NCBI GenBank assembly: GCA_009773455.1
Contig: WSXU01000025.1
Coordinates: 2,685-45,528, forward strand
Direction: 5' to 3'
Source of the DNA: Bacteroidota bacterium
GTDB taxonomy: Bacteria; Bacteroidota; Bacteroidia; Bacteroidales; Lentimicrobiaceae
DNA length: 42,844 nt
The position numbers and the translations under genes were made by a program. Below the pieces are notes generated by a model. That model did no database searches, was not told the DNA's origin, and was given only the letters and a program-made list of their open reading frames with translations. Shown one piece after another: positions 1 through 42,844 of this stretch (position 1 is its first letter; the number at the start of each line of letters is the position of its first letter).

Positions 1-1402
1 GATCAAATGTCTTATAGTCATCAATCCGTCCTGTGATGGACGACACAAAATCAACCTTCCCAAGCAGGTCTTGCCTCGACAGGGTGCGGCCCAGATCCCA
101 GTCAACCAGGTTGAGGTGACCGTTGTAATCCACCACCCGGTCATCACCCATTTTGAGGCTGAGGTCCGTGATCATGGTACCCAGGTCGGTTGTAAAACCT
201 GCTGAGGAAACAAAGTCGTTGTAAAACCCGGTAAAATATCCCTTCACCGATACCTTGCCAATGACCTTCACCGCTTCCGGAAGTTCCAGTCCGGTATTTC
301 CGGGCAGCCTGATCATAGCCAGATCTTCAAAATCCGTGTTCAGTTTTTTAACCTTCAGGTGGATAAAAGTTTCTTCAATGTCGGGAAGCCCGTCCATATT
401 GACATTGCCTTCGAAAAAGGTTTTTTTTCCATAAGACAAACTGAACCTGCGTGCCCGTAGTGATGAAATGGTGCCCTTTACCAGTCCCCTGAACTTTATT
501 TCATTGTTCATGCCTGTTATTTCGGGAGCGAAATAACTGATGTCAGAAAAGTTAAGCCTTGAGTCACTGAAATCACCCTGAATCCTCACACTGTCGATAA
601 AATCGTTGTATGCTTCATAATCACTATGGGTGAACTTCAGATCAAGCCTGAGGTCACTCGCCGGGGTCGCAATGTGAAGTCCGCGGGTAGAAATCTCATC
701 GGGTTTTACTTTTACCTCTGCCTCCAGATTGTCGAGGACAAAGCCTGATTTTTCGCGGAACGACAAACCACTGAGGTTCGCGGTGATGCTGTCACCGGCG
801 ATTAAAAGTTTCCTGATGTCGAGGTTCAGGTTGCTAGCGCTGATGTAATCATAATCAACACCTTTTTCCGACATGCGCTTCAATTCGTTCCGGTAAACAA
901 AGCGGCTGTCCTTCAGACTGATACCGGAGATGCCGATTTTCCAGGGTTTGCTCTTGCTTACCTGAACGGTTGTATCGGTGCCCGTGAAATACTCAACAAT
1001 GAAATCATAATTCATCAGGCTGTCGGAGGCATTTCTGATGATATTGAGTTCCGCATTTTTCAGACTGACTGAATATACCCCGATAAACCTGTCTTTCCGG
1101 TTGAGCTTACCCATATCAAATCTGATCCGGCCGGCTTTCAGGATGTTCCTGCCCGATTTGTCTTTCACCATCACATCTTCAAGCACAATGTCAAGAAACC
1201 AGGAGATGTCAAGTCCGCCAATACTCACACTGGTACCCAATTCGCCGGAAAGGTACGACGTAGCTTTTACGGCAAGCCAGGTCTGCACACGGGAGGTACG
1301 GAGTATTCCGTACATACAGGTCAGCACTAGCAAAGTGTATGCGATGATCAGCCCTGATATATGAAGTGTCTTTTTGATAACTTTGCAGAGATTGTCAACA
1401 AT
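1..1402 (-). CDS. TamB-like translocation/assembly module protein (AsmA superfamily), 3' end beyond window
   Basis: The leftward frame is open from the left edge to about 1405, giving about 467 codons. The first ~40 residues hold one hydrophobic membrane anchor, followed by a segment ending in VQTWLAVKATSYLSGEL, the usual start of Bacteroidota TamB-like proteins, then long repetitive beta-strand sequence with alternating polar and hydrophobic residues. TamB family proteins span the periplasm and help move lipids or outer-membrane proteins; that role is inferred from the family. The gene is divergent from tsaD, a common pairing in Bacteroidota. Start is a problem: after the in-frame stop at 1406-1408 there is no ATG before the membrane segment. 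ATT at 1400-1402 keeps the whole anchor; TTG at 1331-1333, GTG at 1325-1327 and ATG at 1313-1315 would cut into it. The C-terminal TamB domain is outside the window. Confidence 0.75.
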   Translation of the reverse strand, partial: MVDNLCKVIKKTLHISGLIIAYTLLVLTCMYGILRTSRVQTWLAVKATSYLSGELGTSVSIGGLDISWFLDIVLEDVMVKDKSGRNILKAGRIRFDMGKLNRKDRFIGVYSVSLKNAELNIIRNASDSLMNYDFIVEYFTGTDTTVQVSKSKPWKIGISGISLKDSRFVYRNELKRMSEKGVDYDYISASNLNLDIRKLLIAGDSITANLSGLSFREKSGFVLDNLEAEVKVKPDEISTRGLHIATPASDLRLDLKFTHSDYEAYNDFIDSVRIQGDFSDSRLNFSDISYFAPEITGMNNEIKFRGLVKGTISSLRARRFSLSYGKKTFFEGNVNMDGLPDIEETFIHLKVKKLNTDFEDLAMIRLPGNTGLELPEAVKVIGKVSVKGYFTGFYNDFVSSAGFTTDLGTMITDLSLKMGDDRVVDYNGHLNLVDWDLGRTLSRQDLLGKVDFVSSITGRIDDYKTFD

Positions 1403-1529
1403 GTTTTAAGCCAGGCTTATTTCTGTAGGATCAATGTGATACAAAAATCCGAAAAATCGGCTTAAAGGCCTAATTAAACATGAAATAAGTTCAACTTTCT
1501 GTTTTAGTAATGTTTTGTAACGAATAATC

Positions 1530-2549
1530 ATGCCAACTTATATTCTGGGAATCGAATCATCCTGTGATGATACTTCAGCCGCGGTGATCAAAGACAATGT
1601 TATTCTTTCGAACATCATCGCCAATCAACAGGTTCACGCTTCTTTCGGAGGGGTAGTGCCTGAACTCGCCTCCAGGGCGCATCAGCAGAACATCATTCCG
1701 GTGATTCATGAGGCCATCAGGCAGGCGGGTATCAGCAAGAATCAGCTGAATGCTGTTGCTTTTACCCGTGGACCCGGTCTGCTGGGTTCATTGCTTGTGG
1801 GCACCTCTTTTGCCAAGGCATTTTCTTTTGCCATGGACATCCCCTTGATCGAGATCGACCATATGCAGGCACATATCCTTGCTCATTTTATTCAGAATGA
1901 AGAAGGCTCGAAAATACTTCCTTCGTTTCCTTTCCTGTGCCTGACTGTTTCAGGAGGTCATACCCAGATTGTATTGGTGAGCGACTATTTTGATATGAAG
2001 GTGATTGGCCGTACCATCGACGATGCGGCCGGGGAGGCCTTCGATAAGGCCGCTAAAATCATGGGGCTGCCCTATCCCGGGGGACCACTGGTTGATAAAT
2101 ACGGAGCTGATGGCAATCCGCTGGCTTTTAAGTTTTCAAAACCGGCCATTCCAGGCCTGGATTACAGTTTCAGCGGATTAAAAACATCGTTTCTGTATTT
2201 CCTGCGCGACCGGCTGAAAGAGGATGCTGATTTCATTGAAAGGCACAAAGCCGACCTTTGTGCCTCCATCCAGCATTCAATTGTAAGTGCACTGACAGCC
2301 AAGCTGATGCTCGCTGTAAAACAGACCGGAATCACGCAGGTTGCCATTGCTGGAGGGGTTTCGGCCAATTCAGCCCTGCGAAAGGCCATGAATGATCTTC
2401 AGGACGAAGGGAAAATCACGGCCTTCATCCCCGAATTCAGGTTCAGCACAGATAATGCCGCTATGATTGCCATTGCAGGCTATTTCAGGTACCTTAAAAG
2501 GGATTTCAGCGACCTTTCGATGTCGCCTTACTCAAGATCCAATTCATGA
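1530..2549 (+). CDS. tsaD: tRNA N6-adenosine threonylcarbamoyltransferase
   Basis: TsaD transfers the threonylcarbamoyl group from threonylcarbamoyl-AMP to adenosine 37 of ANN-decoding tRNAs, together with TsaB and TsaE, in the cytoplasm. The 339-residue product has full family length. Visible signatures: GIESSCDDTSAAV at residue 7, the metal-binding HMQAH (HxxxH) near residue 111, SGGHTQ near 141, GEAFDKAAK, GGVSAN near 276 and TDNAAM near 308, all typical of the ASKHA-fold Kae1/TsaD family. The ATG at 1530 gives the standard N-terminus MPTYILGIESS. It is divergent from the tamB-like gene with a 127-bp shared upstream region; a near-consensus TAATGTTTTG lies there but the spacing is not exact. 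It converges with the lipoprotein gene at 2581. Nothing odd in the protein. Confidence 0.97.
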   Translation: MPTYILGIESSCDDTSAAVIKDNVILSNIIANQQVHASFGGVVPELASRAHQQNIIPVIHEAIRQAGISKNQLNAVAFTRGPGLLGSLLVGTSFAKAFSFAMDIPLIEIDHMQAHILAHFIQNEEGSKILPSFPFLCLTVSGGHTQIVLVSDYFDMKVIGRTIDDAAGEAFDKAAKIMGLPYPGGPLVDKYGADGNPLAFKFSKPAIPGLDYSFSGLKTSFLYFLRDRLKEDADFIERHKADLCASIQHSIVSALTAKLMLAVKQTGITQVAIAGGVSANSALRKAMNDLQDEGKITAFIPEFRFSTDNAAMIAIAGYFRYLKRDFSDLSMSPYSRSNS

Positions 2550-2562
2550 AATTCAAAGGTTT

Positions 2563-2577
2563 CCTGTTAAAAACAGG
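2563..2577. terminator. Small hairpin between convergent genes
   Basis: CCTGTT and AACAGG form a 6-bp stem with a 3-base A loop in the 31-bp gap between tsaD and the converging lipoprotein gene. It may serve both directions as a weak terminator. There is no strong U run, so this is only a suggestion. Confidence 0.35.
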
Positions 2578-2580
2578 TAA

Positions 2581-3420
2581 TCAGTTGAGCCTGATGAAAC
2601 CCTGTCCTTTGTTTTTTCTGACAACCCCGGCCTGCCTGTCATAAGTGTAGGTCTGTTCAGCCCTGGTTCCGGGAGGCAGGTTTTTCTGTACATAGTCATT
2701 CATCAGATAATCATACAGGTAGTCCGAATACTGCAATCCGATGTCCTTTACCACCCGATACACATCACTTGTTTTCAGGCTATCGAGGGTATAGGAGTAT
2801 TTTACTTCACCCGAAAAGGGGAAATACCGGAACCCGCCGTCAAAATAGTCGGTGATGGTCTGAGAGGTATACAAAATCCGTGTAGAAGTATCGTAGTGGT
2901 TTACTCCCGATAACTCGAACCAGCTGTTGATGTTCAGTGCAGTTATGAAGAGCTCATAATTGTAAAGCTCTTCTTCTCCGAAACTTACTTCGTCGCTGAT
3001 TGAATCGAAAAACTCCTCAAACTGCAGCTGGGCCAGGTTAAAAATCAATGCCTCAGTGCCTGAATTGACAAAACCATCGGCCATGCCGGAAGTAAATACA
3101 TTGAATCCATAATTTTTCAGGCCGGATGAAAGTCCCTCCAGATAGCTGGAAATAACAATTGAATCGTCGAGGTACTGAACCAGGTCACTGTTGAAAAACA
3201 GCAATGAATCCTGCACCGCAGAACCAAGGCTGTCGAAATTCTCAACATCAGGAACTTTATAGGCGTATTTAAAGCTGAAATCAGGCATCAGGAGCAATAC
3301 GGATACCGGTTCCTGCTTTTTTACATAGGAATTTGCCAGACGTCGCTCAGGACTGCATGAAACCGACAGCAGTATCAATGGGATAACAAAAGCAGAAATC
3401 AGCAAGCGTCCTGACCGCAT
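2581..3420 (-). CDS. Lipoprotein of unknown function
   Basis: A 279-residue protein with a signal peptide ending in LLSVSC (Cys22), followed by SPERR, consistent with lipidation by signal peptidase II and location in the cell envelope. The rest is mixed alpha/beta without a motif I recognise; a regular run of aspartates, tyrosines and phenylalanines and no cysteines after the lipobox. It is the last gene of a leftward operon: only 21 bases separate it from the flavodiiron gene upstream, so it is very likely co-transcribed with parC and the flavodiiron gene. The role of the pairing is unknown. It looks like a conserved Bacteroidota hypothetical lipoprotein, judged from composition and context, not from a search. 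Confidence 0.8.
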   Translation of the reverse strand: MRSGRLLISAFVIPLILLSVSCSPERRLANSYVKKQEPVSVLLLMPDFSFKYAYKVPDVENFDSLGSAVQDSLLFFNSDLVQYLDDSIVISSYLEGLSSGLKNYGFNVFTSGMADGFVNSGTEALIFNLAQLQFEEFFDSISDEVSFGEEELYNYELFITALNINSWFELSGVNHYDTSTRILYTSQTITDYFDGGFRYFPFSGEVKYSYTLDSLKTSDVYRVVKDIGLQYSDYLYDYLMNDYVQKNLPPGTRAEQTYTYDRQAGVVRKNKGQGFIRLN

Positions 3421-3441
3421 GTAGAATGTTAGCTATTTGAT

Positions 3442-4671
3442 TTATGAACACTCTGTTTCAGGAATTTGTTCCTGTTCGAGAAGAAGTTTGCCGAAATTGA
3501 GTCCATAGGCATGGGCTTTTTCCAGTTCCTCCTTATGCGGGGTGAATTTAATGAACATATTGTCGCTCACCACTTTCAGCTTCAGGTTTGCCAGGTTCGA
3601 TTCGATCAGTTTCAAGCCTTCACCGCTCCATCCGTATGAACCAAAAGCACCGGCAAGTTTGCCTTTGTCGCGCATCGGATTGATCAGCGCAAACAGCTGG
3701 TAAATTTGCAATATAATGTTCTGGTTAATGATGGGTGACCCAACAATGATGCCCGATGCCCTGGTCAGTTCAGCATCTAATTCACCGAATGGGGTGTTTT
3801 CGATGTCGCAGATATGCACATCTATTTCACCGGCGCTTCTGATCCCTTCAGCAATGGTTTCGGCAAGAATGGCTGTATTGTGATAGGCCGAAACAAAAGG
3901 GATAAATACCCTGCGTTTTTCACGCATTTTCAGTGCTTCAAGCGAAAGCGCTTCTGACTGGGCGACACGTTGCTTCCAGGTCGATCGCAGGATGGGCCCG
4001 TGTCCGGTGCATATCTGGTCAATTTCCAGAGGCCTGATTTTCTCAATGGCCTTGATCAGGAATTTGCTGTATGGTTTCAGGATTACATTGAAATAATACA
4101 GAAATGCATCGTCGTATTCACCGGTGAGGTCGTCAAACATCAGATCGTTGCAGAAATGAGCTCCGAACGAATCGCAGGTAAACAACAACCGGTCTTCAGG
4201 CAGGTAGGTGAAAATAGAATCGGGCCAGTGTAGGTTCGGCGCACCGATAAATTTCAGTGTTTTGTTGCCCAGCGACAAAGTGTCGCCATCCCTCACCTGC
4301 AGGTGCCTGAATTCATGCCCCAGTATATCTTTCAGATATCTGATGGCATTGCCGCTGCCCACAACCGTGGCATTCGGGGCAATCTGAAGCAAATTGTCAA
4401 GACATCCCGAATGATCAGGCTCAGTGTGGTTGATGATGATGTACTCAATGGCTGCGGGGTCGCATACCGACTTTATTTTATTGAGGTACGTTTCGCTGAA
4501 CCTGTTTTTGGCCGTGTCAACCACAGCTTTTTTGTCTGCATCAATGAAATAGGAGTTGTAGGTAGTCCCGTATTTCGTCTCCATTACCACGTCGAAAGTG
4601 ACAATGTCATAATCGAGTATTCCTACCCATTTCACATCCTTTGTTACATCCAGAACTTTTTCGTCTTTCAT
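3442..4671 (-). CDS. A-type flavoprotein (flavodiiron protein), O2/NO reductase
   Basis: Flavodiiron proteins reduce O2 to water or NO to N2O in the cytoplasm and protect anaerobes. The N-terminal metallo-beta-lactamase-like half carries the di-iron ligands: HTEPDH at residues 82-87 (HxExDH), the histidine of NLHWPDS, the aspartate of TCDSFGAHF and the histidine of CTGHGPI. From about residue 254 (FIPFVSAYHNTA) begins the FMN-binding flavodoxin-like half, ending near residue 395. At 409 residues it is the simple class A form, with no rubredoxin or flavin reductase domain attached. The electron donor is not visible here. It lies 27 bases downstream of parC and 21 upstream of a lipoprotein gene, in one leftward operon. 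Whether it prefers O2 or NO cannot be told from the sequence. Confidence 0.93.
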   Translation of the reverse strand: MKDEKVLDVTKDVKWVGILDYDIVTFDVVMETKYGTTYNSYFIDADKKAVVDTAKNRFSETYLNKIKSVCDPAAIEYIIINHTEPDHSGCLDNLLQIAPNATVVGSGNAIRYLKDILGHEFRHLQVRDGDTLSLGNKTLKFIGAPNLHWPDSIFTYLPEDRLLFTCDSFGAHFCNDLMFDDLTGEYDDAFLYYFNVILKPYSKFLIKAIEKIRPLEIDQICTGHGPILRSTWKQRVAQSEALSLEALKMREKRRVFIPFVSAYHNTAILAETIAEGIRSAGEIDVHICDIENTPFGELDAELTRASGIIVGSPIINQNIILQIYQLFALINPMRDKGKLAGAFGSYGWSGEGLKLIESNLANLKLKVVSDNMFIKFTPHKEELEKAHAYGLNFGKLLLEQEQIPETECS

Positions 4672-4698
4672 TCCTTTTGAATGTATAGTGTTTATAGC

Positions 4699-7377
4699 TT
4701 AAAATTCGAGCGTCATCTGAACGGCATCATCGTCGATGGGTGGTTTGCGATCCTTCGACGGTAGCTCAACCGTACTTTCAGTTTCAGGTTCCGGAATTTC
4801 TTCTTCCTCCGGTTCTTCAGGTTCTTCTTCAGGTTGGTAGGGCAGGGGTTCAAGCATTTTGATCTTTTTAACCCCAAAGGTGGTCAGCCTTTTGCCTTTG
4901 GCTTTGTGGCTTTTTACATCGATGAATTCCGATGCGGTCACCTCTTCATCGTCAATTACCCGGTTGTTGATCTTGTCGTCAAATACAATCAGAAATCTCG
5001 GCAGCCAGTCACTTGAAACCTGGATAAGTTTTGAATCAGCTTCTTCACCGATAAAATCTGTCTTTTTATCTGTAATTTCCACCTGGAAACGCTTCAGGTA
5101 ATAGAACTCCTTTTCGGCATGATAATAAACCACGCTGACCGGCTTCTTCTCATTGAATTTTTCAATGATCAGCAGGTCTTCATCAAAGTGGTTCGATATA
5201 TCGAAATTATAAAGCCTGTAGTGCCCCGACTGCATGATGGTGAGGATTTTATCATCCCCGGCAAAGGCCCCGAGCAACCGGCCACGGCCTTCAGTATTCA
5301 GCCTCCTGATGGAATCATCGAACCATATGTCACGGGCACCAAGGGTTGATACACCGGCCTCTTCCTGGCTGATCTTTTTAACGGCGTATTTGGTCAGGAT
5401 GTTCCCCTGTGAATTTCTCCCTTTAATTGCCAGATCACCGAAATTGAAGTCAAATACCGGCTTTTTAAGTTTTGGTCTGGGTTTCAGTGCAACCCTGATT
5501 ATTTCAGCTTCTCCGTTGGGGTTGGCGGTAAAGTACAGGACTTTCGATCCTTTGGTGCCTTTGGTGAGATTATATTCCTTGTCGCGGGTAACGCCAACTA
5601 CGGCGAACCGCTTTACATAAACACCTCCGGCTTTGCCATCCTGGTAAGCCAGATTGTAAATCGTGCGTTCATCATTTTTCCTGAAAACATCAATGTGGAT
5701 CACCTGTTCGCCCACAAAAACCTTTTCAGCTACTTTGGTTACAATCACCGTCCCGTCCTCCCTGAACACAATGATATCGTCAATATCGGAACAATCACAA
5801 ACAAATTCATCCTTCTTAAGGCCTGTTCCGGCAAACCCTTCAACCCTGTTTACATAGAGTTTCTGGTTGGCAGCCGCAACCATCACAGCTTCAATGTTAT
5901 CAAAACTCCTCAGTTCCGTCCGCCTGTCCTTGTTTTTGCCATACTTGCGTTTGATGTTCCTGAAATACTCAATCGCATATTCCGTTAGGTTATCCAGGTA
6001 ATGCTCCACCTGGGCTTTTTCATCGCTCAGGTTTCTCATCAGTTCGTCAGCCTTGAAAGAATTGAATTTAGAAATCCGTTTAATCTTGATTTCAGTCAGC
6101 CGCAGGATGTCATCGGTGACGATTTCGCGGTAGAACTGAGGCTTATAGGGGTCAAGACATTTATCAATCGTAGTAATTACATCTTCCCAGCTTCCGCATT
6201 CCTCTATTTCATGGTAAATCCTGTTTTCGATAAAAATCTTTTCAAGTGAAGCGTACAGCAGGTTTTCCATCAGTTCCTGCCTTCGGATGGTCAGTTCAGC
6301 TTTGAGCAGATCAACAGTACTCCGGGTTGATTCACGAAGGATGTCCTTAACGCTGCTGAACTTAGGTTTCCCATCCTGGATAACGCAGTTGTTGGGCGAA
6401 ATGGAGATTTCACAATCGGTGAAAGCATAAAGTGCATCAATGGTTGTGTCGGGCGACACACCGGGGGTCAGGTGAATCAGTATCTCAACGGTATTGGCTG
6501 TGTTGTCGTCAATTTTCCTGATCTTGATTTTGCCTTTTTCACTGGCAGCCACAATGCTGTCGATCAGCCCACCGGTCGTTGTGCCGAAAGGTATTTCAGT
6601 AATTACCAGTGTCTTTTTGTCAAGCTGATTAATTTTGGCTCTTAACCTGACCTTGCCGCCCCTCAGTCCTTCATTGTATTTTGAGCAATCGGCCAGACCT
6701 CCGGTAGGGAAATCGGGAAGCAGATCAAAATCCTTCTCCTGCAGTATTCTAATGGAAGCATCAATCAGTTCATTAAAATTGTGGGGCAGGATCTTGGAAG
6801 CCAGCCCTACGGCAATGCCTTCTACCCCCTGTGCAAGAAGCAGGGGGAATTTAACGGGCAGTGTAACAGGTTCCTTGTTGCGGCCATCATACGATAATTT
6901 CCAGCGTGTTGTTTTGGGATTAAAAACAACCTCAATGGCGAACTTACTTAGCCTGGCCTCGATGTATCGCGGGGCTGCGGCATTGTCGCCGGTATGAATA
7001 TTCCCCCAGTTTCCCTGGGTGTCGATCAGCAGGTCTTTCTGGCCGAGTTGCACAAGGGCATCGCCAATGGAGGCATCGCCGTGAGGATGGTACTTCATGG
7101 TGTGACCGATGATGTTGGCTACCTTGTTGTAACGACCATCATCCAGTTCGTCCATGGCATGCATTAGCCTTCGCTGCACAGGTTTAAGTCCGTCGAGTAC
7201 TTCGGGGACAGCCCGCTCCAGGATTACATAGGAGGCATAATCCAGGAACCATGACTGGTACATACCTGAAAGCTGAATGGTTTTATGGAGTTCCCCTGCT
7301 TCAGTATCCGGTTGAACTTCCGGCAGATCTTCAGGCTGAATTTCTTCGCTGCCGTTGATATTAATATTCTCTTCCAT
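4699..7377 (-). CDS. parC: DNA topoisomerase IV subunit A
   Basis: Type IIA topoisomerase subunit that breaks and rejoins DNA; with ParE it decatenates daughter chromosomes. The 892-residue protein shows LDGLKPVQRRLMHAM near residue 61, YHPHGD at 96-101 and the catalytic tyrosine Tyr138 in AAPRYIEARLS. The C-terminal half is a divergent beta-pinwheel and lacks a clear GyrA box, which with the long acidic tail (EEPEEPEEEEIPEPE) favours ParC of the Bacteroidota type over GyrA. The residue equivalent to E. coli GyrA Ser83 is Ala102 (HGDASIGD). No parE is next to it. It sits second in a leftward operon, 35 bases after the BatA-like gene and 27 bases before the flavodiiron gene. I am sure of the family, slightly less of ParC versus GyrA. 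Confidence 0.9.
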   Translation of the reverse strand: MEENININGSEEIQPEDLPEVQPDTEAGELHKTIQLSGMYQSWFLDYASYVILERAVPEVLDGLKPVQRRLMHAMDELDDGRYNKVANIIGHTMKYHPHGDASIGDALVQLGQKDLLIDTQGNWGNIHTGDNAAAPRYIEARLSKFAIEVVFNPKTTRWKLSYDGRNKEPVTLPVKFPLLLAQGVEGIAVGLASKILPHNFNELIDASIRILQEKDFDLLPDFPTGGLADCSKYNEGLRGGKVRLRAKINQLDKKTLVITEIPFGTTTGGLIDSIVAASEKGKIKIRKIDDNTANTVEILIHLTPGVSPDTTIDALYAFTDCEISISPNNCVIQDGKPKFSSVKDILRESTRSTVDLLKAELTIRRQELMENLLYASLEKIFIENRIYHEIEECGSWEDVITTIDKCLDPYKPQFYREIVTDDILRLTEIKIKRISKFNSFKADELMRNLSDEKAQVEHYLDNLTEYAIEYFRNIKRKYGKNKDRRTELRSFDNIEAVMVAAANQKLYVNRVEGFAGTGLKKDEFVCDCSDIDDIIVFREDGTVIVTKVAEKVFVGEQVIHIDVFRKNDERTIYNLAYQDGKAGGVYVKRFAVVGVTRDKEYNLTKGTKGSKVLYFTANPNGEAEIIRVALKPRPKLKKPVFDFNFGDLAIKGRNSQGNILTKYAVKKISQEEAGVSTLGARDIWFDDSIRRLNTEGRGRLLGAFAGDDKILTIMQSGHYRLYNFDISNHFDEDLLIIEKFNEKKPVSVVYYHAEKEFYYLKRFQVEITDKKTDFIGEEADSKLIQVSSDWLPRFLIVFDDKINNRVIDDEEVTASEFIDVKSHKAKGKRLTTFGVKKIKMLEPLPYQPEEEPEEPEEEEIPEPETESTVELPSKDRKPPIDDDAVQMTLEF

Positions 7378-7412
7378 TATTCAGTTTGCGTAGAACGCAC
7401 ATTTATAGCCTG

Positions 7413-9482
7413 TTATTTATTTATAGCAGGATTTTTTCTTCCGAAAAATCTCAATAACAAAACTTCGGCAATGATACAGAAAAGTGCGGTTATAATAAAC
7501 CATTTCCAGAGTCTTTTCCCTGAGCTTTTTGCTGCAATTATATCATTGAGTGGTTTTGGTCCCGCTTCAAGCACTTCATAATTACCGGCCTGTTCAGCGA
7601 ATTTCTGAATTGACTCTTCACCTGCCGGGGTGAGTTCCGATTCATCACGGTTGTAATTGAATGCCAGCAGGGTGACGTTGTCCTTACCACCCGATACCCT
7701 GAAAATTCCCGCATCTTTTAACTGGTCATTAATGAAAACCATGCTTTGTCCTTCAAGTCGCCTGTATTCCGGAATAAATGCTGAAGTCCCATCGGTCTTC
7801 GAAACCCTGAATACATTGTCTTCGGCTGGTTTGAGGTTTCCCAGACTGATGCCGCCGGGTGTTCCGGTGTAATGCATCATTGGCAGCACATTTTCACTTC
7901 CGAATGCGATGTTGAGCATGGCCGGAACAAAGAGCGCATGCCGTGGCCAGTTGCCCGCCCGGTCATTTAAAGGAACAGCACTCAGGTATATTTTTCCTCC
8001 GTTCCTGTTTTGGGCAATCAGCAAGGGATCACCATTGCCCAGACCTATCAGTGTCTCGGCTGTACCTTTACTGGCTGCTGAAAGCCTGAAATGACGCCTG
8101 ATTACCGGAAGATCGGTATTGTCCGGGTCAAGCCCGCTCTTTTCAAACACATCGCTGAAAACGGGATGCCTGGTATTTACAACCGCAACTTTGACTGAGG
8201 CTGAATCTATGCCAGTAATGAGGTCGGTGCCCAGGGCGGATAAAAGCTGATTTACCTGTGTAATAACAGCATCCTGTGCGGGCAGGATGAGCAGGCTGCC
8301 GCCCTGCGAAACAAAGCCTGAAAATTCCTGGATGGCACCCGAAGTCAATGTTTTCAGATCATTCAGGATGACGAGCCGGTATCCTGATAAAGCGGAGTAG
8401 TCGGTTTTGCCGGATGAAACCTGGTTGAACCCGATCACTGAGTCAAGATCAAAAACCGACTTAAGGTATGGATTTTCGTCACGGCCATTGACCGCAAGCA
8501 CCGGAATCCTGTCGGAAACCCTGAATACAAAATAATAAATATCATCGTATGTAACCGGATAATCGCTGATCTCAACCATGCCTTCCATGGTGCCGGCTTG
8601 AGGGCTGGTAAACGGCAACCTGACTTCCGACACCCCGCCGGCTTTGATCCCCAGGGCAGCTACAGCCCGCTGCCGGCCGTTGATCATCAGTTTTACCGGT
8701 ATCTTTTCCAGGTCGGCATCCGACGAATTCCTGATCCTTACGTTGAGCACAGAGGTATGATTCAACTGAACAACAGGATTGTCGAACCAGCAGGAATCAA
8801 TATACAGGTTGCGGGCTCCGGCTGAAAGAAGAGGAACCAGTGAAAATGATATGCCTTTGGTTTTCTCCGGAAGAGCTGCCATTACGGTGCTTTGCTGGAA
8901 ATCGGAGATGATGTAGGCGAATTTTGCACCCGAGCGGTTTGCAGACAGGATTTCCTGCTGCCGTGAGCTGATCTGGGAGAGTGTTCTTACCGCAGGGGAA
9001 AGAAGCACATCAGGCAGCATCTCAAGAAACTCTTCCCGGGTAACAAGCCGCTGATGTCGCCCTTCAAAATCATTGGTCAGCAGTTGGAAAAGATCATCCG
9101 CCTTGTAGGCTGAAGCAATTTCAGCTGCTTTTAATTTCGCTTCATCGAGCAGCCGTCCGTGAGCACCGGCCGCTTCCATACTGAAAGAATTGTCGATAAA
9201 AATGCTGACGACGCTGATCTGGCCGGGTAAGGTTTTTTTTGCAGAGGGAATGTAGGGCTGGGCAAAGGCAAACACAAGGGCTGCAACCGCCAGAATTCTG
9301 GCTATCAGAACGAGTATATGCAACAGTTGCGACTGCTTCTGAGTTTTTTGCTGCAACTCCCTCAGGAAACTAACATTGCTGAAGTAAACTTTCCGGTATT
9401 TCCTGAAATTGAAAAGATGGATAGCGATCGGTATCAGCACCGCCAGGAGGGCAAATAGAATGTAGGGATTAATGAACTGCAT
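7413..9482 (-). CDS. BatA-like membrane protein with von Willebrand A-type domain
   Basis: A 689-residue inner-membrane protein. Residues 1-80 are the BatA N-terminal two-anchor domain: hydrophobic helix, FNFRKYRKVYFSN, then a second helix ending FAFAQPYIP. A VWA-like domain follows with a MIDAS-type DNSFS at residues 97-101. The middle is a beta-rich extracellular or periplasmic region with a likely glutamine amidotransferase-like fold, and a last helix near residue 665 (WFIITALFCIIAEVLLL) anchors the C-terminus. Bat proteins in Bacteroidota usually occur in moxR-bat clusters; this one is the stand-alone, longer kind. It is the first gene of the operon reading into parC, the flavodiiron gene and a lipoprotein. 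Its role is not known to me. Confidence 0.8.
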   Translation of the reverse strand: MQFINPYILFALLAVLIPIAIHLFNFRKYRKVYFSNVSFLRELQQKTQKQSQLLHILVLIARILAVAALVFAFAQPYIPSAKKTLPGQISVVSIFIDNSFSMEAAGAHGRLLDEAKLKAAEIASAYKADDLFQLLTNDFEGRHQRLVTREEFLEMLPDVLLSPAVRTLSQISSRQQEILSANRSGAKFAYIISDFQQSTVMAALPEKTKGISFSLVPLLSAGARNLYIDSCWFDNPVVQLNHTSVLNVRIRNSSDADLEKIPVKLMINGRQRAVAALGIKAGGVSEVRLPFTSPQAGTMEGMVEISDYPVTYDDIYYFVFRVSDRIPVLAVNGRDENPYLKSVFDLDSVIGFNQVSSGKTDYSALSGYRLVILNDLKTLTSGAIQEFSGFVSQGGSLLILPAQDAVITQVNQLLSALGTDLITGIDSASVKVAVVNTRHPVFSDVFEKSGLDPDNTDLPVIRRHFRLSAASKGTAETLIGLGNGDPLLIAQNRNGGKIYLSAVPLNDRAGNWPRHALFVPAMLNIAFGSENVLPMMHYTGTPGGISLGNLKPAEDNVFRVSKTDGTSAFIPEYRRLEGQSMVFINDQLKDAGIFRVSGGKDNVTLLAFNYNRDESELTPAGEESIQKFAEQAGNYEVLEAGPKPLNDIIAAKSSGKRLWKWFIITALFCIIAEVLLLRFFGRKNPAINK

Positions 9483-9517
9483 AATTGCGCTGAGGAAAGG
9501 CTATTTTCATCTCCCTG

Positions 9518-9525
9518 CAAAATTA
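9518..9525 (-). promoter_or_regulatory. Putative -7 promoter box for the BatA-like/parC operon
   Basis: TAATTTTG on the minus strand matches the Bacteroidota TAnnTTTG element exactly and lies about 35 bases before the operon's first ATG. No convincing TTTG-type -33 element is seen at 19-21 bases upstream. Confidence 0.45.
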
Positions 9526-9566
9526 AACAAATCCGCGTAGTAAAGGAATACCATTGAACCCGATTG

Positions 9567-9600
9567 AAAAAAAAAGCCCGTCCGGAAGGACAGGCTTTTA
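9567..9600 (-). terminator. Rho-independent terminator of the first ferritin-like gene
   Basis: Stem of about 10 bp (AAGCCTGTCC with GGACGGGCTT, one G-U pair, minus strand) with a short loop, followed by nine T residues. It lies 21 bases after the stop codon at 9621. Confidence 0.85.
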
Positions 9601-9620
9601 CAGGACCGCTCTAATTCCTG

Positions 9621-10073
9621 TCAACAAAGCAAAAGGGATTCGTTATATTCTATTTCGAATCCACGCTTGTGTTTGGCTTCTTCATTGGCCAGTGATCTGA
9701 ATACTGACTGAATTTCGTCGTTGGGGGTTTTTGAAGCAAGGTCAAGGTAAAGCCTGAATGCAGCCCTGACTTTACGCATGGCCATCTCAAGGGCTTCCGA
9801 ATATTGTAATTCCCTTTCGTGTTTCAGGTCAATCACATAATCGCTAACCCTGAGCTCTTCCATTTGTTCCTCGGTGATTTCAAGCGGACCGATTTCCCTT
9901 ACCCTGGTTAGTCGTACCATATAGGCAAATTCTTCACGGGCATAAGTTTCAAAAACCCGTTTCATTTTCGAATTGCGCGCCTGTTTTGAAAGGCGGATAA
10001 AGAAATCTGCTGTTTCCTGCGCTGATCTGATAGCGAAATGCAGGATCTCATCAACCGAGTTAAATCTGTTCAT
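9621..10073 (-). CDS. Ferritin-like (rubrerythrin-type) protein with degenerate di-iron site
   Basis: A 150-residue four-helix ferritin-like protein that aligns without gaps to its upstream neighbour at 10223. The intact paralogue has the six expected ligands Glu18, Glu48, His51, Glu102, Glu132 and His135. In this copy Ala18, Tyr51 and Val102 replace three of them, and helix-A Tyr25 is Phe; Glu48, Glu132 and His135 (EEAKH) remain. A normal di-iron centre is therefore unlikely. It may be a structural or regulatory partner of the paralogue, or bind a single metal. It has its own terminator, and the gap to the paralogue contains another terminator, so it is probably a single-gene unit. The near-consensus TATAATTTG about 50 bases upstream may be its promoter. 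Confidence 0.85.
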   Translation of the reverse strand: MNRFNSVDEILHFAIRSAQETADFFIRLSKQARNSKMKRVFETYAREEFAYMVRLTRVREIGPLEITEEQMEELRVSDYVIDLKHERELQYSEALEMAMRKVRAAFRLYLDLASKTPNDEIQSVFRSLANEEAKHKRGFEIEYNESLLLC

Positions 10074-10169
10074 AGGGATATCGGGTTTAAGGTTCTTTCA
10101 GGATAAAAATTTCAGGAAATGCAAATTATATACTGTTAATCCGGTTTTATTCGAAAAGTAATACCCCGG

Positions 10170-10202
10170 AATAAAAAAAGCCCATCCGGAGGAATGGGCT
10201 TT
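10170..10202 (-). terminator. Rho-independent terminator of the second ferritin-like gene
   Basis: AAAGCCCAT pairs with ATGGGCTTT (9 bp) around a short loop; read leftward it ends in a run of seven T residues. It lies 20 bases after the stop codon at 10223 and resembles the terminator after the paralogue in sequence, suggesting the whole gene-plus-terminator unit was duplicated. Confidence 0.85.
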
Positions 10203-10222
10203 GAAAATTTCATTGTTTTTCT

Positions 10223-10678
10223 TTAATTTTCCTTGAGGATATTCTCATCGTATTCGATCTCAAACCTCAGTTTGTGCTTTGCTTCTTCCTGGGCAAGTGA
10301 GCTGAAAACAGCCTTCATCTCATTGCTTAGGGCAAGAGCGGCCAGATCCAGGTAAAGGCGGAATGCTGCCTTCTCTTTTTTCATCGCCAGCACCAGTGCG
10401 TCGGCATAGGTCATATCCGGACCGGGATATACATCAACCAGGTAGTCGCTGATCTTCAGATCGCTGATCTGTTCAGCCGGAATTTCAAAAATACCCTGCT
10501 CCCTGATTTTCATCAGTCTGGCTTTATGATTCATCTCTTCATGGGCATATTGATTGAAAACCTGTTTCATCTCAGTATTCATCGATTGGCTCGAAAGCCT
10601 CGAATAAAAATCGACCGCTTCCTGCTCTGCATTCACGGCAAAAATCAGGATTTCATCAATGGTGGAAAATGGTTTCAT
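10223..10678 (-). CDS. Ferritin-like (rubrerythrin-type) di-iron protein
   Basis: A 151-residue ferritin-like domain protein of the COG1633 kind (rubrerythrin without the rubredoxin part). All expected carboxylate and histidine ligands are present: Glu18 in AEQEAVDFY, Glu48 and His51 in HEEMNH, Glu102 in KKEKAAFRLY, Glu132 and His135 in QEEAKH. Such proteins handle iron or peroxide in anaerobes; the exact reaction cannot be assigned because no rubredoxin domain is fused. A TATTTTTG box lies about 30 bases upstream and a strong terminator follows the gene, so it appears to be transcribed alone. The next gene downstream is its degenerate paralogue. Confidence 0.9.
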   Translation of the reverse strand: MKPFSTIDEILIFAVNAEQEAVDFYSRLSSQSMNTEMKQVFNQYAHEEMNHKARLMKIREQGIFEIPAEQISDLKISDYLVDVYPGPDMTYADALVLAMKKEKAAFRLYLDLAALALSNEMKAVFSSLAQEEAKHKLRFEIEYDENILKEN

Positions 10679-10707
10679 GGTGTCGGCAGTGTTTTTAAGT
10701 GTTTCGG

Positions 10708-10715
10708 CAAAAATA
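10708..10715 (-). promoter_or_regulatory. Putative -7 promoter box for the intact ferritin-like gene
   Basis: TATTTTTG on the minus strand matches TAnnTTTG and lies 29 bases before the ATG at 10678. The -33 region is not clear. Confidence 0.35.
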
Positions 10716-10818
10716 AAAATTTAATCATCATTCCTAATTTCTTTTCACTGGATTTGCTTTTACCGGTTTTATGAACTTCTCCGGTAGCAATCTATTTCCT
10801 GTTTCGGAAAAAGTAACC

Positions 10819-10846
10819 AAAAAAAAGCCCCGGCATTTGCCGGGGC
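10819..10846 (-). terminator. Rho-independent terminator of gdhA
   Basis: A 9-bp GC-rich stem (GCCCCGGCA with TGCCGGGGC) and a 2-base loop, followed leftward by a run of eight T residues. It lies 34 bases after the gdhA stop codon. Confidence 0.9.
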
Positions 10847-10880
10847 AGGGTTATCCAACATAGCATATGTCGGGGAAATA

Positions 10881-12218
10881 TCAGAGTACGCCCAGATCGA
10901 GCATGGCGTTGGCAACTTTGAGGAAGCCGGCAACATTGGCGCCTTTTACATAATTTACATATCCGTCGGCTGTTGTGCCATATTTTACGCACTGTTCATG
11001 AATGTTTTTCATGATCTGGTGCAGGCGCATATCAACCTCTTCGGATGACCAGTTGAGTTTCATCGAATTCTGCGACATTTCAAGACCTGAAGTTGCCACA
11101 CCGCCTGCATTTACAGCTTTACCCGGGGCAAACATTACTTTATGCTCCTGGAATACTTCAATGGCTTCGGGGGTCGAAGGCATATTGGCTCCTTCGGCAA
11201 CACACATAACACCATTCTTTACAAGGGCCAGTGCATCGTCTTTTCCAAGCTCATTCTGGGTTGCACATGGCAGGGCAACATCGCATTTAACTTCCCACGG
11301 ACGTTTTCCCTGGTGGAACTGTGCGTTCGGGAATTCATAGGAATAGGGTTTCACGATGTCCTGGTTCGATGCACGCAATTCGAGCAGGAAGTTAATCTTT
11401 TCACCTGAAATACCATCGGGATCGTAAATGTATCCGTCAGGACCTGAAATAGTAACCACTTTACCACCCAGTTCAGTAACTTTAAGGGCAGCACCCCAGG
11501 CTACATTGCCAAAACCGCTGATGGCAACGACTTTTCCTTTGAAATCCTGATTTTTGGTCTTCAGCATTTCCTGGGCAAAATATACTGCGCCGAATCCGGT
11601 AGCTTCAGGCCTGATGAGGCTGCCGCCCCAGTTGATGCCTTTTCCGGTAAGTACTCCGGTATGCTCCCTGGATAGTTTTTTGTACATTCCGTACATAAAA
11701 CCGATTTCACGACCGCCAACACCAATATCACCGGCAGGAACGTCGGTTTCGGGGCCGATCATTTTCCATAATTCCAGCATAAACGACTGGCAGAAACGCA
11801 TGATTTCAGCATTTGATTTTCCCTTGGGATCAAAATCACTTCCGCCTTTACCTCCGCCCATCGGAAGGGTGGTGAGGCTGTTTTTGAAGATCTGCTCAAA
11901 GCCGAGGAATTTCAGGATGCTGAGATTTACACTCGGGTGGAAACGCAACCCGCCTTTGTAAGGGCCAATGGCATTGTTAAACTGCACCCTGTAGCCAAGG
12001 TTGACATGTACCTTGCCACTGTCGTCTACCCAGGGAACTTTAAAGGTTAAGATACGGTCAGGCTCAACGATGCGCTCGATAATACCGGCCGATTCAAACT
12101 GAGGGTTCTCATTGTAGATTTCTTCAATGGACTCCAGAACTTCGCGTACCGCTTGCAAGTACTCAACTTCTCCCGGATGTTTTTTCTCCAGGTCGGTCAT
12201 GATTTTTTCCAGATTCAT
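10881..12218 (-). CDS. gdhA: Glutamate dehydrogenase, NADP-specific type
   Basis: Interconverts 2-oxoglutarate plus ammonium and glutamate in the cytoplasm. The 445-residue length fits the hexameric type I enzymes, which are mostly NADP-dependent and biosynthetic. Visible motifs: GPYKGGLRFHPSVN (Lys88), the catalytic-lysine loop PMGGGKGGSDFDP (Lys124), TDVPAGDIGVGGREIG, and the Rossmann glycine motif SGFGNVAWG. Coenzyme choice is inferred from subfamily length and N-terminus rather than a diagnostic residue. It is flanked by its own promoter (12284-12316) and a strong terminator (10819-10846), so it is a single-gene unit. The ATG at 12218 gives the standard start and leaves a leader of about 60 bases. 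Confidence 0.96.
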   Translation of the reverse strand: MNLEKIMTDLEKKHPGEVEYLQAVREVLESIEEIYNENPQFESAGIIERIVEPDRILTFKVPWVDDSGKVHVNLGYRVQFNNAIGPYKGGLRFHPSVNLSILKFLGFEQIFKNSLTTLPMGGGKGGSDFDPKGKSNAEIMRFCQSFMLELWKMIGPETDVPAGDIGVGGREIGFMYGMYKKLSREHTGVLTGKGINWGGSLIRPEATGFGAVYFAQEMLKTKNQDFKGKVVAISGFGNVAWGAALKVTELGGKVVTISGPDGYIYDPDGISGEKINFLLELRASNQDIVKPYSYEFPNAQFHQGKRPWEVKCDVALPCATQNELGKDDALALVKNGVMCVAEGANMPSTPEAIEVFQEHKVMFAPGKAVNAGGVATSGLEMSQNSMKLNWSSEEVDMRLHQIMKNIHEQCVKYGTTADGYVNYVKGANVAGFLKVANAMLDLGVL

Positions 12219-12283
12219 CTTGTGGATGTTTAGGGATGATTAATTTATGTGAAAATTGTAACAGTGTTAATTAAATAACAGTG

Positions 12284-12316
12284 CAAATTTATGCTATAAA
12301 AAATTTAATTTCCAAA
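12284..12316 (-). promoter_or_regulatory. Bacteroidota-type promoter of gdhA
   Basis: On the minus strand TTTG (12313-12316) is followed after 21 bases by TAAATTTG (12284-12291), matching the TTTG-N19-21-TAnnTTTG consensus. A second TAAATTTG covers 12313-12320, so the -33 element is itself a copy of the -7 word. Confidence 0.65.
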
Positions 12317-12465
12317 TTTACGGATACTTATTTTGATGTGTGCTTTTATATTTCAACACTAAGTTAATATTTTCGTTTTCAGCTACTTTAGACTGTTTCT
12401 AAACACCGTATTCACTGCCCGCCGAACACAGTGAGTATCACCTGCAAACGATTGCACAATATCGT

Positions 12466-13125
12466 TTATTCAGCGTAATTTTTAATCCCGGAAACCACAT
12501 CGTCCTTATATGTTGTCTCCTTTACCAGTTTACCCGATTGATCGTATTCCTTCTCTGTTCCGTTTCGCTTATTGTTTATATAGGGCACTTCACGCCATAT
12601 TTTCCCGTTAAGGTGGAAGGCCCGCTGTTTGCCCGACCCGTTATGAAAGACGGCATCACCGACCTTGAAGCCAAACTCATTGTAGTATACCCAGGTGCTG
12701 TCGAACAAGCCCATATTGTAACTACCCTCTATCTTTAAAATTCCGTTTTCATGGTACAACCTGTAAGGCCCGTTCAGGCTGTCGTTCTTATAGGTTCTTT
12801 CTTCAACTTTTATCCCGTCAGCATTCCAGTAAATGGCCGGTCCGTTTTTCCTGTCCAGCTGATAGTTTTCTACCGATTCTTTTTTTCCGCCTGAATTCCA
12901 CCTTGACGACCTTCCGTCGAGCAGGCCATCCTTATACGAAGCTTCAAGTTGTTTCTTTCCATTCTCATGAAACCAGGTACTGGTTCCATGTAGTTTTTTT
13001 CCGCTGAATTGCTGCACTGACTTCAGATTGCCATTGGGGTAATTCTCAACTTTTTCATTACTGCATGAGGGCATCGCCAGGAGCAATACACATACGGAAA
13101 TAAATCCAATGACTCTGATTCTCAT
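12466..13125 (-). CDS. MORN-repeat-variant lipoprotein (YwqK-like)
   Basis: The open frame extends to 13236, but the start at 13125 (MRIRVIGFIS) gives a clean lipoprotein signal peptide ending AMPSC (Cys21) and lies 29 bases after the preceding gene, so I choose it; the longer version would overlap that gene. The mature protein of about 199 residues is a run of roughly eight MORN-like repeats with the pattern Y-x-NG-x-(6-10)-Y-K-(D/N)-G, for example YPNGNL, YHENGI, YDQSGKL. Proteins of this kind are often labelled YwqK-family antitoxin, but that name comes from one system and I see no toxin gene beside it. Likely an outer-membrane lipoprotein of unknown function, third in the rlmB operon. Confidence 0.8.
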   Translation of the reverse strand: MRIRVIGFISVCVLLLAMPSCSNEKVENYPNGNLKSVQQFSGKKLHGTSTWFHENGKKQLEASYKDGLLDGRSSRWNSGGKKESVENYQLDRKNGPAIYWNADGIKVEERTYKNDSLNGPYRLYHENGILKIEGSYNMGLFDSTWVYYNEFGFKVGDAVFHNGSGKQRAFHLNGKIWREVPYINNKRNGTEKEYDQSGKLVKETTYKDDVVSGIKNYAE

Positions 13126-13154
13126 TTTGAGCGGTTTTAATTCAATTTGTTGCC

Positions 13155-15029
13155 TCAGTGTTCTGATGTGATTGACAGGTTCCTTATTTTCAGTTTTTCC
13201 TGTTTGGGATTCCAGAAAAATAGCTTCATCCGGCAATCGGGTGTGATTATCTCAGGGAGGGTAAAGGAAAGCCTGACATTGCTCCACCTGCCTTTGCTGA
13301 CAAACAATTTTGCAGGGGCGCCCAGCCAGTGAATGGTTTCTCCCGATTCATCGTGAAACGAAACGACCAGGACGGCACCTTCGATGCCGGAATCAGCAAA
13401 AGCTTCTACAGATGCCGTCAGATTGCCTGACCGGTCTTTGATAATTTCAGAGAGCCTGCCGTCAAATCCTTTGCTGTATTCGCGACTGTCCATGGTACTG
13501 ATTCCGGCAACGGCATGGTCTTCCGGATCAAATACCGCTTTGAAGAGGGTGTCGGCCTTCGGTGTTTTACAGGTATTTCCCCTGCTGTAGAGTGTCGCTG
13601 CTGCAAGCCCCCCGAAATCTGCCTTTTCGCTGACGCAGGGAAACCGCGCGCGAACCATGTCCTCGGTTTCGGCAGGTACGGGTTTTGTCCAGGCGTAGAT
13701 AAAGTAGCTGGTTTTGCAGGAATCGAGCAGCATGGCCAGAGAATCCAGCTGAAGTCCGCCACGGTTGTCGTATTGTCCGAATGTGGTACGGCCGCCTTTA
13801 GTCTGGTCAAGGTAAAAATCAAGGTACCATGGATTGTTGATGCTGATGGCCCGGGTGATGTTCCTGTCTCCGTATTGCCGGTTCCACTTGTCTATTGCCA
13901 CTGCTATGCCACGGAATTCCCCGAAATGCTGTTTCGCAAAATACCTGTTTCCGATGATGGTTTGAGCTGTGCCCAGCATAAGTACCGACAATATCAACAC
14001 ACCGGAAAACCTGGCAGGAAAATTTCCCGCAAACGAAAAAAGAAGCGCCACAAGGAACGGAAAGGAAAAAATAAGCACACTGTGCTGAAGCACCGGGTTG
14101 ACAAACCTTGAATAAAAAAATCCGGTAAGGAATGGCAGGATGAAGAAAAGGAAAGACAACAGATGAAATCTGTTTATTTTCAATACTTTACGACCAAACC
14201 ACAGGGAAGAAAGCACGATAATCGTGGTCATTAAGATCAATACCGGAGAATCATTGAAAATATACCTGAAGTGAGTCCAGAGCCAGCCGTTTTCGGGTTT
14301 GGTCAGCCACAACCCGACACCTCCGATACTCAGGTGATTGAGCGTGATGTATATGTGGGGAGAGAACAACAGGGCAGCCCCGGTTCCTGCAGAAATGTAG
14401 TAAAGGATTCTGTCGCGTTTCAGGAAAAAAAGTCCGGTAATGCCAATGATCAGGGCGAGTAGAAAACTGAAATAGTGGGTGTACATGCAGGCAGCCGCAC
14501 TCAGCGCGAAAGCAGCTGCAAAAAGTTTCCGTGGTTTTTCGTCGAACAGCAGCCGGGTCCAGTACCAGGCCATCATCATGCTGAAAAGCAGGCCGGCCCC
14601 GTAAGGCCTTGCAATCTGGCTGTAGAGCAGGGGGAATTCAAGAAATGCCACACAGGCACCTGTAAGCAGCCCGGTAATTTCACCGAACCATCGGGTGAAT
14701 AACCGTATGGTAAAATAAACTGCCAAAACACCACCCAGGGCAAACGGAAGCCTGACGGCCCATTCAGCCATACCGAAAAGTTTTACCCAATAGTATAGAA
14801 AAACCTGGATACCTCCGGGATGACCATCGACATAAAATCCATGGTCGACGAGATCTGAAAAAGTATCAAACCTCACCCTGACCAACGCACTCAGTTCATC
14901 GTTCGAATAGGAGAAGCCAAGTTCTGTCAGGCGGAGAATTGCTGCCACAAGCAATATGATTCCTGTGAGCAGCCGGAAATGCTTTTTATTCCCGGGTTCG
15001 AAGCCTGATAACAGATCTTTCACATTCAT
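13155..15029 (-). CDS. GT39/ArnT-like integral membrane glycosyltransferase
   Basis: A 624-residue protein with about a dozen hydrophobic helices in the first 440 residues and a soluble beta-rich C-terminal part. Two signatures of polyprenyl-phosphate-sugar glycosyltransferases (GT39/GT83, the dolichyl-phosphate-mannose protein mannosyltransferase-like fold) are visible: the acidic pair Asp44-Glu45 in YSNDELSAL after the first helix and Asp68 in VDGHPGG before the next. Such enzymes move a sugar from an undecaprenyl-phosphate carrier to lipid A or protein on the outer side of the inner membrane; donor and acceptor are not predictable here. It sits 25 bases after rlmB and 29 bases before a lipoprotein gene, in the same operon. 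Confidence 0.8.
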   Translation of the reverse strand: MNVKDLLSGFEPGNKKHFRLLTGIILLVAAILRLTELGFSYSNDELSALVRVRFDTFSDLVDHGFYVDGHPGGIQVFLYYWVKLFGMAEWAVRLPFALGGVLAVYFTIRLFTRWFGEITGLLTGACVAFLEFPLLYSQIARPYGAGLLFSMMMAWYWTRLLFDEKPRKLFAAAFALSAAACMYTHYFSFLLALIIGITGLFFLKRDRILYYISAGTGAALLFSPHIYITLNHLSIGGVGLWLTKPENGWLWTHFRYIFNDSPVLILMTTIIVLSSLWFGRKVLKINRFHLLSFLFFILPFLTGFFYSRFVNPVLQHSVLIFSFPFLVALLFSFAGNFPARFSGVLILSVLMLGTAQTIIGNRYFAKQHFGEFRGIAVAIDKWNRQYGDRNITRAISINNPWYLDFYLDQTKGGRTTFGQYDNRGGLQLDSLAMLLDSCKTSYFIYAWTKPVPAETEDMVRARFPCVSEKADFGGLAAATLYSRGNTCKTPKADTLFKAVFDPEDHAVAGISTMDSREYSKGFDGRLSEIIKDRSGNLTASVEAFADSGIEGAVLVVSFHDESGETIHWLGAPAKLFVSKGRWSNVRLSFTLPEIITPDCRMKLFFWNPKQEKLKIRNLSITSEH

Positions 15030-15054
15030 GCCGGTGGAATGAGTTTTATGCAGC

Positions 15055-15804
15055 TTAGCTGATTTGTTCGTTCATCTGTTGTTTCACGACCTCAAACAGC
15101 AGGATACCGGCTGCGACCGACACATTCAGAGATTCTATCTGCCCACGCATGGGTATCGATACCACATCGTTGCACCGGCGCAGGTATTCGCCCGAAACAC
15201 CGTCTTCCTCCGATCCCATGATAACTGCCAGCGGACCGGTAAACGATGCGTCGTAATAGTTCTTCTTTCCTTTTTCTGAGGCGGCGACAATCCTTAACCC
15301 ACTTTCCTTCAGATAGTCGATGGTGATTTTCAGGTTCGGACTTTTATGGACAGGCAGTGAAGAAAGCGCCCCTGCCGAAGCCTTCATGGCGTCGCCATTT
15401 ACCGGAGCACCTCCCTTTTCAGGGATGATTAGTCCGTGGGCCCCGGCGCAGGCAGCAGTGCGTGCTATAGCGCCCATATTCCTGACATCGGTGATGCGGT
15501 CGAGGATCACAAAAAGCGGGGTTTCCCCTTTTTCGTAAACCGACAGCAACAGATTTTCGATGGGCTGGAATGCAATCGGGGAGATAAAACAAACGATGCC
15601 CTGATGGTTACCCCTGATCAGCCGGTTTAATTTTTCAACAGGCACATACTGGTAAGGGATGTTGTTTTCGTTGATCAGTTTCCTGAGTTCCGGAACCAGT
15701 TCGCCCTTCAGCCCCTGCTGCATCATGATTTTGTCTACCTCTTTGCCTGCGGCAATTGCTTCGATCACCGGCCTCATGCCGTAAACAAAGTTGCTGTCTT
15801 TCAT
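15055..15804 (-). CDS. rlmB: 23S rRNA (guanosine-2'-O-)-methyltransferase, SpoU family
   Basis: A 249-residue SPOUT-fold methyltransferase that uses S-adenosylmethionine; RlmB methylates the ribose of G2251 in 23S rRNA. The substrate-binding N-terminal domain starts with FVYGMRPVIEAI. The trefoil-knot domain shows motif 1 LDRITDVRNMGAIARTA near residue 97, motif 2 VIMGSEEDGVS near 193 and motif 3 SIPMRGQIESLNVSVAAGI near 216. Full family length. First gene of a leftward operon with a TATATTTG box 30 bases ahead of the start. RlmB is the best match within the TrmH/SpoU group, but exact target G cannot be proven from sequence. Confidence 0.92.
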   Translation of the reverse strand: MKDSNFVYGMRPVIEAIAAGKEVDKIMMQQGLKGELVPELRKLINENNIPYQYVPVEKLNRLIRGNHQGIVCFISPIAFQPIENLLLSVYEKGETPLFVILDRITDVRNMGAIARTAACAGAHGLIIPEKGGAPVNGDAMKASAGALSSLPVHKSPNLKITIDYLKESGLRIVAASEKGKKNYYDASFTGPLAVIMGSEEDGVSGEYLRRCNDVVSIPMRGQIESLNVSVAAGILLFEVVKQQMNEQIS

Positions 15805-15833
15805 TGATGTTGTATATTGCCTGATTTAAGGTG

Positions 15834-15841
15834 CAAATATA
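15834..15841 (-). promoter_or_regulatory. Putative -7 promoter box for the rlmB operon
   Basis: TATATTTG followed by C on the minus strand fits TAnnTTTG and would start RNA about 26 bases ahead of the rlmB ATG. No good -33 element is seen. Confidence 0.45.
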
Positions 15842-15880
15842 GGGTTTTAAGTGGTGATTGTTTCCTTTGGCAGGATTACC

Positions 15881-15911
15881 TTGCAGGAATGCCGGCAGTT
15901 GACTACATTTG
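15881..15911 (+). promoter_or_regulatory. Bacteroidota-type promoter for the helicase-nuclease gene
   Basis: TTG (15881-15883), 20 bases, then TACATTTG (15904-15911). Transcription would start near 15915 and the leader would include the period-7 repeat at 15962-15996. Confidence 0.5.
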
Positions 15912-15961
15912 TTCTGTTAACCGATTTCAGACGAATTCCGCTGATTTCAATACTGCTTTGT

Positions 15962-15996
15962 GACATTAGACATTAGAAATCAGACATTAGAAATTC
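15962..15996 (+). repeat. Period-7 tandem repeat, five units, abutting a start codon
   Basis: Five consecutive 7-base units: GACATTA, GACATTA, GAAATCA, GACATTA, GAAATTC. The last base is directly followed by the ATG of the helicase-nuclease gene, so the array fills the ribosome-binding region. Confidence 0.85.
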
Positions 15997-18900
15997 ATGA
16001 ATAACTTCCTGGTATATAAATCATCGGCAGGCTCAGGCAAGACCTACACACTGATGCGTGTATACCTGGAAATTGTTCTGAAGGATCCTTCCCGTTTCAG
16101 GAATATACTGGCCATTACGTTTACCAATAAAGCGGCAAACGAAATCAAGCAGCGTATTCTTTCCAACCTGAGGCTGCTGTCGGTGCTCGATCAGGATCAT
16201 ATTCCTCAAAAAATCGGGCACCTGGTAACCAGCCTGTCAGAGGCTACCGGGTTTGATGTGGCTGCACTGAAAGAAAGTGCTGCCAGGGTGCTGACCCTTA
16301 TTCTGCATGGTTATGGTGATTTTGCTGTATCAACCATCGATAGTTTTATGCACCGGATCATCAGGTCATTTTCTTTCGATCTGAAACTGTCGATGAACTT
16401 CGAAGTGGAGATGGATACAGCCATGCTGCAGGCTGAAACGGTTGATTTGCTGCTGGCCGGGGTTGGTAACGACAGGCATGTGACCGATGTGCTGGTGAAA
16501 TTTGTCCAGGAAAGGGCCGAAAGTGATGAAAACTGGCAGATTGAGCGTGATCTGCAGCAATTCAGCAACAACCTTTTCAGGGAAGATGCCGTTGCCATGC
16601 TGCCTTTGCTGGGAGAATTCACTCCGGAGAGACTGAGCCTGATAAACCGGAAACTAAGCCAGCAGATCAGCACTTATGAGACCAATGTCAGGAAACCGGC
16701 CATCAGGGCTTTTCAACTCATTCAGAGCCAAGGCATTGACCCTGAATCGTTTTATTATAGCAAGACGGGGATATACAGTTACTTCAGGAAAGTTAGTCAG
16801 GGTGATGTTGTGGTGGCGGGTGAGCCAAACAGCTACGTCAGAAAAACCATCGAAAACAATGAATGGCTGAGTACAAAAGGGAAAAAGTCACCCGATGCCA
16901 GTGCCATCATCAGTATTTCGGCTGAGCTGACTTCGTGTTACAGGGAAATTGAAGCCATTGTCCTGGCCGGGGAAGGGCAGCAGATCATCTGCAATAATAT
17001 CCGCAGCAACCTTTATCCTATGGCTGTGCTCGGTGAGTTGAACCTCCGGTTTCAGGAAGTCAAGAAAGAGCGCAATGTGATTTCAATTGCCGAATTCAAC
17101 CGCATCATCTCCTCAATTGTTGCGAATGAGCCGGTCCCGTTTATTTATGAACGCACCGGGGAGAAATTCAGGCATTATCTGATTGATGAGTTTCAGGACA
17201 CCTCGGTACTGCAATGGCAGAACCTTTTGCCGCTGGTCGAGAATTCACTCTCTCACGGCGGAAGGAACATGATTGTTGGAGATGGTAAGCAGGCGATCTA
17301 CAGGTTCCGGAACGGGGAAGTGGATCAGTTTGTTAAACTGCCTGAAATCGACAATCCATCCGGTAACGAATTGGTAACCCAGCGGGCCCTGGCGCTCAGG
17401 CGCGAATTTGCACCCTTTCGTCTTGACTCCAATTTCAGATCTAAATGTGAAGTGGTTGAGTTTAATAACAGCTTCTTCCGGTTTGCTTCGGGGGCGTTTC
17501 TGCCTGATTTCAGGGAAGTTTATGATGGGCTGGATCAGAAAACGAATCCCGACAACAAAGGCGGGCTGGTCAGGATTGAATTTTACGACGGGGATCAGTC
17601 CGGTTTTAGCGATCACAATTGTAAACGGGTTCTGGAACTAGTGGAGGAGATTACCGGCGATGGCTATAAGCCCGGAGACATAACGGTCCTTTGCCGGTCG
17701 AACAAGGATTCGTCCAGTGTCGCCACCTTTCTGAATGCTCATGGGGTTCAGGTGGTTTCATCCGATAGTCTGCTGCTTTCCGGGTCACCTGAAGTTAATT
17801 TCCTCATCAATTTTCTTACCCTGATTTCTGATCCTGAGAATGATATTGCCAGGGTTGCAGCTGCCGCCTATCTTTCAGCAATCAATGAGGGTAACGGAAC
17901 CGGTTATCACCATCATTTTTCCGGTGCGATGAACCTGCAAGACTTCCTTACAATGCTGAAACAGGCCGGTTATGATATTAATACCGGTAAGCTGAGGGGA
18001 CTTTCGCTTTATGATTCCTGTGAGGAACTGATCAGGACTTTTGATCTTCACCTCAAATCACCTGTTTATATGCAGTTCCTGCTTGATGAGGTGCTCATGT
18101 ATGCTTCAGGCATAAATACCGGCATCGGTGGATTCATCGAATACTGGGAACAGAATAAAACCAAACTTTCCGTTGTTCTGCCACTGTCGCCCGAAGCGGT
18201 TCAGATTATGACCATTCATAAATCCAAGGGCCTTGAGTTTCCTGTGGTCATTTATGCATTTGCCGACGATGACGTAAGGAAACTTACCCGGAAATCCACC
18301 TGGGTTGAGTTGAATGATGCGGAACTGCCGGAATTGCCGGTAGCCATGATCAGGATTGACAAGAGTCTGGCAAAAACGCGGCTGGCCGAAATATATAATA
18401 CCGAGTTCTCGAAAAGTAAGCTCGATCTGCTGAATATGGCTTATGTTGCTTTTACCCGGGCTGCTGAGCGACTGTATGTATTGGCCGGAAAACAGGCAGC
18501 CCCCGGGGATGAAATCAGATCGATCCATACCCTGATCCGCGAATTCCTTATGGGTGCCGGAATCTTTTCGGAAGGGAAACTTATCTATGAATTCGGGCAG
18601 GCGGTGAAAAAGCAACCCATATTGAAAGATACTGTTCCGGAGAAAGTGATTGAGGCAGGCTTTCTGACCAGTGACTGGCGGAGCAGGCTTGTTTTCGCAG
18701 CAAGGGCGCCCAGGGTATGGCAGGCTTCAGGCCCCGGCGAAAGTCAGGCATCGGGCAACCTGCTTCACCTGGCGTTGTCAATGATCATTACTCCGGATGA
18801 TTTGGAAACAGCCTGTGATAAACTGGTGCTGCAGGGTTTTATAACAGGTAATGAACAAGCAGACCTTAAGAAGAAGCTCAACGCCATCATCAATCATAAA

Positions 18901-19167
18901 GATGTAAGGCCATTTTTCAGCGCACAGGGTGAAATCGCCGTTGAAACGGAGATACTTGCCCCCGGCGGGAAGAGTTACCGGCCCGATCGGGTGATTTTTC
19001 ATAAAACGCATACCGATGTAATTGATTACAAGACCGGGAAACCATATGATTCGCATAAAAATCAGATACGCCACTATGCAGCCCTGCTCAGTCAGATGGG
19101 CTATCCGGACCTGAAAGCCTGGCTTATCTATCTGGAGGAGCCGGTTGAGGTTATTGAGGTAAAATAA
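15997..19167 (+). CDS. UvrD/Rep-type helicase with C-terminal PD-(D/E)XK nuclease, AddA-like
   Basis: A 1056-residue superfamily 1A helicase-nuclease, likely the AddA-type subunit that processes DNA double-strand ends for recombination. Motifs in order: Walker A SAGSGKT (residues 10-16), motif Ia AITFTNKAANEI, Walker B DEFQD (397-401), GDGKQAIYRFR, motif V MTIHKSKGLEFPVV and motif VI YVAFTRAAERLYVL. The nuclease site is at the C-terminus: Asp997 in RPDRV, Asp1010 and Lys1012 in IDYKTG, and QIRHYA. Length and order match Bacteroidota AddA-like proteins. The partner AddB is not adjacent, since the gene to the left is transcribed the other way and selU follows 72 bases downstream. A promoter-like element and a period-7 repeat precede the start. 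Confidence 0.9.
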   Translation: MNNFLVYKSSAGSGKTYTLMRVYLEIVLKDPSRFRNILAITFTNKAANEIKQRILSNLRLLSVLDQDHIPQKIGHLVTSLSEATGFDVAALKESAARVLTLILHGYGDFAVSTIDSFMHRIIRSFSFDLKLSMNFEVEMDTAMLQAETVDLLLAGVGNDRHVTDVLVKFVQERAESDENWQIERDLQQFSNNLFREDAVAMLPLLGEFTPERLSLINRKLSQQISTYETNVRKPAIRAFQLIQSQGIDPESFYYSKTGIYSYFRKVSQGDVVVAGEPNSYVRKTIENNEWLSTKGKKSPDASAIISISAELTSCYREIEAIVLAGEGQQIICNNIRSNLYPMAVLGELNLRFQEVKKERNVISIAEFNRIISSIVANEPVPFIYERTGEKFRHYLIDEFQDTSVLQWQNLLPLVENSLSHGGRNMIVGDGKQAIYRFRNGEVDQFVKLPEIDNPSGNELVTQRALALRREFAPFRLDSNFRSKCEVVEFNNSFFRFASGAFLPDFREVYDGLDQKTNPDNKGGLVRIEFYDGDQSGFSDHNCKRVLELVEEITGDGYKPGDITVLCRSNKDSSSVATFLNAHGVQVVSSDSLLLSGSPEVNFLINFLTLISDPENDIARVAAAAYLSAINEGNGTGYHHHFSGAMNLQDFLTMLKQAGYDINTGKLRGLSLYDSCEELIRTFDLHLKSPVYMQFLLDEVLMYASGINTGIGGFIEYWEQNKTKLSVVLPLSPEAVQIMTIHKSKGLEFPVVIYAFADDDVRKLTRKSTWVELNDAELPELPVAMIRIDKSLAKTRLAEIYNTEFSKSKLDLLNMAYVAFTRAAERLYVLAGKQAAPGDEIRSIHTLIREFLMGAGIFSEGKLIYEFGQAVKKQPILKDTVPEKVIEAGFLTSDWRSRLVFAARAPRVWQASGPGESQASGNLLHLALSMIITPDDLETACDKLVLQGFITGNEQADLKKKLNAIINHKDVRPFFSAQGEIAVETEILAPGGKSYRPDRVIFHKTHTDVIDYKTGKPYDSHKNQIRHYAALLSQMGYPDLKAWLIYLEEPVEVIEVK

Positions 19168-19227
19168 TATCTGAAATGCATATCCCTATATGATTTTCTG
19201 ATCTTCAATATCAATGCTAAATTGCGG

Positions 19228-19235
19228 TAAATTTG
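19228..19235 (+). promoter_or_regulatory. Putative -7 promoter box very close to the selU start
   Basis: TAAATTTG ends only 4 bases before the selU ATG at 19240. If it is used, transcription would begin at or next to the A of the ATG, giving a leaderless message. Confidence 0.35.
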
Positions 19236-19239
19236 CCCG

Positions 19240-20280
19240 ATGATTGAGCCAGTTAAAGCAAACGACATTTTTTCTCTGAAAGCAGCCATGATGCTGGTAG
19301 ATGTGAGGTCACCGGCCGAGTTCCTTCAGGGGCATATACCGGGGGCTGTCAATATTCCGTTGTTTTCTGACAGTGAAAGGGCCGAGGTAGGAACCCGTTA
19401 CAAGCAGGCAGGCAGAGATGCAGCACTGCTTATCGGTCTTGATTTTGTCGGAGTGAAGATGGCTGGGTTCGTGAAGAAACTTCATGCCCTCTGCCGGGGA
19501 AACAGCAGGGAAGTTGCTGTTTATTGCTGGAGAGGGGGAATGCGCAGCGCTTCCATGGCCTGGTTGTTCAGCACGGCTGGATACAGGGTCAGTTTGCTCG
19601 AAGGAGGGTATAAGGCATACCGTTCTTATATCAGGGAAGCATCTGGCAAAAGTGTTCCGATGATTGTGCTCGGTGGAATGACCGGGTCGGGGAAGACTGA
19701 AATTCTTCTTGAACTCAAAAAATCAGGTGAACGGGTGATAGATCTGGAACATCTGGCTAGTAACAAAGGATCTGTTTTTGGTTATCTCGGACAGCCTGAA
19801 CAACCTACCAATGAGCAGTTTGAGAATAATCTGGCTGATGCATGGATTTTGCCGGGGGCTTCCGGACCTGTCTGGATTGAAGATGAAAGCCGCTCGATCG
19901 GAGCAGTTAGTCTGCCCGGACCATTCTTTGACAAGATGAAACAGCAGCCTATGGTATTGCTTCACGTGCCTGTAGAAAACAGGGTCGAACGCCTGATTAA
20001 GGAATATGCAGGATTTGATAAGTCATCGTTGACTGATGCACTCATGAAGATAGCCCAACCTATGGGAGGGCAGGGGGTGCTGGAAGCCGTTAAATCTATT
20101 GAGGAAAATAACTTTGCTCCGGCCATCAGGCTGGTGCTGGGTTATTACGATAAAATGTATTTAAGGGCTCTGGCAAAATTCAGCAACAGGGAAATCATTC
20201 AGATTGAATCTACAACCGGTGACGCGGCGGCAAATGCAGCATTGATCCTGAAACATATAAACGGGAATGCAGTCACATAG
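19240..20280 (+). CDS. selU: tRNA 2-selenouridine synthase
   Basis: SelU (also called MnmH or YbbB) converts 2-thiouridine at the wobble position of certain tRNAs to 2-selenouridine through a geranylated intermediate, using selenophosphate. The 346-residue product has both family domains: an N-terminal rhodanese domain with VDVRSPAEFLQGHIPGAVN and the active-site Cys96 in VYCWRGGMRS, then a P-loop domain with GGMTGSGKT at residues 145-153. The start at 19240 gives MIEPVKANDIF, close to the usual N-terminus. It lies 72 bases after the helicase gene and 123 bases before the lyase-SelD fusion gene, which would supply its selenophosphate donor; this is strong functional context. Confidence 0.95.
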   Translation: MIEPVKANDIFSLKAAMMLVDVRSPAEFLQGHIPGAVNIPLFSDSERAEVGTRYKQAGRDAALLIGLDFVGVKMAGFVKKLHALCRGNSREVAVYCWRGGMRSASMAWLFSTAGYRVSLLEGGYKAYRSYIREASGKSVPMIVLGGMTGSGKTEILLELKKSGERVIDLEHLASNKGSVFGYLGQPEQPTNEQFENNLADAWILPGASGPVWIEDESRSIGAVSLPGPFFDKMKQQPMVLLHVPVENRVERLIKEYAGFDKSSLTDALMKIAQPMGGQGVLEAVKSIEENNFAPAIRLVLGYYDKMYLRALAKFSNREIIQIESTTGDAAANAALILKHINGNAVT

Positions 20281-20332
20281 CTATAATTTCATCCCTGCCT
20301 GAAAAGTCCTTTCATCAAATGAATCACACTAT

Positions 20333-20401
20333 CTTTTAACTTTCAACTTTTTATTTTTACTTTTTACTTTTTACTTTTTACTTTTTACTTTGAGCTTCAC
20401 C
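20333..20401 (+). repeat. Period-7 tandem repeat between selU and the selD fusion gene
   Basis: About ten units with consensus CTTTTTA, starting CTTTTAA, CTTTCAA and ending CTTTGAG, CTTCACC; one unit at 20354-20359 is a base short. It ends 2 bases before the ATG at 20404. The reverse complement of the main unit is a rotation of AAGTAAA, a unit also present in the array at 33568-33665. Confidence 0.85.
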
Positions 20402-20403
20402 CC

Positions 20404-22605
20404 ATGAACCAGATATACCTCGATTACAATGCAACAACGCCTATTGATCCTGAAGTTGCAGCTGAAATGCGACCGTTTCTTGATGAATACTTCGGGAATC
20501 CGTCGAGCAGCCATGGATATGGCCTTAAAACCCGTATCGCTGTCGAAAAGGCAAGATCCAGGGTTGCAGCCATGATCAACTGCCGTCCGCAGGAGATTGT
20601 TTTTACCAGTGGCGGAACAGAATCGAATAATATGGCTATAAAGGGAGCTGCTTACGCCATGCGCCGGCACGGAAACCACATCATAGTCTCTGCAATAGAG
20701 CATCCTGCCGTGGCAGAGGTAACCCGTTTTCTCGAAACACAGGGATTTGAGATCACCATATTGCCTGTTGATAAATATGGCTTGGTTGATCCCGACAGGG
20801 TGGTAAAAGCCCTGAGGCCTGAAACCATCCTGATTTCGGTGATGCATGCCAACAATGAAGTGGGGACGATTCAGCCGGTTGCAGCCATTGCCGATATTGC
20901 CCGTCGTCACGGAGCGCTGATGCACACCGATGCGGCACAGTCGCTGGGGAAGATTCCTGTTGATGTCAGGGATCTGGATGTTGACCTGCTCTCAATTGCC
21001 GGTCACAAGTTATATGCACCCAAAGGCATCGGTGTTTTGTATATCCGCCACGGCGTAAAGATTGAAAAACTGATGCATGGCGCCGATCATGAACAAAACC
21101 TCAGGGCAGGAACTGAGAACGTACTTGAGATTGTGGGTCTCGGCAAAGCCTGTGAAATTGCCGGGCGGGAACTGGAGAACAATATCATTCACCTTGCTCA
21201 GATGCGTAGTCGTTTGCTCAAGGGGTTGACTGATCGCCTGGGCAATCTCAGGATCAACGGTCATCCTTCAAGGCATCTGCCCAATACCCTTTCCATTGGT
21301 TTCGAAAACCTGAATGCGGTAAGCCTGCTGCAGGCCATGGAAGGGGTTGCAGCTTCGGCTGGTGCAGCCTGTCATACAGGAACAACCGGCGATTCATCCG
21401 TACTGGGTGCAATGAAAGTGCCACCAGCCTATTCGCAGGGCACCATCCGTTTCTCAGCCGGAAAATATACAACCAGTGAAGAGATTGATCAGGCTGTGGA
21501 GATTATTTCATCTGCCGTAAAATCGCTTCAACCGGAACCTGCCGGGGATTTTTCAAAACCGGAAGGAAATGAAACGGTCAAACTGACCAGATTTACCCAT
21601 GGCCTGGGCTGTGCCTGTAAAATGAGGCCTGCCGATCTGGAAACGGTACTTGCCCATATGCCTGTGATAAACAATCCAAATGTTCTGGTTGGTGCCGATA
21701 AACGTGACGATGCAGCAGTTTACCGCCTCAGCAGTGAAATGGCTTTGGTTCAGACAGTAGATTTCTTCACACCTGTGGTAGATGATCCTTACACTTTCGG
21801 AGCGATCGCCGCGGCAAATTCGCTCAGCGATATTTACGCCATGGGTGCAACGCCCCTGTTTGCGTTGAACATTGCTGCTTTCCCGGTCAGCCGACTTCCG
21901 CTCGAAGTGCTTGAATCCATTCTGAAGGGTGCTTCAGATAAGGCAACCGAAGCCGGTATTCCGATTCTTGGCGGCCATTCTATCGAAGATACGGAACCAA
22001 AATTCGGGATGGTGGTAAGCGGACTTGTTCATCCTGACAAGGTATTATCCAATGCAGGAGCAAAGCCCGGGGATGTTCTGGTATTAACAAAGCCTGTTGG
22101 CACCGGGATTATTTCTACAGCAGCCAAGCGGGGAATTGCTGAGGAGCCTGGCATCAGTGCTGCTATAACTTCTATGCTGCAACTGAATAAGGGGGCGGCT
22201 GAACTTATGGGAAACCGAAAGGTTAATGCCTGTACCGATGTAACAGGTTTCGGGCTTATTGGTCACCTGCACGAGCTTACGGCTGCATCAGGAGTTACTG
22301 CAGAGATAAGTTTCGGAAATATTCCGTTTCTGGACGGTGCCCAGCAACTTGCTGCAGCAGGGGCGGTACCGGGCGGAACCATTGCCAATGCTGATTTTGC
22401 CAGGGAATTTACTGATTTCGGAGATTTCTCACTGACTGATATATACCTTGTGTGCGATGCACAAACCTCCGGGGGGCTGCTGATCAGCCTGCCGGTTGCT
22501 GAAGCTGAATTATTGATTAAAGGATTGGAAGAAGCGGGACTGATGGGAGTCGTTATAGGATCCGTCACAGGAAAGGGCAATGGACAAATCGAGCTGGTTG
22601 CCTGA
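20404..22605 (+). CDS. selD: Fusion of selenocysteine lyase/cysteine desulfurase-like domain with selenophosphate synthetase
   Basis: A 733-residue two-enzyme protein. Residues 1 to about 375 are a class V PLP aminotransferase-fold NifS-like enzyme: YLDYNATTPI at 5, FTSGGTESNN at 67, HTDAAQS at 174, PLP lysine Lys202 in AGHKLYAPKG, and catalytic Cys323 in ASAGAACHTG. The cysteine loop (GAACH) looks more like animal selenocysteine lyase than IscS (GSACTS). A linker of about 20 residues, rich in Pro, Ser and Glu, leads into SelD from about 393: THGLGCACKM with Cys403 and Lys406 in place of E. coli Cys17 and Lys20, GADKRDDAAVY, TVDFFTPVVDD and TDVTGFGLIGH. Cys403 is encoded by TGT, so it is not a selenocysteine. 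The frame is continuous, with no stop or overlap, so a real fusion rather than two genes. It would release selenium and pass it directly to selenophosphate synthesis, feeding SelU encoded just upstream. Confidence 0.93.
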   Translation: MNQIYLDYNATTPIDPEVAAEMRPFLDEYFGNPSSSHGYGLKTRIAVEKARSRVAAMINCRPQEIVFTSGGTESNNMAIKGAAYAMRRHGNHIIVSAIEHPAVAEVTRFLETQGFEITILPVDKYGLVDPDRVVKALRPETILISVMHANNEVGTIQPVAAIADIARRHGALMHTDAAQSLGKIPVDVRDLDVDLLSIAGHKLYAPKGIGVLYIRHGVKIEKLMHGADHEQNLRAGTENVLEIVGLGKACEIAGRELENNIIHLAQMRSRLLKGLTDRLGNLRINGHPSRHLPNTLSIGFENLNAVSLLQAMEGVAASAGAACHTGTTGDSSVLGAMKVPPAYSQGTIRFSAGKYTTSEEIDQAVEIISSAVKSLQPEPAGDFSKPEGNETVKLTRFTHGLGCACKMRPADLETVLAHMPVINNPNVLVGADKRDDAAVYRLSSEMALVQTVDFFTPVVDDPYTFGAIAAANSLSDIYAMGATPLFALNIAAFPVSRLPLEVLESILKGASDKATEAGIPILGGHSIEDTEPKFGMVVSGLVHPDKVLSNAGAKPGDVLVLTKPVGTGIISTAAKRGIAEEPGISAAITSMLQLNKGAAELMGNRKVNACTDVTGFGLIGHLHELTAASGVTAEISFGNIPFLDGAQQLAAAGAVPGGTIANADFAREFTDFGDFSLTDIYLVCDAQTSGGLLISLPVAEAELLIKGLEEAGLMGVVIGSVTGKGNGQIELVA

Positions 22606-23028
22606 TTAACTGCTCCATTACTTTAAAGTTTTCGTTGATCTGTCCTTCAGGACTAAATTAAACCGGCTGTCGACCCTGGTTCCCATTTCATATCTTTCAG
22701 TGTAAATAGTCAACAAGTCGGGAACTGAACAGAAGCCAACAGCCGGTTCGTAAGGGAGTTTTAGTACTAAACCGCAAAACTATGAGAAAAGTTAACTACG
22801 CTTTGATGTTTATGTAAGAATAGTAAAAAAGTAATGCATTTATTTGAAAATATATTAAAATATTTTACAAAAGCTTGATTAATATTAGATTATATGGAAA
22901 TATATTTTACTTAGGCTTAATAAAAGTTGAAGAAATGATAGTCCGGATATTTTCCACACCCCAACATGCGGAAGGGAGGACGCACCATCTGCAGCCTCCC
23001 TTTCACATGATTTAGAATTCATTACAGG
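22606..23028. other. Intergenic region with two possible hairpins, no gene seen
   Basis: Gap between the converging fusion gene and the first peptidase gene. At 22661-22748 a 10-bp perfect inverted repeat (AACCGGCTGT, ACAGCCGGTT) encloses a second pair (GTTCCC at 22679, GGGAAC at 22720). At 22972-23002 AAGGGAGG and CCTCCCTT form an 8-bp stem with a 15-base loop just past the peptidase stop codon, without a U run. The stretch 22790-22920 is very AT-rich. I see no open frame or RNA gene that I recognise. Confidence 0.4.
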
Positions 23029-25266
23029 TCAGGGATGAACTGCCCCAACAAAGGCACTTCCGTTATTATCAACAATGGTAACATCGCCGGTATCCACACT
23101 GCCATCACCGTTGATATCCGTAACCACATATCCTGAAGCAAAGGCTGAGGCATCGTTGTCGATGGGGGTCATATCCCCTGTATCTACAGACCCGTCCTGA
23201 TTGGCGTCACCTCCGTAAAGACAATATTTTACACCCTTTAAGATCGAATTGTTACCGTAAACTTTTGCAGGGGAATCTGAAAAATTGTAATTTATGGTAC
23301 TTCCACTGAATGAAACAGGCGTGGATGACCAGGATTCGATACTGTTCCTGTGGTTGACAATCAGGTAATAGCTTCCAGATAATGCTGATGGAAAACCAAC
23401 TGTGCAGGTTCCGTTCTGATTCAGATCTGTGTTGCCGGAGGTTGCTACAATGGCATAGGGCGGTGCTGCCTGAGCCAGGCTGATGTTGATCTGATCAGCC
23501 ACAGTTCCGGGGAAATGGGGGCCGTATTCATCACCTGCTTTTCGCATCTGCTGTGTTGCCGGATCAAACAATCCTTCAAGCATCAGGGTAAGATTCAATA
23601 TTTTCTGCGCCTGGGGATTGATGACATTTACTGTGTAATCTTCAGTTTCTCCCCAATCAACAGGTCCGCAGGGGACAATTTCTCCGGTATATAACAACCT
23701 TACCCGGAGCCTGGTCGGCCCGTTTAACGCATCTGCAGGAGGCGTGATTGTGCCGGAAAGGGAACTTTGGCTCATGGGGAAATATTCTCCGGTATCATCG
23801 AAATCAAGATCCTGGTTCCAGTCGACCCAGGCACCACACTGATCACCGGTATACCATGGGCTGGTTGTAACTGAAATCGGATAACCCGTGCCTGCAGTAA
23901 TAGTGGTGGTGATTCCGGTGAAATCCGAATACCCGTTTGTGCCGCACGATGATGAATTGTTAATGGTATTGAAGTTCAATGTGCCGATGTATTCGTCACA
24001 AGTTGCACTTGCCTCACAGTAATCAGGATCTTCAACGGTGATGTACCCCGGTTTGGTTTCTGTGTCGCTTCCATTGGCATTTGTTGCAACCAGGGTAACG
24101 GCAAATGTTCCGGGAGAGTTGTAGGTAACAACCGGGTTCTCAAGTGAAGAAGCAGAAGGAGTGCCACCTTCGAATGTCCATTGCCAACTGGTAGGATTGC
24201 CTGCTGAGATATCAGAGAAAGTAACACTTTCGCCTGTCAGGATTGAAGAAGGATTGCCCGAAAAATTGGCAATCGGTGGTGCGCTGGCGGCATACAACTG
24301 CAATACGGTGACTCCCCATTGTGCCATTCCGGCATATTCACCGCCCCATACCATGGAATGGTCCAGGTAATCCCAGGTGTCGTGCAGGTAGACAATACTG
24401 CCGGTTTCATCGTACCCGTAGCCAAGCATTGTATGTCCTGATACCTGGATCAGCACCGGTCTGCCATTATCTATTTCATTCATGTACTGTGCAAATGTGA
24501 ATCCCAGTGTATTTCCGCCGTTACCGTAAATCAGCTGGGTGTAATTCTGAACAACAGTTATTCCGCGTGATTCGTAAAAAAGCCGCATGCCATGGCATCC
24601 ATCGCGGCCTGAAGGTTCCGAACCACTGTAATCATAAATCGGACTGCCATCTCCGTAATAATAAAAAGTAGTGGATCCGTCCGAACTCCCTACAGCCGAC
24701 TGGTTGGTTCCCATATAGTCGGCCAGACAGTCACCATGGGTGTGCTGGGCCCATCCATTGATAATGTATGGATCAGGATCCGGACTGTTGTATAAAGTCC
24801 AATAATCATCCACATGTCCCCTGTTTGTGCGTCCGTCAAGATTCAGCATGGTGGCACTAAGCGGGCACAGGTCGCGTGTTTCTCCATTAATGACAGTGGA
24901 TCCCCAGCTGCTGTTGTTCATTGGCATCACGCCTCCGTTGGTGGGGCCGGTATAAGCAGAAGGATAACCACTGTTATCATAAAAACCTGCACCCATGGAG
25001 GCTGCGGTGGGTGAGCAACCGAATGACCAGCTGAATGCCGGAACATTTGCCAGTACAACCGCACTTCCTGATAAAGTGGCCTCAGGTGCCCTGTAACCTG
25101 CCGGTGGTTTGACCGGAGTCGTTACCCTGATGATTTCCCGTCCGCTTTCGTCATAAGTCCGGCCAGTTATATACCGTTCAACTGTGACGGGGCCGGTTTG
25201 TGCAAAACCGCAGATAGCACCTGCAATGAGAATGGCTGCCAGTAGTAAGTGTCTTCTGTATTTCAT
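23029..25266 (-). CDS. Secreted C39-like cysteine peptidase with PKD, GEVED and dockerin-like modules
   Basis: A 745-residue exported protein. Signal peptide 1-22 (cut near GFAQ). Residues about 60-325 look like a papain-fold C39-type peptidase: Cys84 in SFGCSPTAASM, His278 in SGHTMLGYGY and Asp296 in LHDTWDY would be the catalytic triad. A PKD domain follows (about 332-412, with WQWTFEGG and VTYNSPGTFAVTL), then a GEVED-type domain (about 415-550, CGAWVDWNQDLDFDD and GETEDYTV). The last ~190 residues are a module shared with two other proteins here, holding NHRNSIESW and a pair of calcium loops (DANQDGSVDTGD and DINGDGSVDTGD), ending in Pro. It is a paralogue of the next gene, 412 bases away. 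Substrate unknown. The catalytic assignment rests on motif spacing. Confidence 0.85.
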   Translation of the reverse strand: MKYRRHLLLAAILIAGAICGFAQTGPVTVERYITGRTYDESGREIIRVTTPVKPPAGYRAPEATLSGSAVVLANVPAFSWSFGCSPTAASMGAGFYDNSGYPSAYTGPTNGGVMPMNNSSWGSTVINGETRDLCPLSATMLNLDGRTNRGHVDDYWTLYNSPDPDPYIINGWAQHTHGDCLADYMGTNQSAVGSSDGSTTFYYYGDGSPIYDYSGSEPSGRDGCHGMRLFYESRGITVVQNYTQLIYGNGGNTLGFTFAQYMNEIDNGRPVLIQVSGHTMLGYGYDETGSIVYLHDTWDYLDHSMVWGGEYAGMAQWGVTVLQLYAASAPPIANFSGNPSSILTGESVTFSDISAGNPTSWQWTFEGGTPSASSLENPVVTYNSPGTFAVTLVATNANGSDTETKPGYITVEDPDYCEASATCDEYIGTLNFNTINNSSSCGTNGYSDFTGITTTITAGTGYPISVTTSPWYTGDQCGAWVDWNQDLDFDDTGEYFPMSQSSLSGTITPPADALNGPTRLRVRLLYTGEIVPCGPVDWGETEDYTVNVINPQAQKILNLTLMLEGLFDPATQQMRKAGDEYGPHFPGTVADQINISLAQAAPPYAIVATSGNTDLNQNGTCTVGFPSALSGSYYLIVNHRNSIESWSSTPVSFSGSTINYNFSDSPAKVYGNNSILKGVKYCLYGGDANQDGSVDTGDMTPIDNDASAFASGYVVTDINGDGSVDTGDVTIVDNNGSAFVGAVHP

Positions 25267-25362
25267 AGTAAAATAATTACAAAATATAAATCCGGTTCAA
25301 TAGCTTTCAATCACTGTAAAAATTAGCATCCTTGTAAGCTGGGTTAGCAATGAGGGATTAGT

Positions 25363-25411
25363 TAACAGATAACAGATAACAATTAACAGATAACGGTTTA
25401 CAGATAGCAGA
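25363..25411. repeat. Period-7 tandem repeat upstream of the first peptidase gene
   Basis: Seven units: TAACAGA, TAACAGA, TAACAAT, TAACAGA, TAACGGT, TTACAGA, TAGCAGA. It lies in the 412-base gap between the two peptidase genes, 97 bases upstream of the start of the leftward gene at 25266. The rest of this gap is AT-rich and shows no open frame of note. Confidence 0.85.
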
Positions 25412-25636
25412 AGGATTAAATGTTAATATGCTAAGAGCACCGCTAATTTAATAACGAAAACACAGAATTGGTTATCGGTCCTTCGATTTTTATTATTTTT
25501 TTTAATAATTAAATAAACGCAATACCCATTGGTTATTCAATCGCAATTAGCCGGATTCTCTGATATGTTCAGGATGTGGAAATTAACTTCAGTACCAGTA
25601 ACTGGTTTCCTGAATTTTGCCGGTTAACAAACGATA

Positions 25637-25656
25637 CCGGATTGTGGGCGATCCGG
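25637..25656 (-). terminator. Possible hairpin after the second peptidase gene
   Basis: CCGGAT and ATCCGG make a 6-bp stem with an 8-base loop, 23 bases past the stop codon at 25679. The following bases are only partly U-rich, so terminator function is uncertain. Confidence 0.35.
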
Positions 25657-25678
25657 CTGTTTTATAACAACGCTGAAA

Positions 25679-28600
25679 TTATGGCTTTTTACTTGTAATA
25701 AATGAATTGGAATTATTGTCGAGAATAGATATATCCCCGGTATCCACTACTCCGTCTCCGGAAAGATCGGTCGGAACATAGCCTGTTGTAAATTCAGAAG
25801 CGTCGTTATCAACCATTGTCATATCGCCTGAATCGATGGTGCTATCAAGGTTAACATCTCCAGAAAAGAGGCACCATTTATCGCCAATGAGTTTCAGGTT
25901 ATTGCCGTATGCCTTTGACACACTGTCGGTAAAATCGTAGGTAACATAGTCGCCGGTGAAAATCAGGGGAACAGCCGACCAGGTTTCGATGCTGTTACGA
26001 TGAGAAAGGACAATATAATAGTCCCCGTCAAATGAAAGTGGCTTATAGAATTTCAGGGTGCCGTCCTGATGCAGTGGAACCATGCCTATGGTGTCCATGA
26101 CACCGTAAGGAGCAACGGGTGATGCCAGCATAATGCAGATCAGATCCGATACTGACCCGGGGAACTGATCACCGGTTTCACCTTTGGCTTTTCGCATCGA
26201 TGTCTGATTTTCTTCCAGAAGGCTTTCGAGGTAGAGGTTCAGTTTTATGGTTTTTAATTCCGGACCGACAGATCCGCTGATATAAAAATTTCCGGCCGGG
26301 ACATCGTTCATCGGATGATACCAGGTATCCTCCCAGCCACAGGCGGTAGAATCAAATCCGATGCATGTGTATCCGTGTGCATAGTTAAAAACCAGGTCGA
26401 AGAGTTTGCCGTTATCCGGTATGCTCCTGGGATTCTCATTTCCATCGAGATAGAGGCTGAGGTTTGCAATATCTTCTGTAACCAGATATTCATTCCCTTC
26501 AATCCACCACCAGTCCAGCTCCGGGTGAATGTTTTCAATGCCGGAATATGTCAGGACTTTGGGGTCGTAGATAAGGTTCAGGTTACCAAACTGGATATTT
26601 GTAAAATCACTGGCCGTTATGGGTATCCTGATGAGGGTATCGGCCAGGGAGACAATATTCGCGGCATTAATCACAGGTGCATTTGCAGGTGGTGGAATGT
26701 ATTCAGTGGCATGTAGTGTGACAATCTGTGTGGCAGCTCCCGGACAACTGTTGTAGATGTATTCATATTCACTTGTGGTCCATGAAAAGCAGAATTTTAC
26801 ATAAACGGAAGTTTCAGGTATGGAATCGTTTAACGGTGGAATGGAAAGGGAGTAGGTAAAACCGTGATCCGGGAAGAACGAAATCTGCATATCAGGAGAT
26901 GCGGTAATGAACAAGGAAGAGCTCAGGTTGCAGGCAGAAACTGTGTAAGGCAGGGGATCGGAACAATCGAACCGGATAACGCCTCCAAAGTCGAGAGAGT
27001 CAGGTGTAACCGTAATTGTGGGTTTGAGCAGATGAACGGTGTAATCTTCTGTTTCACCCGGACCAGCATAACCACAGGGTATCAATTCGCCGTACTTTAT
27101 TACCCTGACTCTCATCCTGAAAAGGCTGTCGGCCATTGCACCGAGGGGGGCAGATAAGTTTCCCGAAAACCGGTTGCTGTTTGATAAGGCCGGAATCTGC
27201 GTAAATTCACCCTGATCGGTAAAATCATTGTCACGGTTCCAGTCAAGCCATACCCCGCATTTTTCGTCAGGAAGTATTATGCTGTCATACAGGATATCGA
27301 TGGTATATTGTTTACCGGGAACGAGGGAAGCGGTCATCGAAGTATAGTCAGCGTATCCGTTGATTCCGCAGGTATTGTTCGGATTATTGATTTCGCCCAG
27401 ATTTATTCCTGCGATAAAATCACTGCACTCTCCGGAGGCGAAACAGTGTCTCACAGCGATATAACCTGTCCTTATTTCGGTATCATATCCTATGCTGTTG
27501 GTGGCTACCAGGGTAACTGAATAAATTCCCGGAACATTATAGGTCACAACAGGATTCTGATCGGTTGAAACAGATGGATTGCCTCCTTCAAAAGTCCATT
27601 GCCAGGAGGAGGGAGAGCCTGTTGATGTATCCGTGAATTCAATGCTCTGACCCGGATCCACCTGCCTTTGATTTACTGTAAACATAGCAACCGGAGGTGG
27701 TGTGTCAGATTGAAGCCTGATTACAGTTACCCCGAAATGCTGACGTCCGGCATATCTGCCGGCCCAGGTCATAGAATGCATGCTGTAATCCCAGGTATCG
27801 TGAAGGTACACCTGTTGTCCGGCTAAATCATAACCGTATCCCAGCATGGTATGGCCTGCAATGTGGATGAGTACCGGCCGGCCATTGTCAATTTCTTCAA
27901 CATACTGTTCAAATGTAAAACCGATGGTATTCCCGTTATATCCCATAATCATCTGGGAGTAATTTTCAACGATCTGATATCCGCGTGATTCATAAAACAG
28001 TTTCAAACCATGGCACCCGTCTCTGAAGTCAGGCTCCAGTAAGGTGAAATCAAACAACGGGCTTCCATCCGTGTACAGGAAGAAGGTGGAAGCTCCGTCG
28101 GGATTGCCATAGGCCGATTGATTGCTTCCCATAAAATCACCGGTACAGCTATCGTGAGGATGTTGCAGCCAGTTGTTTACAATGTATGGATCAGGGTCGC
28201 CGTTTTCATAATAATTCCAGTAATCGTCGGCATGCCCCCGGGTTACCCTGCCGTCGAGACCCTGCCGTGTCGCACTGACCGGACATTGGGAAAGTGTCTG
28301 ACCATTGATGACCACTGTGCCCCATATGGTGTTATCCATTGGCATGAGACCCCCATTGGCAGGACCAACATAAATATTGTCGTAACCTGAATTGTCATAA
28401 TATCCTGCAGCCATGGAAGCGGCGGTGGGAGCGCAACCGAACGACCAGTCGTAGGCTGGTACATCGCCGATTATGACGGCCCCCGGGGTAAGTGTGGCAG
28501 CGGGTGATCTGTAACCGGCAGGAGGTTTACCGGGCACTGTAATCAGGGATAATTCGCGACCGGAACTATCATAAAATGGTCCGGAAAGGTAGTTGCTGAC

Positions 28601-28771
28601 TGCATCCTGATCATCCTGAGAAAAACAACTGAAACCCGGGAGCAGAAAAAATACCGTAAGAAAGAAGATAACCTGAATTTGATGCAACAATGAATAATCC
28701 CTATAGGTCACCGAGGGGGAAGTTGTCAGGCATTGACATCTGATGAAGTTGATCACACTGTGTGCAACCAT
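25679..28771 (-). CDS. Secreted C39-like cysteine peptidase with PKD, GEVED, cohesin-like and dockerin-like modules
   Basis: A 1030-residue exported protein, paralogous to its downstream neighbour. A hydrophobic signal segment at 34-49 follows an unusually long N-region; TTG codons at 28690 and 28687 could be the true start. Catalytic candidates are Cys113 in SFGCAPTAASM, His307 in AGHTMLGYGY and Asp325 in LHDTWDY. Then PKD (about 360-440), GEVED (about 441-582, CGVWLDWNRDNDFTD and GETEDYTV), a beta-sandwich (585-690) and, absent from the neighbour, a cohesin-like domain at about 698-835 (DTLIRIPITASDF, GNLNLIYDPKVLTYSGIE, IPDNGKLFDLVFNY). The C-terminal shared module (838-1030) has SHRNSIETW and two calcium loops (DVNLDSTIDSGD, DLSGDGVVDTGD), and ends KKP. 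Function of the cohesin-like part is inferred from pattern only. Confidence 0.85.
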   Translation of the reverse strand: MVAHSVINFIRCQCLTTSPSVTYRDYSLLHQIQVIFFLTVFFLLPGFSCFSQDDQDAVSNYLSGPFYDSSGRELSLITVPGKPPAGYRSPAATLTPGAVIIGDVPAYDWSFGCAPTAASMAAGYYDNSGYDNIYVGPANGGLMPMDNTIWGTVVINGQTLSQCPVSATRQGLDGRVTRGHADDYWNYYENGDPDPYIVNNWLQHPHDSCTGDFMGSNQSAYGNPDGASTFFLYTDGSPLFDFTLLEPDFRDGCHGLKLFYESRGYQIVENYSQMIMGYNGNTIGFTFEQYVEEIDNGRPVLIHIAGHTMLGYGYDLAGQQVYLHDTWDYSMHSMTWAGRYAGRQHFGVTVIRLQSDTPPPVAMFTVNQRQVDPGQSIEFTDTSTGSPSSWQWTFEGGNPSVSTDQNPVVTYNVPGIYSVTLVATNSIGYDTEIRTGYIAVRHCFASGECSDFIAGINLGEINNPNNTCGINGYADYTSMTASLVPGKQYTIDILYDSIILPDEKCGVWLDWNRDNDFTDQGEFTQIPALSNSNRFSGNLSAPLGAMADSLFRMRVRVIKYGELIPCGYAGPGETEDYTVHLLKPTITVTPDSLDFGGVIRFDCSDPLPYTVSACNLSSSLFITASPDMQISFFPDHGFTYSLSIPPLNDSIPETSVYVKFCFSWTTSEYEYIYNSCPGAATQIVTLHATEYIPPPANAPVINAANIVSLADTLIRIPITASDFTNIQFGNLNLIYDPKVLTYSGIENIHPELDWWWIEGNEYLVTEDIANLSLYLDGNENPRSIPDNGKLFDLVFNYAHGYTCIGFDSTACGWEDTWYHPMNDVPAGNFYISGSVGPELKTIKLNLYLESLLEENQTSMRKAKGETGDQFPGSVSDLICIMLASPVAPYGVMDTIGMVPLHQDGTLKFYKPLSFDGDYYIVLSHRNSIETWSAVPLIFTGDYVTYDFTDSVSKAYGNNLKLIGDKWCLFSGDVNLDSTIDSGDMTMVDNDASEFTTGYVPTDLSGDGVVDTGDISILDNNSNSFITSKKP

Positions 28772-28789
28772 AGGATTTCTGTGTTTGTT

Positions 28790-28907
28790 TTTGCCGGAAT
28801 AAGTATCATCAGCATGACATTACCCCTTCCTTTTATCTATTGATCAATCCAGTAAACCCCGTCCGGCTTGCGCAGGGCGATTATCCTTAATGTTTTATTC
28901 CGGCAAA
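28790..28907. repeat. 13-bp perfect inverted repeat upstream of the second peptidase gene
   Basis: TTTGCCGGAATAA at 28790-28802 and its exact reverse complement at 28895-28907 enclose 92 bases. It sits in the leader or promoter region of the leftward peptidase gene that starts at 28771. It could form a long-range hairpin in RNA or be the ends of a tiny insertion. Confidence 0.6.
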
Positions 28908-29340
28908 TGTAAGTTGCCTGAAACGAAGCTTAATGTCTTTTTTCATTTATCCGGTTTCTCCGGATTTAAGAAGCGGAAAAGAACGGAAAAAGAAAAGGAG
29001 AACAATTTTATATCATTATAAATGAGTGCAATACAAAACTATTTCTTCAAAACTAAAGCAAATATAGGCTTTTAAAGGTATTTGTGCCGGTAGCAGGCAA
29101 CTATTTATTAACTTTTAATTCTTAATATCTTTGTGTTTAGGTTATTCAGTTGACATTTCCGGCCAAAAGGTAAAATCGGACTTTCAGAAAGTACATGATA
29201 TGATCACAAAAGAAAGCAACCTCAATGATTGATATCCCAGCCATCCAGGCATGGGAAAGGGTATGTGATTTTTATATGTTTGCCTGTTTCACTGATCAGC
29301 ACATTTCATCTGAGCTGTTTTCCCGAACGCATATGGTTTC
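28908..29340. other. Intergenic, AT-rich, no supported gene
   Basis: Between the peptidase leader and the end of the M19-like gene. A TATCTTTG box on the plus strand (29126-29133) could start RNA near 29137. Only very short open frames follow it, the longest 39 codons at 29225-29344, overlapping the M19-like stop codon. I do not call a gene. Confidence 0.3.
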
Positions 29341-30843
29341 CTAGTATGAACTGGTAACCCATCGCTGAATCAGCCTTTCTGTATTTTTAACCATAATTTT
29401 TTCAACCAGTTCACTGGCTCCTATGGTAGTATACGCATGCAGATTGCATTTTCCAAACACAGCAATCAGCTTGACTGCAAAATCGGGCATAGCGGAAGCA
29501 TCAGGAACCTCGGGCAGGGAAGCCACCAGGCCGTCATAATCTGTTCCGATCGCAATATGTCCGGTAGCATCGATTCCGATGTTGTTTCCAATCCTGAGGA
29601 TGTGTAACACCTGATTCGCAAAATGGAGAACCCCTTTTATACTCGTGTAATCCAGATCCTTTCCATCAAAAAGATCATCATCACCGTCATCATCACCGAA
29701 ATCACTCTCTGAGTTGGAGACCATCAGGGTGGAATCTTTCTCGCTTTTAAAGGAAAAAGCTTCATAACTGCTTAAAAATTCTTTTGGTGGTTTATGCTTC
29801 CCGCCTATAATTCTGATGTCGAATGAAATACCAATAATCCCATCCGATTTCAGAATCTCAGCAATATCTTCGTCATACATGTTAATGGTCGAGGGATTGA
29901 AAAAAGTCCCGGCAATAATTCCGGGAACCTGCTGGTAAACTACCTTGTAGAATTTTCTGAAAAAAGGTTGAACCAATTTCCTTACATACTGATGATTGGT
30001 TCTGGAGATGCCGGTAACGCCGACGTGTGAGGCGATGATCGGCATATTTTCATATTCCATCTGCTTCCTGTAGGCGTAAAAATCAATACGGCTGCGAAGA
30101 CTGAGATGCTTTACATCTACCAGAACCTTACGCCCATTGCGCTCAGTATAGCACTCATCGATCAGTTTTCTTCCGCAATCCGTAAGCCCCGATCCCCTGG
30201 GTACAAAATAGTATTTGCCGGCACTCTTCATTCCGTAAGCGTGATTGGCAAATACCATTTGCTGCATATGCGACATGGTAATATAAAGCAGAGGCATACG
30301 CAACCTGAAGTGCCTGAAATTATCCAGCATTTTTACTGTATCGTTGTGCTCATTTTTACCATATCGTAATGAATGTCCGCCTTCGAGCGTGAAAACCACA
30401 TGAATGGTGTCGGGGTTTTCCGGGTCATAATCCTGCCAGCTGTGAAGTATTTTCAGTTGTTTTTGTTTTCCATCCACAAGACATGCTGGCCTTGATAAAA
30501 TATGATCAAGCTCATCGTTGGCATAATCAAATGAAGTCCATTGATTCTGTCTGATTTCCCTCAGCCTTTTGTTGGCGAGTTTTTTATCAACCAGCCGCGC
30601 CAAAATCTGCAATAAATCGACATCGGCCAGTTTGGTTTCGAGCGGATACAATGCAACGACTGCAATGCTGCAGTTGCCTTTGGCCATCTGACTGAGACTG
30701 CTTTGCGAATCAAAAGTATTCCTGCTGACAAAATCGATGGCTTCGGAGACATTCACATTGGTCCAGCACGACGGCCTGCTATTGCTGTCTTTGCACAACA
30801 TAGTCTTCAGACTGACATGGACATGCAGATCGGTGTAGCGCAT
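29341..30843 (-). CDS. Metal-dependent hydrolase related to membrane dipeptidases (peptidase M19-like)
   Basis: A 500-residue protein without signal peptide, so probably cytoplasmic. Candidate metal ligands follow the M19/amidohydrolase order: His7 and His9 in DLHVHVS, Glu154 in FTLEGGHSL, His246 in VDVKHLS, His273 in IASHVGVTG and Asp435 in AIGTDYDGL. The last motif is the M19 hallmark (GSDFDG-like). Two departures: the first motif is HxH where renal dipeptidase has HxD, and the protein is over 100 residues longer than usual, with an acidic insert near 378-396 (DFGDDDGDDDLFDG). M19 enzymes cleave dipeptides; the changed ligand and the insert make the substrate uncertain. It stands alone, leftward, opposite pbpC. 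Confidence 0.7.
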   Translation of the reverse strand: MRYTDLHVHVSLKTMLCKDSNSRPSCWTNVNVSEAIDFVSRNTFDSQSSLSQMAKGNCSIAVVALYPLETKLADVDLLQILARLVDKKLANKRLREIRQNQWTSFDYANDELDHILSRPACLVDGKQKQLKILHSWQDYDPENPDTIHVVFTLEGGHSLRYGKNEHNDTVKMLDNFRHFRLRMPLLYITMSHMQQMVFANHAYGMKSAGKYYFVPRGSGLTDCGRKLIDECYTERNGRKVLVDVKHLSLRSRIDFYAYRKQMEYENMPIIASHVGVTGISRTNHQYVRKLVQPFFRKFYKVVYQQVPGIIAGTFFNPSTINMYDEDIAEILKSDGIIGISFDIRIIGGKHKPPKEFLSSYEAFSFKSEKDSTLMVSNSESDFGDDDGDDDLFDGKDLDYTSIKGVLHFANQVLHILRIGNNIGIDATGHIAIGTDYDGLVASLPEVPDASAMPDFAVKLIAVFGKCNLHAYTTIGASELVEKIMVKNTERLIQRWVTSSY

Positions 30844-31178
30844 TTTTTTGGGGTGTTAGATATTTGGGTTGTGTTCCGGCATGATAGGGTTGAATGATTC
30901 TTTTGCAATTTTCTGACGAAAGAAAAGTATGGTGGTTATGGAAATTTTTTTACTGAGTAAATCAGTAATTACAAACATAAGATGTCGTCTTCGGGAATAC
31001 AAGAAATGGTAACTAATTAACAACTAATTAACTATCAGGACATTTTCAGCGCTTACATCTGACATTTCAGCATAATCAAGTTTTCAGGGAGCATTCAACC
31101 GTTTTCTCAGCACAATTTTGAAAGCCGTCAGTTATTATCATGTATCCTGCCTTGAGGTTTCAACCGACAGGCTCGTAG
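30844..31178. other. Intergenic region between divergent genes
   Basis: AT-rich region between the M19-like gene and pbpC. An 11-base direct repeat (AACTAATTAAC twice in tandem) lies near 31006-31027. No open frame with gene-like character seen. The pbpC promoter lies just to the right. Confidence 0.3.
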
Positions 31179-31206
31179 TTGCATGATCATGGAAATTGTA
31201 ACTTTG
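31179..31206 (+). promoter_or_regulatory. Putative promoter of pbpC
   Basis: TAACTTTG (31199-31206) matches TAnnTTTG, with TTG at 31179-31181 upstream after 17 bases, slightly short of the usual spacing. It lies inside the longest open frame, which argues for the start codon at 31224 instead of 31179, with a leader of about 14 bases. Confidence 0.5.
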
Positions 31207-31223
31207 CAAACAACATCCTGAAG

Positions 31224-33569
31224 ATGCTTTTTCTAAGACCCGGACTAAAGAGTGGATTGAATTGGGTGAGAAAATTTCACCGGGGATGGTTGTTTTTTGC
31301 AGTGATCCTTTTCCTGTTTCTACTGTTTTTGCTGATCGATGCGATTTTTCCATTCAGGACAGACAAAGTTGTTTATTCAAGGGTAATTTATGCTTCTGAC
31401 AGCACCATGTTGCATGGCTTTCTGAGTACAGACCAGAAGTGGAGGTTATATGCGGATGAAGATGAGATTACATCTGATCTTCGCCGGGCTTTTATATTCA
31501 AAGAAGACCGTTGGTTTTATTACCATCCCGGGGTAAATCCGCTGGCAGTTGTCAGGGCTGTATGGAACAACCTGAGCAAAGGACACCGCACGTCAGGCGC
31601 TTCAACCATTACGATGCAACTTGCACGGCTGCTTGATCCTGCACCACGGACCATTCGCAGCAAATTCCGCGAAATGTTCCATGCCCTTCAGCTGGAATGG
31701 CATTATTCCAAGAATGAAATATTGCAGCAATATCTGAACCTGCTGCCTTATGGCGGCAACATCGAAGGGGTGAAATCGGCTTCACTGATCTATTTCGGCC
31801 AGTCACCAAAGGCGCTTAGCTCCGCCCAGGTGGTGATGCTTACGGTTATTCCCAACGATCCCAATGCCCTGCGACCGGGAAAAAACTACGACCGCCTGTT
31901 GCAGCGACGCAACCACTGGCTGGGAAGGATGAAAAATGAAGGCATTTTCACCGACGCTTCCATCGTTGATGCATTGTCTGAGCCGTTTGAACATCGCAGG
32001 TATCCGGTACCTTCACTGGCTCCGCATCTTGCAGTCAGGCTTAGAGGACAGCCCATGGATAAGCACGGACTCATCACCACACTGAAACCGTCATTGCAGG
32101 ACCGGGTGCAGGGACTGGTTAAAAACCATGTAAGGCTTCTCCGGACCATGCAGATAACCAATGCCGCTGTGCTGGTTGTGAATAACAGGACAATGGAAGT
32201 GGAAGCTTATGTAGGATCAGCCGGTTTTGGTGAAGATAATTTTCAGGGTCAGGTTGATGGTGTAAGAGCACTTCGCTCGCCGGGTTCGGCCCTGAAACCA
32301 TTGCTATACGCTCTTGCTTTCGACCAGGGCATAGTAAGTCCGAAAATGGTCATTACAGATGTTCCTGCCAATTTCAACGGTTACCGGCCTGAGAACTTTG
32401 ATGAAACTTACCGGGGGAAAATTACGGTTGAGCAGGCCCTTGCGCTGTCGTTGAACGTACCAGCAGTAAACCTTCTCGACAAACTTGGCAGTGAAACCTT
32501 TTTACATGCATTGTCAAAAAGTGGATTTCACTGGATCGGGAAGAACAGTGGGCGGCTGGGGCTTTCGGTGGTTCTTGGCGGATGTGGTTCGACCCTTGAA
32601 GAACTGACCACACTTTATGCGGGTTTTGCCAATGATGGTGTCATCAGACAGCTGAGGTTTTCCGCATCAGATCATGACCGGATTCCGGACACCGTATGTT
32701 CACCCGGAGCAGCCTATATGGTTACCCAGATTTTAACCGGCCTGAAGCGCCCCGATCTTCCCGGGCAATACCAGGCATCTGCTGATTTGCCCAGAATAGC
32801 GTGGAAAACAGGCACATCCTACGGCAGACGTGATGGCTGGGCCATAGGATATAACCGGGATTATACAGTAGGTGTATGGACCGGTAATTTTCCGGGAAAC
32901 GGCATCCCGGAGCTGAATGGTGCCGATTGTGCTGTACCGTTGCTCTTCAATATCTTCAGGGCCATCAGCCCGGCTAACCGGCCCGACTGGTTTGCTCCGC
33001 CGGAAGACCTTGACTTCAGGCTTGTCTGTTCTGAGTCGGGAATGCCTCCCGATACCTTCTGTCATCATGTAACCATGGATTATTTCCTTCCCGGTATATC
33101 ACCGTCGACCCGATGCAATCATCTTCAGCGGCAATACGTGAACGGCGCGGGCACCATGAGTTACTGCCGTTCCTGTTTACCCGACAAAGGGTATAAGGAA
33201 GTGCTTTACCCTTACTATCCGGCCGATCTTATTTCGTGGTACAGCGAAATGCAGATACCCTTTGAAGCTGTACCACCGCACAATCCGCAATGCTCGGCCA
33301 TTCATCAGGGAGATGCTCCTTTGGTTACTTCTTTAACCGATGGTGCAGAATACCTGCTGATCTACGGCAGGAAACAGCAGTTGATGCTGTCGTGTAATGC
33401 CGAAAACGGAGTGAGTAAAGTATACTGGTATCTGAATGACCGGTTTTACAAAGCGGCCCTTCCGACGGAGAAGATTTTTTTTACCCCTGAAGCAGGAACA
33501 TGTAAAATCAGTTGTTCGGATGACAGGGGACGAAACCGTGATCTGTGGGTGAAGGTGACGTTTATTTAA
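31224..33569 (+). CDS. pbpC: Penicillin-binding protein 1C, bifunctional peptidoglycan glycosyltransferase/transpeptidase
   Basis: Class A penicillin-binding protein acting in the periplasm on lipid II and peptidoglycan stems. With the start at 31224 it has 781 residues. A single membrane anchor (about 22-40) is followed by the glycosyltransferase domain with the catalytic glutamate in FKEDRWFYYHPG (Glu94), SGASTITMQLAR and the ILQQYLNLLPYGG helix. The transpeptidase domain has SPGSALKP (Ser355, Lys358), SLNVPAV (SxN) and KTGTS (Lys528). The C-terminal part with several cysteines matches the PBP1C-type extension. PbpC is often paired with an alpha-2-macroglobulin gene; none is here. The frame extends to an ATG at 31179, but the promoter box at 31199 favours 31224. 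Confidence 0.93.
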   Translation: MLFLRPGLKSGLNWVRKFHRGWLFFAVILFLFLLFLLIDAIFPFRTDKVVYSRVIYASDSTMLHGFLSTDQKWRLYADEDEITSDLRRAFIFKEDRWFYYHPGVNPLAVVRAVWNNLSKGHRTSGASTITMQLARLLDPAPRTIRSKFREMFHALQLEWHYSKNEILQQYLNLLPYGGNIEGVKSASLIYFGQSPKALSSAQVVMLTVIPNDPNALRPGKNYDRLLQRRNHWLGRMKNEGIFTDASIVDALSEPFEHRRYPVPSLAPHLAVRLRGQPMDKHGLITTLKPSLQDRVQGLVKNHVRLLRTMQITNAAVLVVNNRTMEVEAYVGSAGFGEDNFQGQVDGVRALRSPGSALKPLLYALAFDQGIVSPKMVITDVPANFNGYRPENFDETYRGKITVEQALALSLNVPAVNLLDKLGSETFLHALSKSGFHWIGKNSGRLGLSVVLGGCGSTLEELTTLYAGFANDGVIRQLRFSASDHDRIPDTVCSPGAAYMVTQILTGLKRPDLPGQYQASADLPRIAWKTGTSYGRRDGWAIGYNRDYTVGVWTGNFPGNGIPELNGADCAVPLLFNIFRAISPANRPDWFAPPEDLDFRLVCSESGMPPDTFCHHVTMDYFLPGISPSTRCNHLQRQYVNGAGTMSYCRSCLPDKGYKEVLYPYYPADLISWYSEMQIPFEAVPPHNPQCSAIHQGDAPLVTSLTDGAEYLLIYGRKQQLMLSCNAENGVSKVYWYLNDRFYKAALPTEKIFFTPEAGTCKISCSDDRGRNRDLWVKVTFI

Positions 33570-33665
33570 GTTCCAAGTTCCAAGTTCCAAGTTCCAAGTT
33601 CCAAGTTCCAAGTTCCAAGTTCCAAGTCTAAAGTCTAAAGTAAAAAGTAAAAAGTCTAAAGTAAA
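33568..33665. repeat. Period-7 tandem repeat of 14 units after pbpC
   Basis: Eight perfect copies of AAGTTCC, then AAGTCTA twice, AAGTAAA twice, AAGTCTA and AAGTAAA, all in register with consensus AAGTNNN. It begins on the last two bases of the pbpC stop codon. Read on the other strand it produces a spurious open frame with repeating LGTWNLE. The rest of the gap up to 33756 holds no gene. Confidence 0.95.
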
Positions 33666-33756
33666 GGCCATAGGATTGGTATGTTAGCATCGGGGATTCC
33701 TGATGTGGCTGTTATAAATCTTCATCAGCATTTATCAGCAATTTATGTAGTATATA

Positions 33757-33786
33757 TTGGATTTTATCCCAACAATCATACCTTTG
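33757..33786 (+). promoter_or_regulatory. Bacteroidota-type promoter for the lipoprotein at 33868
   Basis: TTG (33757-33759), 19 bases, then TACCTTTG (33779-33786). Predicted RNA start near 33790 gives a leader of about 78 bases. Confidence 0.5.
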
Positions 33787-33867
33787 GCTTTAATGCGAAC
33801 CCGGTGTATTCCGGGATTACTAATCTGTTAGCTGATTTGACTCAACGATTAATCTAAAAACACTCAA

Positions 33868-34788
33868 ATGAAATCCAAAAATTGCAGGGTCCTTGTGGCC
33901 ACCTCATTTGCTATACTGTCGATTTTACTTGTCACATCATGTGGTGATCCGGAAGATGATAAAGAATCAAGGGGGCCGAGGCTGAAACAGGTGATTTCTG
34001 AACTTGAGGCGGACGATCCTTTAATGAATGAAACTGATTCAATTCATTTTCTATATAATGCCGGCAATCAGTTGATAGCCATGGTCGGAAATCAGTCGGG
34101 GGACTCTATCAGCATGTTTTATAACCAGGATGGCACCATCAGTAAAGCCGAGATCAGGGGGATGGATTATGATAATTACACCATGATGTATGCCTGGTCG
34201 GGAAACACTGTAACTATGACTGAAACGGATTATCCTGACGGGAAAGCGGTGATTGATTTAAACAGCAATGGTCAGATGGTAAGGATGGAATCCTGGGCCT
34301 TTTATGAGCAGCAGTGGATTCTTGGGTTTTATATTGTGTATACATGGGCAGAGAATAACCTGATTTCGGAAGAGACCTGGTATCCTGCGGACATAAGCAG
34401 TAATTTCAGGTATCAGGCAAAAGGAACGCCACCTGCAGGAGCGTTATTAAAGTATTCTCCACATTCTGTGCTGCGAAATAATCACTTAAATGGGAAAACA
34501 GGGAATTTAAAACAGGATTTTGTGAGGGAAGTTGTGGTGACCTATACTTATGACAATAAAATCAATCCGCTGAAAGATTTTCAGATATACAAGTTTTCCG
34601 AAATCGCTTTTTATAGTTCTGTGAATAACATGATTTCCGATGAAATCGTTGTGTATAACAGTTCCGGTGGAATAGAGGAAACCTATGAAGACAGTTATAC
34701 CTTTACCTACAATACCGGGAATTATCCATTGAGTAAGCTGGAAGATTACATCACCTGGTCGTTTACGGAAACCTATCAATACGAATAA
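33868..34788 (+). CDS. Lipoprotein of unknown function, YD-repeat-like beta protein
   Basis: A 306-residue protein with a lipoprotein signal peptide ending LLVTSC (Cys25). The next residues, GDPEDDKES, are strongly acidic, as in the export signal that sends Bacteroidota lipoproteins to the outer face of the outer membrane; surface location is inferred. The body is made of short beta-strand repeats (FLYNAGNQLIAM, FYNQDGTISKAE, YAWSGNTVTMTE, VIDLNSNGQMVRM, YTWAENNLISEE) of the kind seen in DUF4595-like and YD-repeat proteins. No catalytic motif is visible. It has its own promoter-like element and is followed by 339 bases before ychF, so probably a single-gene unit. Confidence 0.8.
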   Translation: MKSKNCRVLVATSFAILSILLVTSCGDPEDDKESRGPRLKQVISELEADDPLMNETDSIHFLYNAGNQLIAMVGNQSGDSISMFYNQDGTISKAEIRGMDYDNYTMMYAWSGNTVTMTETDYPDGKAVIDLNSNGQMVRMESWAFYEQQWILGFYIVYTWAENNLISEETWYPADISSNFRYQAKGTPPAGALLKYSPHSVLRNNHLNGKTGNLKQDFVREVVVTYTYDNKINPLKDFQIYKFSEIAFYSSVNNMISDEIVVYNSSGGIEETYEDSYTFTYNTGNYPLSKLEDYITWSFTETYQYE

Positions 34789-34989
34789 GAGACATACTGA
34801 TCCAGGCTTTTGATTTCTGACGAGGATCGGCTGAACTGTCTGAGAACTTTGTTCTGAAACTCAAGTCAGGTTCCGGTTTTCAGAGCCTATTGTCATTGAT
34901 CAGACTAATCAACTTTTGTTCAGTTTAAATCAGTTCCATCCGTATTATGCTTTATATCCTAATACCGGATATCTGAAGCGGCTATATTT

Positions 34990-35078
34990 AATCCGCAATC
35001 CCACCGCCTTTGGCAGCTTGCCCCGCTTTTTCAGCGGGGGGGGCAGGCGCAATCCGAAATCCGAAATCAACAATCCCT
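34990..35078. repeat. Period-7 repeat interrupted by a GC-rich hairpin, upstream of ychF
   Basis: Units AATCCGC and AATCCCA (34990-35003) are separated by a 47-base hairpin from AATCCGA, AATCCGA, AATCAAC and AATCCCT (35051-35078). The hairpin has a 7-bp core (CCCCGCT at 35021, AGCGGGG at 35033) and an outer pair (CGCCT at 35005, AGGCG at 35045). The rest of the 34789-35089 gap has no gene. Confidence 0.75.
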
Positions 35079-35089
35079 TTCCTTTTCCC

Positions 35090-35097
35090 TATCTTTG
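35090..35097 (+). promoter_or_regulatory. Putative -7 promoter box for ychF
   Basis: TATCTTTG followed by C matches TAnnTTTG, 30 bases before the ATG at 35128. No clear -33 element because the period-7 repeat occupies that region. Confidence 0.45.
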
Positions 35098-35127
35098 CAC
35101 CTCTTTTAACCACCAGATTCAATATTT

Positions 35128-36225
35128 ATGGCCTTAAAATGTGGCATTGTAGGTTTGACCAACATTGGCAAAACCACGATTTTCAACTGTATATCCAACA
35201 CCAAAGGGCAGACCTCGAATTTTGCCTATAGCACCAATAAATCAAATCTCGGTCAGGTGAATGTTCCTGATGACCGTTTATTTGAGATCGATAAGCTGAT
35301 TCATTCTGCAAGGATTGTACCTGTAACAGTGGAAATTATGGATATTCCCGGTCTGGCCAAAGGAGCCAGCCAGGGCGAAGGCGTGGGGAATAAATTTCTG
35401 GCCGATATACAGCAGACGGATGCCATAATTCATGTTTTGCGTTGTTTTGATGATGAAAACCTGCCTCATGTGGAAGGTTCAGTAAATCCGGTGCGGGATC
35501 GGGAAATTGTTGATCTGGAGCTTCAGATTCGTGATCTTGATCTTGTGGAACGCAAGATACAGCGTCTTGAAAAAGCCTCAAAAACCGGCGATAAGGATGC
35601 TAAGCATGGGGTTGATGTACTGACCAGGGTTAAAGACCACCTTGAAAATTTTCAGTCGGTCAGGACATTGGAGATAGGGGAGATGGACCGCAGGTTTATC
35701 GACGATATGTATCTGCTTACCGATAAACCAGTGATTTATGTCTGCAATGTTGATGATGCTTCAGCTGTTAAGGGAAATAAATATGTTGATCAGCTTAAAG
35801 ATGCTGTAGAAGGAGAGAACACGGAAGTTATCGTGATTGCGGGAGCCCTGGAAGCAGAAATTGCAGAGTTGGAGAGTGCCGAAGACCGAAAGGTTTTCCT
35901 TGAAGATGCCGGACTATCGGAACCCGGGGTAAACAGGCTGGTCCGGTCTGCCTATGCTATCCTGAACCTGATGTCTTTTTTCACGGCCGGTCCAATGGAG
36001 GTACGTGCATGGACCATCAGGAAAGGGATGACTGCACCTCAGGCTGCCGGTGTTATCCACAGTGACCTGGAGCGTGGCTTTATCCGGGCTGAAGTGATGA
36101 AATACAAAGACTTCGTAGAATTGAAATCAGAGCATGCCTGCCGCACTGCCGGCAAATTATTTGTCGAAGGGAAAAATTATCTGGTTGAAGACGGGGATAT
36201 TCTGAATATTAGATTTAATGTTTAG
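35128..36225 (+). CDS. ychF: Redox-regulated ATPase YchF (Obg-like family)
   Basis: A 365-residue translation-linked P-loop NTPase that prefers ATP although it belongs to the GTPase-like Obg family. The Walker A is GLTNIGKTT at residues 9-17, where most bacteria have GLPNVGKST; the switch region DIPGLAKGASQGEGVGNKFL near 72 is standard. A coiled-coil insert (about 130-185) and the C-terminal TGS domain (AWTIRKGMTAPQAAGVIHSDLERGF) complete the normal architecture. The ATG at 35128 gives the usual MALKCGIVG start. It is a single gene, converging on the large secreted propeller gene. Confidence 0.95.
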   Translation: MALKCGIVGLTNIGKTTIFNCISNTKGQTSNFAYSTNKSNLGQVNVPDDRLFEIDKLIHSARIVPVTVEIMDIPGLAKGASQGEGVGNKFLADIQQTDAIIHVLRCFDDENLPHVEGSVNPVRDREIVDLELQIRDLDLVERKIQRLEKASKTGDKDAKHGVDVLTRVKDHLENFQSVRTLEIGEMDRRFIDDMYLLTDKPVIYVCNVDDASAVKGNKYVDQLKDAVEGENTEVIVIAGALEAEIAELESAEDRKVFLEDAGLSEPGVNRLVRSAYAILNLMSFFTAGPMEVRAWTIRKGMTAPQAAGVIHSDLERGFIRAEVMKYKDFVELKSEHACRTAGKLFVEGKNYLVEDGDILNIRFNV

Positions 36226-36371
36226 GCAGAGCATTCTCAAATGAATTGTTATGGTTGTTATTCGGGTTCTCCCAGACAGCATATACAGGTTATATTAAGT
36301 TGACAGGATTTAAATACAACACTGTTTATCCGTTTCTACCCTGAAAATTAGTTTGATTATGATTTGCCAGC

Positions 36372-36437
36372 TAACCCTAAGCCCGGCACTCCTGAGAAAG
36401 AGAAGCCGGGCTTGATTCACTATACAAAGTTAACCTG
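36372..36437. repeat. 66-bp hairpin repeat, copy 1
   Basis: This 66-base element is repeated in the same orientation at 42700-42765 with two mismatches. It contains AAGCCCGGC (36379) and GCCGGGCTT (36405), a 9-bp stem with a 17-base loop, and on the minus strand TAACTTTG (36425-36432), which fits the -7 promoter word. It sits between the converging ends of ychF and the propeller gene, in a 319-base gap with no gene. Confidence 0.9.
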
Positions 36438-36544
36438 TTTAATTGCTTGGTATTTCCATGCAAATAAGTGTTGTTTTTGTTGATTTCTGATGCCTCCGGT
36501 TTTAATGATTACTTTTTTGAATTTGATCATGTTAAAAGATAGGT

Positions 36545-39500
36545 TTATGGCAGAGATGCTCCCACAAATCCGAACTGGTTGTTGTCGATGATGGTGCCGT
36601 CACCACTGTCAACACTACCGTTTCCGTCAACATCTGAGAGGACATAACCCGCAACAAAGTTAAACTGGTCGTTGTCGAACGGGGTAACGTCACCACCGTC
36701 AACAGCTCCGTCCTGATTGATATCACCACCATAGATGGCATAACCCATATCGGCCATCTGCAACAGATTTCCACCGTAAATCTCAGCAGGATCACCAAAA
36801 CTCTGAATAATGGTGGTTCCGGCGAAAGATACTGCGTTGGCTGTGGTTGTTTCGATGGAATTTCGATGCTTAACCGTGATGCGGTAGTCGCCGCTGAGTG
36901 TTACAGGAATACCGGTTACAGTAGCTGTTCCGGTTGTGCTCAGCTGAACAAGGGAACTGTATTCAATCGTTGCATAGTTGGTGGCATCGTGCAACTCAAC
37001 GGCAATCATATCGGCTACGCCCGGATCAAACTGAGGTCCAACTTCATTGAATGCCTGATTCATAAAACCGCCTCCGGCATAGAGCCCTTCGAGCATAACA
37101 TTGTTCAGTGTCAGCGTTTTATCGTTTGCATTTATGGTCAGCACCCCTGAGATGTTTGTTGTTCCGTCCCAGAAACCTCCGTTAAAGCCGCCATAAACAA
37201 AAGGCATGTTGCCAAACCGGAATCGGCTGACATAATAATAGGTTCCTTCAGCCGCAATAGCGCTTCCAAGATCCGCTTTGAACTCGTCGTTAGCATAACC
37301 TTGTCCGAAGAAAGGTGCAGGAATCCAGTTTGTCCATGTGTTTGGATCAGTATTGTCAGAACTATAACCGATCCAGGCCTGTAATCCATAAGTTCCGCCG
37401 GCATTTGCAGTAATCCCGTTGGGGATATAGGCCTGGGCGTAAACATCATAAGCGCCTCCAAGGGCAATGGAACCCGTTCCGGGCCATTGAAGATTTGCCC
37501 AATTTATGGAACCACCCCAGGTATCATTAAATGAAGTGGAAGTCGTTACTGCTGCTAAGCGGTTTGCGCCACCGGTATATTCACCATCGTCCCAGCCGGC
37601 ATTCTTGAAATATTTGTATTCGTAAGTTCCAGCATCTATCAGCAACGAATAAGTATAGACCAGGGTTGAGCCGACCTGTGCCATTATTAAACTTCCCGGG
37701 TCACCCGGAGTAATCCAGGAGGCACCGGGGAAATTTCCCGTGAGATACACCAGGTCAGTGCCGGGAGTAAATCCTTCGGCCGTGGACATATCAACGTTAA
37801 AGGTCACAGTGAAGCCCGAGGGAGTCGGAACAACAGCCAGTGTGCGTGGCATACCGGAACCACATGCTGTTGAAGGAGTTGCCGTGATATTGCCCGAGTC
37901 GCTTCCAACCGTTACAGTTACCTCGTTTGTAGTACCGCCTCCTGTTTGAACCCATCCTGACGGGAATGTCCATGCATAGGAAACGCCGGGATCATTAGTA
38001 ACGCTGTAGGTTTCACTGCTTCCTTCCATGGGATTTGTCGAACCTGCAATCGCACCCGGTTGGGCAGGCGGGTTGGTGTTAGGCATAACTACCATATACT
38101 GGTAAGGGCCAACACCATAAACATTTGATGGGGTTACAATAACAGTTCCCGGAATACTTCCGACTACTACAGTCAGTGTACTGGTATTTTGCCCTGATGT
38201 TATAGTCCAGCCAACAGGAGGTTGCCAGATATAGGTAACACCAGGAACATTGGTTACACTATAAGTTTGAGTTGAACCGATGCATGGTGCGGCCGAACCA
38301 CTGATAGCAGAGGGTTGTGATGGTGCAACAAACTGGGTTACATCAGCCTTGTATAACGAACGGGCAGCGATACCGGCAAAGAGATAATCGTTGTTGCCAA
38401 AAAGCGCACTGCTATAACGTCCCATAAAATTATATGGAAGCCCGGCACCGACATTGATCCATGTATTTCCTGCAGCGGATTTCATCTGAACGCTCCACAT
38501 AGTTTTGGCAAACAACTTGCCCGAAACAACCGCGAGGTTGGAAACCAAACTGTCGCCCATACCGACTTTTGTCCAGGTAACCCCATTGTCGGAGGATTCA
38601 TATACGCCGTCGCCTGTATAGGTAATCCCCGTGCCGACATACAATTTATTGTCCAATGTGGCCATACAAGTTATTCTTGCGCCACCATTCGTTGGCACTG
38701 TTCCTACTGCTGTAAACGGTTGTGTTCCGGAAACGGATCGGTAAACGGTTTGACTGCCACCCGCGAACCTATCCCCGTCTTTGATGCAATTATTGCTGCC
38801 CGCCAGTGTTAAATCTGTTGTCCAGGTTAACCCTTCATCATCGGAGTATACACCGATACTTAAATAAATCCTGGAATTCATGGTAAACATTTCATTTATC
38901 TGCTGGCCAACAACATTTTCTGCTGTTACAGAGGCCCATGTGACGCCAAAATCAGTCGAGCGGTACAGACTGTCATAATAGGCGGCAAACACCGTATTTC
39001 CTACACTTCCCATTGCCATTACATAATTTAACGAACCGGATTTTGTTATCAGATTCCCGTTTGCAGATTGCCAGGTGGTTCCATTGTCTGATGAACGGTA
39101 CACCCTGCCACTGTATGTGCCGGCAAAAAGGTAGGGACCGGCCTTAGTTGATTTCCAGACCGCATGCCCGGCCAGGTTGTTGTTGGTCTCGGTCCAGGTA
39201 AGGCCATTATCGGTGGTTTTGAAAATTCCGTCAAATCCGCCTGCGAATAAATTATTGCCGGACTGCAAGAAAACCGGGATCTCCATAATTGGCAAACCGG
39301 AAGTTGCCTGGGTCCATGTCGCTCCGTTATCCATAGATTTGTATACACCGTTCTTTTTTGTGGAGGTAAACACCGCGTTTTCGGTCGCATAGATGGCGCG
39401 CAGTTCCATCTCTGGCAGTCCCGTATTGGCTGCAACCCAGGTAATACCCTTATCTGTTGATTTGAATACACCCTGGTCATATGTAGATGCATAAAGAGTG

Positions 39501-40186
39501 CTTCCAAACTTTGTCATCCCTGTTATCCAGCCTGGAAAGGCGGATCCAGTAAGTGGAATTCCAGCGGTAGATGCTATCCAGTTTGTTCCATTGTTAACAG
39601 AACGGTACACCCCGGCGCGCGTGCCAAGAAATAAGGTATCACCGCTTGAGAAAAAGCATTTTACGGCACGCTGTAGTCCGGTATTTAAACCGGTTCTGGC
39701 CAATGTCCATGTAACACCATTATTGATAGAGCGATACGGGCCGGTGCCTGTCCCTGCAAATACTGAAGTACCAAAGGAATAAAAGCTGGTGATAATCACG
39801 GTGGGTCCTTGCGGCCAGGGTTGTGTCCATGTTAGTCCATTATCATCTGAGCGATAGATACCTCCGTCATAATATGTTACCCCTGTGTTGTCCTGATGCG
39901 CCTGTGTTGCAACGAACAGGACATCTCCATGGCTTCCGACTGTCTGAACAATTTTTCCCGGTATATTATCAATTACATTATTCCAGGTCTGGCCATTATC
40001 TGCCGAGGTCCATGCCCCGCCGGAAGAATACTCATTTTTAGCCCCTGCAAAAAGAAGGGTGGATGTGGCGGCGATGCTGGTAATATTGCCCGAATTGGGT
40101 CCGGACGAGGTAAAAGATTGAGCAATTCCCTGCCCGAAAAAGGAAAGCAGCATCAGGATTGTGAGAATAGTACGTGATTCTTTCAT
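36545..40186 (-). CDS. Large secreted Asp-box beta-propeller protein with PKD-like, starch-binding-like and dockerin-like modules
   Basis: A 1213-residue exported protein with signal peptide 1-23 (FFGQGIAQ). Residues about 25-610 carry around a dozen Asp-box repeats of the form SxDNGxTW (YRSDDNGLTW, FKSTDKGITW, YKSMDNGATW, YRSSDNGTTW), as in sialidase/BNR or sortilin-like propellers. Two PKD-like domains follow (about 617-775, GSTQTYSVTNVPGVTYIW), then a beta-sandwich like starch-binding or AMPK-type domains (about 790-885, VYLTGNFPGASW, GTYEYKYFKNAGWDDGEY) and another beta domain (890-1020). The last ~187 residues are the shared module: KHRNSIETT, calcium loops DINQDGAVDGGD and DVDGNGSVDSGD (dockerin-like, 1153-1213), ending in Pro. 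No catalytic residues are evident; binding or adhesion is the likelier role. Confidence 0.85.
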   Translation of the reverse strand: MKESRTILTILMLLSFFGQGIAQSFTSSGPNSGNITSIAATSTLLFAGAKNEYSSGGAWTSADNGQTWNNVIDNIPGKIVQTVGSHGDVLFVATQAHQDNTGVTYYDGGIYRSDDNGLTWTQPWPQGPTVIITSFYSFGTSVFAGTGTGPYRSINNGVTWTLARTGLNTGLQRAVKCFFSSGDTLFLGTRAGVYRSVNNGTNWIASTAGIPLTGSAFPGWITGMTKFGSTLYASTYDQGVFKSTDKGITWVAANTGLPEMELRAIYATENAVFTSTKKNGVYKSMDNGATWTQATSGLPIMEIPVFLQSGNNLFAGGFDGIFKTTDNGLTWTETNNNLAGHAVWKSTKAGPYLFAGTYSGRVYRSSDNGTTWQSANGNLITKSGSLNYVMAMGSVGNTVFAAYYDSLYRSTDFGVTWASVTAENVVGQQINEMFTMNSRIYLSIGVYSDDEGLTWTTDLTLAGSNNCIKDGDRFAGGSQTVYRSVSGTQPFTAVGTVPTNGGARITCMATLDNKLYVGTGITYTGDGVYESSDNGVTWTKVGMGDSLVSNLAVVSGKLFAKTMWSVQMKSAAGNTWINVGAGLPYNFMGRYSSALFGNNDYLFAGIAARSLYKADVTQFVAPSQPSAISGSAAPCIGSTQTYSVTNVPGVTYIWQPPVGWTITSGQNTSTLTVVVGSIPGTVIVTPSNVYGVGPYQYMVVMPNTNPPAQPGAIAGSTNPMEGSSETYSVTNDPGVSYAWTFPSGWVQTGGGTTNEVTVTVGSDSGNITATPSTACGSGMPRTLAVVPTPSGFTVTFNVDMSTAEGFTPGTDLVYLTGNFPGASWITPGDPGSLIMAQVGSTLVYTYSLLIDAGTYEYKYFKNAGWDDGEYTGGANRLAAVTTSTSFNDTWGGSINWANLQWPGTGSIALGGAYDVYAQAYIPNGITANAGGTYGLQAWIGYSSDNTDPNTWTNWIPAPFFGQGYANDEFKADLGSAIAAEGTYYYVSRFRFGNMPFVYGGFNGGFWDGTTNISGVLTINANDKTLTLNNVMLEGLYAGGGFMNQAFNEVGPQFDPGVADMIAVELHDATNYATIEYSSLVQLSTTGTATVTGIPVTLSGDYRITVKHRNSIETTTANAVSFAGTTIIQSFGDPAEIYGGNLLQMADMGYAIYGGDINQDGAVDGGDVTPFDNDQFNFVAGYVLSDVDGNGSVDSGDGTIIDNNQFGFVGASLP

Positions 40187-40321
40187 ATTTCTTGGTTTTT
40201 GGGTTGGTTAGGTTCTTTGGATTTGTTGTATTTCTTAATCTTCCGTTTACCTGAGTAAGACAATAAAGTTCGATAATCAGGCTATTTTATCACCTTCATT
40301 CCGAAATGCAAGTGATTCTAT
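40187..40321. other. Upstream region of the propeller gene
   Basis: The region between the propeller start and the small gene candidate. No TAnnTTTG box in the expected place and no repeat seen. With 40496-40744, also without recognisable content, it makes up the 558-base gap before the TPR-HTH gene. Confidence 0.25.
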
Positions 40322-40495
40322 TTATACTTCTTCTTTCGGAATTATGTTTATATCAGGTTTTGATTGCTGCCCAACTTCAGCTAGCAATTTTTTTAATACA
40401 ATCCCTTGAAGTTTTATCCGTCGTAGAAAAGGATCCTGATCTTCGCTCTCCTTTGGATGAACTTTATCTTTCTCATTCACATTCTTTTTTTCCAT
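40322..40495 (-). CDS. Possible small protein of 57 residues
   Basis: An ATG-started frame on the minus strand encodes a highly charged peptide beginning MEKKNVNEKDKVHPKESED and ending PDINIIPKEEV, with a helical middle (RRIKLQGIVLKKLLAEV). The composition is protein-like and the frame runs the same way as the genes on both sides, between the TPR-HTH regulator and the propeller gene. There is no signal peptide or known motif. On the opposite strand an 80-codon frame exists, but its leucine- and serine-rich product looks like a shadow. Confidence is limited because there is no homologue evidence. Confidence 0.4.
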   Translation of the reverse strand: MEKKNVNEKDKVHPKESEDQDPFLRRIKLQGIVLKKLLAEVGQQSKPDINIIPKEEV

Positions 40496-40744
40496 TTCAA
40501 TGGTTATTTATTCCAGGCTGCAAATATGAAGCATCTGGTATGGCTTAAACAAATTTTAAGGGTGTACAAAAATGGTATCCTTAGCAGGAATTGATTGGAC
40601 ATTTATAGGACAACTTTACTTAAGTTGTTGGTTATTTGGCAACTATAGAATTGCCCCTATTGTTCAATATTGCACAGAAGGTAATGGAAGAGGGTATTGA
40701 TAGGCAGCATCTGAATATAAAAAAATAGCTTCACCAGGTATTGA

Positions 40745-42499
40745 TCATAATTGTGACAAGAACATCACCAGGTTGCTTTCCGAATTTGTAAGTGCAAACT
40801 TTTTACGCAGGCGGTAGCGGGCTTTTCCCAATGTTTCGGTGCTCTGACCGGTAAGGTCAGCAATTTCCTTGGTTGTCATGTTAAGCCTCAGGTAAGCGCA
40901 GAGTTTCAATTCACTCTGGGTTAGATCAGGAAATTTATTCAATAACTTATCATAGAATTCGCTGTTGATTTCTTTAAACCTAATGGAGAATTCCTGCCAA
41001 AGCCGGTCGTCAGAACTCATCTTGATTTCATGGTTAAACTTAGTAACAACCTCTTTAACATCATTATTCGGGAGCGCTTTTTCAAGATCCGTAAACTTTT
41101 GCCTGATTTCAGCAATCAGTTCATTCTTCTTTAATAATGCCAGTATGTTGATACTTAGCTCTTTACTCTTAAATTTAAGATCTGCTTCTGCCTTTTCCTT
41201 TTCAAGGATGGTATTTTTTATTCTGATTTTTTGTCGCGAGTTGAACAGAATTACAATAAACAATCCTGACAACAGGCCAAGTATAACAAACCCCAGCAGG
41301 AAATAGTATCTCTGTTGCTTTAGCTTTTGCTCTTTGGTTGCCTTTTCCTGGTTATATTGCAATTCGGCCCTGAATAAGGCTTTTTGACTTTGTAAAGCAT
41401 AAAGACTATCATTTGCCCGGATTTGTACGACTATATATTTTAAAGCATTTGCGGAATCGTTTAAAACAATAAAGTTTTTTTGCAATAAATCAGAAGCCAT
41501 TGAAATCGTTTGAAGCATCTGGTATTTTTCACCTATCCCGAGGGCACGAAAAGCAAAATCTTTACTTAAAGCAAAATCTGATTTGCGAAAATGAAATTCG
41601 CTCAGAGCCAGATAGCTGTCGGCCATATTAACAGGATTGTTTACTTTCTCAAATATAACCAGGGAATGTTTCATGTAATAGAGAGCAGAATCTGGATTCT
41701 TCATTTCCTGGTAAACACGGCCAATGTTAATCATATTGAGACCTTGCTGCTGGAAGTCATTTATTTTTCTTGCAACCTTCAGGGCTTCAAAATAGAAATG
41801 AAGGGCCTTAGGCAAATCATAGTATCTGACCTGATATATTGCTGCCAGGTTGTTATACTGATCGGTTACAAGAGGCAGGTTATTTACTTCAATTGCTATG
41901 CTAAGAGCTTTATTAATGTATTCTAAAGCCTTTTCATAGCTTTGCTGGCTAAAAAAATCCGCTCCTATATTTCCCAGAGTTGAGCCTAACAGCCGCTTTT
42001 CATTTAAATTTTCATATAATTTGAGGTTTTCGAAATAGAGTTTCGAACTGTTATCAAAATCACCCACCTGCGCATAGGCTACGGCCATTATGGTTCTACC
42101 GTCTGCAACCTCAAGCTGCATACCTTGTTCAGAGGCCTTTTCTACCACTTCGCCTCCGATTTCAATCGCTTCTTTAATAAGATTCAGCCGGTTAAGGTTT
42201 CCTCCCATTAAAATCATCGCTCTCACTTCAGCACTGTCAAAATCACAATTCTGAGCAACTTGCCTGGCCATCCTGGCATAATTAAGAGATTTTTCAGGGT
42301 CTCTTAATTCTTCTTTCTTTGAAATAATAAGAAACAATCTTGCTTTAGCTTTTTTATCATGAGTAAGCTGTAGCATTCTCTGAAGGCTGTCAATTCTTTC
42401 ATAACCCTGTCCCTTCGCAAAAGGCAGGCAAAGCAGGTTCATCAAAAAGAATAAAATACATATAAGTCCGGCCTTCTTCATCCCGTTCATCAGAGGCAT
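40745..42499 (-). CDS. Membrane-anchored TPR protein with C-terminal LuxR-like helix-turn-helix
   Basis: A 584-residue protein. A signal peptide (about 7-31, GLICILFFLMNLLCLPFA) leads to a periplasmic array of some six to seven TPR units (residues 35-340, for example NIGADFFSQQSYEKALEYI, NIGRVYQEMKNPDSALYYM). A membrane helix near 395-415 (FLLGFVILGLLSGLFIVILF) is followed by a coiled coil and a C-terminal helix-turn-helix around 515-565 (LTQSELKLCAYLRLNMTTKE, IADLTGQSTETLGKARYRLR) that would lie in the cytoplasm. This arrangement is a common Bacteroidota one-component sensor-regulator design; ligand and targets are unknown. ATG codons at residues 1, 4 and 7 are all possible; Met7 (42481) best fits the signal peptide and the -7 box at 42510-42517. 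It reads toward the propeller gene. Confidence 0.85.
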   Translation of the reverse strand: MPLMNGMKKAGLICILFFLMNLLCLPFAKGQGYERIDSLQRMLQLTHDKKAKARLFLIISKKEELRDPEKSLNYARMARQVAQNCDFDSAEVRAMILMGGNLNRLNLIKEAIEIGGEVVEKASEQGMQLEVADGRTIMAVAYAQVGDFDNSSKLYFENLKLYENLNEKRLLGSTLGNIGADFFSQQSYEKALEYINKALSIAIEVNNLPLVTDQYNNLAAIYQVRYYDLPKALHFYFEALKVARKINDFQQQGLNMINIGRVYQEMKNPDSALYYMKHSLVIFEKVNNPVNMADSYLALSEFHFRKSDFALSKDFAFRALGIGEKYQMLQTISMASDLLQKNFIVLNDSANALKYIVVQIRANDSLYALQSQKALFRAELQYNQEKATKEQKLKQQRYYFLLGFVILGLLSGLFIVILFNSRQKIRIKNTILEKEKAEADLKFKSKELSINILALLKKNELIAEIRQKFTDLEKALPNNDVKEVVTKFNHEIKMSSDDRLWQEFSIRFKEINSEFYDKLLNKFPDLTQSELKLCAYLRLNMTTKEIADLTGQSTETLGKARYRLRKKFALTNSESNLVMFLSQL

Positions 42500-42509
42500 G
42501 GTTTCACTG

Positions 42510-42517
42510 CAAAGTTA
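42510..42517 (-). promoter_or_regulatory. Putative -7 promoter box for the TPR-HTH regulator
   Basis: TAACTTTG followed by C on the minus strand matches TAnnTTTG. Predicted RNA start near 42506 leaves about 7 bases before the first ATG and about 25 before the third, supporting the third as start. Confidence 0.45.
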
Positions 42518-42699
42518 GCTAAATTGGAGTGCTTTGACTTTGGTTAATGCATGAACCTATAAAATGTAACCATTTGGGGTAATTTTAATGGTCGATGTCA
42601 AGAACAAACAACCGGCTTCTGCCGATGTTGGAATGTTGCCGTTTTTTTCTATTCAAGAAATATGGGAATGGATAAACATATTTTCTATAATGTCCTGTG

Positions 42700-42765
42700 T
42701 AACCCAAAGCCCGGCACTCCTGAGAAAGAGAAGCCGGGCTTGATACACTATACAAAGTTAACCTG
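42700..42765. repeat. 66-bp hairpin repeat, copy 2
   Basis: Same element as at 36372-36437 (64 of 66 bases identical), same orientation. The stem is AAGCCCGGC (42707-42715) with GCCGGGCTT (42733-42741); the minus-strand TAACTTTG is at 42753-42760. It lies about 200 bases upstream of the TPR-HTH start codon. Flanking sequences of the two copies differ, so the edges are sharp. Confidence 0.9.
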
Positions 42766-42844
42766 AAAGGGAAGGTTGTTCAACACAAGGGGACACTGAA
42801 CCGGAGACAAGGTTCACAATCCGGAGCTGGACATCCTTTCCTTG
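42766..42844. other. Window edge, possible end of a leftward gene
   Basis: On the minus strand a frame enters from the right edge and stops at 42758-42760, inside the repeat; its 28 residues include GKDVQLRIVNLVSG. It is too short to judge, since a frame this long is common by chance. Confidence 0.15.

Follow-up and report, generated by a model that had tools for sequence, protein, structure and literature searches.

The 42,844-nucleotide stretch of Lentimicrobiaceae DNA analyzed here (hereafter, the window) includes a gene for a protein in which a PLP-dependent, NifS-like domain is joined to a complete selenophosphate synthetase (SelD) within one chain. This fusion is probably a bifunctional selenocysteine (Sec) lyase-selenophosphate synthetase, in which Cys323 of the N-terminal domain would hand selenium over to SelD and thereby feed the tRNA 2-selenouridine synthase (SelU) encoded next to it. 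We infer that Sec is the main substrate, that the transfer is direct and that SelU is the consumer; such an arrangement might also channel selenium and keep it separate from sulfur.

Domain Architecture of the Fusion Protein

The fusion gene is a single open frame of 733 codons on the forward strand (20404-22605) that runs from ATG to a lone terminal stop. The preliminary description had claimed a continuous frame, and there is no inner stop between the domains; the short linker it described corresponds to about residues 377-388 (Table 1). The anatomy read at that stage, a NifS-like domain followed by a complete SelD with Lys202, Cys323, Cys403 and Lys406, is borne out by Pfam and NCBIfam matches and by residue conservation, the Pfam matches being Aminotran_5 (residues 4-363, 2.8e-81), AIRS (435-542) and AIRS_C (554-730). 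The C-terminal half is a SelD, with 386 bits for the NCBIfam selD model TIGR00476 (cut-off 125), and its nearest PDB entry is 3u0o (9.6e-77), which we take to be the E. coli SelD.

No NCBIfam equivalog is assigned to the N-terminal half. The best model is NifS (TIGR03402; 471 bits, under the cut-off of 531), the IscS equivalog gives 400 bits (cut-off 643), and SclA (NF040779), which we take to be a group II enzyme, gives 128 bits (cut-off 525), so that an assignment to the SclA type was dropped. IscS/NFS1 and NifS share the fold of this domain. Cysteine desulfurases (IscS, NFS1 and others) come top in the PDB search with this half, with rat and human selenocysteine lyase (SCLY) lower; Foldseek identity is highest to NFS1/IscS (42-44%) and amounts to 36-37% for SCLY. 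The PDB search with the Cys loop alone did not list SCLY. The AlphaFold model of the fusion has a pTM of 0.65, and its domain arrangement is not trusted; pLDDT falls below 50 at residues 322-328, 378-389 and 404-407. The low values at the Cys323 and Cys403 segments and in the linker fit with these being mobile parts in the model, which by itself would not prove transfer.

Table 1. Features of the fusion gene and of the adjacent selU gene (positions in the window)
Feature	Position	Strand	Basis
selU/mnmH, tRNA 2-selenouridine synthase	19240..20280	+	NF008750, 371 bits (cut-off 241); TIGR03167, 344 bits (cut-off 220)
PLP-dependent group-I NifS/SCLY-like N-terminal domain, residues 1-376	20404..21531	+	Aminotran_5, TIGR03402, Foldseek
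Pro101, aligned with Asp146 of human SCLY	20704..20706	+	Alignment with SCLY PDB chains; 60/60 fusions
Ala199, aligned with Val256 of human SCLY	20998..21000	+	Ala in 59/60 fusions
Lys202 in GHK motif	21007..21009	+	60/60 fusions
Cys loop S318-A-G-A-A-C323-H324	21355..21375	+	Identical in 59/60 fusions; same place as human SCLY C388-H389
Linker, predicted to be flexible, residues 377-388	21532..21567	+	pLDDT < 50 at 378-389; gap between Pfam domains
Complete SelD domain, residues 389-733	21568..22602	+	TIGR00476, 3u0o
SelD nucleophile segment Cys403-Ala-Cys405-Lys406	21610..21621	+	Alignment to 3u0o (E. coli Cys17, Lys20)

Elsewhere in the window, two neighboring, related proteins encoded on the reverse strand (23029-25266 and 25679-28771) contain Peptidase_C39-like, PKD and GEVED domains and, as judged by eye, C-terminal repeats of dockerin appearance. 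A protein of 1213 residues (36545-40186, reverse strand) combines Sortilin/VPS10-like and BNR repeat matches with PKD-like domains.

Distribution of the Fusion

Full-length copies of the fusion are present in 16 of the 19 genomes of the same genus, which argues against an assembly artifact; of the other three, two (G009 and G002) have a gene that is truncated or divided by the end of a contig, and one (G003, 78% complete) gave no match. Across the order, 38 of the 198 sampled genomes carry the fusion, four of them in a shortened form (G009, G787, G812 and G836), and SelD scores over the cut-off in 92, so that about two in five SelD-bearing genomes of the order have the fused form. Several of the fusion-bearing genomes have a single SelD as well. 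The 80 loci listed, out of 556 confirmed in a scan of named genomes, include whole or nearly whole fusions from Bacteroidales, Saprospiraceae, Eisenbacteria, Zixiibacteriota, Calditrichaceae, Acidobacteriota, Chloroflexi, Cloacimonadota, Neomarinimicrobiota, Ignavibacteriaceae, Phycisphaerales, Caldisericaceae, Actinomycetota, KSB1, Myxococcota and Deltaproteobacteria. These affiliations come from record titles, which may be wrong for single metagenome bins, and the named set includes Bacteroidota loci, with at least two proteins common to the order set (L093 = L244 and L112 = L238).

Given this spread, it is extremely improbable that the window gene is the product of a frameshift, a misassembly or a chance join of two genes. 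Split or cut copies do occur, at contig ends (G002 and G009), in two frames (G871 and L234) and in Geotalea toluenoxydans (L150), but the joined frame recurs throughout the order and in named genomes of many phyla, with a mean column identity of 55% among the 39 members of alignment A2 (see below); with an intact frame and many intact relatives, an artifactual origin was rejected. In the Geotalea toluenoxydans locus (L150, 4989-7194), the NifS part is spread over two frames, and the SelD part starts past the place of Cys403. The open frames of single-domain SelDs that fall near the fused ones (L151-L153 and L155-L157) start just past the same place, as expected if it is occupied by Sec (UGA).

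Selenium-Related Genomic Context

The selU gene is located 123 bases upstream of the fusion on the same strand. It directly precedes the fusion in all 16 loci of the genus with enough flank and in 9 of the 21 other loci of the order; in the named set, it is upstream in 4 of 35 fusion loci (among the matches listed), all four from Bacteroidota by title. Across 54 fusion loci, selU, found in 12, is the sole widely shared neighbor, the next families occurring in four loci at most. One locus from an Ignavibacteriaceae record (L105) has the gene order selA-selB-fusion.

SelA did not score over the cut-off in any of the 41 genomes of the set of relatives, the window's own genome included (E. coli served as the positive control), and no tRNA-Sec over the threshold was found in the own genome (95.4% complete) with stricter search filters. 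This genome thus fits the SeU trait without the Sec trait: SelD and SelU are found, and SelA and tRNA-Sec are not. Together with the adjacent selU, these observations suggest that selenium is probably used for tRNA 2-selenouridine only.

The fusion is also the only strong match of the NifS model in its genome (473 bits), the next one, with 164 bits, being a SufS. This finding would also suit a different reading, which we regard as unlikely. In this reading, the N-terminal domain would be a cysteine desulfurase of the ordinary kind, perhaps supplying sulfur for 2-thiouridine formation by MnmA, the step before SelU, and the fusion would serve only to co-regulate the sulfur-dependent and selenium-dependent steps in U34 modification. 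The nearer identity to IscS, the choice of NifS and IscS as the best NCBIfam models and the presence of MnmA over the cut-off here and in 38 of the 41 genomes of the set all agree with a desulfurase. However, MnmA is also over the cut-off in genomes of the order where the matches of the N-terminal domain are only weak and SufS-like (G019-G022, G025, G026, G033, G035, G036, G038 and G040), so that a group-I enzyme does not seem to be needed for MnmA; a dependence of MnmA thiolation on this domain was therefore dropped. Moreover, the fusion partner is SelD, not MnmA, and both the unfused relatives of the domain and, in other genomes, SclA-like enzymes are linked to SelD, as described below.

Iron-sulfur supply as the main job of the domain was dropped as well, because the genome encodes a SufS over the SufS cut-off. 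In the three cases examined, IscS and NifS are encoded beside Fe-S scaffold genes, whereas the window domain is encoded beside selU.

Active-Site Residues and Substrate Specificity

Conservation was assessed in two alignments, one of 22 rows (A1) and one of 39 (A2); they overlap only in the window protein and together hold 60 distinct fusions. Pro101, Lys202, Cys323-His324, Cys403, Cys405 and Lys406 are invariant in both (22/22 and 39/39), and Ala404 is found in 59 of the 60 fusions. His100, Asp176, Gln179, Lys202 and Arg349, presumably residues of the PLP/substrate site, with Lys202 presumably the PLP lysine, are kept in all 60. The sole exception in the Cys loop is one protein (L089) with Pro at position 319.

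The likeness of this loop to that of animal SCLY, pointed out in the preliminary description, is confirmed in that SAGAACH is closer to the human SCLY sequence SVGAACH than to SSGSACT of the E. coli IscS loop (SSGSACTS). The window domain and mammalian SCLY also share the group-I fold and the GAACH motif (GASCH in rat), and His324 occupies the place of human H389 in all 60 fusions. The lyase-type specificity that had been derived from this likeness fares differently: Asp146 of human SCLY is replaced by Pro101 in all 60 fusions and Val256 by Ala199 in 59, Val being present only in L094, so that only H389 agrees. In the human enzyme, Asp146 is described as the residue responsible for Sec specificity; the D146K replacement was both necessary and sufficient for cysteine desulfurase activity, whereas V256S and H389T without D146K conferred none, the effect of H389T being slight (PMC3266270). 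Because the place of Asp146 holds Pro101, the loop likeness does not establish lyase specificity. Pro at this place is also seen in the Rhizobium tropici NifS, a protein with a cysteine desulfurase annotation, whereas Lys is present in E. coli IscS.

Three group-I NifS-like proteins from the same order (L058, 4950-6122; L059, 5548-6867; L060, 4898-6127) have Asp at the 146 place (EHDC) along with an ACS loop, and one of their genomes (G039) also has the fusion. They do not group with SCLY in an analysis of 107 of the 134 rows of an N-domain alignment that took one match per locus and required at least 330 query residues to be spanned; L058 and L059 are also among the rows of the 85-row tree described next.

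Phylogeny of the N-Terminal and SelD Domains

Phylogenetic relationships were examined in an 85-row tree computed without the Cys-loop columns from rows hand-picked from about 181 (the 134 above and additional ones), with SCLY represented by two mammalian PDB chains only (human 3gzc and rat 3a9x). In this tree, SCLY is the sister group of 51 rows that include unfused relatives beside the fusions, apart from IscS and NifS, with an SH-aLRT value of 88 and a bootstrap of 98 that is not settled. Nearly all loops within the 51-row clade are of the ACH type (48), with one each of ACN, ACE and ACR. When the SufS outgroup is left out, the group with SCLY appears in 290 of the first 300 bootstraps without the loop and in 299 of 300 with it. 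SCLY sits on a long branch (1.8 changes per column), and AU tests reject neither a grouping of SCLY with IscS (p 0.265) nor its position outside the clade and IscS together (p 0.389). Thus, the check by phylogeny that had been suggested places the N-terminal domain outside IscS/NifS in the trees, whereas the sister relationship of SCLY to the clade, denoted the SAGAACH clade after its prevailing loop, is favored by these trees but not proven. The ACH loop alone is not diagnostic, because an Azospirillum enzyme that has it is placed with the IscS rows; in the enzyme of G901 and in the second copy of G778, the loop reads STGSACH.

Fused SelD domains form a cluster of their own in the tree of this domain (7 changes versus 26 in shuffles), separated from two groups of single SelDs from the same order. 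Four of the proteins labeled as single in this tree (L143, L149, L150 and L234) are so only through contig ends or frame breaks.

Unfused Relatives and Other Lyase-Like Enzymes Near selD

Genomes with unfused relatives of the N-terminal domain mostly encode SelD, which scores over the cut-off in 23 of 27, a count that omits L113, L114 (cut at contig end), L145 and L147; the SelD gene contains an in-frame TGA in 18 of the 23. SelD over the cut-off was not found in the other four genomes, nor in G718 (Chloroflexota), and one of the relatives (L131), being located where its contig ends, could be a truncated fusion. Within Chloroflexota, SelD is present in 24 of the 25 genomes with ACH-loop enzymes (among the first 42 matches) versus 215 of 275 others (Fisher p 0.02), in a comparison that omits the center genome G457, chosen for having a member. 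The contrast is small because SelD occurs in 240 of the 301 genomes, and at least one member, L140, escaped the initial survey, in which its genome (G457) gave only a 45% match. Within the order, SelD is found in all three genomes that have only an unfused relative (two with SAGAACH and one with STGSACH) versus 50 of the 156 that have none (p 0.036). Both tests ignore relatedness, and each is weak singly.

The unfused relatives have no general shared neighborhood across 29 loci, although the surroundings are common to three loci from Marinifilaceae. One locus of G804 (L251, 3235-5574) contains selU and, after it, the gene of an unfused SAGAACH enzyme; the selD gene of this genome is part of a selA-selB cluster (L227).

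Seven relatives from the order have an SclA-like enzyme near selD. The gene order is selU, SclA-like enzyme, selD in G028; the enzyme is encoded directly upstream of selD in G762, G829 and G929 and 0.8-2 kb upstream in G873, G882 and G893, with selB nearby in the latter two. All six of these enzymes that were scored (not G829) have TIGR01977 as the best model and SclA as the second; all are under the SclA cut-off and three are over that of TIGR01977. Among the fetched loci, such enzymes are seen directly upstream of selD in L055 (393-4470), L231, L232 and L233; for L232, the identification comes from BLAST alone. The presence of two distinct lyase-like branches beside the same partners argues that delivering selenium to SelD is their job. 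The selenium link proposed in the preliminary description stands on the directly upstream selU, on the co-occurrence of the unfused relatives with SelD and on the SclA-like enzymes beside selD.

Pairs of selU and selD with no lyase next to them are common in the order and were seen in eleven fetched loci, indicating that a lyase need not be fused or adjacent and that other routes are possible. On plasmid pGW6_1 of Methylocystis rosea (L162, 7647-11293), a standalone relative with an ACR loop is encoded with a DsrE-family gene on one side and methyltransferase genes on the other, near ArsR and MFS genes. Its nearest row in the tree comes from G718, in which SelD was not found over the cut-off, so that this subgroup may have another role.

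Predicted Function

The assignment of the fusion as a lyase-synthetase is favored because the fusion is intact, the catalytic residues are present in all 60 proteins, selU is upstream, SelA is not found in the genomes of the set and SelD co-occurs with the unfused relatives. The SclA-like enzymes near selD, the unfused enzyme after selU in G804, the standing of the fusion as the sole strong NifS-model match of its genome, the sister placement of SCLY and the location of both cysteines on segments of low pLDDT point in the same direction. NifS-like enzymes reportedly can feed SelD, as is said of the work of Lacourciere from 1998. The same capacity is on record in a later report (Lacourciere 2000, cited in PMC4561486). 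In the predicted mechanism, PLP at Lys202 would bind Sec, and Cys323, on a mobile loop, would take up the selenium as a sulfoselenide while alanine leaves. The loop would then open, by analogy with human SCLY, for which open and closed forms were both observed (PMC3266270), and selenium would pass to the SelD site at Cys403/Lys406, the Cys403 segment of which also looks mobile. With ATP, SelD would produce selenophosphate, from which the adjacent SelU would put selenium into the wobble 2-thiouridine of tRNA.

Several observations weaken this assignment: the Pro at the Asp146 place, the identity nearer to IscS/NFS1, the AU tests, the ACH loop of the Azospirillum enzyme, the selU-selD pairs without a lyase, the modest share of listed named loci with selU, the genomes with unfused relatives but no SelD over the cut-off, G718 among them in addition to the four counted, and the pTM of the model. 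Furthermore, a genome without selenoproteins gives no clear source of Sec; uptake, or chance synthesis by cysteine synthase, can be offered as guesses. The lack of an obvious Sec source in a genome where SelA is not found also speaks for another, improbable scenario, in which the N-terminal domain is a selenium carrier: Cys323 would be loaded from reduced selenite (selenodiglutathione or selenide) as a sulfoselenide and would pass it on to SelD, with Sec cleavage being minor. The loop and linker, if mobile as modeled, would suit a carrier, and relatives with selU-selD and no adjacent lyase fit in as well, but a pure carrier would not need the PLP lysine and the other PLP/substrate-site residues, which are kept in every aligned fusion.

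Relationship to Known Systems and Implications

The preliminary description allowed that fusions of this type might already have been noted in genome surveys, and they are indeed in print. A NifS-SelD fusion was reported in 2008 from one bacterial genome, Geobacter sp. FRC-32 (PMC2398784), and, in 2015, two bacterial instances were listed along with those of two protists, Acanthamoeba and Naegleria (PMC4561486). As in the window protein, the NifS-like domain of the Geobacter, Acanthamoeba and Naegleria fusions is N-terminal to SelD within one chain, and the portions of these sources consulted describe it only as NifS-like or as Cys sulfinate desulfinase (COG1104). The Geobacter SelD carries Sec (CxxU) where the window SelD has Cys, and the window genome, with selU adjacent and no SelA found, differs from the published fusions as far as these are described. 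The Ndh-SelD fusions (PMC2398784) also have an N-terminal extension of SelD, but the added domain is NADH dehydrogenase-like and not a PLP enzyme. Mammalian SCLY is not fused, and SclA of Enterococcus faecalis, the subject of PMC13188914, belongs to another branch of the fold than the window domain. Thus, the fusion type is known, and its frequency and its pairing with selU without SelA appear to be new, as far as the open-licence literature shows; the same holds for the SAGAACH clade, including unfused members that accompany SelD, and for its favored kinship with SCLY.

In reviews, a search for a bacterial SCLY homologue is said to have 'ended unsuccessfully' (PMC6770646), the specific Sec lyase is described as mainly animal and absent in bacteria and archaea (PMC9312934), and bacterial Sec lyase is called ambiguous, the Enterococcus SclA being named as a Sec-preferring candidate (PMC13188914). 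Against this background, the SAGAACH enzymes are candidate bacterial Sec lyases in many phyla. Only tentatively can it be suggested that these enzymes, fused or not, are bacterial Sec lyases that have long been missed, and that they are the sister group of animal SCLY or the group from which it came. Animal SCLY perhaps derives from the NifS portion of a bacterial NifS-SelD fusion acquired by eukaryotes, with Asp146 gained later and leading to strict Sec specificity; in bacteria whose only use of selenium is in tRNA, the fusion would be a closed Sec-to-selenouridine line. For the protist NifS-SPS genes, such an entry into eukaryotes is the published view (PMC4561486).

The natural Pro at the 146 place offers a test of the rule that Asp at this position makes Sec specificity. 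The hand-over of selenium from SCLY to the synthetase is listed among unresolved questions (PMC6770646); in the fusion, the two partners form a natural covalent pair, so that direct selenium hand-over becomes testable in one purified protein.
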